A DNA stretch of 64,000 nt from positions 1,581,501 through 1,645,500 of the forward strand of contig NZ_AP026867.1 in the NCBI RefSeq assembly GCF_026000115.1. The letters are read 5' to 3'. The translations under genes were made by a program, and so were the position numbers. Origin of the DNA: Aureispira anguillae. Lineage in GTDB: Bacteria; Bacteroidota; Bacteroidia; Chitinophagales; Saprospiraceae. Every line of letters begins with the position of its first letter. Position 1 is the stretch's first letter. A model generated the notes under the pieces. That model was given only the letters and a program-made list of their open reading frames with translations. It searched no databases and had not been told where the DNA came from. Shown piece after piece: positions 1 to 64,000 of this stretch.

Positions 1-706
1 TGTTTTGCCGTTCCCGAATGGGTATGATATTAAAACCCCTCCTTTTGGCTTCTGCAAGAATAAAGGGATGGTCAAATTCACTCATGGCACATTTGATTCC
101 TGAATGGCTCATAATATCAAAGCAATCCAGACTTTCTTTTTGTGTCCAGTTGGGCACCTTATAGCAATGTTCTGTTTCAAGGTAGACAGGATCTAAATAG
201 ACAAAGGCTTTTTCTTTGTCCAACACCGTTCTAGAAAAGGATATTTTGCCCAAGACTTCCCTAAAATCATAGTTCGTAATTTTGGTGTTTTTTAGGGCTT
301 CAAAGGTTGGTTCTATTCTTGTTAATAATCTAGCTTTGGTATTGTCTAAACCTAAACGCAGGGTGTCCCCTTTTCCCAAATAAGTGAAATTGCTCAAGAA
401 CAAAAATCGAATTGCTTTTTGCAGGGGATCTGTCTCTTGTTGTTTTTTCCAATGCTGAACCAAGGAACTGCTAATGGGCAATAATTCTAAGGCTTGATAT
501 AAATCTTCTTTTCGTTCCTTAAGGATCAAAAATAAATTGGTAACATCATCATCCAAATCATTCAAAATATTGAATGCTGCTTTGGGGCTGTAAAAGAACA
601 AACCTCCTGCTCCAAAAAATAAATCAATTCGCATTCGATGATTTGGAAAATGGCGGTAAATGGTCTGGGCTAATTGGCGTTTGTTGCCTAATCGGGTTAG
701 TATCAT
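1..706 (-). CDS. D12-class N6-adenine DNA methyltransferase, partial (C-terminus outside window)
   Basis: Reading from a start codon at 706 gives about 235 residues without a stop before the window ends. The N-terminus carries the D12 motif X (LTRLGNKRQ) and the SAM-binding motif I (IDLFFGAGGLF). Near residue 170 is the catalytic loop, read as YLDPVYLE, and the visible end (IPIRERQN) is where Dam-type enzymes approach their C-terminal KNR..EILITN segment. The family transfers a methyl group from SAM to adenine N6. The catalytic tetrad is DPVY rather than the usual DPPY, which is notable. It is the most downstream visible gene of the leftward accessory run, and a 116-bp palindromic repeat sits just upstream. 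It may protect the element's DNA or regulate it; no restriction partner is adjacent in the window. Confidence 0.85.
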   Translation of the reverse strand, partial: MILTRLGNKRQLAQTIYRHFPNHRMRIDLFFGAGGLFFYSPKAAFNILNDLDDDVTNLFLILKERKEDLYQALELLPISSSLVQHWKKQQETDPLQKAIRFLFLSNFTYLGKGDTLRLGLDNTKARLLTRIEPTFEALKNTKITNYDFREVLGKISFSRTVLDKEKAFVYLDPVYLETEHCYKVPNWTQKESLDCFDIMSHSGIKCAMSEFDHPFILAEAKRRGFNIIPIRERQN

Positions 707-730
707 TTTTTACTGTTGTTATTCATTTTT

Positions 731-846
731 ACTTCCCAAGTACTGCCAAAGTACTTTGGCAGTACTTCCTTTATATATCGGCGTTTCGGGTGTTTTTAAG
801 AATTTCCAAAGTACTGCGAAAATCTGCCCGTTTTACTTTGGCAGTA
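731..846. repeat. 116-bp repeat copy A with a 30-bp perfect palindrome
   Basis: This segment is repeated at 1254-1369 with 109 of 116 positions identical by my alignment. Positions 738-767 form a perfect 30-bp palindrome made of nested CCAAAGTACTTTGG and AAGTACT units. The copy lies immediately upstream of the methyltransferase start at 706 and abuts the end of the 121-aa gene. It could be a repressor operator, a cruciform-forming site or a mobile palindromic unit. Confidence 0.85.
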
Positions 847-858
847 AAGCAGGTCGTT

Positions 859-1224
859 TTAACGATTCTTTTGCTTTTTAACAGTTTCATAAAGTTGGTC
901 TAAAGCTTCGAGGTTGTTTTTGATATTTTGGATAACAGCATATTCATCCAACAAAGGATAGTTACTGAGAAAAAGCTCTAGTTTGTCTTCTAGACGATGT
1001 TTTTTAGTGTAAATAAGCCTTGTTTGCTTTTTTGGTTCGTCTGTAAATTTCAAGAAATACAATTCAGCTTCTTGTCTCATTTTATTTAAATCCAAGTTTT
1101 GCAAATACTCATATTCCTTGTCTCCTGGTCTTTCAGATGAGATCATAAAAACAGTTTCTCCAATTACTTGAGCGATGAGTTCACTCACGGTTATAACATC
1201 TGGTAATTCTTCTATCTCTATCAT
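859..1224 (-). CDS. Hypothetical protein, 121 aa
   Basis: I do not recognise this protein. It is soluble, acidic in its first half and basic at the end (KKQKNR), and is predicted mostly helical with a possible coiled coil near residues 85-118. The start at 1224 is an ATG. The gene is flanked on both sides by copies of the 116-bp palindromic repeat, so repeat, gene and repeat may move or be regulated together. It lies between the membrane/zinc-finger protein and the D12 methyltransferase in the same leftward run. No function can be assigned. Confidence 0.6.
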   Translation of the reverse strand: MIEIEELPDVITVSELIAQVIGETVFMISSERPGDKEYEYLQNLDLNKMRQEAELYFLKFTDEPKKQTRLIYTKKHRLEDKLELFLSNYPLLDEYAVIQNIKNNLEALDQLYETVKKQKNR

Positions 1225-1253
1225 TATTTTAGAATTGTTTTTTTGGTTGTTTT

Positions 1254-1386
1254 ACTTCCAAAGTACTGCCAAAGTACTTTGGAAGTACTTCCTTTATTTA
1301 TCGGTGTTTCGAGTGTTTTTAAGAATTTCCAAAGTACTGCGAAAATCTGCCTATTTTACTTTGGCAGTACTTTGGAAGTACTGCCT
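1254..1386. repeat. 116-bp repeat copy B plus the start of a third unit
   Basis: Positions 1254-1369 match copy A at 731-846. The copy continues directly into another CTTTGGAAGTACTGCCTTTAT segment (1366-1386), like the beginning of a further unit, which runs up to the stop codon of the 380-aa gene. The core CCAAAGTACTTTGG palindrome is again present. It lies upstream of the 121-aa gene in the same relative orientation that copy A has to the methyltransferase. Confidence 0.8.
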
Positions 1387-2529
1387 TTATTGATTGGCTT
1401 TTCGCTGCTCTCTTGCCGCTACCATACAAGCCCGACTACAGTACTTATGATTGTGTGTTTTGTGGATAAAAGGGCTATCACAATGCGCACAAATTCGAGT
1501 ATAATCCTTCTTAACCTTTTCGGTTTCGGTCACGTGATCTTCCTGTTCGTAATCCTTAAAACTAACTTTCTTGGTTGCTCTAACACCAATCGTTTCCACC
1601 TCCAAAACCTTCGCTTCTTCAGCAGGGATTTCCTTGTCCACTTTCGGCATATTTTCAGAATCACTAGAAGGGGAGCTGTTCTCCTTCGCCTTTTGTCTTT
1701 CCTTTTCACATTCGGTATAATACCACCAAGAAAAGCAGAGCGAAAAGAGAAACAAAATCTCAAAACCAATGGCTGCAATAACGAGCTGTTCTCCTAACTT
1801 CATTCGCTCTTTTTCAACCGCCACTTTTGCCGCTTTATTTTGCAATAGGGTAGCTGCTTGAGCGGCTTCATTTTTTTTGTCTAATACTTGGAGCGCAGAA
1901 TCTTTTTTATGTTCTGTGAGCGCAATCCTTTCATTAATGCGCATGACCTCTTTGGAATCTTCGGTGCGAATTCTACCATGATACAAGCGAGTTTGAATAT
2001 AATTTTCTCGTTCTTTGGTCAAGGTTTCAATTTTCGTATCGTAGATTGCCTTGACTGCTTCTGCTTCTTTTCCTTCGGGGAGCAGCTCCATGGCATCAGC
2101 AATAAAAAGACTGGGCAAGATCTTGGCACCTTCAATGGAAATGTAAATGCTGGTGCCCACCATCAACAAGGCTAAAAAGGTAGGGAATTTTTCAACCTCT
2201 TTGTATTGGTTTAGACTCTTCATTACATCGTTGGTGGCTTCTCGTTTAACCACTTCAATCATGCTAACCAAGGCAGCGGAAAAAACAACTCTGATAATAA
2301 GAGGCGAGCTTTCAAATAAGTAGGAGAGCATCACAAAAGCAGTTCCCATGCTTGCGAGCTGAGCAATGCCGCTCATGCCGATAAAGGCGGTATTTGCCAA
2401 GGCAAACCGCTCAGAAAAACGCTTGTGTTTAAATTTTCCGTCTAAGGTTTTGTCTAGTCTATCCCGAAATACAATGCGGTTGATCTTTTTTCGCATTTCT
2501 GCGTAGGGATTTTTTGTGAACGTTGTCAT
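1387..2529 (-). CDS. Membrane protein with coiled coil and C-terminal zinc finger, 380 aa
   Basis: I do not recognise the family. Visible architecture: a basic N-terminal segment; hydrophobic helices at about residues 45-72, 76-95 and 117-137; a long charged helical stretch (about 140-245) likely to form a coiled coil; a further membrane helix at about 250-272 (ends FSWWYY); an acidic, low-complexity linker; and a C-terminal zinc-finger-like module with Cys347, Cys350, Cys364 and Cys368. A membrane protein with a cytoplasmic zinc finger could tether DNA or a partner protein to the membrane. It is the first large gene downstream of the run of small proteins at 2591-4304. Function unknown. Confidence 0.7.
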   Translation of the reverse strand: MTTFTKNPYAEMRKKINRIVFRDRLDKTLDGKFKHKRFSERFALANTAFIGMSGIAQLASMGTAFVMLSYLFESSPLIIRVVFSAALVSMIEVVKREATNDVMKSLNQYKEVEKFPTFLALLMVGTSIYISIEGAKILPSLFIADAMELLPEGKEAEAVKAIYDTKIETLTKERENYIQTRLYHGRIRTEDSKEVMRINERIALTEHKKDSALQVLDKKNEAAQAATLLQNKAAKVAVEKERMKLGEQLVIAAIGFEILFLFSLCFSWWYYTECEKERQKAKENSSPSSDSENMPKVDKEIPAEEAKVLEVETIGVRATKKVSFKDYEQEDHVTETEKVKKDYTRICAHCDSPFIHKTHNHKYCSRACMVAAREQRKANQ

Positions 2530-2590
2530 ATCTTTGTCTTTTAATTCTTTTGAATAGGAGCGGCTTATTATCCCTAAGCAGCTCCTTTTT

Positions 2591-2890
2591 TTAATTGGTG
2601 AATGCGCTTCTAACTTTGTTTAATTTTTGGATAAAGCGTTTGATTCGAATGGCTTCCTTTAAACAAAATAGGTTTAGCAGAATGGATTTACATCGAGGAT
2701 CGTTTAGTAGCTTAATTCGGTTTAAACCAACTGGCCAAACTGCTGCCCAGCCAGTTTTCCTTCTGATCCTTTTAGCTAATAAACCATCGTACATCCTCTT
2801 TTTTCTTAGCAATTGTCGAATAGACATTTTTAAAAAGAGTGCGAGTTGTTCTGCTTCTTCTAAGGTGTTAATTTGTTTTTTGTAGTACAT
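2591..2890 (-). CDS. Small basic hypothetical protein, about 99 aa
   Basis: A very basic, helical protein rich in Lys, Arg and Leu, with a segment (about residues 8-30) resembling a helix-turn-helix: TLEEAEQLALFLKMSIRQLL. I chose the ATG at 2890 because the upstream gene stops at 2892-2894, leaving one base between stop and start; an alternative ATG at 2926 would overlap that gene. The basic character suggests nucleic-acid binding, but no family was recognised. It belongs to the leftward run of small accessory genes. Confidence 0.55.
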   Translation of the reverse strand: MYYKKQINTLEEAEQLALFLKMSIRQLLRKKRMYDGLLAKRIRRKTGWAAVWPVGLNRIKLLNDPRCKSILLNLFCLKEAIRIKRFIQKLNKVRSAFTN

Positions 2891-2891
2891 T

Positions 2892-3161
2892 TTAATCGTG
2901 TTTGGAGTCAGATTCTTTATTGTCAAGTAGTAAATAAATATCTAAGGGCGTTGATTCTACCCAGTTTTTAAAATGTAGGAAATTGATAAAATAAGTCACT
3001 GTTACAAAGGAATAGAGCAGCCCCCAAAGGCAGCAAAAAAGCAGCCCTAAGCAAAAAATTACAATTATTCCATACTGGTAAATTAAATAAATGCCTAAGA
3101 GCGTTATGATCCAGATGAGGAACGCAGAATGGCCCATCTTTATAAATTGTTTGTTGGTCAT
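2892..3161 (-). CDS. Small membrane protein, 89 aa
   Basis: Two hydrophobic helices are evident, at roughly residues 13-30 and 30-57, so the protein is probably an inner-membrane hairpin, followed by an acidic cytoplasmic tail ending in SKHD. It is not recognised. It starts 3 bases after the stop of the 78-aa gene and is followed one base later by the basic 99-aa gene, so these three are almost certainly co-transcribed. Confidence 0.6.
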   Translation of the reverse strand: MTNKQFIKMGHSAFLIWIITLLGIYLIYQYGIIVIFCLGLLFCCLWGLLYSFVTVTYFINFLHFKNWVESTPLDIYLLLDNKESDSKHD

Positions 3162-3164
3162 TTT

Positions 3165-3401
3165 CTAAGGGGTTATATTTTTTTCAAATTTTAACATCAT
3201 GTCCAAATCATCTTTGAGGTCTGGACGATCTTTAAACACACAGAGGACAAGTGCCATAAAATCGGTTTCACTATCGGTATGCACGTGAACAAAGCCGTTT
3301 TTGTCCGTTCTTAATAAAGCCCAAAGCTCCGCTCCATTTAATAAATGGTGAATGTCTTTGGCTACATTGGCTTTGTTGATATTTTGTGTTTCTACTGCCA
3401 T
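3165..3401 (-). CDS. Hypothetical protein, 78 aa
   Basis: A small soluble acidic protein, unrecognised. It shows a mixed helix/strand pattern (HHLLNGAELWALLRTD then FVHVHTDSETDFM). It is closely followed by the small membrane protein and preceded by the 134-aa gene 22 bases away, consistent with one operon. Confidence 0.5.
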   Translation of the reverse strand: MAVETQNINKANVAKDIHHLLNGAELWALLRTDKNGFVHVHTDSETDFMALVLCVFKDRPDLKDDLDMMLKFEKNITP

Positions 3402-3423
3402 TATTTTTGTCTTTTAAATGCGG

Positions 3424-3828
3424 TTATAATAAGCTCAATCCTTGATTGGGTTGATTGATGTCGTGTTGGTGAAATTGGTCTAAAATGGGTTGTAAATAGG
3501 CTAAATAAAAGGGTTCAAAATCCTTGTCTACTTCTTCGGCTACCGCTTGGATGCTATACTCTAAACCGTATTTTTCAGAGGGGCTAAGTTGTAGGCTTAT
3601 TTTGCTTTTCATGGGTTTACCGCTTCGTTCTAGGCGTTGAATCAGTTTTGAAATTTTGATGAATGCTTGTAAGAGCGTAGCTTGTATTAATTTTTCAATC
3701 GTGCTTTTCGCTTTGGTTTCAATTAGATATTGACCTAACCAGTAATGGAATTTATGCCAATGGGAGCGCTGTAATTGTAAGGGGATCTTATCTTGAATTA
3801 GGACGGAATGTTGTCGATAATAATCCAT
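3424..3828 (-). CDS. Hypothetical helical protein, 134 aa
   Basis: A largely helical soluble protein with no recognised domain. The N-terminus is rich in aromatic residues and histidine (HWHKFHYWLGQYL), and the centre is basic (KISKLIQRLERSGKPMKSK). Its start ATG at 3828 shares its first base position with the end of the preceding gene, so the two are translationally coupled. In plasmid-like modules small helical proteins downstream of an initiator sometimes assist replication; that role is only a guess. Confidence 0.5.
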   Translation of the reverse strand: MDYYRQHSVLIQDKIPLQLQRSHWHKFHYWLGQYLIETKAKSTIEKLIQATLLQAFIKISKLIQRLERSGKPMKSKISLQLSPSEKYGLEYSIQAVAEEVDKDFEPFYLAYLQPILDQFHQHDINQPNQGLSLL

Positions 3829-4304
3829 TACATCAAAAATCTTCCTTGGTAACGGTTAATCAATTTTTTCTCCTGGTAAATATCAATTCTCAGCACGTCC
3901 TTATTCCAGTATTTTGTCACCTCATTAAGATCATAAACCCGTTTACTGATGCCCTTTTGGCTGCCATGGCGGTTTTTGTATTGTTGGGTAGGAATGATGT
4001 ACAAGGAGTAGGAAGTAAGTTGTTTTTTGTAGTCCTTTAGATCCAATCGCTGTAGTCCTGTTTTGGGATGGTAATAATGATAAATATTCCCTGTTTTAAC
4101 TTGCTTAAGTACCGCCCAAGACCATTTTCCTTCTACGCTTGCCAAATACCGTTCAATCTTCGTTAAATCCTTGCCAAAGTTGCTTATTTTAAAACCATTG
4201 GGCTTGCTGTTGTTCTTAAATTTTATCTGCAAATAAGCAACCGAGGGCGCTTTGTATTTTCTCTTTTTAGTGCTTGCCATTTCTTTGGCGTTGGAGGTGT
4301 TCAT
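3828..4304 (-). CDS. Hypothetical basic protein, 158 aa
   Basis: A basic protein (N-terminal STKKRKYK) with alternating strands and aromatic residues (IYHYYHPKTGLQRLDL, YSLYIIPTQQYKNRHG), consistent with a small nucleic-acid-binding alpha/beta fold, but unrecognised. It overlaps the upstream 511-aa gene by 38 bases from the ATG at 4304; an internal ATG at 4280 is an equally plausible start. The overlap on both ends indicates tight coupling with the putative replication protein upstream and the 134-aa protein downstream. Confidence 0.55.
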   Translation of the reverse strand: MNTSNAKEMASTKKRKYKAPSVAYLQIKFKNNSKPNGFKISNFGKDLTKIERYLASVEGKWSWAVLKQVKTGNIYHYYHPKTGLQRLDLKDYKKQLTSYSLYIIPTQQYKNRHGSQKGISKRVYDLNEVTKYWNKDVLRIDIYQEKKLINRYQGRFLM

Positions 4305-5802
4305 CGTTGAGCAGTGGTTTAAATTTTTGTATGAATAAATCGCCTAAGGCTTTCATTTTATCTTCGTTCAAATAAGGATTATCTTTCAAGCTTTGATACC
4401 AGTGGTTGTAATGTTGAGCAATGTCTTTGTAGACTACCTTTGCGCCTTCCTGCTCCATTTGTTCAATGGCGCTACTGTACCGCTTGTTGATCCATTGCAC
4501 TTGCTGAAAATAGGCTTTAGCCGTTTTGTTTTTATCAAAATAATTGGCTTGTATTCGATCCCAATCGTCCATGGAATAATTCAGAGCCTTGACCGCAGCC
4601 GTTGAGCTGAGATAATCCACTGGATAATACAGTGGATAGCCGTATTTGTCGGCGTGTTTTTGTTGTTTGATGATGGCATGAGAAACGATCTCAATGGCAG
4701 AGCGCTCCTCATGGGGGAGTCCTGCTGCAAAGTTCTTGAGCAACTTGGTTTGTTGCCTGCTGGCCAAATAAGCAGGATTTTCACGGAACGACTGGATTTT
4801 AGCTTGTCGATAAGCTGTTACATGCTCCGCTGCTAGATCCAACAGTTCGCCAAGCATTAATTTGCAATCCGTGTTGGTTTGCTCGTTGTACACTTGGTTT
4901 TGATAGAGGTTGTAGCGCATCAAATCCCATAATTTTGCACAAACATGCTCCTTTTTAGACGCTTTTCGGGGCGTAATCTTTGGAGAATCGGAGGAAATAG
5001 ACTTGCTTCCTTGTCCTTCACCCGATTTCTGAGTATTAAGCGCCACAATAGTTGGAGAATCAACTGGCATTAACTTGCTTCCTTGTCCTCCATCTTGAAT
5101 ATTGGATGGTTTAAGCTTGGCGACAGCCAAAGCCGCTTTATCCACAACTAAAGGACTATTAATGATTGATTCTAGTTCTTTATCTTTATATAGTAAAGAA
5201 CTTTGTTCGTACTGCGGTAAAGTTTCCCCTTTAACGTCAAAAAAAGAGGGGGTATCAGAGGCCCCAGAACCCTCATAGCAAGGCTTTATACACAAGACCT
5301 GAGGGCTTATCCACAATTGGATTTTTCCTCGTCCCTTGGGGCTTTGTTCGTCTGGATAAGGATTTCTTAGACCTGTATGTACATGGTTGACCTTTTCGGT
5401 AATGATACCAATGTCCATGAGCTTCTTAATTTGGTTGTAGACGGTCTTTTTATTGGGCGATAGTACTCGATGCTTCGCCGTGTCGTTTAAGAGCGTGATC
5501 AGGCTAGGAATGGTCGTAAAACAGCAATATTCTCCATGCATACGGCATTCCTCGTACAAACCATCTTGATGCTTCTTTAAATTCTCCATGGTGGGGGCAA
5601 CGCTGCGAATGATCGCATGAAACAGATCAAAGGTATACGGCGTTACACCGCCCCGTTTTCCTGCCTTTTTGCGCTTGGCTTGATAAGCCGCCATCATATC
5701 TTTTCCTGCCTTCTGAGTCGCCTTTTTATCAATCATTTCATAAAAGCTAGGACTCAGGGAACTATTTTTAACCTCAGGTTGTATGTTAGGTTGAGTTTGC
5801 AT
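4267..5802 (-). CDS. Putative replication initiator-like protein with winged-helix domain, 511 aa
   Basis: The N-terminal third looks like a winged-helix DNA-binding domain: a basic region (AKRKKAGKRGG), then a segment around residues 90-150 (ITLLNDTAKHRVLSPNKKTVYNQ...KLMDIGIITEK) with the turn and recognition helix of a plasmid/phage replication protein, followed by a wing (GKIQLWIS). The middle is a low-complexity Ser/Pro/Gly linker, and the C-terminal 200 residues are helical. It heads a coupled set of small genes and is preceded by a structured leader with strong hairpins (5845-6005), which suits a copy-number-controlled initiator. A transcriptional regulator is the main alternative. No catalytic Rep tyrosine motif is visible. 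Confidence 0.45.
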   Translation of the reverse strand: MQTQPNIQPEVKNSSLSPSFYEMIDKKATQKAGKDMMAAYQAKRKKAGKRGGVTPYTFDLFHAIIRSVAPTMENLKKHQDGLYEECRMHGEYCCFTTIPSLITLLNDTAKHRVLSPNKKTVYNQIKKLMDIGIITEKVNHVHTGLRNPYPDEQSPKGRGKIQLWISPQVLCIKPCYEGSGASDTPSFFDVKGETLPQYEQSSLLYKDKELESIINSPLVVDKAALAVAKLKPSNIQDGGQGSKLMPVDSPTIVALNTQKSGEGQGSKSISSDSPKITPRKASKKEHVCAKLWDLMRYNLYQNQVYNEQTNTDCKLMLGELLDLAAEHVTAYRQAKIQSFRENPAYLASRQQTKLLKNFAAGLPHEERSAIEIVSHAIIKQQKHADKYGYPLYYPVDYLSSTAAVKALNYSMDDWDRIQANYFDKNKTAKAYFQQVQWINKRYSSAIEQMEQEGAKVVYKDIAQHYNHWYQSLKDNPYLNEDKMKALGDLFIQKFKPLLNDEHLQRQRNGKH

Positions 5803-5844
5803 TTTATTGTAAACCTTGTGTGTTTTTATAGATTAGATAGTATG

Positions 5845-5879
5845 TTAAAGAGGGGGTTGCTCCCAAACCCCTCTTTTAA
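5845..5879 (-). other. Strong hairpin in the leader of the 511-aa gene
   Basis: The arms TTAAAGAGGGG and CCCCTCTTTTAA enclose a loop containing GTTGCTCCCAAA. It lies about 45 bases upstream of the start at 5802. In the leftward direction no U-run follows, so it is better read as leader structure (attenuator or antisense target) than as a terminator. Confidence 0.55.
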
Positions 5880-5885
5880 AAAATC

Positions 5886-5922
5886 GGCATATAGTCGCCG
5901 TAACTTGCAAACGATTGTTTGC
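5886..5922 (-). other. Two small hairpins in the same leader
   Basis: CGGC/GCCG arms (5886-5901, loop ATATAGTC) and GCAAAC/GTTTGC arms (5907-5922, loop GATT) follow the tRNA-like element in the direction of transcription. With the 5845-5879 hairpin they make the 270-base gap before the 511-aa gene highly structured. Confidence 0.45.
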
Positions 5923-5929
5923 TTCCTCG

Positions 5930-6005
5930 CAACTGAGCAGAGAATCGAACCCTACTGAATACCGTTTGCGGTTTGTTTATCCCAGTATCCTTATCCTTTT
6001 CAGTT
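5930..6005 (-). ncRNA. tRNA-like sequence, degenerate
   Basis: Reading leftward, an acceptor-like stem pairs AACTGA (from 6005) with TCAGTT (to 5931), and a T-arm-like hairpin (TAGGG, loop TTCGATT, CTCTG) sits directly before the 3' acceptor strand. The spacing gives 75 nucleotides, exactly tRNA size. No good D-arm is visible and the central hairpin (ACCG-CAAA-CGGT) has only a 4-nt loop, so it is not a functional elongator tRNA by eye. It lies in the leader of the putative replication gene. Confidence 0.4.
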
Positions 6006-6073
6006 TACTTTTTTACGCATTAGTGCTGTTCTTCTATTAGATGACGAGAGCAGTTAGTAACCTAAAAAAGAGC

Positions 6074-6274
6074 TTATCTGTTTTTTAGGTAACCAACAAA
6101 CTTACTTATAAGGATACCTTCCTTGCTTCCTAAATCAGGGTAAGAATCAACACTAGTCAAGGTAGAGCCTCGCCCAGATGGTTGGGAGCGTAGTGTGCCT
6201 TGATACATCTTTCCATTTTCTTGAGCTTTAAATTCATGTAAGCCATCCTTTATTTTTCTAAATGTTGCAATCAT
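6074..6274 (-). CDS. Hypothetical protein, 66 aa
   Basis: A small basic protein, unrecognised (starts MIATFRKIKDGLHEF, ends KFVGYLKNR). It may be a small beta-rich domain. It is separated from the 511-aa gene by the structured leader and from the MazG-like gene by about 130 bases in which nothing clear is seen. Confidence in its being real rests on in-frame position, direction and coding-like composition. Confidence 0.4.
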   Translation of the reverse strand: MIATFRKIKDGLHEFKAQENGKMYQGTLRSQPSGRGSTLTSVDSYPDLGSKEGILISKFVGYLKNR

Positions 6275-6402
6275 CTTATTTTAATATTTTATTTAAAATT
6301 TGTTTCCATATAATCGAACCCTTTTTGCATCCAAGCCAGTTCGTTTTAAAATGGAGCTGCATTCTGCCAAAGCAAAACACAGCTCTTCACAATTATAAAC
6401 CC

Positions 6403-7188
6403 CTAATCTTTATTTTCTTCCAGATAATGGTAAGCCAGCTTAACCCGAACATGGCGCTCAATATCTATGTTCATTCCTGCCGCTAAGTCTAAGAGCCGAA
6501 TAATGGCACCAGCAATTTTATCCTCGAACGTATGCTCAATGTAGTGTTCAAAAGCTTCTTTGGGGCTATAAATACCTGCATCGTACAAATCCCAATTGGC
6601 AGGCGTACTTTCTTGGTAAGCCTCCATGGCTCCGCTCAGCTCTGCGGTAACTCCCATTAACAGTTCCCCTACAGAACGGTGTTTGTCCCAAAATCCCTTG
6701 GTTTGATTTAGGGCATGAATTTTTTGTGCTAAAACGGTTAGATTCCTAGAGGGAGCAGGAGAGGGGCTTGGCTTTTTTGCCTTGCTTTCTTCCTTCATGG
6801 TCAACAATAAATTCAACCCCATCTTTAACACCTCCATCCATTCTGCAAAGCGTGGCTTTTTAGTTGCGGCTTCTTTAGGCTCTTTTACTTTTCTCTTTTT
6901 TAGGAAGCCTTTTTTGTACTTCAAGCCCAATTCCTTGCGGTTCTCCTTGTTGTTGGGCACGATCTTTCTGCCTCCTTCCACACCAATCGCTAAAGCGTCT
7001 ACTGCTGATTTTTCAAGATAGATTAGTTCTTTGTCGTTGTCGTAATAATCCTTGGTGACATAAGCTTTGTTTAGATCCGTATCCACAGGTAATACCCCAT
7101 TAATTTCGGCTTCTGTTGCAAAACACAAAGCGCTTTCTTCTTTGGGCGTATTGATGACCACAAGGATATAAAATTCGTATTGTTCCAT
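6403..7188 (-). CDS. MazG-like domain protein, probably catalytically degenerate, 261 aa
   Basis: The C-terminal half (about residues 150-258) follows the MazG-like NTP pyrophosphohydrolase pattern: N-x-TKGFWDKHRSVGELLMGV, then AELSGAMEAYQ, then EHTFEDKIAGAIIRLLDLAAGMNIDIE and a final K..YHY. In active members the helices read E-L-x-E-A-x-E and E-L-A-D; here they read ELSGAME and KIAG, so several Mg-binding acidic residues are replaced. The N-terminal half is unrelated, with a basic linker (KKGFLKKRKVKEPKE) and a Pro/Ser stretch. MazG-like proteins are common on phages, where they alter nucleotide or alarmone pools; this one may have lost catalysis. Confidence 0.5.
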   Translation of the reverse strand: MEQYEFYILVVINTPKEESALCFATEAEINGVLPVDTDLNKAYVTKDYYDNDKELIYLEKSAVDALAIGVEGGRKIVPNNKENRKELGLKYKKGFLKKRKVKEPKEAATKKPRFAEWMEVLKMGLNLLLTMKEESKAKKPSPSPAPSRNLTVLAQKIHALNQTKGFWDKHRSVGELLMGVTAELSGAMEAYQESTPANWDLYDAGIYSPKEAFEHYIEHTFEDKIAGAIIRLLDLAAGMNIDIERHVRVKLAYHYLEENKD

Positions 7189-7218
7189 TTTTGTTTTATG
7201 ATTGTTTTAAAAGGTGAT

Positions 7219-7473
7219 TTAAATATTTAGTTTTAGCACTTTGTCGGCTATGATTTGGCGGTTTCGTTGAACCTCTTTTTGGAGTTGAAAGATTTCTTCA
7301 TTAAGTATCTCATTCTCTTCTTTTAGATCCTTAATCTCTTCCTTTGTCTTGTTTTGTTGAATGATGATGGTTGCAATATCATAGGCATTCCAGATAAGCA
7401 GAAAGGTAAAAGCAGTAAAGAACCAATAGAATGGGGTCAGCTTTTTTTTCGATTTAATGCTGTTTGAATTCAT
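7219..7473 (-). CDS. Small membrane protein with coiled coil, about 84 aa
   Basis: One N-terminal membrane helix (PFYWFFTAFTFLLIWNAYDI) is followed by a heptad-like coiled coil (KEEIKDLKEENEILNEEI). I chose the ATG at 7473; extending to 7506 would need a TTG start. The next gene upstream has the same layout (one helix then coiled coil), so the two may form a complex. Function unknown. Confidence 0.5.
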   Translation of the reverse strand: MNSNSIKSKKKLTPFYWFFTAFTFLLIWNAYDIATIIIQQNKTKEEIKDLKEENEILNEEIFQLQKEVQRNRQIIADKVLKLNI

Positions 7474-7518
7474 TGTTTGTTGTTTATAGCGGTGTACGCT
7501 GGGCAATTAAAACGGTGA

Positions 7519-7758
7519 TTATTGAGGTGGAAAACGCTGCGCTATACGATTTGAAATTCTGCGGTGTTGATCAATCGCTTTGAGTTCTGCTATGATGGCT
7601 TTGTTTTGAGCCTTGACCGCTTGAATTTCTACCCTGACTGCTCGCACTTCTTCCTTGATGCTATTGGTAAACGAAGCGCTCACTTCATAGCTCAGTATAA
7701 AAGTGACGACCAGTAAGAGCGTTCCTCCAAAGAAGATCCGTTTTGTTATTCTGTTCAT
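7519..7758 (-). CDS. Small membrane protein with coiled coil, 79 aa
   Basis: An N-terminal basic residue cluster and a membrane helix (FFGGTLLLVVTFILSYEV) precede a short coiled coil (VRAVRVEIQAVKAQNKAII). Layout resembles the 84-aa neighbour. Such pairs sometimes act as spanins, holins or membrane anchors in phage-like elements, but there is no specific evidence for that here. Confidence 0.5.
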   Translation of the reverse strand: MNRITKRIFFGGTLLLVVTFILSYEVSASFTNSIKEEVRAVRVEIQAVKAQNKAIIAELKAIDQHRRISNRIAQRFPPQ

Positions 7759-7814
7759 AATATTGGTTTGATTTTTAGCGTTCTTTTATAGATTCATTAA
7801 AAATGGTATAGAAC

Positions 7815-8111
7815 TCAATCAAAACTATCCGCATCTTTTAAATTATCATCTCGATATGCCATGACCTGTTCAAGTCTAAAAAAGATCTTGCCCGTTTTGG
7901 TGTATTTTTGTCCCAATAACTTGCGATCTTGATTGTACTTTCTTATCGTTCTTGACTTCACCCCCAATAGGATCGCTGCTTCCTGAGAGGTGATTTTTAT
8001 CTTCGATAATATTTTAATACATGCTATCAGTTTATAGAATACCTTTTTTGCTGCTCTGTATTCTTCGATTTCTTTTCTAAGTTCGGCCTTGAGTTCTTCG
8101 ACCTCATTCAT
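7815..8111 (-). CDS. Helix-turn-helix DNA-binding protein (excisionase-like), 98 aa
   Basis: An N-terminal helix (about 1-35) precedes a compact MerR/excisionase-type winged helix: ITSQEAAILLGVKSRTIRKY, then KTGKIFFRLEQVMAYRDD, where the basic turn and FRLEQV strand fit the wing. This is the layout of small HTH_17-type proteins carried by Bacteroidota mobile elements as excision or transfer regulators. It lies near the promoter end of the leftward run, next to a second small regulator. It is a candidate to bind the dyad sites at 8758-8818 and at the tRNA end. Confidence 0.65.
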   Translation of the reverse strand: MNEVEELKAELRKEIEEYRAAKKVFYKLIACIKILSKIKITSQEAAILLGVKSRTIRKYNQDRKLLGQKYTKTGKIFFRLEQVMAYRDDNLKDADSFD

Positions 8112-8126
8112 GGGTCCTCCTTTTTT

Positions 8127-8408
8127 TTAGATATGCATTAATTTTTTGTATTCTCGTGCAGACAGCGAATCATAGCCCAACTCATACTCCTGAACCACCT
8201 CTTTTAAGTCAGCGCCCAAAATAGGGACGAGCTTTTGGATGGTGGGATAATCGAGCAGATTAGGATTTCTTAAGCGTAGGGTGGTCATGCGTTGACTTAA
8301 ACCCAATTGCTGCGGTAAACTCTTAAAATCTGCTGCGGATAAGGTATTGAGTACATGTTGGTAAAAACTACGATTGCGCTCTGTTGTCTTTGTCGTGTTT
8401 GTCTTCAT
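8127..8408 (-). CDS. Small phage-type DNA-binding regulator, 93 aa
   Basis: Residues about 25-70 read as a Cro/CI-like helix-turn-helix (DFKSLPQQLGLSQRMTTLRL, then YPTIQKLVPILG). It is the first gene of the leftward transcription unit and faces, across the 590-bp control region, the rightward CI-like repressor. That arrangement is the Cro/CI layout of temperate elements. Its own promoter is predicted at 8938-8969, which gives the transcript a leader of about 520 nt. Family membership beyond HTH is not recognised. Confidence 0.55.
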   Translation of the reverse strand: MKTNTTKTTERNRSFYQHVLNTLSAADFKSLPQQLGLSQRMTTLRLRNPNLLDYPTIQKLVPILGADLKEVVQEYELGYDSLSAREYKKLMHI

Positions 8409-8500
8409 TTGTTTGTGATTCGTTGTGTTTGGGCAAAGCTTCGCCTAACCGCCTTGGTGTGCAGTTGCCTTACTTTACTAGTTTTAATAATTGGTTTTTG

Positions 8501-8562
8501 CTCTAGCAAAGGGATTCGAACCCTCCAACTTTTTTAAGCCGCCTACCTTCTAAGGCGCTAGA
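8501..8562 (-). ncRNA. tRNA-like sequence, shortened (Leu-like)
   Basis: Leftward, TCTAGCG (from 8562) pairs with TGCTAGA (to 8502) as a 7-bp acceptor stem with one G-U, and a perfect T-arm (GAGGG, loop TTCGAAT, CCCTT) precedes the 3' strand. Between them only 30 nt remain, including GGTAGGCG and CTTAAAAAAG, which resemble the D-arm and TAA anticodon loop of tRNA-Leu; the variable arm is missing. At about 61 nt it is too short for a normal tRNA. Confidence 0.45.
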
Positions 8563-8589
8563 TCCATAGAAACACTCAACTTAACCTAT

Positions 8590-8695
8590 AAAGCACACCC
8601 TTTTGGTATGCATACTTAGCAGTTGGACGCTAGAAGTTGCCCTCTAGTCGTTGCGCCCTATCCCCATAGATGCAACAATACTTCCCAGTACGCCC
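8590..8695 (-). ncRNA. Hairpin-rich leader RNA
   Basis: Read leftward the segment folds into consecutive hairpins: GTACT/AGTAT (loop GGGA), GTTGC/GCAAC enclosing CTAT-GGGG-ATAG, CTAGA/TCTAG, and GCATACC/GGTGTGC. G-U pairs in the first and last support an RNA transcribed leftward. It lies inside the predicted 520-nt leader of the 93-aa regulator. No known riboswitch is recognised. Confidence 0.4.
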
Positions 8696-8736
8696 AATTT
8701 GATCCAACCTCCTTGATTGAATTTTAACCTTTTTCC

Positions 8737-8768
8737 TTTGCCTTTTCTTAACATTTTGTCTACATTTG
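8737..8768 (+). promoter_or_regulatory. Bacteroidota promoter for the CI-like repressor
   Basis: TTTG (8737-8740), 20 bp, then TACATTTG (8761-8768) match the phylum consensus TTTG-N19/20-TAnnTTTG exactly. Transcription would start near 8775, about 225 nt before the repressor start. The -7 element lies within the first dyad operator, so a protein bound there would block it. Confidence 0.65.
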
Positions 8769-8818
8769 TTGACATGCCCGTCTACATTGGTCTACATGGT
8801 CTACATTTGTTGACATGC
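8758..8818 (+). repeat. Repeated dyad operators GTCTAC-ATTT-GTTGAC
   Basis: The 20-mer GTCTACATTTGTTGACATGC occurs perfectly at 8758-8777 and 8799-8818, with two partial units (GTCTACATTG at 8780, GTCTACATG at 8790) between. Each full unit is an imperfect inverted repeat (GTCTAC and GTTGAC, 4-bp spacer), as expected for a dimeric HTH protein. A further copy, 19 of 20 bases, lies beside the tRNA attachment end at 16415-16434. Confidence 0.75.
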
Positions 8819-8937
8819 TTTTGTTAAGAAAGTGTTAACATTATAAAACCCTATTTCTTTAAAATTTTTGGCTTTTTGGTTTGAATTTATTTTTCTTTAA
8901 AGTGTTTTTATTTACATGCTTAATCACTTTGATAAAA

Positions 8938-8969
8938 CAAATATAGGTTTTAGACTCCATAAAGTCAAA
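8938..8969 (-). promoter_or_regulatory. Bacteroidota promoter for the leftward run
   Basis: On the minus strand, TTTG (8969-8966), 20 bp, then TATATTTG (8945-8938) match the consensus exactly. The predicted start near 8931 gives a leader of about 520 nt before the 93-aa regulator, passing through the dyad operators and the hairpins. Confidence 0.6.
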
Positions 8970-8998
8970 TTTAATGGCGTTTAAAACCTCAATGAATT

Positions 8999-9364
8999 GT
9001 GATGATTATCTCCAGAATTTTGCAAATAATTGAATTAAAGGGAATTAGTAAGAGGAAGTTTTATTTAAAAACTGGACTTTCCAATGGTTTTTTGGATAAA
9101 CAAAGAGATATAGGTGTAAGTAAAGTAGAAAATATACTCCAAGCTTACCCCGATGTAAATCCAATGTGGCTCTTGTTGGGAAAAGGTGATATTTTTATGG
9201 AGGATAAAGACGATAGTGTTTTACAAAAGATTACTCAAGCAGATCAAAAGGAAGATATTGAACACCTAAGAAAAGAAATAGAGCACTTAAACGAAAAGCT
9301 AAAAGAAAAGGAGGAACGATTAAAAGATAAAGAAGAGATTATTCGATTAATGAAGAGTCGGTAA
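8999..9364 (+). CDS. CI-like phage repressor with coiled-coil tail, 121 aa
   Basis: Residues 1-68 match the N-terminal HTH of Bacteroidota phage repressors: RILQIIELKGISKRKFYLKT, GLSNGFLDK, and the signature YPDVNPMWLLLGKGDIFM. The S24 peptidase domain of LexA/CI types is absent; instead the C-terminus (about 75-121) is a highly charged coiled coil (HLRKEIEHLNEKLKEKEE), probably for oligomerisation. It is transcribed rightward, opposite to the 93-aa regulator, from a promoter that overlaps the dyad operators, so autoregulation is likely. Lacking a peptidase domain, it would not be self-cleaved in the SOS response. Confidence 0.8.
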   Translation: MMIISRILQIIELKGISKRKFYLKTGLSNGFLDKQRDIGVSKVENILQAYPDVNPMWLLLGKGDIFMEDKDDSVLQKITQADQKEDIEHLRKEIEHLNEKLKEKEERLKDKEEIIRLMKSR

Positions 9365-9558
9365 TAAGAAAGCATTTTTGCTTTTTTTTGCCTCAGTATA
9401 TAATTATTTAAATTATACTATTTTTTATAAAAAATTAACATCTAGCACTCAAAAAAATGTAGATAGTAGAAAGGCTGAGATAAAGCTGTATCATTAATAA
9501 ACAAGAAGCAAGTCTCCAACCAATAATTAACAAGAAGCTTAAAACTAAATCAATTTAT

Positions 9559-10386
9559 ATGGATGATAATAATTTACCTTATCTAGTAAAAAAAATCAAC
9601 ACTCTTTCAGATGAAATTCAAAGTAGGTTCTACGAATACATTTCAGGTAATTTAACCCCCCCTTTTACTTTTTATGAAGAAGAAATGCCTAACTATATTG
9701 AATTTTGGATAGAAGAATCTACTAAAAATTTGTATTACCTCATACTTACCTTTCTAGAGAAAAAAGGACTTAGTGAAACATATAAAACTTTTAAAGAAAA
9801 ATTTTCAGATAGAATAGATAAGACAAAAAATTTACTAGAAAACAAAATATATCACCCAGAAAACACTTATGAATCTGTAATGGTTATTAGTTTTTTTCAG
9901 TTCTTAGATGCATTTCCAGAATTTGATGGAAGAGAAAAAAACGTTGATGTTTTAAAAAAATTGAATAATATTCTCGAAAATACAAACAATATTATTAAAA
10001 AGCTTCAAGTGATAGTAAATAGGGAAGAAGATATTTATAAAGCTGTTCGCTGGGTTATAGAATTGTACTTTCCTAGTGTGAAAGCCGTTGGAAAAGCCTC
10101 TTTTATACAACAATTTAAAAGTTATCACCCTGATATACTAATTCCTGAGTTAAAAACAGCAATAGAATACAAGTATATCAAGACATCAAAAGAAAATATT
10201 ATTGAGAATTATATTGATCAAATTAAAACTGATTCAGATAATTATACTGGTGACTCTCGCTTTAATAACTTCATTGCTGTAATCCATCTAAAGGATGTGA
10301 CTATTGCTACACCTGATAGAATAAAAACATGTTGGGAAACAAAAAAATTTCCAAAAAATTGGAATTTAATTATATCTCTAAATTAA
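9559..10386 (+). CDS. PD-(D/E)XK nuclease-like protein, 275 aa
   Basis: The C-terminal third contains a PD-(D/E)XK core: HPDILIPELKTAIEYKYIK (Asp, then Glu-Tyr-Lys) followed by the helix NYIDQIKTDSDNY and a strand FNNFIAVIHL. A preceding helix (VRWVIELYFPSV) is where such nucleases begin. The N-terminal 150 residues are helical and unrecognised. It follows the repressor on the same strand after a 190-bp AT-rich gap and is convergent with the HNH/ATPase/methylase operon, ending 60 bp from it. Composition is more AT-rich than the chromosomal genes. Likely an accessory defence or abortive-infection nuclease; the substrate is unknown. Confidence 0.6.
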   Translation: MDDNNLPYLVKKINTLSDEIQSRFYEYISGNLTPPFTFYEEEMPNYIEFWIEESTKNLYYLILTFLEKKGLSETYKTFKEKFSDRIDKTKNLLENKIYHPENTYESVMVISFFQFLDAFPEFDGREKNVDVLKKLNNILENTNNIIKKLQVIVNREEDIYKAVRWVIELYFPSVKAVGKASFIQQFKSYHPDILIPELKTAIEYKYIKTSKENIIENYIDQIKTDSDNYTGDSRFNNFIAVIHLKDVTIATPDRIKTCWETKKFPKNWNLIISLN

Positions 10387-10445
10387 TAAAATTACTATTA
10401 GGAAAGTTTATAATGAATATAACATAAAAGAACATGCTTAGAATA

Positions 10446-11255
10446 CTATTGAGTCAGTTCTTTTATAATCTTATTTAACCAACCTTGTGTTATAGCATAA
10501 CGCCTAAAGGCTAGAAATTGATTTTTTTTATCTTGGGAATCTCTTACGAATTTTTGAACTATCGTATAAATTTTTGTGCGAACTATATGGGGTAAAGTCG
10601 ATTTTTCATTTAAGATGGCTCGTATGTCATTTCTAAAACTATTCAAAATAGATCTTCTCTCGTCATTTAATGGAATTCTATCTATTTTACAATATTCTAT
10701 AGTATATGAGAATCGAGGATCATTTGATTTTATTATTCCATTCTCTTCAAATTGTATATTTCCTAGAGGCTCTGTTACCTCTGGATTCACCATCATGGGG
10801 ATTTCAATTGCATCATAATTACTGGAACTTTGGTTTATTAATTTAAGATTTTTATAACTAAAAGCAAAAGTTGCAGAGGTTCCATTAAGTTTAAAATTTA
10901 CGCCTTTATATTGATTACAAGATGAGCACGAATACAAAAGGTTATCCCATGAATATGCTAGCCAATAATATGTAGTTTTAGGTCTATAATGTTCTACATG
11001 ATATTGTTCAACTTTCCACTCACAAAATGCGCATTTCCCATTATAAATATTATTTAAAGCTTCCTTTATATCTTTAATTTTATAGCGATTATTATATAGA
11101 GGTTTATCTACATATTTACCTTTTCTTATGAGTTCTAATCTTCTTGTATGAGTAGTTCTAGGAGGACGAGGAATTTTTCCATCTGTAAAGTTTACTGTAA
11201 TTGGAATTCTGAGAGATAGAGGAACTTTTGTTATGTCTTTTTCTATTTTTATCAT
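10446..11255 (-). CDS. HNH endonuclease of PtuB/TIGR02646 type, 269 aa
   Basis: The core HNH module is clear: CAFCEWK (Cys75, Cys78), HVEHYRPK (His89), YYWLAYSWDNLLYSC and CSSCNQYKG (Cys110, Cys113, Asn114). The spacing and the HYRPK...WLAY.WDNLL..C..CN..K pattern are typical of PtuB of Septu and of the HNH effector of retron Ec78. The four cysteines bind structural zinc and His89 should be the catalytic base. It is the last gene of a three-gene leftward operon and starts one base after the ATPase stop. In Septu, PtuB cuts DNA or tRNA when licensed by the PtuA ATPase; the target here is unknown. Confidence 0.8.
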   Translation of the reverse strand: MIKIEKDITKVPLSLRIPITVNFTDGKIPRPPRTTHTRRLELIRKGKYVDKPLYNNRYKIKDIKEALNNIYNGKCAFCEWKVEQYHVEHYRPKTTYYWLAYSWDNLLYSCSSCNQYKGVNFKLNGTSATFAFSYKNLKLINQSSSNYDAIEIPMMVNPEVTEPLGNIQFEENGIIKSNDPRFSYTIEYCKIDRIPLNDERRSILNSFRNDIRAILNEKSTLPHIVRTKIYTIVQKFVRDSQDKKNQFLAFRRYAITQGWLNKIIKELTQ

Positions 11256-11256
11256 A

Positions 11257-13020
11257 TTATCCTAATTCTTCATCTATAATATTTTGGATTAATGAGTCTA
11301 TTTCATTATCAGAAATAAATGTTTCTCCTTTTTCTTTCCGTTCACTCAGCATATCTTCTAATTTCTTATTAATTTTATAAAGTAGATAGGTTTGACTGGT
11401 ATCAGAATTATTATTATTAGTATCTAATCTTGAGTCCTCTAAACCAAATAAAGGAGATGTTAACAAAGTATTAATCATCAAATGATTTAAATCTTTTCTG
11501 TAGTAAGGAGCGCTTACTCTTGTTTTTCCATCATTGGAATTTCTAAATACTCTATAAATGATAGCATCATTAGAAGCTCCTTGGATAATAGTTGGGCTAT
11601 GAGTTGTAAACATAAATTGAATATTAGGTAGTAGTTTACGTAGTTTTTCAGCTAAAGATCTTTGCCATTTTGGGTGCAAATGAAGATCAATTTCATCAAC
11701 TAAAACTATTCCATGTAATTCTTCAATATTTTTAGTTTCAGGTTGATTTTTTAAGAGACGAGAAAGTAGATCGGATATAAAAATAATAATACTTTTATAG
11801 CCTTCAGAAAGCTGATCAAAATTTAGGATTGTTCCCTTTTCTTCAAAGGTAACACCTCGACCATCTACGCTTATTTTGACGTTTTTTTCAAGAAGATTAT
11901 GAAATATTTTTTCTAAACTAGAAACAGAAAGAGAACTTTGTTGATTTTCTTTTGATGTACCTAAACTAAGTTCTAGATATTTTTGATGTTTTAACCAAGA
12001 AACAGGGTTAGTTAAAGTTTGATTATTATCAAAAAGAGACATAAAACCATATTCCTCTGGATCATCTGTTGAATATCTTCCTCGGTGGGTTCCATAGGCT
12101 AAAAAGTTATTTAAAAATCCTACATTTTTTTTCGCATATACTTTGTTTCTATCATCAATTCCTATTAACTCCATTCTTTTATTATTTTTGATAATATCAA
12201 CAACTTTTCCAGTTTTTTCTTTATTCATCTCATTTACAATGAGGTGTCTATTGAAAGCAAGATAAATAGCCATTAAGATTAGAGATTTACCATCTCCATT
12301 TTCTCCTAAAAAATAAACCTCTTTAGCCCCCTCTATATCTTTTAAATTTACATCTTCTACAGAAAAGAAATTTGATATATGAACAGCATCAATGAAGCTA
12401 CTTCTAACTACTTTTATGCCCTCCAGCCAATCTTTAAATTGGGTTTTAGAAACGCTAAGAGCTTTATAAAAATCATTAGCATAACAAATGGCATAAAATT
12501 CAGATTGCGTTGGTTTACGTTTTAACAATCTAGTAATTCTTTCTTCTAAAACTTGTTTAAATAACTTCCCAACGTAAAGATTTTGAAATATTGGTGTAAA
12601 ATCATAAGGTACTTTATCTTCTCTTCTTAAAAAAGGAGCAGCAGCACCAGATTCAATTAAAGCACTCCTTATATTTGTATATTGTTTTCCATTTTCAATA
12701 GTAAATACGCCTTTCATATTTCCTTCAGAGTATTTATTCGCAAATGAAGCTATAATATCACCGTGAGTAAATAATACACAAAAGAGTGCAAAAAGAGATT
12801 TTTCTTTAGGATGGTTTTGGATTTCGAGCCAATAATCAGGTAAAGGGTCTTTAAGAGAATTTACCCCAAGAAAAGATCTAAGGATGGGTTCATCTATTTT
12901 AGCTTCTTGCTTTTTAAATTTATAAAGTGTTTCTTTATCATATACAACATCCATTACTTGAACTATATCATATTTAGTCCACGATGTTTTTAGTTTTGAA
13001 AAATCTACATCTACTAGCAT
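11257..13020 (-). CDS. AAA/ABC-type ATPase (PtuA-like) with extra N-terminal domain, 587 aa
   Basis: An ABC/SMC-like ATPase: Walker A GENGDGKS at 239-246, a signature-like LSEGYKS, Walker B with catalytic Glu in GIVLVDEIDLHLHP, and an H-loop FTTHSPTI. These mark the AAA15/21 group that includes PtuA, RloA and OLD ATPases. Unlike a typical PtuA, whose Walker A is near the N-terminus, about 200 residues precede the ATPase core; that region has no motif I recognise and may be a sensor or DNA-binding domain. The gene is sandwiched in the operon (2 bases after the methylase, 1 base before the HNH gene), so the three products probably act as one complex. No TOPRIM domain is seen, which argues against OLD. 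Confidence 0.8.
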   Translation of the reverse strand: MLVDVDFSKLKTSWTKYDIVQVMDVVYDKETLYKFKKQEAKIDEPILRSFLGVNSLKDPLPDYWLEIQNHPKEKSLFALFCVLFTHGDIIASFANKYSEGNMKGVFTIENGKQYTNIRSALIESGAAAPFLRREDKVPYDFTPIFQNLYVGKLFKQVLEERITRLLKRKPTQSEFYAICYANDFYKALSVSKTQFKDWLEGIKVVRSSFIDAVHISNFFSVEDVNLKDIEGAKEVYFLGENGDGKSLILMAIYLAFNRHLIVNEMNKEKTGKVVDIIKNNKRMELIGIDDRNKVYAKKNVGFLNNFLAYGTHRGRYSTDDPEEYGFMSLFDNNQTLTNPVSWLKHQKYLELSLGTSKENQQSSLSVSSLEKIFHNLLEKNVKISVDGRGVTFEEKGTILNFDQLSEGYKSIIIFISDLLSRLLKNQPETKNIEELHGIVLVDEIDLHLHPKWQRSLAEKLRKLLPNIQFMFTTHSPTIIQGASNDAIIYRVFRNSNDGKTRVSAPYYRKDLNHLMINTLLTSPLFGLEDSRLDTNNNNSDTSQTYLLYKINKKLEDMLSERKEKGETFISDNEIDSLIQNIIDEELG

Positions 13021-13022
13021 AA

Positions 13023-14222
13023 CTATATTGGTCTTGCAATAATCAAATATTCTTTAACTTCCCTTGATTTATCTTCAGATCTCCCCATTGTACTATGAGT
13101 GTAATCAACAGCTTTTGAATGTACAATGTATTCATTTTTAAAAATTTTTGTTGCTATATTTAGTATCTGTTCTAAAGAAATCATTCCATTATTACTATAA
13201 CTTAGTATAAGTTTTGAGTTCTTTCTTTTTATTTTCTCAAACATTACTTCAAAAGCCCCAATAACTTCTGTCCTTTTACAAAATGGAGATTGATGTCGAT
13301 CGGTTCTATATCGTCCTTTAAATAGAACCTCAGGATAATCATACTTAACTAATGTTTCTAATACGTGGTAAAATCGAGAATAATGGACAAAGGCATAGGG
13401 AGGGTCAGCATATACTAGAGTACCTTTAGGAATAATATCTAAGCAATCTCTGTAATCTAGAGAAGTTATTACATGGTTAAATTTATTAGACTCTATTGAT
13501 TCTATTAGTTCAATAAGCTTTTTCCTAAAATATGGAAGTATTTCTTTTCTACGATATATAATAATATCCTTCATAGATGCTATATTGTTTGCATCTCGAT
13601 ATTGAGCATAATGTCCTGTGCTTTGTGCATTATATGCCATTGCAAACATTAAGCTAGAAAGTATTGGATAATAAGCAGGTGATTTAATGTATTTTTCTGC
13701 CGCTGCTCTTAATCCATCAATCCATAAACATTGTTCAAATGACCAATATGTGCCAGAATAGTTCTTAATAAATAGAAAATGTTTGGTGTTTTTAAAATCA
13801 GTATTGATTAGTTCTTGCTGCTGTTTTTCTATTATATTAAATTCGTCTAGAGACATTTCTATTGTATAATCAAAAACTAAATGAGGATATAATTTTTTAA
13901 TTTTATCAACATGATTTTGAGCTAATTTCACTACATCATTTATTAAGTTTTTAAATTCAATTGAATCATAATTTCCAAGATATGTTTTTGATAGAATAGC
14001 TGAGTATTTTTGAATATCATTTGAATGCATTGTTGCAGAATGACCTAAAGAACCACTTAAAACACTTGTTCCTGCAAATAAATCACATATATTTTCTCCT
14101 TCGTATATTTCATTAATAGAATCTCCTAAGTATGCCAAGAGTTTTCGTTTTGATCCCATATATTTTATAATATGGGGAACTTCTAATTTATAATCTATTG
14201 TGTGTATGTGTTGTTGATCCAA
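13023..14222 (-). CDS. D12-class adenine DNA methyltransferase, 399 aa
   Basis: N-terminal KYMGSKRKLL and CDLFAGTSVLSGSL form motifs X and I, and YADPPYAFVHYSRFY (DPPY at 273-276) is an intact catalytic motif IV for adenine N6 methylation. The family resembles solitary and type II/III-associated D12 enzymes. Translation starts at a TTG (14222); the only nearby ATG (codon 22) would cut into the SAM-binding motif. It is the first gene of an operon with the ATPase and HNH nuclease, suggesting that host DNA is marked and the ATPase-nuclease pair restricts unmarked DNA. A 21-bp perfect inverted repeat lies 60 bp upstream. Confidence 0.85.
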   Translation of the reverse strand: MDQQHIHTIDYKLEVPHIIKYMGSKRKLLAYLGDSINEIYEGENICDLFAGTSVLSGSLGHSATMHSNDIQKYSAILSKTYLGNYDSIEFKNLINDVVKLAQNHVDKIKKLYPHLVFDYTIEMSLDEFNIIEKQQQELINTDFKNTKHFLFIKNYSGTYWSFEQCLWIDGLRAAAEKYIKSPAYYPILSSLMFAMAYNAQSTGHYAQYRDANNIASMKDIIIYRRKEILPYFRKKLIELIESIESNKFNHVITSLDYRDCLDIIPKGTLVYADPPYAFVHYSRFYHVLETLVKYDYPEVLFKGRYRTDRHQSPFCKRTEVIGAFEVMFEKIKRKNSKLILSYSNNGMISLEQILNIATKIFKNEYIVHSKAVDYTHSTMGRSEDKSREVKEYLIIARPI

Positions 14223-14280
14223 TATATTTATTTTTTGCTCTTAAAAAACAATATGATTAAAAAATATTCTAAAATTAAAC

Positions 14281-14327
14281 TTTACACTAAAAAAAATAAA
14301 CCATGCGTTTATTTTTTTTAGTGTAAA
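14281..14327. repeat. Perfect 21-bp inverted repeat upstream of the methylase operon
   Basis: Arms 14281-14301 and 14307-14327 are perfect complements (TTTACACT-A8-TAAAC), with a 5-bp spacer CATGC. It sits 59 bp upstream of the methylase start. It could be a terminator isolating the operon, an attenuator, or an operator; the A8/T8 blocks in both directions suit a bidirectional terminator. Confidence 0.7.
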
Positions 14328-14644
14328 AATAAAAACATAAAGATACTTAATTGAGGAGATTTTGCATTAATTTTTAATTTTTGTTTTAAATATTTTTAAA
14401 GTATAATTTAAAGTCTTTTTTTACAAATTCAGTATATAATTGACGGCATTAAGTAAAAAGTTGAAGGATAAAAAATGAAACTTATCTCAGAGATTTTTAA
14501 AGAAAAAAAAGTATATAGAATATTTATATTTTTTTTGTTTTGTGTAATCTTGTCAATTGATTAATAAAAAGATAAAAGCTATCTTTTACGTAACAATTTT
14601 GAAGTAAACTAACGAAGTTGTTTAAGAACGTTGTTGATTTGCGA

Positions 14645-14763
14645 GATCAAAACTAGCGGTTATCGGGCAAAGCTCGTTTTTTTGTTTCGTAGCTGGAAAC
14701 TATGAGGCAGAAAATAGCTGTCGACCCGATGGCTGCTATGGTTATATTGGAGGTTTTAAGATC
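14645..14763 (+). ncRNA. Structured RNA candidate between integrase and defence operon
   Basis: On the plus strand, 14654-14667 pairs along all 14 positions with 14725-14738, including three G-U pairs that would be mismatches on the other strand. It closes a junction of three hairpins: CAAA/TTTG, CGTAG-(CTGGAAA)-CTATG at 14688-14704 and GGCAG-(AAAATAG)-CTGTC at 14706-14722. An outer GATC-AAAAC / GTTTT-AA-GATC pairing extends it. The overall cloverleaf and the CTGGAAA loop, identical to a tRNA-Ser(GGA) anticodon loop, look tRNA-like, but there is no T-loop. It is richer in GC than its surroundings and has no coding potential. Confidence 0.5.
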
Positions 14764-14848
14764 ATCTTTAAACAATTTCAACTAGTATATGTTTAGGAAT
14801 AATGAAAAGTGAAAAGAACTGTATTTGATACCGTTTCAATCTTAAGTG

Positions 14849-16015
14849 CTACCAATCCACCCCATCCAAGGCATCATTAACCAACTTATTAGACAAATGC
14901 AAATAGCCCATAGTCGTTTCAATTTTAGAATGCTGTAAGATCGCCTTTAAAATATGAATGGGCACTTTAGAGGCTAAGTGCGTAGCAAAAGTATGGCGAC
15001 CAACATGGCTCGTGATCGTTTTGGGAATGGCAGCCAAAGCAGCCAGCTCCTTGAGGGTACGATTAAAATACTGGTTGGTGTATTTATGAAAGATCGGCTC
15101 CTCTTCAGCGCCCTCTTGGATGATTCTATATTTATAGATTAACGCTTCGGGTTTTCGCTTGTGCAACTTATACAAAGGCAGTAAGAGCTGCTTGCTGGTC
15201 TTTTTGGCCACAAGATTTAAGATTAGCCCCTCCTTATCCTGATCGATGTCCTTATGGCGTACAGCGCAAGTATCAGAAAAGCGCAAGCCCGTATAACAAG
15301 AGAAAAGAAACATATCCCGAATCAGCTCCAGATAAAATTCATCCTGTTTAAAGGTCAAGGCTTCTAAGCGTTGCACCTCGTCTGTAGATAAGACCGTTCG
15401 CTCTGTGGGTAAAGAACCAGGTTTAAAATTAAGATAAGGGTTTTTGTTGCCATCAAAGGTTCCTCTTTTAATAGCAAGATTAATGTATTTACGTACCTGC
15501 TTATGATGGGTGAAAACTGTATTAACGTGTAGTTTTTGCTTATAGAGAAACTTATCAAAATTCTCAATCAAATTATAAGTCAGCTCTGAAAACTGAATAT
15601 CCTTTTGAAAGCGTACCCAATGATTAAAAGCTGTTTTGTGCTTTTTTTTGGTTTCTTTGGTCAGCTTGGTATCGTTTTCCATCTCATATTTCCAAAAAGC
15701 CGTAAAGGACTGCACATCTTCGTATTTAAAATACTCCTCTAGTTGCTCCAAGGTCATGGAGCCGTGCTTCTTGATCCAATCCAAGGTATAGACCTCTAAT
15801 TCGTCTAGTTGCCGCCTTATTTCAGCATTGTACTGGAAACTGTGGGGATGGTTGATGACCATATTGCCCTTATCGCTCCATTGGGAAGGGGTAAGGTAGA
15901 TGCCAGTAGAAAAATATTTTCTTTTAGCATTTAAATAGGCTCTTATTTGGACGAGTGCCGTGCCGTCCTTTCTTAGTTTATTTTTAAAGTTATAAACAAC
16001 TACAAATTGGATCAT
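14849..16015 (-). CDS. Tyrosine recombinase/phage integrase, 388 aa
   Basis: A Bacteroidota-type integrase: N-terminal arm-binding domain (about 1-85, containing RKDGTALVQIRAYLNAKRK), SAM-like core-binding domain (about 105-185), and catalytic domain with Arg245 (YTGLRFSD), a lysine near 271, His337-x-x-Arg340 (HVGRHTF), His362 (LQHSK) and nucleophile Tyr371 (MGYLHLS). All catalytic residues are present, so it should be active. It lies 430 bp from the 3' end of tRNA-Arg and is transcribed away from it, the normal position for a gene integrating at that tRNA. GTAACAAA repeats between gene and tRNA are likely arm-type sites. Confidence 0.92.
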   Translation of the reverse strand: MIQFVVVYNFKNKLRKDGTALVQIRAYLNAKRKYFSTGIYLTPSQWSDKGNMVINHPHSFQYNAEIRRQLDELEVYTLDWIKKHGSMTLEQLEEYFKYEDVQSFTAFWKYEMENDTKLTKETKKKHKTAFNHWVRFQKDIQFSELTYNLIENFDKFLYKQKLHVNTVFTHHKQVRKYINLAIKRGTFDGNKNPYLNFKPGSLPTERTVLSTDEVQRLEALTFKQDEFYLELIRDMFLFSCYTGLRFSDTCAVRHKDIDQDKEGLILNLVAKKTSKQLLLPLYKLHKRKPEALIYKYRIIQEGAEEEPIFHKYTNQYFNRTLKELAALAAIPKTITSHVGRHTFATHLASKVPIHILKAILQHSKIETTMGYLHLSNKLVNDALDGVDW

Positions 16016-16120
16016 GATTTATCTTTTTTTAAATGTTTGTAAACTGATTAACAATAATCATTCTAAAAAGAAACCATGAAAGCGAAGAAACAAGACCGAA
16101 TCAACATACCCTAAAAATCA

Positions 16121-16339
16121 AGGGTAACAAACGAGTAACAAAAAACAGCGATGAATTGTCACTCAAGAACAGCAAAAAAAGATAGAATAGAACTAAAAAA
16201 GTTTGAAACAGCGATGTAAACTAATTTAGACGATTTTTATTTTTCCAATAAAAAGAGCAAAAAGCTCTAAAAAATGGGTAACAAACGGGTAACAAAAAAG
16301 TGCCCTTACGTGCCCTGTGAGGCTCTAGGCTTTGTTACC
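16121..16339. repeat. GTAACAAA repeats, probable integrase arm-type sites
   Basis: GGGTAACAAACGAGTAACAA at 16122-16141 and GGGTAACAAACGGGTAACAA at 16276-16295 each contain two GTAACAAA units 11 bp apart; a fifth unit is inverted at 16331-16338. Such clusters flanking an attachment core are the binding sites of the integrase N-terminal domain. Confidence 0.6.
16254..16268 (-). terminator. Small hairpin between the arm-type sites
   Basis: AGAGC-AAAAA-GCTCT; on the minus strand it is followed by a T-rich stretch. It may be a second terminator for the tRNA transcript or protect the integrase from read-through. Confidence 0.4.
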
Positions 16340-16370
16340 GAAAAAAATCAAGTTCAAAATCAAAAGTGAT

Positions 16371-16406
16371 AAAAAAAAGCTAGAACCCCGATGGTTACTA
16401 GCTTTC
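16371..16406 (-). terminator. Rho-independent terminator downstream of tRNA-Arg
   Basis: On the minus strand AAAGCTAG-T-AACC, loop ATCGG, GGTT-CTAGCTTT followed by a run of eight T. It lies about 40 bp past the tRNA 3' end and ends its transcript. Confidence 0.75.
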
Positions 16407-16414
16407 AAAATTTC

Positions 16415-16434
16415 GTATGTCAACAAATGTAGAC
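16415..16434 (-). promoter_or_regulatory. Copy of the control-region dyad operator at the attachment end
   Basis: On the minus strand GTCTACATTTGTTGACATAC matches the 8758 and 8799 sites at 19 of 20 positions. It lies 8 bp from the tRNA 3' end. A shared site suggests that the repressor or excisionase binds both the control region and the attachment site. Confidence 0.7.
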
Positions 16435-16442
16435 AAATATAG

Positions 16443-16516
16443 CGCCCACAACAGGGTTCGAACCTGTAACCTCTGGCTCCGGAAACCAACACTCTATCCA
16501 GTTGAGCTATGCAGGC
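16443..16516 (-). tRNA. tRNA-Arg (anticodon CCG)
   Basis: A 74-nt cloverleaf: acceptor GCCTGCA/TGTGGGC with two G-U pairs, D-arm GCTC...GAG, anticodon loop TTCCGGA giving CCG, and T-arm ACAGG-TTCGAAC-CCTGT. CCA is not encoded. Its 3' end faces the integrase and is the likely attachment site of the element. Confidence 0.95.
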
Positions 16517-16618
16517 AATAAAACAAAGATACAAAAATACAGAAACTTGACTTGTTTTTGAGTTAAAATAAATATTATTTTGTTGTAGAGGTATGCTGTA
16601 TCTATTTTTTGAAAACGG

Positions 16619-17953
16619 TTAATTCCAAAAGAGCTCATCATTTTTACTTTTGTAAATGAGTCCTAAAAAGGAACCTAGGAGTACCAACAAAACAATTTTA
16701 GGGCTAGAACCAAATAATATAATACCTATAATTAGGGCGGTGACCCCACCTAAAGTAGAAGCGATAAAACGCCCTGTATTATTGCCTCTACTAATGATAT
16801 AAATCATAGGAATCGAAATGGTTATTCGCATGGCTGCTCCAACAATTGTAATGTCAACAATACTTCTCCAGAAAAAAGCGATAAAAGTTGCGATAAGAAC
16901 AACTAAAACAGTCATCAATCGAACCATTTTGACCTTATCCGTAGGATTAAGGCTGAGAGTTGCGTGGGAAGAAACGGCAAAAATATTGGTATCGGCAGAG
17001 CTCATTAGACCAGCAAAAAATAAAAGAAGCAGAACAGGTTGTAAAGAGGGAGATAAGAGGTTTTGCATGGCATAGATGAATGCATTGTCATAGTCTAGGC
17101 TATTATTTTGTGCCAATGCAGATAAGCCAACAAGCATGAGTAGAAAAACAATAAGAATAATTGGAATTAGTGCTAAGCTCATCCCTTTTTTTACTGCATT
17201 GACGTCTTTGGCAGCATAACAGAGTTGGTAACGATCTGCCAGACCAAAAACAGATAGACCGCCATATAACATTAAGCCAATAATATCACTTGCCTTTACC
17301 GTTTCTAGTGGTTGTACGGCTAGCAATTGATTAACTTGGATGGTATTATCTGCTGACAGGACATTAAAAACTATAATTCCTAATAAAATTAGGATGATAA
17401 TCGTTTGAAAAATATCAGTAATAATAACAGCTTTAAAACCTGATAATAAGATATAACAAAGGATAATAACAGCAGTAAATATAAGGGCTATTTCATAGGA
17501 CAATAAATCAAAATAAGCAATTGTTTTGGCGCCGCCAACTAAGGACAATAGAATCCAGAAAAATTGTATAAGGATCGTAACGCCATTTGTTAATAAACTA
17601 GTGTTGGTATTATTGGTGATAAAACGTACTAAATCGCCTTGGGTATAAAATTGTTGTCCTAACGAAAATTGTTTTATTTTAGGACTGGCCCAAAAGGCAA
17701 AAATGCTATATCCAAAAATAGCGCCTAAAATAAGAGGAATGACCCCCCAACTGCCAAATTTGTAGGCATAACTGGTATAGGTAATAAATGTACTAACTCC
17801 AACAGCACCTGCAAATTTAGAAGCTAAGATGTTCCATGTATTTCGGTCTCTACCTGATATTAAATAATCTTCCTCAGAAGCATTTCTGGCGTAGAAGTAG
17901 GATAGACCAATAATAAGCAATACATAGATGCTAATAAAAAGGTAGATTTCCAT
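16619..17953 (-). CDS. Sodium:solute symporter (SSS family), 444 aa
   Basis: A polytopic inner-membrane protein with about 12-13 hydrophobic helices. Family hallmarks include the N-terminal YFYARNASEEDYLISGRD segment, the first core helix with SKFAGAVGVSTFITYTSYAY, and LSGFKAVIITDIFQTIII in the sixth helix region. Length is a little short of the usual 470-550 residues. The family couples Na+ influx to uptake of sugars, amino acids or carboxylates; the substrate cannot be told. Promoter TTTG-N20-TACTTTTG is at 17998-18029. It is a single-gene unit reading toward the tRNA. Confidence 0.85.
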   Translation of the reverse strand: MEIYLFISIYVLLIIGLSYFYARNASEEDYLISGRDRNTWNILASKFAGAVGVSTFITYTSYAYKFGSWGVIPLILGAIFGYSIFAFWASPKIKQFSLGQQFYTQGDLVRFITNNTNTSLLTNGVTILIQFFWILLSLVGGAKTIAYFDLLSYEIALIFTAVIILCYILLSGFKAVIITDIFQTIIILILLGIIVFNVLSADNTIQVNQLLAVQPLETVKASDIIGLMLYGGLSVFGLADRYQLCYAAKDVNAVKKGMSLALIPIILIVFLLMLVGLSALAQNNSLDYDNAFIYAMQNLLSPSLQPVLLLLFFAGLMSSADTNIFAVSSHATLSLNPTDKVKMVRLMTVLVVLIATFIAFFWRSIVDITIVGAAMRITISIPMIYIISRGNNTGRFIASTLGGVTALIIGIILFGSSPKIVLLVLLGSFLGLIYKSKNDELFWN

Positions 17954-17997
17954 TGTTGTTGTTTTGTGAGGAATGTAAGATATCGATAGTGCAGTTG

Positions 17998-18029
17998 CAA
18001 AAGTATCTAAATTATTCTAATTAGACAAA
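17998..18029 (-). promoter_or_regulatory. Bacteroidota promoter for the symporter
   Basis: Minus strand: TTTG (18029-18026), 20 bp, TACTTTTG (18005-17998). Predicted start near 17990, giving a leader of about 37 nt. The -33 box touches the htrA terminator hairpin. Confidence 0.65.
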
Positions 18030-18032
18030 AAA

Positions 18033-18057
18033 TGCACAGCCCACCACAGGCTGTGCA
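18033..18057 (-). terminator. Rho-independent terminator for htrA
   Basis: TGCACAGCC / GGCTGTGCA, 9 bp, 7-nt loop, followed on the minus strand by TTTTTTG. Confidence 0.75.
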
Positions 18058-18125
18058 AAAACATTAAGAACCTTCTTCTAAAACACTACAATTCTTTTAT
18101 TTTTTGTAACAGTAACGTACTGTGC

Positions 18126-18181
18126 TATTAGACACTAATTTTGGGGATCTTGGTATATTATTTAATAATTAGTGTCTAATA
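18126..18181. repeat. 15-bp inverted repeat downstream of htrA
   Basis: TATTAGACACTAATT (18126-18140) and its exact complement (18167-18181) enclose 26 bp. No T-run follows in either direction, so it may be an mRNA 3'-end stabiliser or a small mobile unit. Confidence 0.6.
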
Positions 18182-18194
18182 ACTACTTGATGAA

Positions 18195-19349
18195 TTAATC
18201 TCTGGTTTTTAGTTTTACCGTAATATTTTTAGATGTCCCTTTTCTGTTGACCGTAACTATAATAGCGTCGCCAGGATCTCTACTTCCAATTTGTTCTTGC
18301 AATTTAGGAACGCTAGAAGTGTTAATGCCATTGATTTGGGTGATAACATCTCCTGTTTTTAATTCAGATTGTATCGCAGCTCCTCCCTCTATTAACTCAC
18401 TGACATAAACGCCTTCGGTGACTGTTAAGTCCAATTCTTGAGCCATATCACTATCAACGCTCTGGATCATAATGCCTAAAAATGCACGTTTAACTTCTCC
18501 GTGATCAATTAAGTCTTGCATTACTTTTTTTACCAAGTTAATGGGAACCGCAAAAGAGTAGCCAGCATAGGTTCCAGAAGGAGCATAGATGGCTGTATTG
18601 ATACCAATTAATTTCCCATCAGCATTGACCAAAGCGCCTCCACTGTTGCCAGGATTAACAGCGGCATCTGTCTGTATAAATGATTCTATGCTATATTGAC
18701 CATTAAGAATACTAATGTCTCTGCCTTTTGCGCTGATGATACCTGCTGTGACAGTTGATGTCAATTCAAATGGATTGCCAATCGCCAAGACCCATTCGCC
18801 TATTTTTGTTTCATCAGAATTCGCTAATTCTACAACGGGCAAGTTGTTGCTGGTGATTTTTAAAACAGCAAGATCTGTTGATGGATCTGTTCCCATGACT
18901 TCAGCTTCAAATTTTCGATTGTCACTCAAGGTAACATCTACTTTGGTAGCGCCTTTAATCACATGGTTATTGGTAACGATATAGCCTTTTTCACTAATGA
19001 TTACACCAGAACCTGTTGATTTAGATGGGTCGGGACCTCCAAAGAATTGATAATATCTTTTTTCTCGCTCATTTCTTGCCTTATGTTCTGTAATTGCTGT
19101 GATATTAACTACGGCTGGCATGGCACGATCTGCCGCTTCTGCAAAACTATTGGGGCGATCTAATGTACCATGATTGGTGACGAATTGTTTGGACGTTTGG
19201 GAACTCGATTGTTTTTCTGTGTTGGTGGACACCTGAATGGTTTGTACATTGGGACTTGGAGCTAATAATTGAGCTCCACCTAATGCTATAGCGCCGCCCA
19301 TTGCACTTGCTATAACCAAAGAAAACATATTATTTTTCATATACTCCAT
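18195..19349 (-). CDS. htrA: HtrA/DegP-family serine protease with PDZ domain
   Basis: A trypsin-like periplasmic protease: His in YIVTNNHVIKGA, Asp in DPSTDLAVLKI, Ser in AAVNPGNSGGALVN, followed by one PDZ domain (AFLGIMIQSVD to the C-terminus). An N-terminal hydrophobic segment (FSLVIASAMGGAIALGGAQLL) is a signal peptide or anchor. I chose the ATG at 19349; an ATG at 19340 is also possible, while an upstream start at 19403 would add residues unlike a signal sequence. A single PDZ places it nearer DegS/HhoA than DegP. It should degrade misfolded envelope proteins. It ends at terminator 18033-18057. Confidence 0.92.
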   Translation of the reverse strand: MEYMKNNMFSLVIASAMGGAIALGGAQLLAPSPNVQTIQVSTNTEKQSSSQTSKQFVTNHGTLDRPNSFAEAADRAMPAVVNITAITEHKARNEREKRYYQFFGGPDPSKSTGSGVIISEKGYIVTNNHVIKGATKVDVTLSDNRKFEAEVMGTDPSTDLAVLKITSNNLPVVELANSDETKIGEWVLAIGNPFELTSTVTAGIISAKGRDISILNGQYSIESFIQTDAAVNPGNSGGALVNADGKLIGINTAIYAPSGTYAGYSFAVPINLVKKVMQDLIDHGEVKRAFLGIMIQSVDSDMAQELDLTVTEGVYVSELIEGGAAIQSELKTGDVITQINGINTSSVPKLQEQIGSRDPGDAIIVTVNRKGTSKNITVKLKTRD

Positions 19350-19583
19350 TTGTTGTTTAGATGGTGTGTTATAATTAGTAGTTGTTCTTATCAAACTACA
19401 CAACTATAAACGCCATATTTTTGATAAGAGTTGTTGTCGGAGGTTGTATTAACAAGATTTTAAGATGATTTTTGTTTAAGTGGTTGATTCCTAGTTTTTT
19501 GTTGAGTGGTTAATAGAAAGGGCGAAATAAAAAGTGTTAAAATTTTAAAAAAAATTAAGAAGGCTATTTCGTGGACAGCGCAT

Positions 19584-20042
19584 TTAGCCATTATGGTGGA
19601 CAAATTCCATATAATACTTATCCATTCCTTCTCCAAAACCATTTGGCGTAATTTCTTTTGTTACAAAACCTAGTTTTTGATAAAAGCCAAAGGTATGTTG
19701 AGAGGTATCAATCATATAGGTTTCATTAGGGAATTCTGCCATCATTTTTTGGATTCTATATTGAGTCAGACGAGTGCCTATCCCTGTACCTTGTAAATTG
19801 ACATGAACCATTCCCCAAGATAAACCTAATTTATTGCGGTTCTTATCACAAAAATAGCCACCACAAGCAACAACAACGTCTTGTTGTAGAGCAATATAAT
19901 AACGTCCATCTGATGCTTTTTGGTCGAGCCAATCGCTAAATTCTTTCAGTTCTTCAAGCAAAAAATATTGAGGAATATTAGACTTAAAAACAACTAAACA
20001 TTGTTCTTTATATTCAGAAGAGTAGGGTTGAATGTTGAGCAT
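19584..20042 (-). CDS. GNAT-family N-acetyltransferase, 152 aa
   Basis: The acetyl-CoA-binding motif A is WGMVHVNLQGTGIGTRLTQYRIQKM (Q-x-x-G-x-G), preceded by a core strand YYIALQQDVVVACGGYFC and followed by YMIDTSQHTFGFYQKLGF, the usual FYxKxGF motif B. I chose the ATG at 20042 because the extension to 20111 runs through the upstream terminator hairpin. Substrate unknown. It lies downstream of the superoxide dismutase but is separated from it by a terminator. Confidence 0.85.
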   Translation of the reverse strand: MLNIQPYSSEYKEQCLVVFKSNIPQYFLLEELKEFSDWLDQKASDGRYYIALQQDVVVACGGYFCDKNRNKLGLSWGMVHVNLQGTGIGTRLTQYRIQKMMAEFPNETYMIDTSQHTFGFYQKLGFVTKEITPNGFGEGMDKYYMEFVHHNG

Positions 20043-20070
20043 AATGATCAGGTTTATAATAATAAAAAAG

Positions 20071-20099
20071 TGCCTATGTTTTAGTTCAAAACATAGGCA
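20071..20099 (-). terminator. Rho-independent terminator for the superoxide dismutase gene
   Basis: TGCCTATGTTTT / AAAACATAGGCA, 12 bp with a 5-nt loop, followed on the minus strand by CTTTTTTATT. The loop-proximal TTTTAGTTCAAAACATA is repeated directly at about 20130-20146. Confidence 0.8.
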
Positions 20100-20151
20100 A
20101 TCATATAGCATAACGATAAGAGCTGTTTTTTAGTTCAAAACATATACAGAA

Positions 20152-20901
20152 TTAAAGTGCTGCAAACTTTTGGGCAACTGCTTCCCAATTGATTAAACTA
20201 AAAAAGGCATTGATATAATCACTGCGCTTATTTTGATAATGCAAATAATAGGCATGTTCCCAAACATCTAAGCCCAAAATAGGAGTTCCTGCCTGTTCTA
20301 CTAAATTAACCATTAGAGGATTGTCCTGATTGGGAGTATCTGTCACTGCCAATTTGCCCGCAGGAGTTTTGATTAGCCATGCCCATCCAGAACCAAAACG
20401 ATTTTTTGCAGCATCTTTAAATGCAGTAGAAAAATTTTCGAATGAACCAAAAGATTGAGTAATTGCATCTGCCAATTCAGCGGTTGGTTCTCCTCCTTTG
20501 TTTGGTCCAATCACCTCCCAAAATAATTTATGGTTATAGTATCCGCCTCCATTATTACGAAGTCCTAAATCACTGTCTTGATCTTGTACCCCAGCCATAA
20601 TTTCAGTCAAGGGTTTGTTTGCCCAGTTAGAACCTTCAAGTGCTTTGTTAAATTTTTTGGTATACCCCGCATGATGTTTACCATGATGAATCTCCATTGT
20701 TCTGGCATCAATATGTGGTTCTAGAGCATCAAAGGCGTAGGTCAATTTTGGGAGTTCAAAAAGTGTAGTTTGGGTAGGTGCCTGTTCTTTTGAAGGAGTT
20801 GATGGTTGATCTTGGGGTTTATTTTCACAGCTTACTAAGGGAGTTATCATTGCTCCCATTGTTAGTATGGCGCTAGTTTTTAAGAAGTCACGTTTTTTCA
20901 T
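20152..20901 (-). CDS. Fe/Mn superoxide dismutase, predicted exported lipoprotein, 249 aa
   Basis: Superoxide dismutase with all four metal ligands in context: His in MEIHHGKHHAGYTKKFN, His in GGYYNHKLFWEVI, and Asp/His in LGLDVWEHAYYLHYQNKR. The C-terminal domain FGSGWAWLIK is typical. The N-terminus (KKRDFLKTSAILTMG...PLVSC) combines a Tat-like KRDFLK with a lipobox ending at Cys25, so the mature enzyme should be lipid-anchored in the envelope after a Pro/Gln-rich linker. Most bacterial Fe/Mn enzymes are cytoplasmic, so export is unusual though known in Bacteroidota. It converts superoxide to oxygen and peroxide. Confidence 0.93.
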   Translation of the reverse strand: MKKRDFLKTSAILTMGAMITPLVSCENKPQDQPSTPSKEQAPTQTTLFELPKLTYAFDALEPHIDARTMEIHHGKHHAGYTKKFNKALEGSNWANKPLTEIMAGVQDQDSDLGLRNNGGGYYNHKLFWEVIGPNKGGEPTAELADAITQSFGSFENFSTAFKDAAKNRFGSGWAWLIKTPAGKLAVTDTPNQDNPLMVNLVEQAGTPILGLDVWEHAYYLHYQNKRSDYINAFFSLINWEAVAQKFAAL

Positions 20902-21309
20902 AATTGTTATACTTGGTCATTAATTGTTCAAGAATGCCCTTAAAGATAAGGAAGGATATAGAAATATAAAATCTGAGCTAATGTTTAATTTTGGTATGCT
21001 ATAATTGAGCGCTAGGGAATAAAAAATAGTAGCTGATGTAGCACCAGTTAAGATCAGTCATTAAAACAGTTTGGGAATTGGTTTGTTGAGATGAACGAAC
21101 CATTTTTATGGATTCAAAACATAAAGTAGGGGGAATGAGGCTCTTTTTTAGGTGCTAACTTAATAATGGGCTTGGTTTGTAATTTTTTGTGGGCTTAGAT
21201 GATAATATTTTCGGTCACAAGTGAAAAAGTTGAAAGCACTTTTTGTACCTTTGGAGTACGATTTAGAGAACAGAATATTATTAACAAAATTACTCGAAAG
21301 AGCCAACTA
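20902..21309. promoter_or_regulatory. Divergent intergenic region with a likely glyA -7 element
   Basis: A 408-bp gap between the divergently transcribed superoxide dismutase and glyA genes. TACCTTTG at 21246-21253 fits the Bacteroidota -7 box about 60 bp before glyA, but no TTTG is found at proper spacing. Nothing else is seen. Confidence 0.35.
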
Positions 21310-22620
21310 ATGTTAAAAGACACCAAAGTTCAAAGCTTGATTAAGCAAGAATGGAATCGCCAAAGTGCAGGAATTGAATTAATAGCTTCTGAAAACATTG
21401 TTAGTAAGCAAGTTATGGAAACAATGGGTACTTGCCTTACCAATAAATATGCAGAAGGTTATCCTGGTAAACGTTATTATGGTGGTTGTGAAGTTGTAGA
21501 CAAAATTGAGCAGTTAGCAATTGATAGGGCTTGTGAGCTTTACGGAGCAGAATATGCCAATGTACAGCCTCATTCTGGCGCTCAGGCGAATGCAGCTATT
21601 TATTTGATGGCAATGAATCCTGGCGATAAGGTTTTAGGATTTGATTTGTCTCATGGTGGGCATTTAACGCATGGTTCTCCTGCCAACTTCTCTGGAAAAA
21701 TTTATCAGCCTATTTTTTATGGGGTAGAGGAAGAGACAGGAAGGATTGATATGGATAGAGTTGCAGAAATTGCCAAAAAAGAACGTCCTCAAATGATCGT
21801 TTGTGGTGCTTCTGCTTATTCTAGAGAATGGGAATATGAACGTTTTAGAGCAATTGCTGATGAGGTGGGTGCCTTTTTGTGGTGTGATATGGCACATCCT
21901 GCTGGGCTTATCGCTGCTGGTTTGCTCAAAAACCCTTTGGAGTACTGTCATGTTGTGACGACAACAACCCATAAAACGCTAAGAGGGCCACGTGGAGGTA
22001 TGATCTTGGCAGGGAAGAATATCGAAAACCCATTTGATATTCGCTGGAAAAAAAGCGGCAACCTTAAAAAAATTAGCACCTTACTCAATGGAGCAGTCTT
22101 TCCTGGTATCCAAGGAGGTCCTTTAGAGCATGTTATTGCTGCCAAAGCAGTTGCTTTTCATGAGGCTTTACAACCAGCATTTATCAATTATCAAAAACAA
22201 GTAATTAATAATGCACAAGCAATGGCTACTGCTTTTGTTGAGCGTGGATACAAAGTAATATCGGGTGGGACAGATAATCATTTGATGTTGATTGACCTGA
22301 GAGCTAAAGGCGTAACGGGGAAAGATGCCGAAAATACATTGATAAAGGCAGATATTACCGTTAATAAAAATATGGTTCCTTTTGATTCAGAATCTCCTTT
22401 TGTTACTTCGGGAATGCGTGTGGGAACAGCTGCTATTACTACTCGTGGATTTAAAGAGGCGGATTGTATTAAAACAGTAGATTGGGTGGATCGTGTATTA
22501 ACAAACATAGAGGACGAAGACACGATTAGTCAAGTTCGTTCAGAAGTGAATGAATATATGGCTAATTTCCCATTGTTTGCTTCGGAAGAAGAAGCTATGT
22601 TGGTTGAAAATATTATGTAA
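21310..22620 (+). CDS. glyA: Serine hydroxymethyltransferase
   Basis: A PLP enzyme converting serine plus tetrahydrofolate to glycine plus methylene-THF. Signature segments: [41 protein letters not shown], the PLP-lysine motif [15 protein letters not shown], and the C-terminal [17 protein letters not shown]. Start at the ATG 21310 gives 436 aa, close to the usual length; an upstream in-frame ATG at 21199 would add a segment with no homology. It is followed by a strong terminator and appears monocistronic. Confidence 0.97.
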
Positions 22621-22708
22621 TATTGGTTACTGATAGCTCGTTCAGGTTTGGCGAACTATTATTATTGTTTCTTTGTTATCTGTCAAAGATGGAATCAAGA
22701 AACGAATC

Positions 22709-22755
22709 TAGTACCATTTGGCGTTTTTTAAGATACCAGATGGTACTATTTTATT
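22709..22755 (+). terminator. Rho-independent terminator for glyA
   Basis: TAGTACCATTTGG (22709-22721) pairs with CCAGATGGTACTA (22736-22748), then TTTTATTT. Confidence 0.8.
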
Positions 22756-23277
22756 TCGTTGCATAACGAAAATTACAATTCTGCTATTAAAGTTGTTTGA
22801 AAAGGAGTGTTCTAGCTAAGGTTGTGCACCGATCTCAACGGAGCGACAAAGCTAAAGCAATCTTAACGTAATCCTATTTTTACAACTTCATTTTATAAAA
22901 AATATTGAGTGTAGAACAAATTAAAACAAGGCATTCAACCGACAACGTGAACGGTCATGGTTTGAGCTTGTAGCATAACACGAAGTGGCAGTGCAATTAA
23001 TCTAACAAAAGCAGTGGACAAAAACTACATTCATAAACGATAAAAAATTGGAAGATGGTATGCCTAGTGCTAATCAAAGCAAAAAGCTGAAGAGTTAGTA
23101 TACTGCCGTTTGTGAGATAGCGAACTTAATTGGTACGCTAGAAGAAATTTTTTGATGAAGAGTAGGCTTATTTTCTTTCTGTAAAAAAAACATTATTACG
23201 AAACGGAGTTCATGTAATAACTGTTTATTCATAAATTTCATTTCGTATGGCAAAGCACTCTGTTAAATAAAATTATT
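22756..23277. other. Gene-free stretch with a dispersed short repeat
   Basis: No gene or frame is supported here. Composition is more GC-rich than typical spacer and looks like decayed sequence; a copy of the 21-bp dispersed repeat is at 23193-23213. Confidence 0.4.
23193..23213 (-). repeat. Dispersed 21-bp repeat, copy 1
   Basis: Minus strand: ATGAACTCCGTTTCGT then AATAA. Other copies at 44488-44508 and 58142-58162 differ from the consensus by one base at most. This copy is followed by ATTTCATTTCGTATGGC, similar to the interior of the 44,416 element. Confidence 0.65.
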
Positions 23278-24021
23278 ATGATAAAGAAATACATTCCCAA
23301 TACTGTTACCTTATCTAATTTGCTATGTGGTTGTTTAGCATTGATTAGTATTTTTACAGATCAAGTTCAAATGGTTCCACTCTTTATAGCAATTAGTTTA
23401 TTGGCAGATTATTTTGACGGCTTATTAGCACGTCTATTAAAAGTAAACTCTCCAATGGGTAGAGAACTGGATTCTTTGGCTGATATGGTTTCTTTTGGTG
23501 TTGTTCCTGGGGCAATGTTGTTTTATTTAATTAATGAAGCCAAAGGAATTGAAGTGGTTGATTTTCAAGATTTTTCGACTTTAGTTGGGTTAATTGGCTT
23601 TATTGTAACTTTATTTTCTTGCGTCCGCTTAGCAAAATTTAACTTGGATACTCGACAAACAGAAGGCTTTGTTGGGCTTAATACACCTGCTTGTACGATT
23701 TTTGTGCTGGGGCTTTTGTTAATCGCATTAGGCGATATATACGGTATGCGTTTGACGGTTATAAATGAAGTGTTCCTTTATTCGGTGTCGATTGTTTTGT
23801 CTTATCTCTTGATTGCTGAAATCCCAATGTTTAGTTTTAAATTTAAATCGCTGGAATTGAAAGGAAACAAAATTCGGGTTTCTTTTATTCTTGTAACTAT
23901 TTTGTGCTTTTCGATTTTTAAATTTGGAGCAGCACTTAGTTTTATTATTCTTTGTTATGTTTTAATTTCTATTGTACTGTGGATGGGGGGAATGCTAAAG
24001 CGAGAGAAAAGAGAGTTTTAG
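23278..24021 (+). CDS. pssA: CDP-diacylglycerol-serine O-phosphatidyltransferase
   Basis: CDP-alcohol phosphotransferase motif D-G-x2-A-R-x8-G-x3-D-x3-D is complete: DGLLARLLKVNSPMGRELDSLAD. About six to seven membrane helices follow, and the N-terminus IPNTVTLSNLLCGCLALISI is typical of class II bacterial PssA. It makes phosphatidylserine, the precursor of phosphatidylethanolamine. A phosphatidylserine decarboxylase is not adjacent. The 247-aa length is normal for the family. Confidence 0.92.
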   Translation: MIKKYIPNTVTLSNLLCGCLALISIFTDQVQMVPLFIAISLLADYFDGLLARLLKVNSPMGRELDSLADMVSFGVVPGAMLFYLINEAKGIEVVDFQDFSTLVGLIGFIVTLFSCVRLAKFNLDTRQTEGFVGLNTPACTIFVLGLLLIALGDIYGMRLTVINEVFLYSVSIVLSYLLIAEIPMFSFKFKSLELKGNKIRVSFILVTILCFSIFKFGAALSFIILCYVLISIVLWMGGMLKREKREF

Positions 24022-24246
24022 GTGATCACATTCATTGGGAATACTACCACATTCGTTAACTCATTGGTACGATTCATAAGGAAAAATGGCTAGTTCATGT
24101 ATTTCGATTGCATTTTATAGCGGCATAGCCTATCTTTGTAATACCAATTACACAAAAAAACATAGAGATTAGGAAGACGACTAAAACCTAAAACCATAAT
24201 AGTTGAATTCAAAAACCTCATGAACTGTCTTATTCTAAATAAGATC

Positions 24247-24275
24247 AACCATCTTGAAAGAGATGGTTTTTTTAT
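24247..24275 (+). terminator. Rho-independent terminator for pssA
   Basis: AACCATCT / AGATGGTT with a 6-nt loop, followed by TTTTATT; 225 bp beyond the gene. Confidence 0.7.
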
Positions 24276-24285
24276 TCCTTTAAAT

Positions 24286-24323
24286 AACAAAAGCCATTTG
24301 CAATTTTGCAAATGGCTTTTGTT
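24286..24323 (-). terminator. 38-bp near-perfect palindrome, likely terminator of the M61 gene
   Basis: Two 18-bp arms (AACAAAAGCCATTTGCAA and complement) around TT. On the minus strand it lies about 50 bp past the peptidase stop and ends in CTTTTGTTATTT. Confidence 0.65.
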
Positions 24324-24371
24324 GATCTGATAAGAAGATTTATCTTTTTATTGTGAACGCTTACTTTGAGG

Positions 24372-26246
24372 TTATTTGTCTAAATCTAACCAGCGTTTGC
24401 GCATTCTTAATTGTTCTTCCGTGGGATTTTCCATTAATTTGAAAACGTGTTTTTTAGTAATTGGAATTTTTACCACTTCAATATCCAACTCAACTTCTCG
24501 TTGTAGTCCTTCTTTATCTCTACGCAAAACAACAATATTTAAATTGTCGCCAGCTTTTACACTTCCCATATAACTAAATAATACAGCAGAGGCAGTGCTT
24601 AAGGTAAAAGGCTTTCCATCCCATTTAAGTATAACATCGCCTTCTTGGAATCCAATTCCCTCTTTTCCAAATTTGTCTAATTTTTTGTAATTAGAAATAT
24701 AAAAACGCTCTAAGCTATCGGGTTTAACAACTCCGTTTTCAATACCACCCAAGGGAGATATTTCATTGATAGAAGCCTCTGGAAAATATTCAACACCAAA
24801 TGGTTTTACAAAGTTGTTGTAATCAGGTGTTTCTGTTCCTTCTATGTATCTTTTGAAAAAATCCTTTAGTTCCTTAAAGCCTGTTATTTCTATAATTTTA
24901 TCAAAGAGTTCTTCGTCTTTAAAAGGAGTATCTTGACCATAGAAGCCCGATAAATCTCTTAAAAGCATTTGAATATCGTATTTGCCTTTGGATAGTTTTA
25001 ATAATTCTAAATCTAGACACATGGCGACGATAGCCCCTTTGTAATAGATGTTTTGATATTGCTTAGCAAAAGGTTCAACCAAACAATTTGAGCTCATTTC
25101 TGTAAGAGAAATACCTTGTTTGAAGCGAGTCGAATTTCGTACTTTGTCACGAATGGTAACCATAAAGTCTTGGTTGGACACCAAGTCATATTTGGCTTGC
25201 ATATGTTGAGCCATGTACTCAATCACTCCCTCATAAAGCCACAAGTGTTTTGACATTTTAGGATCGACAAAATCAAAATTGTGTATTTCTTCAGAATGGA
25301 TATATAAGGGGGTTACCATATGAAAAAACTCATGAGAAGCAATATCTACAATCATTTTAGAAATTTTCTCAGGCTTTTCTTCTAACAAACAAAATAAAGA
25401 AGAACGAGCATGCTCTAGTGCTCCCACAGAACCAGAAGGATAACCGTTTGGAGATAAGTAGATAATAAATGAGTATCGATCAACAGGAAGAATATTACCC
25501 AAGTATTGGTTTTGGGCTTCTAGCATAGGACGGACTCTTTTTGCTACATCTTTAGCCGTGACGAGACCGTTGGGAGAATACACTGAAATTTGAATATCTC
25601 CATATCCTAGTTTGAAATTGACGGTGTCAGGTGCACAAAACATAACGGGTGCATCCACCAACTCATGATAATCTTGAGCCTTGAAAATATCCGTATCAAA
25701 GTCTCCTCCAATGCGTTTTAGAGAAGTTGTTGCATAAAAATTAGCAGGACGGTCAAAGCTAATAACATAAGGAAGTTTCTCTTTATTTTCAAAAAAGCCA
25801 AAACAACCATTGGCACTTAAAACATAATTTTTTAGCGCTTCAATATTGGTACCACTAGGCTCGAATACAGCCTCACGTAATTGCGCATCCCAAGAATCCT
25901 GAATCAAATAAGTAATTTTAGCAATTTTTTTGCCTGCTATTTTCCAAGTATTTTGGTCTATTCGCTCAACGCCAAATTCACGGCCTTTTTTATCAAAGGC
26001 CTTTAGGCTACTTACGAATTGACCGTAATCTGAAATTTCATAAGTACCAGGAATAATTTTAGGAAATTTAAAGGTCAGGTCTTTATCGGTAATACTAGTA
26101 GGAACGGTTAGTTCAACTAATAATTGATCCTCTTGAACATTGTTTAAATCAATTTTGTATTGATAAGCTTCGGAAGGTTCGTTTCCTTGTGAAAAAAGTG
26201 AATTTGAAACCAATAAAAGAAAAATGAGTAATGCTAAAAACTTCAT
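24372..26246 (-). CDS. M61-family (glycyl aminopeptidase-like) metallopeptidase with PDZ domain
   Basis: Layout: signal peptide (MKFLALLIFLLLVSNSLFSQG, start at ATG 26246), an N-terminal beta domain (about 25-190), the zinc-binding HEFFH within IASHEFFHMVTPLYIHS, the downstream Glu ligand in LWLYEGVIEYMAQ, and a C-terminal PDZ-like region (EGIGFQEGDVILKWDGKPF). This is the peptidase M61 architecture, exported to the periplasm or surface. Length 624 aa fits the family. Substrate specificity (preference for N-terminal Gly/Ala) is known only for a few homologues. Confidence 0.9.
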   Translation of the reverse strand: MKFLALLIFLLLVSNSLFSQGNEPSEAYQYKIDLNNVQEDQLLVELTVPTSITDKDLTFKFPKIIPGTYEISDYGQFVSSLKAFDKKGREFGVERIDQNTWKIAGKKIAKITYLIQDSWDAQLREAVFEPSGTNIEALKNYVLSANGCFGFFENKEKLPYVISFDRPANFYATTSLKRIGGDFDTDIFKAQDYHELVDAPVMFCAPDTVNFKLGYGDIQISVYSPNGLVTAKDVAKRVRPMLEAQNQYLGNILPVDRYSFIIYLSPNGYPSGSVGALEHARSSLFCLLEEKPEKISKMIVDIASHEFFHMVTPLYIHSEEIHNFDFVDPKMSKHLWLYEGVIEYMAQHMQAKYDLVSNQDFMVTIRDKVRNSTRFKQGISLTEMSSNCLVEPFAKQYQNIYYKGAIVAMCLDLELLKLSKGKYDIQMLLRDLSGFYGQDTPFKDEELFDKIIEITGFKELKDFFKRYIEGTETPDYNNFVKPFGVEYFPEASINEISPLGGIENGVVKPDSLERFYISNYKKLDKFGKEGIGFQEGDVILKWDGKPFTLSTASAVLFSYMGSVKAGDNLNIVVLRRDKEGLQREVELDIEVVKIPITKKHVFKLMENPTEEQLRMRKRWLDLDK

Positions 26247-26695
26247 AGATTGAATTTTTAAATTTTGCAATCAGCTGATGAGTAAAGGAGATAATCCCTA
26301 TCAAAAAATAGTTCTTGTTTGAAGTAGATTTATAAGGCAAAGGTAACAAAAAAGTATAGATAATCTAGTTTTGTTTATTTGCAAAGATGATAGAACGGCT
26401 ATAATATTGGACTATGACACCCAAAAAACAGACAAACTCTTTTTCTTATTGCTTACAAAAGGGTAAAAACCTTGTGTTTATAGCTGCTGAATCAGTAAAG
26501 AAAATAATGGCATAACAATTTTTCTTAAGGAGCTAGCATCTTGGTCTACTTATAAATTATAAACTTCTTTGTGACCAAGTAATGCAATTAGCAGACCAAT
26601 TTTTGAACGGTAGATCAAATATTTTTTATGGCGAAGGTTAAATAGTAAGGTATCCTTATAAGTTCTCGAAGTTCAAAAAACTTCTTTTGCGTTGT
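26247..26695. other. Gene-free stretch
   Basis: No gene or RNA is supported. CAAAGGTA at 26338-26345 could be a leftward -7 box (TACCTTTG) for the peptidase gene, but no -33 partner is seen. Confidence 0.3.
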
Positions 26696-27634
26696 TTAAA
26701 GAACTCTTAATCTAGCCAATAAGCGATATATTTTGTAATTAACGGTAGGGTTTATATTTAAATAAATACCATTGATTTCAACCCGATCTTTGTGGTAAAT
26801 TAATTTATTTATTTCAGCATAAGCAATTCTTGCCGATTTTTGAAAATAAGCTTTCCAATAGATTGCTTTAGCAGTTAAAATACAACCTTCTTTTCCTGAT
26901 CTAAGTAAGGCTTGATCGATAAAAACATAAGGAATTTCTCCAGGAGTAGGAGTGAAGAACGTTGTGCGGGCATTTTTTAATTTTTTTAGTGGGATTTCTA
27001 TTGCACTAGTATAAGAAAGGAGTGTTTCTTCGCCCAAATCAAGATAGTCGTTGATCATACGTTGTATATTGGTGGTAATGAAACTGGCTTCTTGATAAGA
27101 TAAAATGGTCTTAGGGAGGGGAAAGGGCAATAAATGGACGCAAAAATCGATAAAAAAACGTTCTAATAAAGCTGCGAATTGCTTTTCAACTTCATTTTCA
27201 ATTACTCTAAACGCACTAATTCCTCGTTCTTCAAATATGTACTCGAATTCTTGGGTCATTAAGACCGTAGCTTCCTCCAAATAGTCTTGTCTGAACGTAC
27301 TTTCATCAAAAATTTGTAGAAATAGAGCCTCCTTGTCAGTATTGTTTTCTAAATCTAGCGCTACGCTAATGGATATTTTAAAGGCTTCGTTTAATTGTGT
27401 CGGAAGGGTAGGAATGTCGTTAAAATCAAGACTATATATTGGTGAAATATTAGGCTTGGGGGTATACTTGATATTAATAGGAGTGCCACATCGAGAACAA
27501 AAGCGAGATGCTTGAGGGTTGACGTTATTACACTCAAAACAAATGACACCATCACCATCTGATTGTTTACCACAGTTGTGGCAATAAAGGGCATTGGGCA
27601 AAAGTGTTGTATTACAACTCAGGCAGTTTTTCAT
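26696..27634 (-). CDS. Zinc-ribbon protein of unknown function, 312 aa
   Basis: The N-terminus has two four-cysteine zinc ribbons in tandem: CLSCNTTLLPNALYCHNCG and CFECNNVNPQASRFCSRCG. The rest is a globular region of alternating helices, ending in a PH-like strand pattern (AKIAYAEINKLIYHKDRVEINGIYLN) that recalls a bacterial PH/GRAM-type domain. No membrane segment is seen. Double zinc ribbons often mediate protein binding. It is monocistronic, and its function is unknown. Confidence 0.6.
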   Translation of the reverse strand: MKNCLSCNTTLLPNALYCHNCGKQSDGDGVICFECNNVNPQASRFCSRCGTPINIKYTPKPNISPIYSLDFNDIPTLPTQLNEAFKISISVALDLENNTDKEALFLQIFDESTFRQDYLEEATVLMTQEFEYIFEERGISAFRVIENEVEKQFAALLERFFIDFCVHLLPFPLPKTILSYQEASFITTNIQRMINDYLDLGEETLLSYTSAIEIPLKKLKNARTTFFTPTPGEIPYVFIDQALLRSGKEGCILTAKAIYWKAYFQKSARIAYAEINKLIYHKDRVEINGIYLNINPTVNYKIYRLLARLRVL

Positions 27635-27821
27635 AGTGCTAATCTAGTCAATTGGTCATATCAAGGAGGATAAAAATAGTTGTTTTTTTGTAAAAAGAGA
27701 ATAGACGTTATCAGGAATTAAGTAGATGGGTAAAATTAGTAGTTTAAAAATTAGTTTCATTGAGTTTTCGAGCTACCATTTTTACTGATCTAGACAAGAT
27801 CAGAATTATCGAAATAAAGGA

Positions 27822-27865
27822 GTTGTAATGAAATTATTACAGGATGATAATAATTTCATTACAAC
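27822..27865 (-). terminator. Perfect 18-bp inverted repeat after the T9SS cargo gene
   Basis: GTTGTAATGAAATTATTA and its complement enclose 8 nt, immediately downstream of the gene ending at 27873. No long U-run, so either a terminator of weak type or an mRNA 3'-end stabiliser. Confidence 0.6.
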
Positions 27866-27872
27866 AACTTAT

Positions 27873-29732
27873 CTAATTCGTGAATAGTATTTTTTTATGA
27901 ACAAAAGTATCGTTTTCATAGAGTGTAAGAATAGCAAGCCCTTTATAATTAAAGGCATTAAGGGTAAATGCTTTTTGGAACTTAGCGGTAAGCTTAAAAT
28001 GGATTGGTCGCCCTATGGCGTCATAAAGACGAATTGTAGGACGCTCTAGCTGATGTTCAACCTGAAGAAGCCCATTATGGGATGGAATAGGATAGACCTT
28101 AATCTGTTGTTGGTTGGGGAGTTTGTTCGAAAAAAGATGTACAGTTGTATCTATATTATAACTGAACACACAGTTTTGTAACCCTAAATATTTGGGGGAT
28201 AAAGTATCTTCCATATATTCCTTGACGCCCCAGCTTCCATACCTCCCATAGAGCCCATGAGAATTATAATTACAAAAAATTCCTGCCTGTGTGCTATCAA
28301 ACCAATAGTCAAGATAGGCACAATAAAGGTCTTGCATGCGAGGGTGTCGATTGGCTGCGGTTAATTTATTGACATAAGCAGTATCGTTAGCGTAAGTCGA
28401 GTTCGCTCGTAAATGCTGCCCCCCTTCATAGGCTACCAATTCTAAATTATGTGTGTCGGCTACCACTTTATTGGCATCCATCCAACTGTAAGCTAGCGTT
28501 AAGGACAGCTCCATAGAATCGATGATGTCGTTGACCGTAACCGAATTAATCGAGCCTGAATTACCAATGTCATTGGCTACCCTGCCAGCAAAATAAGGAG
28601 CGATAGCAACCACATCTGCTTGTACTTGAGTGGGGTTGTAGGTAGAATCATTGAACTGCTCAATGATATAGTTGGTCAACCAACTATTAGCCGCTTGATT
28701 AGCAATAACTTTGATTAAGCGACTGTTTCCTTGAAATTCATGCTCAAAAATACGAAAGACATCTGCTGTCCGTTTGGCATAAAACTTCCGTGACTGTTCC
28801 CATGGATTTCCAGAATAAGCCAGTGCATTTCCCATGCTATCGGCATAATAACGTTGGGCGAAAACACCATTCCATACTTCGTTGCTATACTCAATGTAAA
28901 TTTTTAGGTTGGGATCTAGCGCATCTCGGAATAACCTTGCCATTTCAGTAATGTATTGATCGTTTGCTCTGTGTGGAATGCAAATCCACGGATCTTTTTG
29001 GGTAAGATTACAAAGCTGGATGATATATTCATAGGCAACTCCATTGTCTAAGGTTTGTGAATAATAATTCGGCTTATTCCGATCACTCCAAAATACATTG
29101 GGCGAATTATTGGTTTCCATCCAATCCATAAATCGTATGGTCTGAAAATCGTTTAGAAAGTCTAACAATTTGGGATTAAAAGGCTGGCTGGCGTAACTAT
29201 TTTCAAATCCAGGCATAATAAAGCGAATATTTCGAACAGGATCTGTGCTGATGGAGGTGTCAATTTCTAACATGATTCTCCCTAAACTACTATCGACCAT
29301 AACTAGCGTATCAACAGGGCAAGTGAAGGTTCCTGTTGCTGCGCCCCAGAGCCGAATTTGTCCCGTTCCAGCTGCAATAAGACGATAATTCCCTCCTGGA
29401 TAAAGATCATTTAATGCTGGCCCACCATAGATAGGAGTTCTAACAGCTAAAGGAGGATTAATTCCGTCGTTATAGGGAATTTCTAAAGGGTATCCATTGG
29501 AGTCTAGAGGAATTGTTGCTGTGCTAGACCATGGAACTCCAGTGCCATATTCGTGAGGAACCCATGCTCTGCATTGTTTAAAAACATCTACGAATACATA
29601 TTCTGTAGACCAATCTTGAACACTTGAAAGGTTCGTTCCTATAGGGCGCACGATTTGTGCTTCGGATGGGATAAACCCATATAGGATAAGGTAAAGTAGG
29701 AGCCACTGGCTCTTAATAATTCTTGATGTCAT
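27873..29732 (-). CDS. Secreted glycoside-hydrolase-like protein with T9SS sorting tail
   Basis: Start at ATG 29732 gives a signal peptide (MTSRIIKSQWLLLYLILYG...EAQ). The body begins with GTNLSSVQDWSTEYVFVDVF, a pattern seen in secreted (hemi)cellulase-like proteins, and contains IYIEYSNEVWN (candidate acid/base Glu after Asn) and LVAYEGGQHL (candidate nucleophile Glu), the spacing expected of a clan GH-A TIM barrel. The last 80 residues (KVYPIPSHNGLLQVEH...LYDAIGR...) are a type A Por-secretion tail, so it should be exported by the type IX system and attached or released. Polysaccharide substrate unknown; enzymatic assignment is inference. Confidence 0.65.
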   Translation of the reverse strand: MTSRIIKSQWLLLYLILYGFIPSEAQIVRPIGTNLSSVQDWSTEYVFVDVFKQCRAWVPHEYGTGVPWSSTATIPLDSNGYPLEIPYNDGINPPLAVRTPIYGGPALNDLYPGGNYRLIAAGTGQIRLWGAATGTFTCPVDTLVMVDSSLGRIMLEIDTSISTDPVRNIRFIMPGFENSYASQPFNPKLLDFLNDFQTIRFMDWMETNNSPNVFWSDRNKPNYYSQTLDNGVAYEYIIQLCNLTQKDPWICIPHRANDQYITEMARLFRDALDPNLKIYIEYSNEVWNGVFAQRYYADSMGNALAYSGNPWEQSRKFYAKRTADVFRIFEHEFQGNSRLIKVIANQAANSWLTNYIIEQFNDSTYNPTQVQADVVAIAPYFAGRVANDIGNSGSINSVTVNDIIDSMELSLTLAYSWMDANKVVADTHNLELVAYEGGQHLRANSTYANDTAYVNKLTAANRHPRMQDLYCAYLDYWFDSTQAGIFCNYNSHGLYGRYGSWGVKEYMEDTLSPKYLGLQNCVFSYNIDTTVHLFSNKLPNQQQIKVYPIPSHNGLLQVEHQLERPTIRLYDAIGRPIHFKLTAKFQKAFTLNAFNYKGLAILTLYENDTFVHKKILFTN

Positions 29733-30090
29733 ATTTGTAATGGTTTTAATGAATAACATGCACTGAATGGGAAGGCACACTATTGAGATGAAAATTATTG
29801 GAATTATAATTTTGTTTTTATAGAAAGGTCTATTAAGTATTAATAGTTGTTTTTGGTAAGTGTTTGGTTTTTAGATTGTTGTGAATGTTTTTGTATTGGT
29901 TTGAAGCTTAATTTTTGATGAAAATTATCATTTTTTACACTAGGTATAAGCTTTAGTTTTGTAATTAAATATAAGAAATATATAATGACATTGCAAGTTA
30001 AACCTAAGGTTATGTGCTTAGTTTGTATGCTCTGATTTGCAGGTCTTTATGTGTTTTTGCTAAAAATTATCACACCAATAAATATAAATT
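29733..30090. other. Divergent gene-free stretch
   Basis: About 360 bp between divergent genes. TAGTTTTG at 29954-29961 could be a rightward -7 box, without a -33 at the right spacing. Nothing else is seen. Confidence 0.25.
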
Positions 30091-31536
30091 ATGAAAGACC
30101 CTATAATGTTTAATCCAATATTAGAAGAGCTAGGTACTTCTATTGATGGTTATGAGCTCTATTCAAAAGCTTTTGAATTAATGGTAGCACAGCGAACGGC
30201 TTTGATTAATGACGATTGGGAGCAGTTAGAAAAACTAACTAAAAATGGATTGTATCAGGCATTTGCCAATTGGCAGATGTTGTATAAACAACCTACTAGT
30301 AAGCCCCTTCGTTCTTTTAACGATTTGGCGCAAAGGATGAAAAAGGATTTAGAAGGTTATTTGGCAACAGAAAATGATCCCACATCAATTGCCCGAAAAT
30401 TAAAAGCGCAAGTTCTTGCTGCAATTCCAGATATAGATGCTGCGAGTTTAAAAAAGGTGGAAGAGTTAGACTTGGATTACTTTTTTGAGGAAGATTTAGC
30501 GGCCTTAGATGATGCGCAAATAGAGGATGATAACATCCGAAAAGGAATAGAAGGAACTGTTGGGCTGGCTGCTAAAAGCATTATAGCATTGGGGCAGGTT
30601 TCTTTTTATACCTATTCAGCCCTTGCTAAAGAAGAAAATTATGAAATCTATGATTTTAATGTCTTGCTAAAAAACATCCAAGCAGCCCTAAAAACAATAG
30701 AACAGGACTTAATGCTAATCTTGCGTACCATTTATGCCAATCAATTGACAGGAACGGCAGCTTCTTTAAATGCACAAAAATTTATCTCAAAACTAGAAAA
30801 TTGGGTTCCCAAATTGGGGAGAATGCAGGCAATCAGTAGGAATTATGCCCTATTTCTAAAAGAAAAGAAAAAGGGAACGAAGGCAGAACAAATGGGGAGA
30901 CTCTCAGCCATAGGGGGAAACTTGTTAAGAGCTATTTATACAACATTTACGGCTGTTTATTATTGCTCGCTAGAAGAAAAATTAACCGTTAAAAGTGAAA
31001 AAAATCAGCAATTCATCAAGCAAACACCAAAAGTTGGTTTTGAATTTTCTTTTCCAAATGGAAAGAATGTAGAATTGGCTAAACTCAAAGAAGAGCAAGA
31101 TGGTAACTATGTGGAAATTGCAGGTTTTGTAAAATCAATATCAACAAGACGGGATGCAGACGGAAAACTACTGAGTCATCTGCTTTTAGAAGATCCATCG
31201 AGTGGAGCAGAGATAGATGTTGTTGCGATTTATGCGCATTTGGTACATCTTGGAGTACACGGAGGTTCTTATTGTCAATTAAGTGGCTCTTGGAGAAAAG
31301 CATCGGCTGTCAATATGGGAAATCCAGCGGTAGAAATTGAGAAGTTAGCCATTAATAAATTGGCGAAAGAATCGTGGGTGGTTCTATTCTTTGATTTAGT
31401 AGACCAATTTATAGATCGATGGTCTGGAGGATTGAATCTTCAATTTGGGATAGCTCCTCATGTGTCAGCTTTTGAAGGGGATAATGAGTCTTCTATTTTA
31501 GGCGCAGGGGAACTGATTTTTCAACCAATTATTTAA
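30091..31536 (+). CDS. Unknown protein with OB-fold-like C-terminal region, 481 aa
   Basis: Not recognised. About residues 1-310 are helical and soluble (VEELDLDYFFEEDLAALDDA is strongly acidic). Residues about 340-405 read like an OB fold: YVEIAGFVKSISTRRD, SHLLLEDPSSGAEIDVVAIY, then GSYCQLSGSWRKAS, the strand pattern of nucleic-acid-binding OB domains. A hydrophobic glycine-rich end follows. It is the first gene of a three-gene operon with a small basic protein (20 bp downstream) and a TGT/DpdA-like enzyme, so a role in presenting a nucleic acid to that enzyme is a reasonable guess. Confidence 0.6.
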   Translation: MKDPIMFNPILEELGTSIDGYELYSKAFELMVAQRTALINDDWEQLEKLTKNGLYQAFANWQMLYKQPTSKPLRSFNDLAQRMKKDLEGYLATENDPTSIARKLKAQVLAAIPDIDAASLKKVEELDLDYFFEEDLAALDDAQIEDDNIRKGIEGTVGLAAKSIIALGQVSFYTYSALAKEENYEIYDFNVLLKNIQAALKTIEQDLMLILRTIYANQLTGTAASLNAQKFISKLENWVPKLGRMQAISRNYALFLKEKKKGTKAEQMGRLSAIGGNLLRAIYTTFTAVYYCSLEEKLTVKSEKNQQFIKQTPKVGFEFSFPNGKNVELAKLKEEQDGNYVEIAGFVKSISTRRDADGKLLSHLLLEDPSSGAEIDVVAIYAHLVHLGVHGGSYCQLSGSWRKASAVNMGNPAVEIEKLAINKLAKESWVVLFFDLVDQFIDRWSGGLNLQFGIAPHVSAFEGDNESSILGAGELIFQPII

Positions 31537-31556
31537 CCAACTAAAACTTTAATAAA

Positions 31557-31901
31557 ATGGCAACTCCATGTGATTCTTTAATCTCAAATTATGCAAACAA
31601 GCTCAAGGTTTATAATCAAAAAAAGAAAACGTATCAAAAGGAAAAGCTTAGAAGAGAAAACCTGAGAACGAGTTATAATTTATATTGTTTAGGGCGGAAC
31701 TACCACGGTAATCCAGTGCTTTTTAGGGGGAGAGACGATGCAATGAATTGTTTTGCAACCCGAATTGTGATATGGTGGAATAGTGGAAAATATAAAGCAG
31801 CTAAAACGGCTTTAGACAAAGCAGAGAAAGCCCTTAAAGCAGCAGAAAAGAAAATGAAAGCTTGCATGAACAATCATAAAAATTTTTACATAAAAAAGTA
31901 A
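31557..31901 (+). CDS. Small highly basic helical protein, 114 aa
   Basis: Unrecognised. The N-terminal (KLKVYNQKKKTYQKEKLRRE) and C-terminal (KTALDKAEKALKAAEKKMKA) parts are basic amphipathic helices; the centre has three aromatic/cysteine positions (YNLYCLGRNYHG, NCFATRIVIWWNSG). The charge suggests binding to RNA, DNA or another operon product. It sits between the OB-fold-like gene and the TGT-like gene, 20 bp from each, so co-expression is almost certain. Confidence 0.6.
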   Translation: MATPCDSLISNYANKLKVYNQKKKTYQKEKLRRENLRTSYNLYCLGRNYHGNPVLFRGRDDAMNCFATRIVIWWNSGKYKAAKTALDKAEKALKAAEKKMKACMNNHKNFYIKK

Positions 31902-31923
31902 CTGTTGTAAACCCATTTGATGG

Positions 31924-33369
31924 ATGAAAAAAATTCCCAAATATAAGCGAGACGAATTTACATTCGTCTCCAATTTAAGCCAATACACCGCTAACGATAA
32001 GTATCCGAATACTTACCAAAGGGATGCTTATTTGCTTTCAGAACACTATACCAATGCTAGAACTGTAGACTTGGCTCGTAAGGTGAAAAAAAGAAGAAAC
32101 CTATTGATTAGTGACAATGGGAATTATTCTAGAATGAAGGCGGTGGCGAAACAATATGAACAGGGGGGCTTATTGTTGTTGCGACAAGCAAAAAAAGAAC
32201 AACAGCAATATGGGCAACTTTCTAATGAAACCCGACTAGCACGCCAACAATTGATGCGAGAAATTGCTCAGTCCTGCCAAAAGCAAGTAGAAGAAACAAA
32301 TTATAAAAAGGTAATTCAAGATCAATTGCTCATTCGGCCTGACTATTTGATAGGAATGGAAGACTTGACAATTCCTGTACTGATGTTGTGCCATTTGATG
32401 CATCCTATTTTTCAGCCACAGGCTTTAGCCATCCTTGATTATCAGAACAATACATTTCAGTATGTTAAAGATCAGCAGAGCGGTAGGTATGGCTCAAAGC
32501 AAGGGTTAGAAACGGTTAATAATTTTACAGTATTGCATGCTTATGATTACGATTCTGCTTACCAAGCTGGTAAAAATGCGCTTAACCTCGCTAAAGATGG
32601 GCTTGCAATTAGTTATGGAGGTCCTATGCACAGCAGAAGGTGGATTGATTGTTTGCGTATTGGAGGAAATAAAATTCAGTTGAGCGAAAAATTGCCAGAA
32701 GCCTATCTCATAGCTCAAACAATTACACAGGGGGCTATTAATGGGCACCCGACAAATATCCCTTTTCATATATTAGGAGTTGGAACGCCAATTTTAATTG
32801 CACTTATTGGGTATCAACTAAGGCATTCTAAAGCCATAAGTATTGATTCAACAGCACCTTTTAAGGATGCTTTTATAGGCAAATTATACGGTTATAAAAA
32901 TGCCTATCTAAAAATGGATATGTTTAAATTAGTGGCTTATTGTCTTATTCAAGATGTTCCTTTTGAAGATAAATCTCCTTTTTACCAGTCTTTTGCCCAA
33001 AAATACGAACACGATTGGAAGGGCTTGCGAGATAAGTTAGGAGTTCGTCCCAATAATACCGTCAAAGAACTAGCAAGTAAATTGAGGGAAAGAGGAGATT
33101 GGTTGCAGGATTATTTGCCTTTTTTTACTCCAATAACAGGAACCTTAGAGGCCGCTTTTTTGCAAGACTTACGCATCGCACGGGCAGGATATAATTATTG
33201 GGTTTTAAAACAAATTTGTCGAAAAGTAAGGGCAAAAAGGAGCGATGAAAATGCTTTTAAGAGATGGATAGAACGCCAGATTGACCAGTATACTAAAACA
33301 GCAAGTTCTAAATGGGCCAAGGCGGTCAATTTTGCTTATCTATTGACAGAAGGACATCGAATGGTTTGA
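31924..33369 (+). CDS. Divergent tRNA-guanine transglycosylase / DpdA-like enzyme, 481 aa
   Basis: TGT-superfamily features: LISDNGNYSRM (Asp64, at the place of the TGT catalytic Asp in DSGGFQ), ISYGGPMHSRR (near 230, the GGLAVG pocket), and FHILGVGTP...ISIDSTAPFKDAFIGKLY (GVG at 285-287, Asp308 at the place of the nucleophile in GVGxP...FDCVxPTRxARxGxL). The Zn-binding CxCxxC...H of canonical bacterial TGT is not present, and the sequence resembles DpdA, which inserts 7-deazaguanine into DNA, more than QueA-pathway Tgt. Members exchange guanine for a 7-deazaguanine in tRNA or DNA. No precursor-synthesis or other dpd genes are near. The function of this branch is open. Confidence 0.65.
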   Translation: MKKIPKYKRDEFTFVSNLSQYTANDKYPNTYQRDAYLLSEHYTNARTVDLARKVKKRRNLLISDNGNYSRMKAVAKQYEQGGLLLLRQAKKEQQQYGQLSNETRLARQQLMREIAQSCQKQVEETNYKKVIQDQLLIRPDYLIGMEDLTIPVLMLCHLMHPIFQPQALAILDYQNNTFQYVKDQQSGRYGSKQGLETVNNFTVLHAYDYDSAYQAGKNALNLAKDGLAISYGGPMHSRRWIDCLRIGGNKIQLSEKLPEAYLIAQTITQGAINGHPTNIPFHILGVGTPILIALIGYQLRHSKAISIDSTAPFKDAFIGKLYGYKNAYLKMDMFKLVAYCLIQDVPFEDKSPFYQSFAQKYEHDWKGLRDKLGVRPNNTVKELASKLRERGDWLQDYLPFFTPITGTLEAAFLQDLRIARAGYNYWVLKQICRKVRAKRSDENAFKRWIERQIDQYTKTASSKWAKAVNFAYLLTEGHRMV

Positions 33370-33410
33370 TGGAGGGACTCCGTATTAAATTTTATACGCT
33401 GTGCTTGTCG

Positions 33411-33935
33411 TTAAGAGATACTTTTCAAAGCGGTTTCCAATTCTTCTATGCGCTTTTTTAAGTGCAAATCATCTACGCCTAAATCTTTTAGTTGTTGTAA
33501 TTTTACGTTGGAATTTTCCCAATCTTTCTTTTCAAAGGAAACCCTTGCTAAATTATAAAGCAAAATACCTTTTTCTTTATTCTGGAGCAAGTTTATTTTT
33601 AAGGCAATTTCCGAATGTTTTTCTGCGGTATCAATGTCTTGTTGGTGAGAGGCAACGAGTGCCATTGCAAAATGGTAATAAGCTTGGTAACGAGGGCTCA
33701 ACCATTCGGGGCGTTTGATGCTGTTTAACAATTGTTCTGCTTGAGGAATGTTACCTTTTCGCAAGGCAAATAAAATACTCAGCATAGGACCATGGCGAAA
33801 ATGCCCCATCAGCAAAATTAGAGCAGTTGCCCAAAAAGCAAAAACAACATAAGTACCAATTTGAGCAATTAAGACTCCAAATCCACAAATAATAAACAAA
33901 AAAATAAGAAAAAGTCGAAGTTTAGGAGAGATCAT
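33411..33935 (-). CDS. TPR-like membrane protein, 174 aa
   Basis: Two N-terminal membrane helices (about 5-45) are followed by helical repeats in which A-E/L-Q-W positions recur (IPQAEQLLNSIKRPEWL, IDTAEKHSEIALKIN), a TPR-like pattern. It is clearly a paralogue of the 206-aa protein to its right: both have the same order of two helices, a GAERLL/QAEQLL segment, W-L and an AE(R/K)xSxIAL repeat. It is convergent with the TGT-like operon, ending 41 bp away. Role unknown, probably scaffolding. Confidence 0.6.
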   Translation of the reverse strand: MISPKLRLFLIFLFIICGFGVLIAQIGTYVVFAFWATALILLMGHFRHGPMLSILFALRKGNIPQAEQLLNSIKRPEWLSPRYQAYYHFAMALVASHQQDIDTAEKHSEIALKINLLQNKEKGILLYNLARVSFEKKDWENSNVKLQQLKDLGVDDLHLKKRIEELETALKSIS

Positions 33936-34002
33936 TTTTTACGAATTTGGACTAATCGGATTGGGGGAGTTGTTAAGAAAATTTGATTTATTTGGATAAA
34001 AA

Positions 34003-34055
34003 AAAACTTATCGAGTTGATGAATTTATAAAGTGTGCATCAACTCGATAAGTTTT
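34003..34055 (-). terminator. Rho-independent terminator
   Basis: 19-bp perfect arms (34003-34021 and 34037-34055), 15-nt loop, followed on the minus strand by eight or more T. It ends the 206-aa gene, separating it from its paralogue. Confidence 0.8.
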
Positions 34056-34075
34056 GGGAATAGGCAAAAGGTCGC

Positions 34076-34696
34076 TTATCTCTTTTTGCGACCACGGCGC
34101 ATATAGCCTTGGTTCATCATTGAACGTTGTGCTTTTTTGCCCATCATTTTCTTTTGTTCAGAATGTTTCCCTTGAAGCATTAGTCCTACCTCAGTAATAT
34201 TTTGTCTTACAGGCTCTTGCGTAATCGTTAATTTTTTTGCTTTTTGGTACAACTCTTTTACTTTCATGCGATTATTGCGAGTTCCATAGATGTTAATCAA
34301 CTGCAAATAGATCATTGCTTTAAAATCATCTTGTAGCTCTAAGCCTAAAGCAATATTTGATAAACGCTCTGCCTCTTTGAACTCTTTTTTTCTAAAAGCC
34401 AAGGTACTTTTGATCCAATAGTACATGCCATGGTAAGTAAAGCGTAGCCAGTTGGGTTTAAAGGTGTAATTAAGCAAGCGCTCCGCACCATCAAAGTCGC
34501 CATATTGCATTTTCATGGCAGCACCATTAACCGTACCAATTAAGAGGTGTTTGGCGGCTAAAAAGATAACGATGAGAATAGGCAACCAAGAACCTGCAAA
34601 ACCAGCCCAGTAATGCAATAAAAAAATAGAAATAAAAGCACCAACAAAAAGCATGAATTGGCGTTCTATCGTGAAAAATTGTAAAAACTTAACCAT
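34076..34696 (-). CDS. TPR-like membrane protein, 206 aa
   Basis: Two membrane helices (about 14-60), then TPR-like repeats (DFDGAERLLNYTFKPNWLRF, FKEAERLSNIALGLEL) and a very basic C-terminus (KKMMGKKAQRSMMNQGYMRRGRKKR). Paralogous to the 174-aa protein downstream. The basic tail may bind nucleic acid or acidic lipid. A terminator lies between the paralogues, so they are separately expressed. Function unknown. Confidence 0.6.
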   Translation of the reverse strand: MVKFLQFFTIERQFMLFVGAFISIFLLHYWAGFAGSWLPILIVIFLAAKHLLIGTVNGAAMKMQYGDFDGAERLLNYTFKPNWLRFTYHGMYYWIKSTLAFRKKEFKEAERLSNIALGLELQDDFKAMIYLQLINIYGTRNNRMKVKELYQKAKKLTITQEPVRQNITEVGLMLQGKHSEQKKMMGKKAQRSMMNQGYMRRGRKKR

Positions 34697-34758
34697 TGTA
34701 TTGTTTAATTAATAGTTCTTTTGCTAGTTTTTATCTTTTTTTGAAAAAATAAAAACGA

Positions 34759-34825
34759 TTATTATACCAAACTGTAGACTTCTTATCAAAGACCAATCCT
34801 TCTGATAAACACTTTGGTATAATAA
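34759..34825. repeat. Nested inverted repeats upstream of the 206-aa gene
   Basis: TTATTATACCAAA (34759-34771) and its complement (34813-34825) enclose a second pair TTATCA/TGATAA. It lies about 65-130 bp upstream of the start at 34696. It may be an operator or a leader structure. Confidence 0.5.
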
Positions 34826-34974
34826 ATAGTAGAACTAGTGGTTGATTATATTAAATGATAAAACCCTCTAGTGGTCTTATTAAAAGTAGCGCAAAGATAA
34901 TGAAAAATATCAACAACAACTACTAATAGGCTAAGGATAGTCCAGTAGAGGGCTATTATTTACTTCAAGAAGGA

Positions 34975-35484
34975 TTAAGAGTTTGGTTTGGTATGAACAA
35001 AATAGCCTGTTTCTCTATTTTTGCGCACATCGTCCCAGTCAAAGCATTCGCCATGCATGGCAATATAGATGCCAGCAGGCATCGATTGAGCAAAGGCAAG
35101 GGCTGCACCTAAATTGAAAAATCCATCTGAAGACAAACCAAATTTATAAGGAATCATTGCGCCTAATAAAACAATCGTTTTGCCCTCAATATTGGCATCC
35201 GCTAAGTATTTTGCTGTTTCAACCATGGTATCGGTACCATGGGTAATAATAATGTGTTCAAAATTGGAGCGTTGGCAATTCTGAACAATAATAGAGCGAT
35301 CATTGTCCGTCATTTCTAAGCTATCTATCATCATTAAGGTTCGTACGGTAATGTCTAAGGTTGATCGACCTCGATTAAAAATTTCTGGAAGATGTGTGTC
35401 CTTGAAGAATAGTTTTCCAGTTATCATGTCGTACTCCTTGTCAAAGGTACCACCTGTTACCAATGCTAAAATTTTCTTTTTCAT
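34975..35484 (-). CDS. Asparaginase-like protein, N-terminal domain only, 169 aa
   Basis: Matches the N-terminal domain of type I/II L-asparaginases: ALVTGGTFDKEY with the first catalytic Thr, and IIITHGTDTMVETAKYL with the second Thr and Asp. Full asparaginases have about 330 residues with a second domain that completes the active site of the dimer; that domain is missing, and the protein ends in TKPNS. Single-domain forms occur naturally in several bacteria, so it need not be a truncation. It is probably co-transcribed with the fatty-acid transporter gene 45 bp upstream. Confidence 0.75.
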   Translation of the reverse strand: MKKKILALVTGGTFDKEYDMITGKLFFKDTHLPEIFNRGRSTLDITVRTLMMIDSLEMTDNDRSIIVQNCQRSNFEHIIITHGTDTMVETAKYLADANIEGKTIVLLGAMIPYKFGLSSDGFFNLGAALAFAQSMPAGIYIAMHGECFDWDDVRKNRETGYFVHTKPNS

Positions 35485-35529
35485 AGTTATCTATAGGATA
35501 ATCTAATTCCTAAATCGTTTTATTGTAAT

Positions 35530-36897
35530 TTAAAATAAGAGTAAAATAGAACAAAAAATAAGTACTCCTACTACTAATAAGAATACCGTATAGGGGAGAA
35601 TTTCTTTTGCTTTTAATCCCGTTATCCCCAATAGAGGCAGTGCCCAAAATGGTTGAAGCATATTTGTAATTTGATCGCCATAACAAAGTGCCATGATGCT
35701 TTTTTCTATAGGCACTTGCAATTGTTGAGAAGCTTCAATTAAAATAGGACCTTGAACCAACCACTGTCCACCACCGCTAGGAACAAAAATATTAACTAAT
35801 CCCGCAGAGAAGAACGTAAACAAAGGAAACGTAGTTGAGGTAGAAATATTCACAAATATAGTTGAAAATACGTTAACCAATCCAGAACTAAGCATAATTC
35901 CCATAATGCCAGCATAAAGCGGAAATTGAATCATAATACCAGCCGATCCGCCAATCCCTTGTCCGACAGCTTGATTGAATTTGGCGAAGCTGCCATGCAA
36001 CAAAATTGCTAAGCCAAATAACATAAAAATAATGTAGTTGGGGTTGATAAAACTAAAACTCCAGTCAAACCCTTGCCCCTTAATTAGGGGATTAAATATA
36101 ACTTTGTAAAGACCAATAAAGACCATTGTTCCCCCTACAATAACAGCTAGAATAGAGCTGTGGTCTAGGCGTTCAGCACCATTGAGGGAAGCAGAAGAGG
36201 GGGGGGCATTAGTACTTCCTTTTTCATCCAATACAATAAGTTTGCTTTCCACTCGATTGCCCATCCAATACATTGCTAAAGGAAGCAAAAGCAGCAGCAA
36301 AAACATGCAAACTAAATTCATGGTAGAAAATATCGTACTACTAAAGGGCACCAACCCAATTTGATCCACAAATTTATGCCCTTCTTCAGCTACTTTTAGA
36401 GGAGCTGAGCCAGACAGCCCTCCATGCCAAACCATCAAGCCAGAGTAACCTGCTGCACCAATGAGGGGATAATTAATTGGGATTTGTTGTTGTGCCGCAT
36501 ATTCTCCTACTTTTCGGGCAAAAATTGCTCCCAAAATTAATGCAAGTCCCCAGTTAAAAAAAGCGACTAATATACTTACAAAGGTAACGATAAAAGCTGC
36601 TTTTGGGGTGCTCGTGCAGTGTTTTACCAAGCTATTGATTAATAATTTGGCAGGGCTAGTTAGTGCCAATACATGACCTAAAACAAGGATGAGCATCATT
36701 TGCATGGCAAATTTTAAGAACGTAAAAAAGCCTCCTTCCCAATAGGTTAAAATCTCTAGTAAATGCCATTGATCCGTTTGAGATTCTGTAAACAATAAAG
36801 CCAATAAAATGGTAAAAAAAGTTAATAAGATAGCGATGGTAAAAGGCGAAGGCAAAACACGCTGTGCTGTGCGAACAAATTTATCAGCAAAACTCAT
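35530..36897 (-). CDS. Short-chain fatty acid transporter (AtoE family)
   Basis: A 455-aa polytopic inner-membrane protein with the AtoE layout: FVRTAQRVLPSPFTIAILLTF at the start, LINSLVKHCTSTPKAAF, MVWHGGLSGSAPLKVAEEGH, and FVPSGGGQWLVQGPI with the MxxxGDQITNMLQPFWALPLL segment near the end. Members import short-chain fatty acids such as acetoacetate or butyrate. TAAATTTG at 36906-36913 resembles a -7 box but would make the transcript nearly leaderless. The downstream asparaginase-like gene follows in the same direction. Confidence 0.88.
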   Translation of the reverse strand: MSFADKFVRTAQRVLPSPFTIAILLTFFTILLALLFTESQTDQWHLLEILTYWEGGFFTFLKFAMQMMLILVLGHVLALTSPAKLLINSLVKHCTSTPKAAFIVTFVSILVAFFNWGLALILGAIFARKVGEYAAQQQIPINYPLIGAAGYSGLMVWHGGLSGSAPLKVAEEGHKFVDQIGLVPFSSTIFSTMNLVCMFLLLLLLPLAMYWMGNRVESKLIVLDEKGSTNAPPSSASLNGAERLDHSSILAVIVGGTMVFIGLYKVIFNPLIKGQGFDWSFSFINPNYIIFMLFGLAILLHGSFAKFNQAVGQGIGGSAGIMIQFPLYAGIMGIMLSSGLVNVFSTIFVNISTSTTFPLFTFFSAGLVNIFVPSGGGQWLVQGPILIEASQQLQVPIEKSIMALCYGDQITNMLQPFWALPLLGITGLKAKEILPYTVFLLVVGVLIFCSILLLF

Positions 36898-37282
36898 GAC
36901 TTATTCAAATTTAAGGTACTTTTTATAGACTTCAAGAGAAGCCCTTTTTTGCATGCTGTAAAAGTGATTATTTTAACTCGTTTTTTAAAGCAAAGCCCAA
37001 ATAGTTTTGTAAAAAATATTAGTTCTTTGACAAATCGCAAACTCACGCAGTAGCAACGCAGTTAATTGTGTGCTACAAATATAGGGCAAGGTGAGTTTAT
37101 TCTATTTGGGATATTAGCACAGCACCTAGAAGCAAAGCGGTCTAGCATTTAAGATCGAAACATAACTCAGATAGAGAATAAATGTTAAAAATAAAAATTA
37201 GTTGAGCAAAGATGCTACACTCCTCGTTCTGTAAAAGGAAGAAAGATTTAGAATTGGGGTAATCCTCTTAAAAAAAAGATAT
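36898..37282. other. Gene-free stretch
   Basis: About 385 bp between divergent genes; no gene, repeat or RNA is seen. Confidence 0.3.
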
Positions 37283-37618
37283 ATGAAAATAATTAAAATT
37301 TTAACGTTGACTGTAATTTGTTTCATGCTGTTTTCTTGCAGAGAGGATGAAATGGGAAAAATAACGAAATGGAGAATTAATCATTACACAGAAGATTGTG
37401 TAGGAGCATTCCCACAGAAATGCTTATTGGTGCAGGAAGGTGCATCGATAGGGACAGGCGATTGGCAGTATTTTTATTCTTTTATAAAAGGGTTTGAATA
37501 CGAAGAAGGGTATGTCTACGATTTATTGGTTAAACAAACTGATATTATTGATCCTCCCATGGATGCTTCAAGCATAGATTATGAATTGGTTGAGCTATTG
37601 TCGAAAGAAAAACATTAA
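37283..37618 (+). CDS. DUF4377-type lipoprotein, 111 aa
   Basis: A signal peptide with lipobox (CFMLFSC, Cys19) precedes a DUF4377 domain: CLLVQEGASIGTGDWQYFYSFIKGFEYEEGYVYDLLV, where the C..V..W..FY..I.GF.YE.GY.Y.L pattern is complete. Likely anchored in the envelope. The domain often accompanies META/HslJ domains in Bacteroidota; its biochemical role is unknown. Confidence 0.75.
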   Translation: MKIIKILTLTVICFMLFSCREDEMGKITKWRINHYTEDCVGAFPQKCLLVQEGASIGTGDWQYFYSFIKGFEYEEGYVYDLLVKQTDIIDPPMDASSIDYELVELLSKEKH

Positions 37619-37631
37619 TCCAACACAAAAA

Positions 37632-37666
37632 AAATGACTTAATGCTCAAAAAGCATTAAGTCATTT
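37632..37666. terminator. Bidirectional terminator
   Basis: AAATGACTTAATGC / GCATTAAGTCATTT around a 7-nt loop, between convergent genes (DUF4377 and ilvE), A-rich before and T-rich after on both strands. Confidence 0.75.
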
Positions 37667-37689
37667 AATTAACTTAGAAAGTGAGTTGA

Positions 37690-38775
37690 TTATACTTTTT
37701 CTAAAATAGTAGAAACAGCAGGAGTAACCCAACCGTTCGTCTCTTCAACTGTATTTTCTTTGATGTCAGTCAAGGCTTTTTTGATCATTGGACCAATCTT
37801 GCGATCTTCAATTGCTGGCAAGCTGTACACCACATTTTGATAAGAAATATCAGCAACATGAGAAACAACAGCAGCCGTTCCACTTCCAAACATTTCTTTT
37901 AGTTCCCCCGCTTTGTGCGCATCAATTAGCTCTTGAATTTCAATCGGGCGGACTTCGATATTGATACCCTTTTCTTTTAGTAAATGGATGATACTATCAC
38001 GAGTAACACCATCTAGAATAGAATCCGTAGTAGGAGGGGTAAGAACGGTGTCGCCAATCACTGCAAAAATGTTCATGGTTCCGCACTCTTGTAAATATTT
38101 AAATTCTAGACCATCCAACCACAAAATTTGATCAAACCCTTCTTCTTTTGCAATCTCAGCAGGTTTTAACGTTGCTGCATAATTACCAGCAGCTTTTGCA
38201 AAGCCCATTCCTCCAGGAAATGCACGAACGTATTTTTGAGCTACCAAAATACGAACAGGTTTTGGATAGTAAGGACCTACAGGACCTGTGAAAACAATAA
38301 ATTTATAAGAAGTAGAAGCACGTACTCCTAATGATTCGTCAGAAGCAAAAATAAAAGGACGAATATATAATGCGCTACCTGCTGTTTTAGGAATCCATTC
38401 TTTGTCAATAAGTGTCAATGAATTGACTGCTTCCAAGAATAATTCTTCTGGAACCGCAGGCATTCTCAAACGCTCGCTAGATCGGTTAAAACGTTGAGCA
38501 TGTTTTTTGGCACGAAACAAAACAGGTTCTCCCGTTTGGGTACTAATATTAGCCTTCATACCTTCAAATACAGATTGTCCGTAATGCAAGGCCATCATGG
38601 ACGGTGCAAAAGAAATATCTCCATAGGGAATCAATTGGCAATTTTGCCACGCTCCATCTTTATAATCTGCAACAAACATGTGGTCAGAAAATGTTTTGCC
38701 AAATGGCAAATTATCAATATCTAATCCTTCTCGTCTAGATTTTTCCGCCAACTGCACTTTTACTGGGTATTTCAT
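37690..38775 (-). CDS. ilvE: Branched-chain amino acid aminotransferase
   Basis: Type II BCAT of 361 aa. Motifs: FGKTFSDHMFVADYKDGAWQ, MALHYGQSVFEGMKA, GMGFAKAAGNYAATL, QILWLDGLEFKYLQECGTMNIF (PLP phosphate/substrate region) and ILDGVTRDSI with SGTAAVVS. It interconverts Leu, Ile, Val and their 2-oxo acids with glutamate. It is a single-gene unit; other ilv/leu genes are not adjacent. Confidence 0.95.
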   Translation of the reverse strand: MKYPVKVQLAEKSRREGLDIDNLPFGKTFSDHMFVADYKDGAWQNCQLIPYGDISFAPSMMALHYGQSVFEGMKANISTQTGEPVLFRAKKHAQRFNRSSERLRMPAVPEELFLEAVNSLTLIDKEWIPKTAGSALYIRPFIFASDESLGVRASTSYKFIVFTGPVGPYYPKPVRILVAQKYVRAFPGGMGFAKAAGNYAATLKPAEIAKEEGFDQILWLDGLEFKYLQECGTMNIFAVIGDTVLTPPTTDSILDGVTRDSIIHLLKEKGINIEVRPIEIQELIDAHKAGELKEMFGSGTAAVVSHVADISYQNVVYSLPAIEDRKIGPMIKKALTDIKENTVEETNGWVTPAVSTILEKV

Positions 38776-39102
38776 AAGATACTAAATATTATGTATTATA
38801 AAATATATATTCAAACAAAATGAAATTTTAACTATTTCTATATATATAGTTTTATGTCATTTTGTAATTTTTATCAAAAGTACTAAAAATTTTGCATAAT
38901 TCAAAATAACAAAATTATCGTTCAAAGTCTTGGGTTACTTTTTCTGTGTTTTAGAATAAAATTTTGTAAATGTCTATTTTTGTTGTTGAAGAATTATGTT
39001 TTGAGTATGCTTGGTTTGTTGAAATAAAATTTTGTGCAAAAATAAATGTGATTTTTTTCTAAAAAAAACGACTTTTGCAAATCATTTAATTTACTTTATG
39101 AT
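38776..39102. other. Divergent AT-rich gene-free stretch
   Basis: About 330 bp, strongly AT-rich. TATTTTTG at 38974 and GACTTTTG at 39070 resemble -7 boxes but no correctly spaced -33 partner is present. Confidence 0.3.
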
Positions 39103-39543
39103 ATGGAAATAAAGAATAGAAAAGACCCCACAGCAGATTTTTACAATTTTGAAATTTATCCGCTTAAAACATCTAATGGATGGATCGAACAACTCAAAGA
39201 TAAACGATCAATTGTTGTTGTACTCAATCGAATCATAGAAGAAGATTTAGTTTTATTGGCTAAAATTTTTCAAGCTATTGGAAAAAAAATGGAGGAAGAG
39301 GTCTGTCTTATTGATGGTTCGGATGGGCTTAATTATAAGGACCTTAGAGCCGTGTTAGATCTAGAGGAGTTATTGGTTTTTGGTATGACTCCCAATGAGA
39401 TGGGCTTGCATTTAAGTATCAGTGCTTATCAAATAGTGGAGTTTCAAAATGCAAGGCTACTGTTTTCGCATGACCTCAATACTATTGCAAATGATCTTTC
39501 CAAGAAAAAGCAACTTTGGCAGCAATTGCAATTGCTTTTTTAA
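39103..39543 (+). CDS. Conserved Bacteroidota-type hypothetical protein, 146 aa
   Basis: A soluble protein with alternating helices and strands; the segment VFGMTPNEMGLHL...YQIVEFQNARLLFSHDLNTIANDLSKKKQLWQQLQLL is a pattern I associate with a conserved Bacteroidota family of uncertain role, sometimes compared with small DNA polymerase III subunits. That link is weak. The C-terminal KKQLW(Q)QLQ ending is characteristic. Monocistronic with an AT-rich upstream region. Confidence 0.55.
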   Translation: MEIKNRKDPTADFYNFEIYPLKTSNGWIEQLKDKRSIVVVLNRIIEEDLVLLAKIFQAIGKKMEEEVCLIDGSDGLNYKDLRAVLDLEELLVFGMTPNEMGLHLSISAYQIVEFQNARLLFSHDLNTIANDLSKKKQLWQQLQLLF

Positions 39544-39788
39544 TAGAAGGGCAAAGGGAGAATTGAATAGAGGATGTAAAGAAATTGTTAAAAAAAGAAA
39601 GAACAACAACTTTAGCTGGAATGGTGCTGTTATACCTTTATTTTTAATCTCCCCACGTTTTAAAATCCATTTATTTTATTCAATAGTTTTTTTTATAGCT
39701 AAAAGCTGGCGCAATTTTCGTGTTAAAAAGACATTGAATAGAAGGACTACTTTTTAATCTCCTTATTTAATTTTCTCAATAATCTTTT

Positions 39789-40394
39789 ATGAAAAGTATT
39801 GTATTATTATTCTCTTGTTTACTTCTTTTATTGTCAACCCAATCTAATGGGCAGGAAAAGTTAACAAAGAATATCAAAGTCCCCAATATTACAACAACAG
39901 ATGCCGTTGGACAAAAAATAAAACTTCAGACCCTACTCAAAGACAACAAAAAAGTATTAATTTGTTTTTTTAGACCTGTTTGGTGCCCGATTTGTAACCA
40001 ACGCACTCATGAACTAATTGAGCGTTACGATGAACTCAAGAAAAAGGGAATTGAAGTACTTGCAATTTACCCTAGCAAACAAGAAACAATGGCACAATAC
40101 GTTAAAGATGCCAAAATTCCTTTTCCTGTGATTTCAGATCCTGATGAGTTACTGTATAAACAATATGCTGTAGAGCGTTCTATGAAAAAGGTATTGGCTG
40201 CCATTGAGCGAGATGACATCAAAAAGGTAATTATAGAGGGGACAACCTTGTATGCTGGCAAAACCTATCCTAAAAACAATGAAAAATACGATGCCATCAT
40301 CAATGCAGATTTTCTTGTTGGTGCCAAAAGAAACTTAGAAGTGGCTTATTATGGCGATTATATTGGTGATCATTACAGTTTAGATGAGTTATAA
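39789..40394 (+). CDS. Exported peroxiredoxin-like (AhpC/TSA) protein, 201 aa
   Basis: Signal peptide (MKSIVLLFSCLLLLLSTQSNG), then a thioredoxin fold with FFRPVWCPICNQRTHEL (CxxC in the peroxiredoxin-like AhpC/TSA position), a strand EVLAIYPSKQETM and a substrate-loop IPFPVISDPDELLYKQY. It is probably a periplasmic thiol reductase or peroxidase. The C-terminal 60 residues have no known motif. Expressed alone; a 240-bp gap upstream shows no feature. Confidence 0.8.
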   Translation: MKSIVLLFSCLLLLLSTQSNGQEKLTKNIKVPNITTTDAVGQKIKLQTLLKDNKKVLICFFRPVWCPICNQRTHELIERYDELKKKGIEVLAIYPSKQETMAQYVKDAKIPFPVISDPDELLYKQYAVERSMKKVLAAIERDDIKKVIIEGTTLYAGKTYPKNNEKYDAIINADFLVGAKRNLEVAYYGDYIGDHYSLDEL

Positions 40395-40670
40395 AATGTA
40401 GTTTATTGGGAATCACCAAGTCTACTAATTGGTTTATCCTTATCCATTTTAAATAAAAATAATGGACTTATCATGGGATTCTGTGTAAAATTCCCGAACT
40501 TTGCAGTCTAATTGGTAGACTGTGCCTTTTTTCAATGAATGTATGGAGCAATTTAAAACCTATTTTGAACTTGGGAATCTTAAAATAGGCGCTCGATCAT
40601 TTTGTTGTCAAAACAAAAAGAAACAGTAGAATCAATAGATTATTTGCAATAACTATATAAAAAAATAGGA

Positions 40671-41909
40671 ATGATAGAGTTGATGGCTCCCGCTGGTAAT
40701 TTTGCAGCTATGCAAGCAGCGGTAGATGCAGGTGCAAATTCTGTATATTTTGGGGTAGAACAATTGAGTATGAGAGCTCGTTCTACTATGAATTTTACAT
40801 TGGATGATCTAGATGAAGTGGTAGAGCGTTGCCAACCTAAAAATGTTAAGACATATATTACCTTAAATACAATTATATATGATCATGATTTAGGCTTGGC
40901 AAAAAAGATTGTAGATAAGGCGGTAAAGGCTGGAATCACTGCTGTGATTGCATCGGATCAGGCCGTTATACAATATGCAAAATCTAAAGGAATGCCTGTG
41001 CACATTTCTACTCAATTGAATGTGACCAATATTGAAACGGTAAAATTTTATAGCCTTTTTGCTGATGTAATGGTGCTTTCTAGAGAGCTTTCGGTTAGAC
41101 AAGTTCAAAAAATTGTAGAGGCGGTTAAGCGAGACGATGTACGTGGTCCTAGTGGCGATTTAGTACGCATTGAAATTTTTGGTCATGGTGCTTTGTGTAT
41201 GGCTGTTTCTGGAAAATGTTATTTGAGCTTGCACACGCAAAATTCTTCTGCGAATAGAGGGGCTTGTATCCAAAATTGCCGTAGAAAATACCGAGTAATT
41301 GATATAGAAGGTGGGCATGAATTGGAAATAGACAATGAGTATATCATGTCTCCTAAAGATTTGTGTACGCTTGATTTCTTAGATCAAGTTATTGCTACAG
41401 GTGTGGGCGTACTTAAGATTGAAGGACGTGGACGTGCTCCTGAATACGTTAAAACCGTTATAGAGTGCTATCGTGAAGCGATTGATGCTTATTATGAAGG
41501 AACGTATAATCAAGAAAAAATAGACGCTTGGATGGCTCGTTTGGCTAAGGTGTATAATCGTGGTTTTTGGAGCGGTTATTATTTGGGGCAAGAGATGGGA
41601 GAGTGGACTAAAAAACATGGTTCTTCTGCTCAACAAAAGAAAGTATTTTTAGGCAAAGGAATTCATTATTATCCAAAGGCAAAGGTGGCGCATTTCCAAA
41701 TTGATTCTTATAGCTTGAGTGTGGGGGATAAAGTAGTTATTATTGGACCAACTACAGGAGTTGTTGAAACCGAAATTACGGAATTAATGGTTGATAGCAA
41801 GCAAGTAACAGAAGCTACTCGTGGCATGGATTGTACGTTTCCTTTGGAACAATTAATTCGAAAATCAGATAAGTTGTATAAACTTGTTGAGGTAGAAGTT
41901 GAAGCATAA
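40671..41909 (+). CDS. U32-family peptidase-like tRNA hydroxylase (TrhP/YegQ type)
   Basis: U32 family hallmarks: ELMAPAGNFAAMQAAVDAGANSVYFG at the N-terminus, VHISTQLNVTN, ALCMAVSGKCYLSLHTQNSSANRGACIQNCRRKY with the cysteine cluster (G-x-C...S.R..G.C.Q.CR) and LKIEGRGRAPEYVK. Its C-terminal beta-barrel (about 325-412) is standard. Members formerly called peptidases are tRNA or rRNA hydroxylases; TrhP forms 5-hydroxyuridine at tRNA position 34. A ferredoxin gene starts 6 bp downstream, suggesting an Fe-S/electron partner. Reaction assignment is from family knowledge. Confidence 0.85.
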   Translation: MIELMAPAGNFAAMQAAVDAGANSVYFGVEQLSMRARSTMNFTLDDLDEVVERCQPKNVKTYITLNTIIYDHDLGLAKKIVDKAVKAGITAVIASDQAVIQYAKSKGMPVHISTQLNVTNIETVKFYSLFADVMVLSRELSVRQVQKIVEAVKRDDVRGPSGDLVRIEIFGHGALCMAVSGKCYLSLHTQNSSANRGACIQNCRRKYRVIDIEGGHELEIDNEYIMSPKDLCTLDFLDQVIATGVGVLKIEGRGRAPEYVKTVIECYREAIDAYYEGTYNQEKIDAWMARLAKVYNRGFWSGYYLGQEMGEWTKKHGSSAQQKKVFLGKGIHYYPKAKVAHFQIDSYSLSVGDKVVIIGPTTGVVETEITELMVDSKQVTEATRGMDCTFPLEQLIRKSDKLYKLVEVEVEA

Positions 41910-41915
41910 ATTATT

Positions 41916-42143
41916 ATGGTAACAATAACACTACAACGCGCCAAATGCATTGGTTGTAATTACTGTTGTGAAATGGCCGCAGATCGTTGGGCAATGTCTA
42001 AAAAAGATGGAAAAACAGTACTGATTGGTGCAAAGGAAAAACGAGGGTTTTATACCGTTCGAGTAGGAGATCATGAATACGAAGACAATAAAAGGGCTGA
42101 AAAAGCTTGTCCTGTCAATATTATAAAAGTAAAATCAGTTTGA
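41916..42143 (+). CDS. Ferredoxin, 75 aa
   Basis: CIGCNYCCE and KACPVNIIKV supply the cluster ligands (Cys-x2-Cys-x2-Cys ... Cys-Pro), one [4Fe-4S] cluster, with an insert of about 40 residues between the halves. It lies 6 bp after the U32 gene, is followed by a terminator, and is probably its dedicated electron donor or Fe-S carrier. Confidence 0.85.
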   Translation: MVTITLQRAKCIGCNYCCEMAADRWAMSKKDGKTVLIGAKEKRGFYTVRVGDHEYEDNKRAEKACPVNIIKVKSV

Positions 42144-42156
42144 TTAAGAAATAGGA

Positions 42157-42183
42157 AAGGTGCTTTATAAGCACCTTTTTTTT
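42157..42183 (+). terminator. Rho-independent terminator for the U32/ferredoxin operon
   Basis: AAGGTGC / GCACCTT with a 7-nt loop, then a run of about eight T. Confidence 0.85.
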
Positions 42184-42192
42184 TGCCAACTA

Positions 42193-43029
42193 CTAAATGA
42201 TCCCATTCATCACCAAGGCAATTATTAAAATTAAGACGAGCAAAAATCCCAAGCTAAGAAGTAACACTGGAGAAACTGGGCGAATGCGTTTTAGTGGTGG
42301 TTGGTTCGAGTTTTTGCGCAACCGATTGACAATGGTATCAATGCTTTCATATTGTTCCATAGTGGGATTAATGGCACGAGTGGTGTCAATGGGAATCATA
42401 TTGGCAGCAGGAAGCGCATCTTTGATGTTGCCCAATTCAGTTTCTATTTGCGTTTCTAATTGTTGTATTTTTTCATTGAGTTGCCCAAATGCTGTCTCAA
42501 TTGGGTTTTCTGCAACGAGATTGGCGTGGATGATTTGCAAGTAATCGCCAGCCGAAAGTTTATTCTCTAAGGCAGTTTGATTGAGATCTAATAATTTATC
42601 TCCTTTTTGCAAATGCAGAATGTTATCTTTGCCTTGGATGAAATTTTTGTCAGAAGCTTGCTGAATGATATTACTCAATGGAAGGGTCGAGGAGAGCTCA
42701 ACATCAAGCACCAAAGCTTCAGAAGGGTGTTTAATGTGTAAGGAAATGAACGAATCGCTAGCGTCCGTTTCTTCGACAATTGCCTCTTCTTGATGCGCAA
42801 TAATTCGAATAACAGCACCATCGTTCAGGGCTTGAATTTCATCAAATGTAATTTGGCGATCTAATGCTTGCCCCATTAATTCAAAGTCATATCCATGCTT
42901 ATTTTCATTAATAAAACCACTCAGCAAAAGATTATTAATCATTTCCTCTACCGTGAATGAACCATCAATGTCTACATTAAAAGTAGTGCCATATTGAGGG
43001 TGCATAAAATTTAGATTGTATTCAGTCAT
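42193..43029 (-). CDS. Tail-anchored protein with two ubiquitin-like (EsaB/YukD-like) domains, 278 aa
   Basis: Residues about 4-78 (YNLNFMHPQYGTTFNVDI...VEEMINNLL...DRQITFDEIQALNDGAVIRII) and about 95-168 (LHIKHPSEALVLDVELSSTLPLSNIIQQA...LSAGDYLQII) each follow a beta-grasp strand-strand-helix-strand pattern like YukD/EsaB. A coiled coil follows (LNEKIQQLETQIETELGNI), then a linker and one C-terminal membrane helix (LLLSLGFLLVLILIIALVM) at the very end. So it should be a tail-anchored cytoplasmic scaffold. No WXG100 or T7SS ATPase gene is adjacent. It is convergent with the ferredoxin gene. Confidence 0.65.
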   Translation of the reverse strand: MTEYNLNFMHPQYGTTFNVDIDGSFTVEEMINNLLLSGFINENKHGYDFELMGQALDRQITFDEIQALNDGAVIRIIAHQEEAIVEETDASDSFISLHIKHPSEALVLDVELSSTLPLSNIIQQASDKNFIQGKDNILHLQKGDKLLDLNQTALENKLSAGDYLQIIHANLVAENPIETAFGQLNEKIQQLETQIETELGNIKDALPAANMIPIDTTRAINPTMEQYESIDTIVNRLRKNSNQPPLKRIRPVSPVLLLSLGFLLVLILIIALVMNGII

Positions 43030-43392
43030 TGGGCGCTTATTCTATAGGGTTAATTACAAAATTTGAATGATCAAAGAATCAAAAAGATAAAGGACAATAA
43101 ATAGTACCTTCAAAATACTAAAATTCAAGAAAAAGAAAAATTATTCTATTTGAGATTTTGGATGTCTTATTTAAAAAATTAACGGAGTATTATTAAAAAC
43201 AACAAAAGGAAAGAGATAGTTCCCCCTATTTAAGGGACAAAAGTCCATTTAAGTCGATAAAATTTGAACGGATTAATGATCTATTTGTTTAGGTATTGGC
43301 AAAGAAGAATTAAATCAAATTGTTTGCTTAATTTGATAGAGGTCTTATTTTTGTAAGAACCTTATTAATTAAAGTTTTATCCATAGAAAAAA
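43030..43392. other. Divergent intergenic stretch with one promoter
   Basis: About 360 bp; the only feature seen is the rightward promoter at 43323-43353. Confidence 0.4.
43323..43353 (+). promoter_or_regulatory. Bacteroidota promoter for the DUF3089 gene
   Basis: TTTG (43323-43326), 19 bp, TATTTTTG (43346-43353). Predicted start near 43360, about 33 nt before the ATG. Confidence 0.7.
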
Positions 43393-44418
43393 ATGCAAAT
43401 TATTACCTTGGTTACCTTAGTTTTATCCCTTTTGTTAATAACCAATTCTAATGCTCAAAATGAAATAAGTTCTTTTGATGAGGCGGTGCAACCTCAATTA
43501 CCTGATTATTCTAAATTGGAACATTGGGCTTCCCATCCCAACAAAAAAGACAATGCAGACAAAATACCTCGCCCCTTGAGAAAAGAGCTAACGAATTTGC
43601 CAGAGCAGGTAGATGTCTTTTTTTTGCACCCCACTATTTTTACCGCTGAGCCCAAAAACGAGTACATTTGGAATGCTGCTGTTGAAGACCAAAAGCTAAA
43701 CAAACAAGTGGATAAGACAACCATTAAATTGCAAGCTAGTATCTTTAATCAAGCGGGTAAAATTTATGCACCAAGGTATCGCCAAGCTCATCTTAGAAGC
43801 TTTTTTCATCCTAATTTAGAAGAGGGGGAAAAGGCATTGGAATTGGCTTATAATGATATAAAAACGGCCTTTAAATATTATTTAGAGCATTACAACAATG
43901 GAAGACCTTTTATCTTGGCAGGACATAGCCAAGGAGCAAGGCATCTAAAAACGCTGCTTAAAGAAATGTTTGATGGCACCGAATTGTACCAGCAATTAAT
44001 TGCTGCCTATATTGTTGGTTGGGGAGTAGAAGCAGATAGTTTTGATGAAATTCCCTTGGGGACAAGCCCCGATCAAACGGGCTGTTTTGTCACTTGGAGG
44101 ACTTATGCAAAAGGCTACCGCCCCGATTGGATACAGGAAAATGATGTTTGTGTGAACCCATTGACATGGAAGGCAGATTCTACTTATGCGCCCTATGAAG
44201 CAAATGCAGGAGCCATTCTATTTGGTTTTAATACGTTGCGCAAACACCTTTTTGATGCCCAAGTACAAGGACCGATTTTGTGGGTAGGAAAGCCGAATAT
44301 GTTCTTAGGTGGTTTGTTGAAGCGTGATAACTATCACGTAGGAGACTATAATTTATTTTATTTGAGTGTGCGCAATAATGCTATTCTAAGAGCGAAGGCA
44401 TTTTTAGGGCAGCAATAG
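43393..44418 (+). CDS. DUF3089 alpha/beta hydrolase, exported, 341 aa
   Basis: Signal peptide (MQIITLVTLVLSLLLITNSNAQ) and a DUF3089 body: VDVFFLHPTIF, WNAAVEDQKLNKQ, LQASIFNQAGKIYAPRYRQAHL, LAYNDIKTAFKYYL, then the nucleophile elbow GRPFILAGHSQGARHL (G-H-S-Q-G). An acidic/His pair would complete the triad (HVGDYNLFYLSVRNN near the end). Probably a periplasmic esterase of unknown substrate. The stop overlaps the left end of a MITE-like inverted-repeat element. Confidence 0.8.
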   Translation: MQIITLVTLVLSLLLITNSNAQNEISSFDEAVQPQLPDYSKLEHWASHPNKKDNADKIPRPLRKELTNLPEQVDVFFLHPTIFTAEPKNEYIWNAAVEDQKLNKQVDKTTIKLQASIFNQAGKIYAPRYRQAHLRSFFHPNLEEGEKALELAYNDIKTAFKYYLEHYNNGRPFILAGHSQGARHLKTLLKEMFDGTELYQQLIAAYIVGWGVEADSFDEIPLGTSPDQTGCFVTWRTYAKGYRPDWIQENDVCVNPLTWKADSTYAPYEANAGAILFGFNTLRKHLFDAQVQGPILWVGKPNMFLGGLLKRDNYHVGDYNLFYLSVRNNAILRAKAFLGQQ

Positions 44419-44514
44419 AAGTTATTACGAAATAAATTTGCAGCCATACCATTTCATTATTTATTTTCTTTGGTCATGATATAGTTCATGAACTTCGTTT
44501 CGTAATAACTTCTA
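44416..44514. mobile_element. Small inverted-repeat element (MITE-like), about 99 bp
   Basis: Perfect 17-bp terminal inverted repeats (44416-44432 and 44498-44514, TAGAAGTTATTACGAAA) enclose an AT-rich centre and the 21-bp dispersed repeat copy 2 (44488-44508). The left end contains the stop codon of the DUF3089 gene. It can fold into one hairpin and may also act as terminator between the convergent genes. Confidence 0.6.
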
Positions 44515-44528
44515 ATAGCCTATTGGTT

Positions 44529-45002
44529 TTATTTCCAGTTTTTGAAGGGGCATTGTACTAAATTGGCATTGTAATATCGAGGATCGAGAGAGACTTCTTG
44601 TTTGATCCAAACAGGAAGTCTTATGCTTTCATGTTCAGCTTGTAATTCTACTTCGGCAACAATTAACCCTAGGTTTTCTCCCTCAAATTCATCTATTTCC
44701 CAAGTGAGTCCTTCAATAGCAATGGTGTAGCGTGTTTTTTCAATAATTGCCCCTTCACAGAGCGGAAGCAGATCCAATCCTTCTTCTAAGGGAATGGGAT
44801 ATTCAAATTCTATTCTTTTTATGCCCTCATTTTTTCCCTTTATCGTTAGATAAGCGTTGTTGTTTTTGATGCGGATTCGAACCGTACGTTCAGGATTTAG
44901 TGATAAGTATCCTTGACGAATCGGAGTTGCTACAGCAAGCGGTTTGGTGAGCTGCCAAAGTGTAGGATTAACCAAGTATTTGCGTTCGATTTCTATCCCC
45001 AT
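44529..45002 (-). CDS. CYTH-domain protein (inorganic triphosphatase/adenylate cyclase-like)
   Basis: Starts with the CYTH signature GIEIERKYLVNP (E-x-E-x-K), followed by IRQGYLSLNPERTVRIRIKNNNAYLTIKGKN (R-x-R-x and K-x-K) and a C-terminal EIDEFEGENLGLIVAEVELQAE with the acidic metal ligands. At 157 aa it is a single tunnel domain, like bacterial tripolyphosphatases (e.g. ygiF-type domains or NeuTTM). It hydrolyses triphosphates with Mg or Mn. It starts 11 bp after the neighbouring lipoprotein gene, likely one operon. Confidence 0.88.
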   Translation of the reverse strand: MGIEIERKYLVNPTLWQLTKPLAVATPIRQGYLSLNPERTVRIRIKNNNAYLTIKGKNEGIKRIEFEYPIPLEEGLDLLPLCEGAIIEKTRYTIAIEGLTWEIDEFEGENLGLIVAEVELQAEHESIRLPVWIKQEVSLDPRYYNANLVQCPFKNWK

Positions 45003-45013
45003 AGGAGTTTGAT

Positions 45014-45976
45014 TTAAAATTCTTTAATGCGTCGAAAAGTGATGGTTTTAAATTCGTCAACTAAACTTAGCTTTTTTCCATTGATCTGTTCTATTGGGTA
45101 GGATTCTTGACCGTATGAGTGATTCAAAATCAAAAAACGACCATCATTGCTTACATACCATTGCCCTGTTTTGGAGATATGTTCTTGTTCAAAAATTTTG
45201 AGACTGCCATCTTCGTTTAAATAGAGGGTGTAGTTAGCCCCTTCAACGATTCTTTTACCCACCTTTTTTAGAGACCATGCACCACTAATTTTTTTTGCTA
45301 CTTTATTGGTAGAAGGAGCTTTGGGAAGCTGGTCTGTTTTGGTCATCAAATAGCTACCATATTCATCGGTTAGTTGAAGTTTTTGTTTTTGCAAAAAATG
45401 AATTCCAATGGTTTGCGTATAATCGTCATTCGATAGGGTTAAGGTGCGATTGTCATCGCTTAAGACCCATCTGCCTAAGCGAGCATCTCCATCTGTGATT
45501 TCTTGGCTAATGCCATTGTCCCAAAAAATTATTTTTAAACGTTGCTCATCAACGACATAGGTGCTATCTTCTAATTGAACTAACGACCATTCTCCTTTTA
45601 GTTTTCGGCGAGCAGCTTTATGACTAAGTGATTTTATTTTTAGTTGCCTAGAAAGTAATAGCCCTTCATTAGGGCTTGATAAACCCAAGAAAAATAAATC
45701 TAGATAATTAAGAAAAAAGACCTGAGCTGTAGGGGCATTTTTTTTTGAAAGAATAATGGACTTATTGCGATTGGAAAATTCCCAATTGTAAATGTCTATT
45801 TCATTCTGTGCAGTCCTAAGTTGTAGTGTACCACTAGGCTGAAAGGTATAAACGGCACCTTTGGTTTTGCCTTTGTTTTCTACTTTCCAAGCGCCTATTA
45901 TTCGTTGTTTCAGGCTGCAAGATGAAAAGCTGACTAAATAGCCTATTAGGAGGAGATAGATTAGGTGGTATTTCAT
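45014..45976 (-). CDS. Lipoprotein with three lipocalin-like repeats, 320 aa
   Basis: Signal peptide with lipobox (GYLVSFSSC, Cys20). Three repeats begin with I-x-G-A/E-W-K/S-L (IIGAWKVENKGKTKG, LKGEWSLVQLEDSTYV, ISGAWSLKKVGKRIVEG), each with a later G-x-W-x-x-S-x-D/N-x-R-x-L segment (LGRWVLSDDNRTLTL, TGQWYVSNDGRFLIL), the layout of lipocalin-like (DUF4488/5004 type) domains. Probably envelope-anchored ligand-binding modules. Function unknown; it is upstream of the CYTH gene in the same direction. Confidence 0.65.
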   Translation of the reverse strand: MKYHLIYLLLIGYLVSFSSCSLKQRIIGAWKVENKGKTKGAVYTFQPSGTLQLRTAQNEIDIYNWEFSNRNKSIILSKKNAPTAQVFFLNYLDLFFLGLSSPNEGLLLSRQLKIKSLSHKAARRKLKGEWSLVQLEDSTYVVDEQRLKIIFWDNGISQEITDGDARLGRWVLSDDNRTLTLSNDDYTQTIGIHFLQKQKLQLTDEYGSYLMTKTDQLPKAPSTNKVAKKISGAWSLKKVGKRIVEGANYTLYLNEDGSLKIFEQEHISKTGQWYVSNDGRFLILNHSYGQESYPIEQINGKKLSLVDEFKTITFRRIKEF

Positions 45977-46018
45977 AAATAGGATGTATGGTGTTTTTCT
46001 TATCTTTTAAACAACTTC

Positions 46019-46561
46019 TTAGTTAAAACGATAAGTGTAATGTTTTAGAAATACTTTTTTTCCTTTTTCAGTCAAGGCATAATCTACAAAACGAAGCTCG
46101 ACTCCATTTAACTGCTCTAATATAGGTCGTTTGTGTGGGGTTAAAATGATAAGGTTGTTGCTATGCTGAAAAAGTTGAATTACTAAGGGATAAAGTTTCT
46201 CTTCTGGACAAAGATGCATGGCAAAACTACAGATAATACTACTATAGTTGCCAATTAACTTGCCTTTTATAACATCATCAAAAGACCAAGTATGACAATC
46301 TTGATTTAGGTTCTTTTTATAAAGTTGATGCGTATAGGGATCACTACCTGTTATCTGGTCATAGCCCAACTGCTGGATGATAAGGCTAACTTCTCCGCCA
46401 CCACCACAAAAATCTAAAATAGCACTATAATCAAGTTGGGTTGCATTTCTAAGGATTAATTCTTGTATTTGAGCAAGGTGTGGGTTCTTATATTGATTGC
46501 CATAATCTTTATAATAGTTATCTACTCCCAATTGCTCATATAAGTTTCGTATGTGTTTCAT
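46019..46561 (-). CDS. SAM-dependent methyltransferase, class I, 180 aa
   Basis: Rossmann-type motif I ILDFCGGGGEVSLIIQQLGY and motif II-like ITGSDPYTHQLYKK fit class I SAM methyltransferases; ICSFAMHLCPEEKLY and NLIILTPHKRP form post-motifs. The GGGG loop is unusual but consistent. Substrate is unknown. It lies 42 bp from the lipoprotein gene, same strand, so it may head the same transcript. Confidence 0.75.
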   Translation of the reverse strand: MKHIRNLYEQLGVDNYYKDYGNQYKNPHLAQIQELILRNATQLDYSAILDFCGGGGEVSLIIQQLGYDQITGSDPYTHQLYKKNLNQDCHTWSFDDVIKGKLIGNYSSIICSFAMHLCPEEKLYPLVIQLFQHSNNLIILTPHKRPILEQLNGVELRFVDYALTEKGKKVFLKHYTYRFN

Positions 46562-46723
46562 AGTTTGTTTAAATAGATAGTGATGGTGTAAAATAGTATA
46601 GCAGACCTTATGGACAAAACAATGTTTTAGTATATTAGAATTGTTTTTGGGAATGCCAATAACAACGAATCTTATCGTACAAAATTAACTAAAAAATTAG
46701 CCATTTACTAAAAAATCAATTCT

Positions 46724-47494
46724 ATGTTTATTAAAGACTTATTAAAGGATAAGGTTATACTGGTAACAGGAGGGCGTAGTGGCATCGGTTATCAGATAGC
46801 AAGGTCTTGTTTGCTATACGGGGCTGTTGTTTATATAACTTCAAGAAAGGAAGAAAAGTTGAAAGCAGCAGCAAAAAAATTGAAGGAACTAGGGCCTTGT
46901 TATGCCATTGCTGGAGACATTCGAGCGGTTGAACAAGTACAGAATGTTGCAGAACATATCAAAGCCCTATCAGGGAGACTGGATATATTGGTTAATAATG
47001 CTGGTGGGCAATTTCCTGCACCTGCTCAAGATATTAGTCCCAATGGATGGAATGCCGTTATTAATAATAATCTAAATGGGACTTGGTACATGACGCAAAT
47101 AATGGCAAAAGAATTCTTTATTCCTCAACAGAGCGGAAGCATCATAAATATAATCGCCAATATGTTTAGAGGTTTCCCTGGTATGGTACACACTGGAGCT
47201 GCTCGTGCTGGGGTCGATAATATTACCAAAACATTGGCCGTAGAATGGAGTCGTTTTAATATTAGGATTAACGCCATTGCACCAGGTATTATTCAATCAA
47301 CAGGTTTGGAACAATACCCTCCTGAGTTATTAAAAGATGTAAGCGATAGAATTCCTCTTAAGCGGCTTGGGACAACAAAAGAAGTTGCCGACTTAGCTGT
47401 TTTTTTGATGAGCCCAATGGCAAATTTTATTACAGGAGAGACAATTTATATTGATGGCGGGCAAAGATTATGGGGAGATGTTTTTGAATTTTAA
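46724..47494 (+). CDS. SDR family oxidoreductase, 2,4-dienoyl-CoA reductase-like, 256 aa
   Basis: SDR motifs: VTGGRSGIGYQIA (NADP-binding TGxxxGIG), LDILVNNAGGQFPAPA, GWNAVINNNLNGTW. At the active site the usual Tyr-x3-Lys is replaced by GAARAGVDNITKTLAVEW, keeping Lys but not Tyr. That combination, with the final IAPGIIQSTG, is the pattern of 2,4-dienoyl-CoA reductases and peroxisomal enoyl-CoA reductases, where another residue serves. It may act in unsaturated fatty-acid beta-oxidation with the acyl-CoA dehydrogenase downstream. It is 600 bp from that gene and separated by a MITE, so co-transcription is not proven. Confidence 0.75.
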   Translation: MFIKDLLKDKVILVTGGRSGIGYQIARSCLLYGAVVYITSRKEEKLKAAAKKLKELGPCYAIAGDIRAVEQVQNVAEHIKALSGRLDILVNNAGGQFPAPAQDISPNGWNAVINNNLNGTWYMTQIMAKEFFIPQQSGSIINIIANMFRGFPGMVHTGAARAGVDNITKTLAVEWSRFNIRINAIAPGIIQSTGLEQYPPELLKDVSDRIPLKRLGTTKEVADLAVFLMSPMANFITGETIYIDGGQRLWGDVFEF

Positions 47495-47703
47495 TTAAAC
47501 CTTGTATGCTGTTTTTTAGGAATATTTTTGTTTTTTAAATTGTATTTAATTGATTGTTAGCAGGGTAGGTTTGTGTTGCTTTGTTTGTCGTTGATAGGAG
47601 GAAATTATTTAAGAAAAAAAATCTAAAATATAGGTAACTATTCTTGTCTAAAAGTAGTAAATAATAGATAAGTATTTTCTATTTTAGTAGGTAAGATTAA
47701 CAG

Positions 47704-47857
47704 ACTGTAACAAAAGTTATTGATGTTTTTTACAGAGTGTTTTAGATGAGATTCGATGAAAATTACAGCCTGATAGCAGCGCTATCAAGGCGAAAATTTG
47801 AAAAAGAAGATCGCTAAAAGACTCGATTAAAAAATAGTTAGAAATTTTTGTTACAGT
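47704..47857. mobile_element. MITE-like element, 154 bp
   Basis: Ends ACTGTAACAAAA... and ...TTTTTGTTACAGT form imperfect terminal inverted repeats of about 29 bp. The centre is itself palindromic (TGATAGC-AGC-GCTATCA), and inner blocks (GATTCGAT.. and GACTCGATT) pair across the element, so it can fold end to end. No gene is inside. Flanks share TTAAC, possibly a target duplication. Confidence 0.6.
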
Positions 47858-47939
47858 GTATTTAACCCCCGATCAATATATAATAACAACTGACTATAGA
47901 ATGATTAATAATATATAGGAACAATTAAATATACATATT

Positions 47940-48101
47940 ATGAGAAAATCTAGTGCAAGCAGAGATCGTAAGGTTTTTACAGAGGCGTCTTTCCTTTATT
48001 TTATCATAGGTATCCTTTTTTTTATTTTTTTAATTAGTTGTAATAAACAATCCCAGACCATTCAGAAGCAGCACTTCAAACAGATTGAACAAAATTTATG
48101 A
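47940..48101 (+). CDS. Small lipoprotein-like peptide, 53 aa
   Basis: A short frame from ATG 47940 encodes a basic start (MRKSSASRDRK), a hydrophobic helix (FLYFIIGILFFIFLISC) ending in a lipobox-like LISC, and a polar Gln/Lys tail (KQSQTIQKQHFKQIEQNL). Its TGA overlaps the ATG of the acyl-CoA dehydrogenase (ATGA), indicating translational coupling. It may be a real membrane microprotein or simply a leader peptide for the downstream gene. Confidence 0.5.
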   Translation: MRKSSASRDRKVFTEASFLYFIIGILFFIFLISCNKQSQTIQKQHFKQIEQNL

Positions 48102-49261
48102 AAACCTACTATTTTACAGAAGACCATCTATTATTTAGACAATCTTTGCGAGATTTTTTAGATAAGGAGGCGATGCCTTATATTGATGAATGGGAAGAAC
48201 AACGCCGAATTCCTAAAGTGTTTTGGCAAAAATTTGGAGCAATGGGATATTTTGGTTTAAATTTCCCAGAAGATTATGGCGGCTCCAATCTAGATTTTTT
48301 TTACTCTGTAATATTAGTAGAAGAAGTTTCTAAGTGTTTCTCAGGGGGATTTGCCATCTTACCAATGGTTCAATCTTATATGTCAACACCTTATATATTG
48401 AGCCATGGCTCTGCACAATTAAAGCAAAAGTACTTACCAGGAGCTATTGCGGGGGACTTGATTTGTTCTATTGCCATCTCTGAGCCTGGAGCGGGATCTG
48501 ATGTCATGAATATTCAGACTAAAGCAATTCGGGATGGAGATCATTATGTTGTAAATGGAAGTAAAACATTTATTACCAATGGGGTATACGGCGATTTTAT
48601 TGTCACTGTAGTAAAAACAGATCCTTCTGCGGGAGCAAATGGGATTAGCTTGTTGGTGATTGATCGAAATACAGCAGGGGTTTCTGCTCGAAAACTTAAA
48701 AAATTAGGTTGGCATGCTTCTGATACTGCTGAGTTAAGTTTTGATGAGGTGCGGGTGCCTGTCGAAAATCTTATTGGAGAGGAAGGAAAGGGGTTTTATT
48801 ATTTGATGGGGGGCTTACAGTTGGAACGCTTAGTTGGGGCAATTAGTAGTATTGGTAGTTGTGATGCTGCGTTAACATACACGCTTCAATATATGGCAGA
48901 ACGAAAGGCTTTTGGTCGATCTATTAATAAGTTTCAAGTATTGCGCCATCGAATTGCTCAAATGGCTGCTGAAATGGAAGCCAACCGCTATTTTATTTAC
49001 CATTGTTGTCAATTGCACAACGATGGTGCTTACGCTGTCAAAGAGTCGTCTATGGCTAAGTTATTGGGCACAGAACTTTGCAATAAAGTTGCTACAGAAT
49101 GCTTGCAGTTTTTTGGTGGTTATGGTTATATGGAAGATTATAAAGTAGCAAGAATATTCCGAGATGCACGGATTGGTACGATTGGAGCAGGAACTTCTGA
49201 GGTAATGCGTGAAATTATTGCCAAAATGGTCATTGATGGGCAGGAATACAAAGAGGCTTAG
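48098..49261 (+). CDS. Acyl-CoA dehydrogenase, 387 aa
   Basis: Flavoenzyme of the ACAD family: YFGLNFPEDYGGSNLD, the FAD-binding SIAISEPGAGSDVMNIQTKA, NGSKTFITNGVYGDF, QLERLVGAISSIG, ERKAFGRSINKFQVLRHRIAQMA and the catalytic region RDARIGTIGAGTSEVMREIIA. The base is the Glu of GTSEVM or the position just before it, as in long-chain/isovaleryl types; chain specificity is not clear. It catalyses the first step of beta-oxidation or branched-chain acyl-CoA breakdown. It is coupled (ATGA) to the 53-aa peptide. Confidence 0.92.
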   Translation: MKTYYFTEDHLLFRQSLRDFLDKEAMPYIDEWEEQRRIPKVFWQKFGAMGYFGLNFPEDYGGSNLDFFYSVILVEEVSKCFSGGFAILPMVQSYMSTPYILSHGSAQLKQKYLPGAIAGDLICSIAISEPGAGSDVMNIQTKAIRDGDHYVVNGSKTFITNGVYGDFIVTVVKTDPSAGANGISLLVIDRNTAGVSARKLKKLGWHASDTAELSFDEVRVPVENLIGEEGKGFYYLMGGLQLERLVGAISSIGSCDAALTYTLQYMAERKAFGRSINKFQVLRHRIAQMAAEMEANRYFIYHCCQLHNDGAYAVKESSMAKLLGTELCNKVATECLQFFGGYGYMEDYKVARIFRDARIGTIGAGTSEVMREIIAKMVIDGQEYKEA

Positions 49262-49522
49262 AGTGGAAATGGCATTACTAATGAGTTTGGTGTAATTAAA
49301 AAAAAAATTACTTTTTAAGCCTTGTTTTACACATCATTTTTTGTTAAAAAAATTAAAAGGACAATATTTTTGGCAATTTCAAGTTAAGAAAAGCTAAAAT
49401 AAGTACATAATGTTAAAGTTTAATTTAACTAAATTGGTATTCATTGAATTTTAGTGTACTTTTATTATGTCCTAGTGATGTTTTAATCGTCCCACATCTA
49501 AAATTTAATCCTTGTATAAAAA
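49262..49522. other. AT-rich spacer
   Basis: About 260 bp; no gene or signal is clear. Confidence 0.3.
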
Positions 49523-49957
49523 ATGGAAAATATTAAACAAAAACACCATATTGGTTCTTTTGATGTTAAAACAACTGAAGGTACTAATGTGAAATTTGGA
49601 GAAGGAAGTGATAAACCAACTCTATTGGTTTTATTCACAACTTGGTGTTCTTCCTGTTTAGAGGCTACTCCTGCCATAAGCCAAAAATTTGAACATTTAA
49701 AAGGGCAAATTAACCTAGTAGGAATCGGAAGGGAACACAACGCTGCTGAACTAGAGGAATGGTCCCAAAAAGAAGGGCTAGCCTATGATTTGGTAGAGGA
49801 TCCATCCCGTGAGCTATTTAATAAATTTGCCGACCTACACGTTCCGAGAATGTATTTAATTGATACAGACGGAACCGTAAAATATCAGGATGTAAATTGG
49901 CATCCTTTGATGCTGGAAGATATGGAAGAAGCCATCCAAGCGCTTCTAGAAAAATAA
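49523..49957 (+). CDS. Thioredoxin-like/TlpA-type protein, cytoplasmic, 144 aa
   Basis: Thioredoxin fold with LLVLFTTWCSSCLEATPAISQKF (WCxxC), INLVGIGREHN, and the cis-Pro loop HVPRMYLIDTDGTVKYQDVNWHPL. No signal peptide is present, unlike most TlpA proteins, so it should be cytoplasmic. Likely a thiol-disulphide oxidoreductase. A clear terminator follows. Confidence 0.8.
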   Translation: MENIKQKHHIGSFDVKTTEGTNVKFGEGSDKPTLLVLFTTWCSSCLEATPAISQKFEHLKGQINLVGIGREHNAAELEEWSQKEGLAYDLVEDPSRELFNKFADLHVPRMYLIDTDGTVKYQDVNWHPLMLEDMEEAIQALLEK

Positions 49958-49969
49958 GCAAAAGCCACT

Positions 49970-49996
49970 TTTTACCTTAGGTATTGAGTGGCTTTT
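49970..49996 (+). terminator. Rho-independent terminator
   Basis: AAAAGCCACT / AGTGGCTTTT followed by TTATT, just after the thioredoxin-like gene. Confidence 0.8.
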
Positions 49997-50211
49997 TTAT
50001 TGGTTTTTTGCTCCGTCAAACCAACTTAGCTGAGCACTAAAATCATACAATTTGAAAACAACGTTTAAGTGGGGATCAAACTCCTTCAAAAATACTTTTC
50101 TATTCTGCTCCACCATAAATACTAAAAAATAGAGTCGTTTAATTGAACAGTGATTTGTTTTTTTATCTTTATTGGATTACTTTAGGAACCTTAACCGATT
50201 AATAAGTGAGC

Positions 50212-52467
50212 ATGGAGAAATTTGTTTATCCTTTATTATATTATCAATTATCTGAAAACAGAGTGCTAGGGCTATTGGTCGGCACGCATCACCAAATTAT
50301 AGACAGAGACCTAAAAAACGTCAAGTCAAGCTTAACAACTCACCTAAGGCGTTTGTATAAAAAATACGACGATTATCCTTATACGCCTTTTGAGTCATTT
50401 CGACTCAAAACTTTTGAGGTGAAAATTCGCCCTGTTTATAGAGACAACAACCGTTCTTATCCTTCTAGCAAATTGTTAAAAGTTCCAGTGGATGCTGTTC
50501 TGGGACCAACAGACCAAGGAAATTTTTGTTGTTTTTTGCCCTTACTGGGCGAAAGCTTTTATTATTACGATAGCAAATTATTAACCTCTTTGGTTCAAAA
50601 CTTTGCTACGAATATTCTCAACAAAAAAACGCCAGATGAGATTTACCGAATGATTACAGGCTTGCGCCCAAGGCTGGATGAAATTACCTTGCGGATTAAT
50701 TTGTATAGAGATTATAACTTTAATAATGGTTGGAGTTTTAATAATAAATACAAAGAATTGGAGGCTATGGCAGAGCGTTATCCTCAAACCAAATCGCTGC
50801 GCAAAAACATCGCTGCTTTTCCCGATGTAGCTTGGGAACTAGAACGAGAAGTAGGAGAAACTGTGGATAAATTAGTGAGCACTCGTTCCAATGTTTTGTT
50901 GGTAGGAGAGCACGGAACAGGAAAAAGTTCCATCTTGCGCCAAGCAATCCGAAAAATTACTGCCAAGGCTTCTAAATTAGATCTAACGTTTTGGCAGTTG
51001 ATGGCACAGCGAATTACGGCACGTGCCAAATATCTTGGAGAGTGGCAACAAAATGTGGAGGAATTGCTGTACGAATTGGAATGTGCCAATGGCATTTTGT
51101 GGGTCGTAGATATGGTTCAGTTGCTTCAGACGGGGGGAGAAGGTCCTGAGGATAGTGTGGCGGCATTCTTAACTTCTTTTTTGCAAAATGGAAAACTGCA
51201 AATGGTAGGAGAGGTGACTCCCGCTCAGTTGGAAAGTATGCGAAGAATGCTTCCTGGGTTTGTGGAAAATTTTCAAATAATCACCTTAGAGGAATTACCA
51301 GAACATAAAATTCAAACCATTTTAGATAAGTTTGCCGATTATTGTAGCCAAAATATGAAGATAGAAATAGATAAAAAAGCTTTATCTATCAGTTATCGTT
51401 TATTGCTGCGTTATTATCCCTATGAAAGTTTTCCAGGGAAAGGCGTTAAATTTTTGAGCCAGTGCATCAACCAAGCACAGCAAGGTGGCTATCACCAAAT
51501 CACTAAAAAGCACATTATTGATAATTTTATTCAACAAACAGGAATGCCAGAGCTGTTTTTGAGGGATGATTTGCTGTTGGATGATCAAGAGTTGACCGAT
51601 TATTTTAAAAATAGAATAATAGGGCAGGATGCAGCTATTGCTTCTTTGTCAAATGTGGTTAAAATATTTAAAGCAGGTCTAAATAGCCCTCTTAAACCCA
51701 TTGCTACCATGATTTTTGCAGGGCCAACAGGGGTTGGAAAAACAGCTTCTACCAAGGCTTTGGCAGAGTATTTTTTTGGTAAAGGGCAAAAAAAATCCCC
51801 TTTGGTTAGAATTGACATGAGCGAATTTCAGCACCCTGCTCAATTGGCTCGTTTTATTGGTATTGGAGGAGAAGTAGGGAAGCTTGTGCAGGAGATTAGG
51901 GAACGACCATTTTCTGTTTTGTTATTGGACGAAATCGAAAAAGCAGATCCTTCTGTTTTTGATGCTTTGTTAACGGTCTTGGATGAAGGATTATTGGTGG
52001 ATGCCTATGGTAGAGTAACCAATTTTAGAAATACAATCATTATTATGACCTCTAACTTAGGGGCATCCAATAGAGCTTCTGTTGGCTTTGGAAATGGAGA
52101 CGATACCAACTATGAATCTGCAATTGCTAAGTTTTTTAGACCAGAATTTGTTAATAGAATTGATCATATTGTAACGTTTAACACTTTAGAGGAGGAGCAT
52201 ATTAAAGCCATTACACGTTTAGAATTAAAGGCACTGAGCAAACGAGAAGGTTTGAGTAAACGCCATGTAGAATTGAGTGTGAGTACGGTGTTAGAAGAAC
52301 ATCTAGCAGCCATAGGTTTTGACAAACGATATGGTGCAAGACCCTTACAACGGGCTTTGGAGGACGAGATTATTGCCCCTTTGGCAAAATGGTTGTTGAG
52401 TCACCCCAACACAAGTCATTGTACCTTACGTTTAGATTTAGTAGATGGACAATTAGCGATTAATTAA
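50212..52467 (+). CDS. ClpA/ClpB-like two-ring AAA+ ATPase with novel N-domain, about 751 aa
   Basis: Two AAA+ modules: first with Walker A GEHGTGKS (about residue 234) but a Walker B of ILWVVDMVQLL, where the usual DE is lost; second with GPTGVGKT (about 506), LLLDEIEKADPSVFDALL, TSNLGAS, and the C-terminal D2 domain GFDKRYGARPLQRALEDEI, diagnostic of Clp/Hsp100. The N-terminal 190 residues are not the Clp N-domain and are unrecognised; no ClpP-binding IGF/IGL loop is evident. It may be a specialised disaggregase or remodeller. Start ATG 50212 (a GTG lies 6 bp upstream). The outer-membrane protein gene begins 52 bp downstream. Confidence 0.8.
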   Translation: MEKFVYPLLYYQLSENRVLGLLVGTHHQIIDRDLKNVKSSLTTHLRRLYKKYDDYPYTPFESFRLKTFEVKIRPVYRDNNRSYPSSKLLKVPVDAVLGPTDQGNFCCFLPLLGESFYYYDSKLLTSLVQNFATNILNKKTPDEIYRMITGLRPRLDEITLRINLYRDYNFNNGWSFNNKYKELEAMAERYPQTKSLRKNIAAFPDVAWELEREVGETVDKLVSTRSNVLLVGEHGTGKSSILRQAIRKITAKASKLDLTFWQLMAQRITARAKYLGEWQQNVEELLYELECANGILWVVDMVQLLQTGGEGPEDSVAAFLTSFLQNGKLQMVGEVTPAQLESMRRMLPGFVENFQIITLEELPEHKIQTILDKFADYCSQNMKIEIDKKALSISYRLLLRYYPYESFPGKGVKFLSQCINQAQQGGYHQITKKHIIDNFIQQTGMPELFLRDDLLLDDQELTDYFKNRIIGQDAAIASLSNVVKIFKAGLNSPLKPIATMIFAGPTGVGKTASTKALAEYFFGKGQKKSPLVRIDMSEFQHPAQLARFIGIGGEVGKLVQEIRERPFSVLLLDEIEKADPSVFDALLTVLDEGLLVDAYGRVTNFRNTIIIMTSNLGASNRASVGFGNGDDTNYESAIAKFFRPEFVNRIDHIVTFNTLEEEHIKAITRLELKALSKREGLSKRHVELSVSTVLEEHLAAIGFDKRYGARPLQRALEDEIIAPLAKWLLSHPNTSHCTLRLDLVDGQLAIN

Positions 52468-52518
52468 CAAAAGACAGGCAAAATAGAAAAACAAACAAAA
52501 ATTACTTATTGGATAGGG

Positions 52519-55500
52519 ATGCTACTATTTTTGTCTTCCTATTCTATTTGGGCGCAGCAAGACAGCACTCAGAATACGCCTTCTATTAATAATTGGAGGG
52601 TGATTTCTATGGTTGTTCATACCGATACCATGGTTTTGGATAGCCAAGCTGTTTTTCCCAATTCTGTTTTATTGCGGAGTTCAACAACTATAATTGCCGA
52701 TTCTACTTATCGAATAGAGGGCAACCAACTTATCTTTCTTAAACGCCCCTTAGATACGCTATTACAAGCACGATTTAGGGTTTTTCCTTATCCCCTTACC
52801 AAAAAAAGACAACACAAAGATCAAGCTGTAATTGGCAAAATTATACAACATGACGGTTTGATCGGGAGCGCTTACACCTACAATCCCTTTACAACAGGGG
52901 GAGATGCTTTTAATTTTAGTGATTTAGATTATAATGGTGTGTTTGCAAGAGGCATATCTTTGGGAAATAGTCAAGATTTGATTCTTAATTCAACCTTTAA
53001 TTTACAGGTCTCAGGGAAGTTGGGCGACATAGAAATTTTAGGAGCAATAACAGATAATAATGTCCCCTTACAACCCGAAGGAAACACACAACAATTGGAC
53101 GAATTTGATCGAATTTTTATCCAATTTAAATACCAACGACAACGGTTGATTGCAGGAGATTATAATATTAAGCGACCCAAGGGAAGTTATTTTATGAATT
53201 ATTATCGTCGATTGCAAGGAGGACAAGCCTTTACCAATTTAAAACTGGGCAAAGGTCGCCTAAAAACAGATGGTAGTTTTGCGGTATCTAAAGGGAAGTT
53301 TGCTAGAAATGTTTTTCAAGGAGAAGAGGGCAATCAAGGTCCTTATCGTTTGAAGGGGGCAAATGGAGAACAATTTGTGATCATTATAGCAGGAACAGAA
53401 CGAGTTTATATTGATGGTAAGCTATTGACGAGGGGAGCCGATAACGATTATATCATAGATTATAATCTAGGAGAATTGACCTTTACGCCACAGCAGTTAA
53501 TTACAAAAGACAAACGAATTCAGGTCGAATTTAGCTATACAGATTTGACCTTTTTGAGAACCTTAGGCACGGCAAATGTATCGTATGAAACTAAAAAAAG
53601 CACGGTTCGTTTTAACTTTTATTCTGAGCAAGATGCCAAAGGTCAAACGCTAACGGAATCCCTTTCTGATTCTGCCAAAGCAGTGCTACAACGAGTAGGA
53701 GATAATCTTAACCAAGCATTTGTTTCTGGCATTAGTATTCCCGATCAAGATAATAGCAATACGGGGTCTATCTTCTATAAATTGATCGATACGACTATTA
53801 ATAATATAACTTATGATAGTGTATTGGTCTACTCCAACAATCCCGACTCTGCTATTTATAGCGCAAAATTTGCACTGGTAGAAGGGGGCGGGAATTATAT
53901 TCGGGTTCAAGGGGCGGCTAATGGAGTGGTGTATCAATGGGTAGCTCCTGATCCTTTGACGGGTAGACCCAATGGCACGCATCAGCCCATTCAGCTATTA
54001 ACAACGCCCAAACAGCGCCAACTCTATAGTTTAGGTGTTGATTATAAGCTGGGAAAAGGAGGGAAAATTTCTGGCGATTTAGCCTTATCCAATCTCGATC
54101 AGAATACCTTTTCAGAAGTAGGAAATGAGGACAATCAAGGCTTTGCAGGGCGTTTGACTTATGAACATAAAATTCCCTTGTTTGGAAAAAAGACAACTAG
54201 AGATACAACGGCTGTAGATAGCTTGGTACAGGCAGATAATTATATGAATGTGCAAGCTCACTATGAATATTTGATGAAGGAATTTGAATTTATAGAACCT
54301 TATCGACCAAGAGAATTTTCTAGAGATTGGAACATCAATTTGCCAGAGAAAACACAAGAACATTTATACAAACTTCGGTTGAGTGTAGCGGGACGCAAGT
54401 GGGGAACCGTTGCCTATCAATTTAGTGGATTAAATAAAGACAGTTTGTATAATGGTTATCAGCATAATTTGGAGGTCAGAACACATTATAAGGGCTTGCA
54501 AATTGTCAGTAATAGTAGCTTGTTACAGAGTACTACAACAGCTCAAAAAAGTACGTTTATTCGTCCTAAACTGGATGTTTCCTATTCGTTCAAAAATTTA
54601 TTGAATTGGAAAATAGGTGCCTATGGAGAACTAGAGCAAAATAGCCAAATTGATTTAGGTTCCGATACCTTAAACCAAGGCAGTTTTTTTTATAATTTAT
54701 TTAAAGTCTACTCTATATTGCCAGCAGGTAAAAACTTGACTTTGGGGGCGCATTATATTCGCCGTTATGATTATGCTGCTAAAAGGGATGGTTTTTTGAT
54801 GAATACCGTGGCAGATGATGTTAATTTGGCAGGGGAGTGGAACCAAAGCAAAGCGTCTCGCTTAAAATGGAATCTTACGTATAGAAATTTGCGAGTGCAG
54901 GATAGCACCTTAACGACAGAGGAACCCAAAGAGACTTATTTAGGTCGTTTAGAATACATCTTGAACATCAAAAAAGGCTTTATTCGCTCCAATACCATTT
55001 ATCAATTAGGTTCGGGGCAACAGCAAAAGGTAGAATACAATTATGTCAAGGTAGACCAGGGACAAGGAACCTACATTTGGGTAGATCGAAATAATGATGA
55101 AGTACAACAAACCAATGAATTTGAACAAGCACAGTTCCAAGACCAAGCAGATTACATCCGAGTGACCTTATTGACGGGCTCTTTTATTCGCACGAATAAT
55201 GTACTATTTAGTCAAAGTTTGACCATTCGCCCTAAGACATTAATTCAGTCGATGCGGAAAAAGAAAGGCAAAAAATATCAATTGCCCATAGGTTGGGATA
55301 TTTTGCAGCGTTTTTCTACTCGAAGTGTTTTTAAAATTGATCGAAAAACCTACGAGGGAATAGAAGGGGTTTCCGCATTTAATCCATTTCAATTGGGAGT
55401 AGCAGATACGGCTTTGGTTGCTGTGAGTTCTAGCCTTAATAATAATCTATATTTTAATAGAACAGGGGTTTATAGTATAGAGTTCGGACAACGAGACAGC

Positions 55501-56115
55501 AAGGGACGAACACTGTTGAGTACAGGCTTTGAAACTCGAAACTTTACGGAATATACGCTGCGTCAACGTTTGAATATAAAACCAGGCAAACACAAACAAG
55601 GACAAAAACCATCGGCAGCTTTGCGAAATATTAGATTACAGGCTTTGTTGACAGGAGTTTATGGCATTCAGGGCAACCAATCTGAATTTTTCCCTATTCG
55701 AGACTATGATGTTGAATTTTACAAAATAGAACCACAATTTACCTTCTTGTATAAAAAAGCATTTCGAGTAATTCTAAAATATAAATTCAACCATAAAAAG
55801 AATAGAATTAATGCACAAGAGCTGGTGCAAAGCCACGATATTACAACGGAACTAAATTATAGTCAAACCTCAAAGACAAATATTAAAGCGAGTTTTTCGA
55901 TTGTGCAAATGAGTTTTGATGGCGATCCGACCTCTTCGGTTGGTTATACGATGACAGAAGGCCTACAAGCTGGTAGCAATTATTTGTGGAATATATCGAT
56001 TGCACAAGCTTTGTCCAAAAGCATACAATTAACGGTAAGTTACGAAGGGCGAAAGACAGGAGAAGCAAGCAATATTGTACATGTTGGTCGTGCAGAAATT
56101 CGAGCGAATTTTTAA
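52519..56115 (+). CDS. Large outer-membrane beta-rich protein, 1198 aa
   Basis: Short hydrophobic start (MLLFLSSYSIWAQ) ends in a typical Bacteroidota AQ signal-cleavage site, but lacks positive residues. The body is aromatic and beta-rich throughout, with repeated strand motifs such as VYIDGKLLTRGADNDYIIDYNLGELTFTPQQ and IQVEFSYTDL, familiar from large Bacteroidota outer-membrane proteins near the SprA/type IX family. The final strand (VHVGRAEIRANF) ends in Phe, as outer-membrane barrels do. It may be a barrel or surface complex, possibly assembled with the adjacent Clp-like ATPase operon; that link is only positional. Confidence 0.6.
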   Translation: MLLFLSSYSIWAQQDSTQNTPSINNWRVISMVVHTDTMVLDSQAVFPNSVLLRSSTTIIADSTYRIEGNQLIFLKRPLDTLLQARFRVFPYPLTKKRQHKDQAVIGKIIQHDGLIGSAYTYNPFTTGGDAFNFSDLDYNGVFARGISLGNSQDLILNSTFNLQVSGKLGDIEILGAITDNNVPLQPEGNTQQLDEFDRIFIQFKYQRQRLIAGDYNIKRPKGSYFMNYYRRLQGGQAFTNLKLGKGRLKTDGSFAVSKGKFARNVFQGEEGNQGPYRLKGANGEQFVIIIAGTERVYIDGKLLTRGADNDYIIDYNLGELTFTPQQLITKDKRIQVEFSYTDLTFLRTLGTANVSYETKKSTVRFNFYSEQDAKGQTLTESLSDSAKAVLQRVGDNLNQAFVSGISIPDQDNSNTGSIFYKLIDTTINNITYDSVLVYSNNPDSAIYSAKFALVEGGGNYIRVQGAANGVVYQWVAPDPLTGRPNGTHQPIQLLTTPKQRQLYSLGVDYKLGKGGKISGDLALSNLDQNTFSEVGNEDNQGFAGRLTYEHKIPLFGKKTTRDTTAVDSLVQADNYMNVQAHYEYLMKEFEFIEPYRPREFSRDWNINLPEKTQEHLYKLRLSVAGRKWGTVAYQFSGLNKDSLYNGYQHNLEVRTHYKGLQIVSNSSLLQSTTTAQKSTFIRPKLDVSYSFKNLLNWKIGAYGELEQNSQIDLGSDTLNQGSFFYNLFKVYSILPAGKNLTLGAHYIRRYDYAAKRDGFLMNTVADDVNLAGEWNQSKASRLKWNLTYRNLRVQDSTLTTEEPKETYLGRLEYILNIKKGFIRSNTIYQLGSGQQQKVEYNYVKVDQGQGTYIWVDRNNDEVQQTNEFEQAQFQDQADYIRVTLLTGSFIRTNNVLFSQSLTIRPKTLIQSMRKKKGKKYQLPIGWDILQRFSTRSVFKIDRKTYEGIEGVSAFNPFQLGVADTALVAVSSSLNNNLYFNRTGVYSIEFGQRDSKGRTLLSTGFETRNFTEYTLRQRLNIKPGKHKQGQKPSAALRNIRLQALLTGVYGIQGNQSEFFPIRDYDVEFYKIEPQFTFLYKKAFRVILKYKFNHKKNRINAQELVQSHDITTELNYSQTSKTNIKASFSIVQMSFDGDPTSSVGYTMTEGLQAGSNYLWNISIAQALSKSIQLTVSYEGRKTGEASNIVHVGRAEIRANF

Positions 56116-56215
56116 ATGTTATAGGCAACTTAATTTTTTCTTTTTTGTTTTTAAAACTAGGGATAATTCTTATCGCTTTTATCCTGTATTTTATGACCAA
56201 AGAGAATAGTTGAAT

Positions 56216-56704
56216 ATGTTAGCGTTTATCAATAAAGGAAAAGTATACCGTCTTCATGCAAAGCAACAGCTTCCTATTACGATGGATGAAGCTTGGCATT
56301 TTTTGTCTAATCCTAAAAACTTAAAACGAATCACCCCTGATTATATGGGGTTTAAGATACTTACAGGAGGAGAGAAGAGCATGTATGCAGGACAAATTAT
56401 TCAATATACTGTAACACCTATTTTGGGGATTAAGTGCAATTGGGTCACAGAAATTACGCATGTGGTGGATCAGAAATATTTTGTAGATGAGCAGCGATTT
56501 GGCCCCTATGGTTTATGGCACCACAAGCATTTTATTAAGCCAATACCTAATGGGGTAGAAATGGAGGACATCATCGATTACAAACTCCCATTGGGCGCAT
56601 TAGGGCGCTTGGGGCATCCTATATTGGTCAAGCCCAAATTAAGAGAAATTTTTGAGTATAGAAAACAGGCATTAATAGAACAATTTGGAAATTATGGGGG
56701 ATAG
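56216..56704 (+). CDS. SRPBCC-fold ligand-binding protein, 162 aa
   Basis: Pattern ITMDEAWHFLSNPKNLKRITPDYMGFKIL, GQIIQYTVTPILGIKCNWVTEITHV, KYFVDEQRFGPYGLWHHKHFIKPI, VEMEDIIDYKLPLG: the helix-grip SRPBCC (polyketide cyclase-like) domain. Such proteins often occur beside photolyases in bacteria. I chose the ATG at 56216; a TTG two codons upstream is possible. It overlaps the photolyase gene by about 11 bases, so the two are coupled. Confidence 0.85.
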   Translation: MLAFINKGKVYRLHAKQQLPITMDEAWHFLSNPKNLKRITPDYMGFKILTGGEKSMYAGQIIQYTVTPILGIKCNWVTEITHVVDQKYFVDEQRFGPYGLWHHKHFIKPIPNGVEMEDIIDYKLPLGALGRLGHPILVKPKLREIFEYRKQALIEQFGNYGG

Positions 56705-57992
56705 TATCAGCATCTTTTGGTTTCGACGAGATCTTCGTTTGGTAGATAATGTAGGCTTGTATCATGCCTTAGCATCTGGGAAGCCTATTTTGCCCTTGTT
56801 TATTTTTGATACCCAAATTACCAACCTTTTAAACGTAGAGGATGCTAGAATTAGCTTTATCTATAAACAGCTAAGGACTATGCACGAATTTTTGCAAAAG
56901 GATGGAGCAGGAATGTGCATAAAACAAGGAGTGGTCAGTGCTGTTTTTGAAGAATTGATAGCAACCTATAGGATTGCAGAGGTGTATACGAATCATGATT
57001 ATGAGCCCTATGCTAAAGAGCGAGATCAAGCGATTAAAAGCTTGTTAGCAGCGCACAATATCCCGTTAAATTCTTACAAAGATCAGGTGATTTTTGAACG
57101 AGATGAGATTACAAAAAAGGATGGCTTACCCTATACAATATACAGCCCGTATGCCAAACAATGGATGTTAAAACTGACAGCTTCTTCCTATTCAAATAGG
57201 GATACTCAAAACGATAAGACCAATTTTACAAAGATAAATTTTCCTTTTCCTACACTTAATGCTTTGGGATTTAGGTCGTCAAAAGCTAAGGTATTGGATT
57301 TTGACCTTTCAGATAATGTCATTAATAATTATGCTGATGTACGTGATTTTCCTGCCATAGATCAGACTTCAAAATTAAGTCCTCATTTGAGATTTGGAAC
57401 GATCAGTATCCGAAAATGTGTACAAAAAGCAATCGATTGCAAGGATAAGACTTTTTTGAAAGAGTTGATTTGGAGAGAATTTTTTATGCAAATTTTATAT
57501 CATTTCCCCAAGGTGGTAAATAATAATTTTAAATCTAAGTACGATGGCATAGTGTGGCGCAACAATAAGGGTGAATTTGATCGGTGGTGTCGTGGCATGA
57601 CAGGTTACCCTATGGTAGATGCAGGGATGCGTGAGTTGAATAAAACGGGATATATGCACAATCGGGTACGAATGGTCGTAGCTAGTTTTTTGTGCAAACA
57701 TTTGCTAATTGATTGGCGTTGGGGAGCCGCTTATTTTGCCCAGCGTTTAGTTGACTATGATTTGTCTGCCAATAATGGAAATTGGCAGTGGGCAGCAGGA
57801 ACAGGTTGCGATGCTGCGCCTTATTTTAGAGTTTTTAACCCTTTGATACAGGCTAAAAAATTTGATCCTCAGCTTAAATACATCAATTATTGGATTCCAG
57901 AATTGGGGACTGCAAAGTACCCATCGCCAATAGTTGAGCACAAAATGGCACGGTTGAGAGCGATCGAAACGTATAAAAGAGGCTTGGAATAG
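56694..57992 (+). CDS. phrB: Deoxyribodipyrimidine photolyase/cryptochrome family
   Basis: FWFRRDLRLVDNVGLYHAL and LPLFIFD start the N-terminal photolyase domain; the FAD domain has SPHLRFGTISIRK, WREFFMQILYHFP, GMTGYPMVDAGMRELNKTGYMHNRVRMVVASFL and WGAAYFAQRLVDYDLSANNGNWQWAAGTGCDAAPYFRVFNP. It uses blue light to repair UV dimers in DNA. The NNGNWQW motif is complete. Length (432 aa from the ATG) is slightly short of the usual 450-480. Coupled to the SRPBCC gene. Confidence 0.95.
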   Translation: MGDSISIFWFRRDLRLVDNVGLYHALASGKPILPLFIFDTQITNLLNVEDARISFIYKQLRTMHEFLQKDGAGMCIKQGVVSAVFEELIATYRIAEVYTNHDYEPYAKERDQAIKSLLAAHNIPLNSYKDQVIFERDEITKKDGLPYTIYSPYAKQWMLKLTASSYSNRDTQNDKTNFTKINFPFPTLNALGFRSSKAKVLDFDLSDNVINNYADVRDFPAIDQTSKLSPHLRFGTISIRKCVQKAIDCKDKTFLKELIWREFFMQILYHFPKVVNNNFKSKYDGIVWRNNKGEFDRWCRGMTGYPMVDAGMRELNKTGYMHNRVRMVVASFLCKHLLIDWRWGAAYFAQRLVDYDLSANNGNWQWAAGTGCDAAPYFRVFNPLIQAKKFDPQLKYINYWIPELGTAKYPSPIVEHKMARLRAIETYKRGLE

Positions 57993-58184
57993 AATTTAAG
58001 CAATCCTTTTGATCAAATGGTTGTGCAAATTTTATAATTGAATGACAGATTTATACTTTTTCTGCTGTTTTTCGACTATTTTTTTAAATCTAAACATCGT
58101 TTTTTGAGGAATAATAAACATTATCAAAGATAGAGTTATATATGAACTTCGTTTCGTGATAAGGTCTAATAAAATAGAATCAAT
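57993..58184. other. Intergenic stretch with dispersed repeat copy 3
   Basis: The 21-bp repeat is at 58142-58162 (ATGAACTTCGTTTCGT then GATAA), 22 bp before the AraC-type gene. No other feature seen. Confidence 0.5.
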
Positions 58185-59063
58185 ATGATAATTATACCAC
58201 AGCGATTATTTGGAGCAACAGCCGTCAAAATCATTTTGCAGGATGGGAACAAATGTATTTTAAGTAAGCAACTTGCACAACCAATTCTAAATAGAGAAGG
58301 TTATATCTCCAATCATGTTATTTCCATTTTAATTTCAGGCGAACAACATATTCGAACTTATGACGATGAGCTACTGATTGTGAAAGCTGGAGAAGTGCTA
58401 TTTGTTCCCAGAGGAATGTATTGTATTTCCGATTTATTGCCCCAAGGGGGCAACTTTCAGAGCCTCCTATTTTATTTTGACGATGACTTAATCCACAACT
58501 TTTTATCAACGATCCAATTGAGAGAAATGGATCGAACAAAGGTTCCTAGTCATCTGAAATTTGGGGAGCTTCCTGTTCTCCAAACATTTGCCAATACAGT
58601 CTTAGAAATTTATGCTAAACATCAATTAAACGATAAGCGTTTCTTAGACCTAAAAATATTAGAGTTATTGCATCTGCTTAACAATGTGAGCCTCAAAAAG
58701 CAGTTTTCAAACTTCTTATTTCGTCTTACGTTGCCTCAAAAACGAAACATAAAGGGCTTTATGGAAAACAATTACGACAAACCGCTTAAGATTGTAGATT
58801 ATGCCTATTTAACAGGACGTAGTATAAGCTCTTTTCGACGAGACTTTAAGGCTTTATTTGGCTGTACTCCTCAACGATGGCTCAAAGACAAACGAATGGA
58901 AAAAGCCTTGTGCATTCTGAATCAAAAGGAAATCACTGTGACAGACTTAGCCTTTGAGATTGGTTATGATAATATCTCTTATTTTATCAAAGAATTCAAA
59001 AACAGATTCGGCTTATCGCCAAAGCAATATATGCTATCCAAGCATCGGAATTTTTTATCTTAA
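58185..59063 (+). CDS. AraC-family transcription regulator, 292 aa
   Basis: N-terminal cupin-like sensing domain (about 20-120: LISGEQHIRTYDDELLIVKAGEVLFVPRGMYC) and a C-terminal two-HTH AraC domain: LKIVDYAYLTGRSISSFRRDFKALFG, TPQRWLKDKRMEKALCILNQ, VTDLAFEIGYDNISYFIKEFKNRFGLSPKQY. It likely senses a small ligand and regulates nearby or remote genes; target unknown. Confidence 0.9.
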   Translation: MIIIPQRLFGATAVKIILQDGNKCILSKQLAQPILNREGYISNHVISILISGEQHIRTYDDELLIVKAGEVLFVPRGMYCISDLLPQGGNFQSLLFYFDDDLIHNFLSTIQLREMDRTKVPSHLKFGELPVLQTFANTVLEIYAKHQLNDKRFLDLKILELLHLLNNVSLKKQFSNFLFRLTLPQKRNIKGFMENNYDKPLKIVDYAYLTGRSISSFRRDFKALFGCTPQRWLKDKRMEKALCILNQKEITVTDLAFEIGYDNISYFIKEFKNRFGLSPKQYMLSKHRNFLS

Positions 59064-59173
59064 ATACTTGACGCAAGCCTGCTATTTTTGTTTTTTATCG
59101 AATAGTTTTGACAAACAGCCTGTTCTATATTTGTGGGGTAAGTTATTATTATAAATTTATCAAACAAAATACA

Positions 59174-60076
59174 ATGAACAACTGCAAAAAAATGAAAATT
59201 GCATTTATTGGCTTAGGAATAATGGGGAGTCGCATGGCTACTAATCTATTAAAAAATGGACTTGATGTAACGGTTTGGAATCGGACAAAAACAGCAGCTC
59301 AATTGCTAGAAAAAGAAGGTGCTCGTCAGGCTATTTCTGCCAAGGATGCAGCCAAAGACGCTGATATAGTCTTTAGTATGTTGTCTACCCCAGAGGTTGT
59401 GGAACAATTATTTTTAGGAAGCAAAGGGGTTTTATCCATAATGAAAAAGGGGGCAACTTGGATCGATTGTTCTACCGTAAATCCATCGTTTAGTACAAAA
59501 GCTCAGAAGGAGGCAGAAAAATTTAAGTTGTTGTATATTGATGCCCCTGTAGCGGGATCAAAATCACAAGCAGAACAGGCAGAATTGGTCTTTTTGGTAG
59601 GAGCAGCAGAAGAAAAATTGGAGGCCATACAGCCTTATCTGATGATGATGGGTAAAAAGGTAGTACCGCTAGGAGGAACAACCAAAGGAACGGCATTTAA
59701 AATGCTGGTTAATCTTATGTTAGCACAATCGATGTTGATTTTTTCAGAAACCATTTTGTTGGGAGAAAAATTGGGATTTTCCAATGATTTTTTACTCCAA
59801 TTAATGCCCAATTTAGTGGTAACCGCACCATTTACCAAATTAAAAGTAGATATGATTCGGACGAGCAATTATGAGGTGCAATTTCCTCTAGAGTGGATGC
59901 ATAAAGATCTACATTTGGCAACATTAACAGCCGATGAATTGAATCAACCACTACATTTGGCGAGCCTAACTAAAGAATTATTTGCTGCAGCAAAAAAAGC
60001 AAAAATGGGGCGCTTAGACTTTGCTGCTATTCATCAATACTTAGAAAAAGAAGAACAACTAAAAGCTAACGTATAA
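59174..60076 (+). CDS. 3-hydroxyisobutyrate dehydrogenase-family oxidoreductase, 300 aa
   Basis: NAD(P)-binding IAFIGLGIMGSRMATNLLKNGLDVTVWNRTK (GxGxMGxxMAxNL), substrate-loop IDAPVAGSKSQAEQAELVFLVG, and the catalytic Lys in GTAFKMLVNLMLAQ, all conserved in beta-hydroxyacid dehydrogenases. Start at ATG 59174; an upstream ATG at 59108 would add unrelated residues. Likely substrates are 3-hydroxyisobutyrate, glyoxylate or succinic semialdehyde; the GLYR subgroup fits. It may be regulated by the AraC protein upstream. Confidence 0.9.
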   Translation: MNNCKKMKIAFIGLGIMGSRMATNLLKNGLDVTVWNRTKTAAQLLEKEGARQAISAKDAAKDADIVFSMLSTPEVVEQLFLGSKGVLSIMKKGATWIDCSTVNPSFSTKAQKEAEKFKLLYIDAPVAGSKSQAEQAELVFLVGAAEEKLEAIQPYLMMMGKKVVPLGGTTKGTAFKMLVNLMLAQSMLIFSETILLGEKLGFSNDFLLQLMPNLVVTAPFTKLKVDMIRTSNYEVQFPLEWMHKDLHLATLTADELNQPLHLASLTKELFAAAKKAKMGRLDFAAIHQYLEKEEQLKANV

Positions 60077-60152
60077 GACCTACTAAATATTCATTTGTAT
60101 GCTGAGAGTTCTAATTTTTCTTTACATTTATGCCTCAAAGAAAATAATTAGA

Positions 60153-60734
60153 ATGGCAGAGCGGAATAATAGGAAACAACAAGCGAAAATATTGCGGAAT
60201 TTTAGAAAATTGCATCGTATTACGGGAGCTTTGTTGTTTATTTTTTTCTTTTTTATGGCTGTGACAGGGGGCGCATTGGGATGGAAAAAAAATAGCGCAG
60301 GCTATCTTCTCCCAAAAACACAGAGGGGAAGTTCTACACACTTGAATGCTTGGTTGCCATTAGATAGTTTGAATGCGTTGGCTGACGGATATTTACGAGC
60401 AACAACAGCAAATACTAATTTATTGCCTGAGGTACATCGCATCGATATTCGTAAAAATAAGGGCGTAGCGAAATTTATTTATGTGCAAAATTATTGGGAA
60501 GTACAAATTGACGGAACAACAGGGCAATTATTAGGAGTGAATAGGCGGTATTCCGATTTATTGGAAGATATACACGATGGCTCCATTTTAGACGATTTAT
60601 TGGGGTGTTCTAATGGCTTTTTTAAGTTGTTGTATACTTCTATTATGGGACTCGCTTTATTGTTATTTACGATTACTGGATTTTGGTTGTGGTATGGTCC
60701 CAAACGAATGCGTCAAGAACAAAGGAAACGCTGA
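60153..60734 (+). CDS. PepSY-associated membrane protein, 193 aa
   Basis: Two membrane helices (ITGALLFIFFFFMAVTGGALGW near the start; LYTSIMGLALLLFTITGFWLWYG near the end) flank a periplasmic PepSY-like domain (VAKFIYVQNYWEVQIDGTTGQLLGVNRRYSDLLEDIHDGSIL). Such proteins often act in ferric-siderophore reduction or electron transfer. Start at ATG 60153. The FRKLHRITGALL beginning is typical. Confidence 0.8.
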   Translation: MAERNNRKQQAKILRNFRKLHRITGALLFIFFFFMAVTGGALGWKKNSAGYLLPKTQRGSSTHLNAWLPLDSLNALADGYLRATTANTNLLPEVHRIDIRKNKGVAKFIYVQNYWEVQIDGTTGQLLGVNRRYSDLLEDIHDGSILDDLLGCSNGFFKLLYTSIMGLALLLFTITGFWLWYGPKRMRQEQRKR

Positions 60735-60792
60735 TTCTTATTGCTGTTGTAGCATACTATTTTGAATGTATTTTTTTATAAAACAATAAAAG

Positions 60793-61314
60793 ATGAATTT
60801 TAAATTAGCTTATTTATTATTGCTTGTAGCATCGTTAACAATGTCTTGTGAGGATACTGGAAAAGAAGCCAATACGAACGAAACAAAGGATGCAAAAACG
60901 CTTTCTGTAGAAGATCAATTGATAGTGGATAATGTGATGAAAGAAGAAGTGGTAACAACTGAACCTCAGGCAATATTTGATCAAAGCCAATTGAGCAATG
61001 CTATATTGGGACTTTGTGTAAAATTTAAAACCTTGGACGGGGCAGATCGAAAAGCCGTTTTTGATAAATTTGAAACCATATTGCCGAGTTGCCCAGCAGA
61101 ATTAAAAGACAATAATGAAATTGAGGTAGATGCAGATGCGGCTGTTCAGGTTATGTCTTACAATGACCTAAGAGAGTTTTTGGGAGAACCTAATGAGATT
61201 AGAGAGGATGGAACATTGGTTTATAATTTATTAGCGGATGAATCCTATAAAGTGATCTTTATGCAAAACGCTGCGGGAGCAATCAGTTGTCGTTTTTATG
61301 AGGGAGCAAGTTAA
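60793..61314 (+). CDS. Hypothetical lipoprotein, 173 aa
   Basis: Signal peptide with lipobox (VASLTMSC, Cys19) then an acidic linker. A DPEE-like C-terminal domain (VMSYNDLREFLGEPNEIREDGTLVYNLLADESYKVIFM...CRFY) recalls SmpA/BamE-like small lipoproteins (LGEPNEI, TLVYNL), but the link is weak. Periplasmic face of a membrane; function unknown. Confidence 0.6.
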   Translation: MNFKLAYLLLLVASLTMSCEDTGKEANTNETKDAKTLSVEDQLIVDNVMKEEVVTTEPQAIFDQSQLSNAILGLCVKFKTLDGADRKAVFDKFETILPSCPAELKDNNEIEVDADAAVQVMSYNDLREFLGEPNEIREDGTLVYNLLADESYKVIFMQNAAGAISCRFYEGAS

Positions 61315-61328
61315 TGAGATGAAAAAAA

Positions 61329-61392
61329 GTTAGCTGATTTAAAAATTGGAAGATGATTTCTGTGTTATCTTCCAATTTTAAAATCAGCCAAC
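61329..61392. terminator. Long inverted repeat between convergent genes
   Basis: 26-bp arms (24 pairs) with 12-nt loop: GTTAGCTGATTTAAAAATTG... Bidirectional terminator for the lipoprotein gene and hemL. Confidence 0.75.
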
Positions 61393-61423
61393 TAGTAATC
61401 AACTGTATTTATTGCAGGATGGA

Positions 61424-62713
61424 TTAGGCATGAACCAAATCCATACCAGCGCATATTTTCTCTACAGCAGCAGCTAACTCTGAGGGGGTATGTGCCGCAG
61501 AAATAAACCCTACTTCGTAACCAGAAGGACCTAAATAAATACCGTTGTCCAATAGATAGGCGTGCAATATTTTAAATTTGTCCATGCTGGCACCATCAAT
61601 TTGATCTGCTCGGCGAATTTCATCTTTGGTGAATGAAATCCAAAAGATAGAACCAATCGTATTAATGTTGATTTCATAGCCTTTATTATCGCAATAAGAT
61701 TGGATTTTAGCAACAAAATCTTGAGTGGTAGCCTCTAATTTTTCATAAAAACCATCTTCCAATAATTGACTTGCTGCCGTGAAGCCTGCTGCCATCGCTA
61801 CAGGATTGCCCGATAGAGTTCCTGCTTGGTATACATTGCCATCGGGAGTAACATGTCCCATGATTTCAGCGCTAGCTCCATAAGCCCCTACAGGCATACC
61901 TCCACCAATGATTTTACCATAAGTCATGATGTCAGGTTGAATATTATAATAACCAGCAGCACCTTCAAAACCTACTCTAAAACCAGAGATAACCTCGTCA
62001 AAAATTAATAAAACATCATATTGAGTACATAAATCACGCAACCCTTGCAAATATTCTGGACGTTGTAATAAGAGCCCATTGTTGGCAGGAACGGCTTCTA
62101 TGATAACACAGGCAATACTGTTGCCATGTGCTTTAAAGGTAGTTTCTACTGCTTCCAAATCATCTAAAGGCAAGACAAGTGTTTCGTTGGCAAAAGAAGC
62201 AGGAATACCTGCAGAACTACTCACTCCAAATGTCGCTAAACCAGAACCCGCATTGACCAACAAAGAATCAGCATGCCCGTGATAACAGCCGTCAAACTTA
62301 ACAATTTTATCTTTGCCTGTAACACCTCTAGCCAAACGAATGGCAGACATAACGGCTTCTGTTCCTGAACTTACAAAACGTAACTTTTCAATAAAGCGGT
62401 TGTTTTTTAACAACAATGCTCCTAGTTTGTTTTCCCAGCGGGTAGGCGTACCAAAAGAAGTACCATTGGCAACCGTTTCAACAATAACTTCACGAATGGC
62501 ATCGTTGTTATGCCCTAAAATAAGCGGTCCCCAAGAACAACAAAAATCAGTAAATTGATTGTCGTCTTCATCCCAAATTTGTGAACCATTTCCTTTTTTG
62601 ATAAATAAAGGAGTTCCTTTTACAGATTTAAAAGCACGAACAGGTGAACTTACTCCTCCAGGAAAGTAGTTCTTGGCTTCTGAATATAGTTCTTCCGAAA
62701 TATTTCTTTGCAT
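61424..62713 (-). CDS. hemL: Glutamate-1-semialdehyde 2,1-aminomutase
   Basis: PLP-dependent class III aminotransferase fold: YFPGGVSSPVRAFKSVKGTPLFI, DDNQFTDFCCSWGPLILGH, LRFVSSGTEAVMSAIRLARG, FDGCYHGHADSLLVNAGSG, LLIFDEVISGFRVG and the PLP-Lys in MTYGKIIGGGMPVGAYG. It makes 5-aminolevulinate for haem by the C5 pathway. Length 429 aa is normal. No other hem gene is adjacent. Confidence 0.96.
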   Translation of the reverse strand: MQRNISEELYSEAKNYFPGGVSSPVRAFKSVKGTPLFIKKGNGSQIWDEDDNQFTDFCCSWGPLILGHNNDAIREVIVETVANGTSFGTPTRWENKLGALLLKNNRFIEKLRFVSSGTEAVMSAIRLARGVTGKDKIVKFDGCYHGHADSLLVNAGSGLATFGVSSSAGIPASFANETLVLPLDDLEAVETTFKAHGNSIACVIIEAVPANNGLLLQRPEYLQGLRDLCTQYDVLLIFDEVISGFRVGFEGAAGYYNIQPDIMTYGKIIGGGMPVGAYGASAEIMGHVTPDGNVYQAGTLSGNPVAMAAGFTAASQLLEDGFYEKLEATTQDFVAKIQSYCDNKGYEININTIGSIFWISFTKDEIRRADQIDGASMDKFKILHAYLLDNGIYLGPSGYEVGFISAAHTPSELAAAVEKICAGMDLVHA

Positions 62714-63651
62714 GAATGTTTTATAATTTTGAGTGTTATACAGTATAAATTTGAGCGTGTAAATTCCTATAGAAGGATAGGACTAAGGTTATTTTTTGCT
62801 TAGTAATTGGCGCTCTATATTATGAATAGTGCAAAGATGTGAAAAATGAAATACAATATTATCAGGAAGAAGTAAAAAATAAACAATTACTGCTGCTGCT
62901 TAGGTTTAGGAGTCTGCTGAATGGTCTTTTTGTTTTAGAAAAAAAATGAACCTAAAAACGATTATTCCAGTAGCTAATAATTTTGTACCGTTTAAGGAGT
63001 GAATGATACCGTATAATAAGAGAAGTATTGATGGGCTTGATCCAGCAAAAAGGTTGATGTATCTTTGTCGTACAAAAAAGCCGATAAGAAATACCGATTT
63101 TAGGTATTGATTAAGTGATTACTTTTTCTTATTAGTGGCAATTAAATATAAAAACGGACTTGCGATTTATAGGTATTTAACATATTTTTGTAGCAACTCA
63201 TTTAAAAAACAATCTATATTCCTTTTTATATATTGAGAATAAACACTAAACTTTAAAATAGAACAACCACACCACCAAAATCCTTCTTCAAGGAATATAC
63301 CCACCACGAATTTAAGACTAGATAGTAGATGATATTGCACCTAAAGGAGCAAATATTTTTGTAATAAAATAGGTTGAAAATATAAATATAAAATTTTTAA
63401 CAAAGCAGGGAACTAAATATAATTAGAAGCAGTTATAACCTGAACTATCGGAACATACACTGATCTTTTTGAGAAAACAACCCATTGTACGATTGGCAAC
63501 TTAGAAATCCATGTTTCCCATCTTCCGTTTTTTCCTCTACAAAGATTGATGTACAGTTGTGTACCATCAAATGATAAAAACTATGACCAACTCAATTAAT
63601 GGGGCAAAGACCCTTTTAATAAAGTCACCGCTAAAAAATGCCTTATTCGAC
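62714..63651. other. Long gene-free stretch with one promoter
   Basis: About 940 bp. One promoter-like element is seen at 63160-63190; no gene, RNA or repeat is otherwise supported. It implies a leader of about 450 nt for the next gene. Confidence 0.4.
63160..63190 (+). promoter_or_regulatory. Bacteroidota promoter upstream of the SprB-like gene
   Basis: TTG (63160-63162), 20 bp, TATTTTTG (63183-63190). Confidence 0.5.
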
Positions 63652-64000
63652 ATGCGAAAGAGCGTATTGATTTTGTTTTCCATTCTTATGGCAAGTAGTT
63701 CTTATGGACAACTGGTTAGTATTAGTACCGTTGATACCGATTGTGGTGCTAGTACAGGAAGTATTAGCTTAACTCCCACCCAAACAGGGACTTATTCTTA
63801 TTTGTGGGAAACAGGAGCGAGTTCGTCTTCCATTAATAATTTGGGAATGGGGACGTATCGTTGTACAGTTACGAAAGATGCAGTGGTAGAGGTGATAGAG
63901 GTTTCTATTTATAGACCTTGGGATTTAGAGCGATTTGAGCCCAATGACAATACCTTGTCGATCGTAGGGAATAGTGTCACGGTAAATCCAAGTTTAGGAT
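63652..64000 (+). CDS. Secreted SprB-repeat-like surface protein, N-terminal part
   Basis: Signal peptide (MRKSVLILFSILMASSSYG) then a repeat DCGASTGSISLTPTQTGTYSYLW...SSSSINNLGMGTYRCTVTK, the layout of SprB-type gliding-adhesin repeats (C/G.S.G.I.L...G...Y.W..G....I..L..G.Y.VTV.D). The gene runs off the window, so it is probably a large T9SS cargo. An in-frame ATG at 63583 exists but its extension lacks signal-peptide character. Confidence 0.7.
   Translation, partial: MRKSVLILFSILMASSSYGQLVSISTVDTDCGASTGSISLTPTQTGTYSYLWETGASSSSINNLGMGTYRCTVTKDAVVEVIEVSIYRPWDLERFEPNDNTLSIVGNSVTVNPSLG

What the first reader, a model, noticed from the sequence alone, without database searches (positions are those of the whole stretch)
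30091..33369. Three-gene operon with a divergent TGT/DpdA-like transglycosylase and two unknown partners
The 481-aa product of the last gene keeps the TGT-superfamily catalytic frame (Asp64 in LISDNGNYSRM, GVGTP, and Asp308 in ISIDSTAPFKDA...GKLY), but lacks the CxCxxC zinc site of Tgt. It is preceded at 20-bp spacings by a small basic protein and a protein with an OB-fold-like end. DpdA-type enzymes insert 7-deazaguanine into DNA as self-marking, yet none of the other dpd genes is here. A minimal base-modification pathway (DNA or unusual RNA), possibly defence-linked, would be new.
Basis: partly seen in the sequence, partly recalled or inferred. Interest (0 to 1): 0.85.

Follow-up and report, generated by a model that had tools for sequence, protein, structure and literature searches.

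The report
TGT-family enzyme with unknown partner proteins
This gene trio encodes a branch, apparently not yet described, of the enzymes that swap guanine bases in tRNA or DNA; relatives in distant bacteria keep it beside the same unknown partner protein and often a small cysteine-bearing protein, so its unknown target could reveal a new kind of base chemistry.

Summary
In detail: three same-strand ORFs (481, 114, 481 aa), 20 and 22 bp apart. Protein 3 has no meaningful Pfam, NCBIfam, PHROGs, PADLOC or PDB sequence hit, yet belongs to the tRNA-guanine transglycosylase (TGT) superfamily. A motif pattern run over the species genome collection matched 101 stretches; of the 80 returned, 12 are relatives. 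With them AlphaFold gave pLDDT 89; Foldseek's first 26 PDB hits are all TGTs (best Z 26.2 over 315 residues). The nearest sequence found is a PDB DNA-guanine transglycosylase (7ui4; hhalign P 3.9e-5; 0 of 300 shuffles as good). Asp64 and Asp308 are kept in 14 of 14 members. The window's protein lacks the TGT zinc site; 5 of 13 members have CxCxxC exactly there. Protein 1 homologues lie near the enzyme in 13 of 14 loci from several phyla, fused in Enhygromyxa. The small protein varies, but 6 of 11 share an exact C-39-C…C-38-C spacing, suggesting a cysteine-clamped helical hairpin. A real module, not described in the papers I could search. Substrate (DNA, RNA, or a base on the small protein) and any defence role are untested. 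Best guess: DpdA-like guanine exchange on nucleic acid.

The parts
30091..31536 (+). gene 1: 481-aa partner protein, N-terminal part that looks helical and a C-terminal part that looks OB-like (by eye); core partner of the enzyme
   Evidence: homologues in 13 of 14 family loci; no match at a family cut-off in Pfam, none in NCBIfam, PHROGs, PADLOC
31096..31365 (+). gene 1, approximate OB-like stretch (residues ~336-425) holding the three residues invariant in 11 homologues, G388, G392, G399
   Evidence: weak PDB hit 3f1z E 0.22: inference
31557..31901 (+). gene 2: 114-aa basic protein, possible Cys-clamped antiparallel helical hairpin (C5, C44, C65, C103)
   Evidence: 39 and 38 residue Cys spacing exact in 6 of 11 partner proteins tested; hairpin is inference
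31924..33369 (+). gene 3: 481-aa TGT-superfamily enzyme, DpdA-like motifs
32113..32115 (+). Asp64 (DNGN motif; aligned with the DSGA Asp of phage DpdA), predicted general acid/base
   Evidence: invariant 14 of 14; aligned
32359..32364 (+). Glu146-Asp147 (GMEDL), predicted base-recognition acid (Asp156 region of Zymomonas TGT by motif order; that numbering is recalled)
   Evidence: invariant 14 of 14
32536..32538 (+). His205, aligned with the His of the PDB DNA-guanine transglycosylase (VAHG)
   Evidence: 13 of 14; aligned
32767..32790 (+). HILGVGTP base-pocket motif (residues 282-289)
32845..32847 (+). Asp308 (SIDSTAP), predicted covalent nucleophile
   Evidence: invariant 14 of 14; aligned with Tgt and DpdA Asp
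32968..32985 (+). residues 349-354 (D-K-S-P-F-Y), the place of CxCxxC in the sister clade
   Evidence: three Cys in 5 of the 13 members that cover it

Best explanation
A conserved module, probably spread horizontally (inferred from its scattered occurrence), built round a catalytically competent TGT-superfamily enzyme of a new family, nearest in sequence to DpdA (DNA-guanine transglycosylase). Shown: TGT fold of the model, invariant pair of catalytic Asp and base-pocket motifs, near-constant association with protein 1, frequent association with a small protein of fixed Cys spacing. Inferred mechanism: protein 1 (OB-like end) holds the nucleic acid; Asp308 attacks C1' of a guanosine and releases guanine through a covalent intermediate; a substitute base (or another acceptor) takes its place with Asp64 as acid/base; the small protein in the variable slot directs or uses that modification. 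DNA is the likelier nucleic acid because the sequence matches a DNA-guanine transglycosylase better than tRNA Tgt and this copy has lost the zinc site.
For: AF2 with 11 natural sequences: mean pLDDT 89.3, pTM 0.87. Foldseek: the first 26 PDB hits are all TGT entries (E 1.6e-7 to 8.2e-5), the next, non-TGT, E 0.019; VIA-align Z 26.2, rmsd 3.1 A, 315 residues to 1iq8 archaeosine TGT, about 23 to bacterial TGT; the 50 rows shown are all TGTs; viral hits include one annotated phage TGT, E 2.7e-5. hhalign of the family profile with the printed segment of 7ui4_A 'DNA-guanine transglycosylase': score 41.3, P 3.9e-5, lining up H205, HILGVGTP/HLLGIARP and SIDSTAP/SIDSTTP; 0 of 300 shuffles (best 25.4) and 0 of 31 other window proteins (best 21.2) reach it. 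Asp64, Glu146, Asp147, His282, Asp308 invariant in 14 of 14; CxCxxC in 5 of 13. Protein 1 near the enzyme in 13 of 14 loci, in one frame with it in Enhygromyxa. The genome's housekeeping Tgt is elsewhere.
Against: No substrate or product is shown. hhalign against Tgt and phage-DpdA profiles is weak (P 0.01 to 0.1), and plain HMMER against the 7ui4 segment gives only 4.8 bits over 44 columns (best of 2000 shuffles 3.4). Only 6 of 13 carriers have a strong QueC, so a 7-deazaguanine donor is not guaranteed. A nucleic-acid base exchange does not by itself explain why a small, sequence-variable protein travels with the enzyme. The OB fold of protein 1 is unproven.
Confidence: 0.48

Rival explanations
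1. Protein-directed chemistry: as with Cap10 of type IV CBASS, the TGT fold has been turned to a protein partner. It would bind, install or remove a nucleobase on the small protein (N-terminus or clamp cysteines), protein 1 being the scaffold.
For: Cap10 is described as a TGT-family enzyme remodelled to bind an N-terminal 7-amido-7-deazaguanine on its partner (PMC11996544, abstract). 10 of 11 small partner proteins have a Cys within the first 10 residues (L265 counted from its internal MAYDC start, or from the long start) and 6 of 11 keep an exact Cys spacing although their sequences differ. Cap10-CdnD (9ntn) is in the Foldseek list (rank 32, E 0.035).
Against: The fold is much nearer to canonical TGT than to Cap10. 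No QueC-like (Cap9) or CD-NTase gene in the trio. The slot holds a Cys-free protein in L262 and larger proteins in L259 and L260. The catalytic residues of base exchange are kept.
Confidence: 0.25
2. Effector-control module: the protein in the variable slot is a toxin or effector (hairpin with hydrophobic middle, calpain-domain protein, acidic multi-domain protein), and protein 1 plus the TGT-like enzyme switch or license it by a base-linked signal.
For: Variable slot with constant core; tandem calpain-domain proteins with small companions in L259; tandem paralogues with a shared N-terminus and different C-termini plus a MORN protein in L260; hydrophobic stretches (19-residue mean 1.5 to 2.2) in the small proteins of L261, L263, L264, L266, L267.
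Against: No Pfam hit for the small proteins tested (window, L261, L263 and one of L264); the window's own small protein has no such stretch (0.51); the slot genes of L259 and L260 could be unrelated neighbours.
Confidence: 0.15
3. tRNA-directed enzyme: a specialised TGT acting on a tRNA position or a subset of tRNAs.
For: Closest solved folds are tRNA enzymes; the sister clade keeps the zinc ligands used by tRNA TGTs.
Against: Housekeeping Tgt is present separately; the sequence is nearer a DNA-guanine transglycosylase (P 3.9e-5) than the genome's own Tgt (P 0.07) or a Tgt set (P 0.012).
Confidence: 0.1
4. Chance motifs in an unrelated orphan protein.
For: No family or PDB sequence hit; the single-sequence model was useless (pLDDT 35.5).
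Confidence: 0.02

Closest known systems
DpdA, DNA-guanine transglycosylase (PDB 7ui4; phage 9g type)
   Same: H…HxLGxxxP…SIDSTxP catalytic block and D-x-G motif; hhalign P 3.9e-5 to a 7ui4 segment
   Different: no NCBIfam DpdA (NF041059) match; no preQ0 gene or other dpd gene in the trio; constant partner is protein 1
Bacterial and archaeal Tgt (Pfam PF01702)
   Same: fold (Z 23 to 26), two catalytic Asp, GVGTP; zinc ligands in the sister clade
   Different: no PF01702 match; window copy has no zinc site; separate housekeeping Tgt in the genome
Cap10 of type IV CBASS
   Same: TGT-family protein tied to a protein partner in a small operon
   Different: no CD-NTase or Cap9 in the trio; fold match weaker than to Tgt; sequences not compared
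TGT of HerA/BREX-related 'BRC' systems (PMC12839542, passages)
   Same: TGT homologue in a multi-gene conflict-type cluster in which DpdB and DpdC were not detected
   Different: no PglZ, HerA, GNAT or STAND gene in the trio; sequences not compared

Membership tests
TGT superfamily | TIM-barrel TGT fold | tested here: met
   pLDDT 89.3; Z 26.2 to 1iq8; first 26 PDB hits all TGT
TGT superfamily | pair of catalytic Asp in the two known motif positions | tested here: met
   14 of 14; register by hhalign (only 122 significant)
tRNA Tgt, PF01702 | CxCxxC zinc site | tested here: not met
   absent in the window protein and 7 others, present in 5 of the 13 members covering the site
tRNA Tgt, PF01702 | profile match over cut-off | tested here: not met
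   (only the separate housekeeping Tgt)
DpdA, NF041059 | profile match | tested here: not met
   no NCBIfam match for protein 3; no match in G000
DpdA | sequence homology above chance to a DNA-guanine transglycosylase | tested here: met
   (one segment, residues 108-318, of one chain)
DpdA / Dpd system | dpd partner and preQ0 genes alongside | tested here: not met
   on the three operon genes; flanking genes only read by eye
DpdA | inserts 7-deazaguanine into DNA | not testable with these tools
   needs LC-MS of DNA
Type IV CBASS Cap10 | CD-NTase and QueC-like Cap9 in the operon | tested here: not met
   on the three operon genes
Type IV CBASS Cap10 | binds a base-modified partner N-terminus | not testable with these tools
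   needs a complex structure or mass spectrometry
BRC system TGT | HerA/FtsK, PglZ and STAND genes in the cluster | tested here: inconclusive
   not seen among the trio or its listed neighbours by reading; no profile search of most flanking genes

The most novel reading that the evidence does not exclude
A new class of nucleobase-protein system: a TGT-fold enzyme with protein 1 attaches, exchanges or reads a nucleobase on a Cys-clamped helical hairpin protein, whose variable middle is the working end (immune effector or toxin). Base chemistry of RNA and DNA modification would then be used on a whole family of protein carriers outside CBASS.
Probability: 0.22. Interest if true: 0.93.

Novelty: new variant of a known kind. 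Interest (0 to 1): 0.74.

Why it matters
TGT-fold enzymes are known to act on tRNA, on DNA and, in CBASS, at a protein end. A further deep family with intact catalytic residues, its own near-constant partner and a small protein constrained in cysteine spacing but not in sequence predicts a base-modification or base-protein reaction not yet described, in bacteria of several phyla. It gives a short list of genes and residues with which to test this directly.

Tried and rejected
Relatives were first sought with protein 3 alone and not found: genome contigs by six 8-residue patterns (none of 57 stretches confirmed), viral contigs (motif region only, none of 4), plasmids and phages, 394 other phylum genomes, 8 other genus genomes (one hit at E 0.005), 395 other order genomes, partly the same (21 others with a hit at E up to 0.1, best 9.8e-4). 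Of these weak hits I read frames of L002, L029, L030, L032 and L034; none carries the motifs, though for L029 and L032 (minus-strand hits) one search printed the plus strand only. The loci held at that time, both strands, were also scanned with a motif expression, which rang only in loci of the window's own gene. Hits without a locus were not read. Gene 1: none in 99 other family genomes or 8 other genus genomes. Gene 2: only hits at E 0.16 and 0.85 in the genus, not followed.

A single-sequence AF2 model (pLDDT 35.5) was discarded. A motif pattern in viral contigs gave 3 unrelated frames; the A3 profile in viral contigs gave none confirmed of 39 stretches. L266 and L260 enzymes and L263 gene 1 in plasmids, and L260 in phages: no enzyme or gene 1 match, only the extra N-terminal domain in 2 plasmids. 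A DpdA family search of 296 phylum genomes gave 23 with a match at E up to 0.1, none over the cut-off; one search read 6 of 24 loci as Tgt and misread frames of others; (loci listed) 13 of L119-L132 proved to be Tgt, and L119 is a different DpdA-like protein. PDB sequence searches with A3, A5 and A6 gave no informative match (globins for A5, a designed bundle for A6). Whether the extra N-terminal domain is a glycosylase-like fold could not be tested; only a sub-threshold DUF6308 hit (E 0.0022 in L223, 0.074 in L207). No Rfam match over threshold around the operon; promoter and terminator scans 20 against 13.6 expected and 4 against 2.8. In one search, 101 stretches matched but 80 were returned; I examined those 80, 12 are true relatives, 21 were never seen. 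In some searches the L265 small protein was cut at its C-terminal end by mistake; one search repeated the test on the whole protein and from its internal start: still no pattern, so 6 of 11 stands.

Papers: searches showed no description of this trio; I saw listings, abstract starts and, of five papers, passages or the abstract. The library lacks most subscription papers.
Full report
Observation. The window has three + strand ORFs at 30091-31536, 31557-31901 and 31924-33369, with gaps of 20 and 22 bp. None of the three has a match at a family cut-off or meaningful score in Pfam, NCBIfam, PHROGs or PADLOC, and protein 3 has no PDB sequence hit. The housekeeping Tgt lies elsewhere in the genome.

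Finding relatives. Protein 3 alone found none in 394 other phylum genomes, 8 other genus genomes or 395 other order genomes (weak hits, those read were not relatives), nor in plasmid, phage, viral or 8-mer genome scans. A degenerate DNA pattern for H-x-x-G-[VA]-G-x-P-(18)-D-S-[TSA]-x-P across the species genome collection matched 101 stretches; 80 were returned and examined; 12 are true relatives: Flavobacteriales, Crocinitomicaceae, Reichenbachiella and Prolixibacteraceae, Rubritalea, Desulfosediminicola, a gammaproteobacterial, a deltaproteobacterial and a proteobacterial assembly, a Myxococcota assembly and two Enhygromyxa. Names are those of the record titles; the phyla (Bacteroidota, Verrucomicrobiota, Desulfobacterota, Proteobacteria) are recalled, except Myxococcota for Enhygromyxa. 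A profile search of 377 genomes of the Enhygromyxa phylum had 4 hits, 3 already known, adding one divergent member. Each of the 12 carrier genomes has one copy at E up to 0.001. The family looks rare and scattered; the pattern was strict, so its true size is unknown.

What protein 3 is. With 11 sequences (alignment A3, 26 to 50% identity to the window protein) AlphaFold2 gave mean pLDDT 89.3 and pTM 0.87. Foldseek against the PDB: the first 26 hits are TGTs, E 1.6e-7 to 8.2e-5; the first other fold is at 0.019; Cap10 (9ntn) is at rank 32, E 0.035. VIA-align: Z 26.2 with archaeosine TGT 1iq8 (3.1 A over 315 residues), about 23 with bacterial and human TGT; the 50 rows shown are all TGTs, lower rows were not seen. 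Among viral models, 12 reach E 0.001, one of them annotated as a TGT (phage Motura, E 2.7e-5). By sequence, comparison with a Tgt set (15 rows, one a duplicate) and a DpdA set (90 rows) is weak (P 0.01 to 0.1), but the best local alignments fall in order on the known motifs. Against the printed segment of one PDB chain labelled DNA-guanine transglycosylase (7ui4_A; that this is a bacterial DpdA is my knowledge), hhalign gives P 3.9e-5 over residues 198-318; none of 300 shuffles and none of 31 other window proteins comes near (best 25.4 and 21.2 against 41.3). Plain HMMER on the same segment is much weaker (4.8 bits; best of 2000 shuffles 3.4).

Active site. In 14 of 14 members Asp64, Asn65, Gly66, Glu146, Asp147, His282, Gly285, Gly287, Asp308, Ser309, Pro312 and Asp315 are invariant; Asn67, His205 and Pro289 are kept in 13 of 14, the divergent member differing. 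The triad CxCxxC is at residues 349-354 in 5 of the 13 members that cover the site (Myxococcota assembly, Enhygromyxa L267, deltaproteobacterium, proteobacterium, divergent member) and absent in the window protein and 7 others. Asp308 as nucleophile and Asp64 as acid/base follow from the TGT mechanism as generally known; they are not shown here.

Partners. Homologues of protein 1 lie near the enzyme in 12 of 13 loci and at the divergent one: 13 of 14. Five of them trained the first profile (window, L261, L263, L265, L269); the other eight are independent hits. In ten of the eleven loci with separate genes the gap is under 0.9 kb or none; in L260 it is 3.75 kb. In the exception (L268) the contig ends 512 bp after the enzyme. 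In Enhygromyxa L267 enzyme and protein 1 form one 998-residue frame, protein 1 at the C-terminal end; in L270 the frame looks like a deletion derivative of the same. The order gene 1, small gene(s), enzyme holds in 7 of 14 (window, L261, L262, L263, L264, L265, L293) by my reading.

The small protein. In 10 of 14 loci a small or coiled-coil ORF (99 to 319 aa, helical by eye) sits beside or between the two genes. The sequences hardly resemble each other, but six of the eleven (window, L261, L263, L266, L267, L269) share a C-(39)-C … C-(38)-C spacing exactly; (39,38) is the commonest spacing pair in the set (6 proteins, next 3), and shuffling each of the six gave it in 0 to 25 of 5000 trials (for L266 an internal ATG was taken as start). 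The five without it are L262 (no Cys), both L264 proteins, L265 and L293. The simplest reading is two antiparallel helices of about 38 residues clamped at both ends; no structure was predicted. The middle is hydrophobic in several, not in the window's protein. In L259 and L260 the slot holds larger proteins, among them two calpain-domain proteins and acidic paralogues; whether these belong to the system is open.

Mechanism. See best explanation. Shown: fold of the model, catalytic residues, partner conservation, Cys spacing. Inferred: base exchange on nucleic acid, DNA preferred, OB-like end as nucleic-acid holder, small protein as director or user. QueC (PF06508) matched in 12 of 13 carriers over the cut-off; strongly in 6 (E 1.8e-60 or lower), weakly and over part of the profile in 6 (best E 2e-7 to 1.8e-4), not at all in 1. 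The window's genome is among the weak ones; one of its matches is a 210-residue QueC-like ORF outside the operon (L292:2686-3318; PADLOC QueC E 4.4e-4). So the incoming base, if there is one, need not be preQ0.

Comparison with what is known. PMC6884629 (passages): DpdA2 is not detected with DpdA in PSI-BLAST, and 76 phages carry DpdA without synthesis genes, so a lone divergent DpdA has precedent. PMC11996544 (abstract only): Cap10 is a TGT-family protein that binds a base-modified partner. PMC13279940 and PMC13329287 (passages): the QueC-like Cap9 conjugates a deazaguanine to a protein N-terminus, and the same is proposed for QatC. PMC12839542 (passages): a TGT with GNAT in HerA/BREX-related clusters. 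None of these passages describes the trio here.

Verdict. A real new family and module of the TGT superfamily; substrate and biological role open; defence is an analogy.

Noticed in passing
window 10446-16516: Septu-like PtuA/PtuB pair (E 4.6e-50 and 8.1e-39) with a type II methyltransferase-like gene (E 1.4e-33), then a gene that reads like a tyrosine recombinase and tRNA-Arg: probably an integrated defence element, about 14 kb from the finding.
   Followed up: partly
L259, L260, L261, L264, L265 (N-terminal ~220 aa of the enzyme): Five of 14 members carry an extra, well conserved N-terminal domain (NNSxxGxSKxLHFxxPxxYPxWDS) with only a weak DUF6308 hit; it also stands alone on plasmids of Photobacterium sp. 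GJ3 and Salinimonas iocasae, in the latter after a RES-domain gene.
   Followed up: partly
L259:3351-7996: Two tandem calpain-domain proteins, each followed by a small acidic protein, directly after protein 1: looks like a duplicated effector cassette.
   Followed up: partly
L260:11273-14977: Tandem acidic proteins with a like N-terminus and different C-termini, plus a MORN-repeat protein and a hydrophobic protein, between protein 1 and the enzyme; resembles effector and immunity pairs.
   Followed up: no
L269 versus window: The window's gene 1 is nearest L269's (27%) while its enzyme is far from L269's (26%) and near the Bacteroidota-type ones (44-50%): core partners may have been reshuffled.
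   Followed up: no
L262:11120-11740: A TIR-domain-like protein (PADLOC SAVED_TIR E 9.9e-11, ThsB 8.4e-10) lies about 1.1 kb after the enzyme in Rubritalea.
   Followed up: no
window 31501-31527 and gene 1 homologues: Several gene 1 proteins end in a GAxExxFxP-like tail; others lack it. It could be a docking tail.
   Followed up: no
L292:2686-3318: A lone, divergent QueC-like ATP-pyrophosphatase in the window's genome.
   Followed up: partly
   Followed up: no
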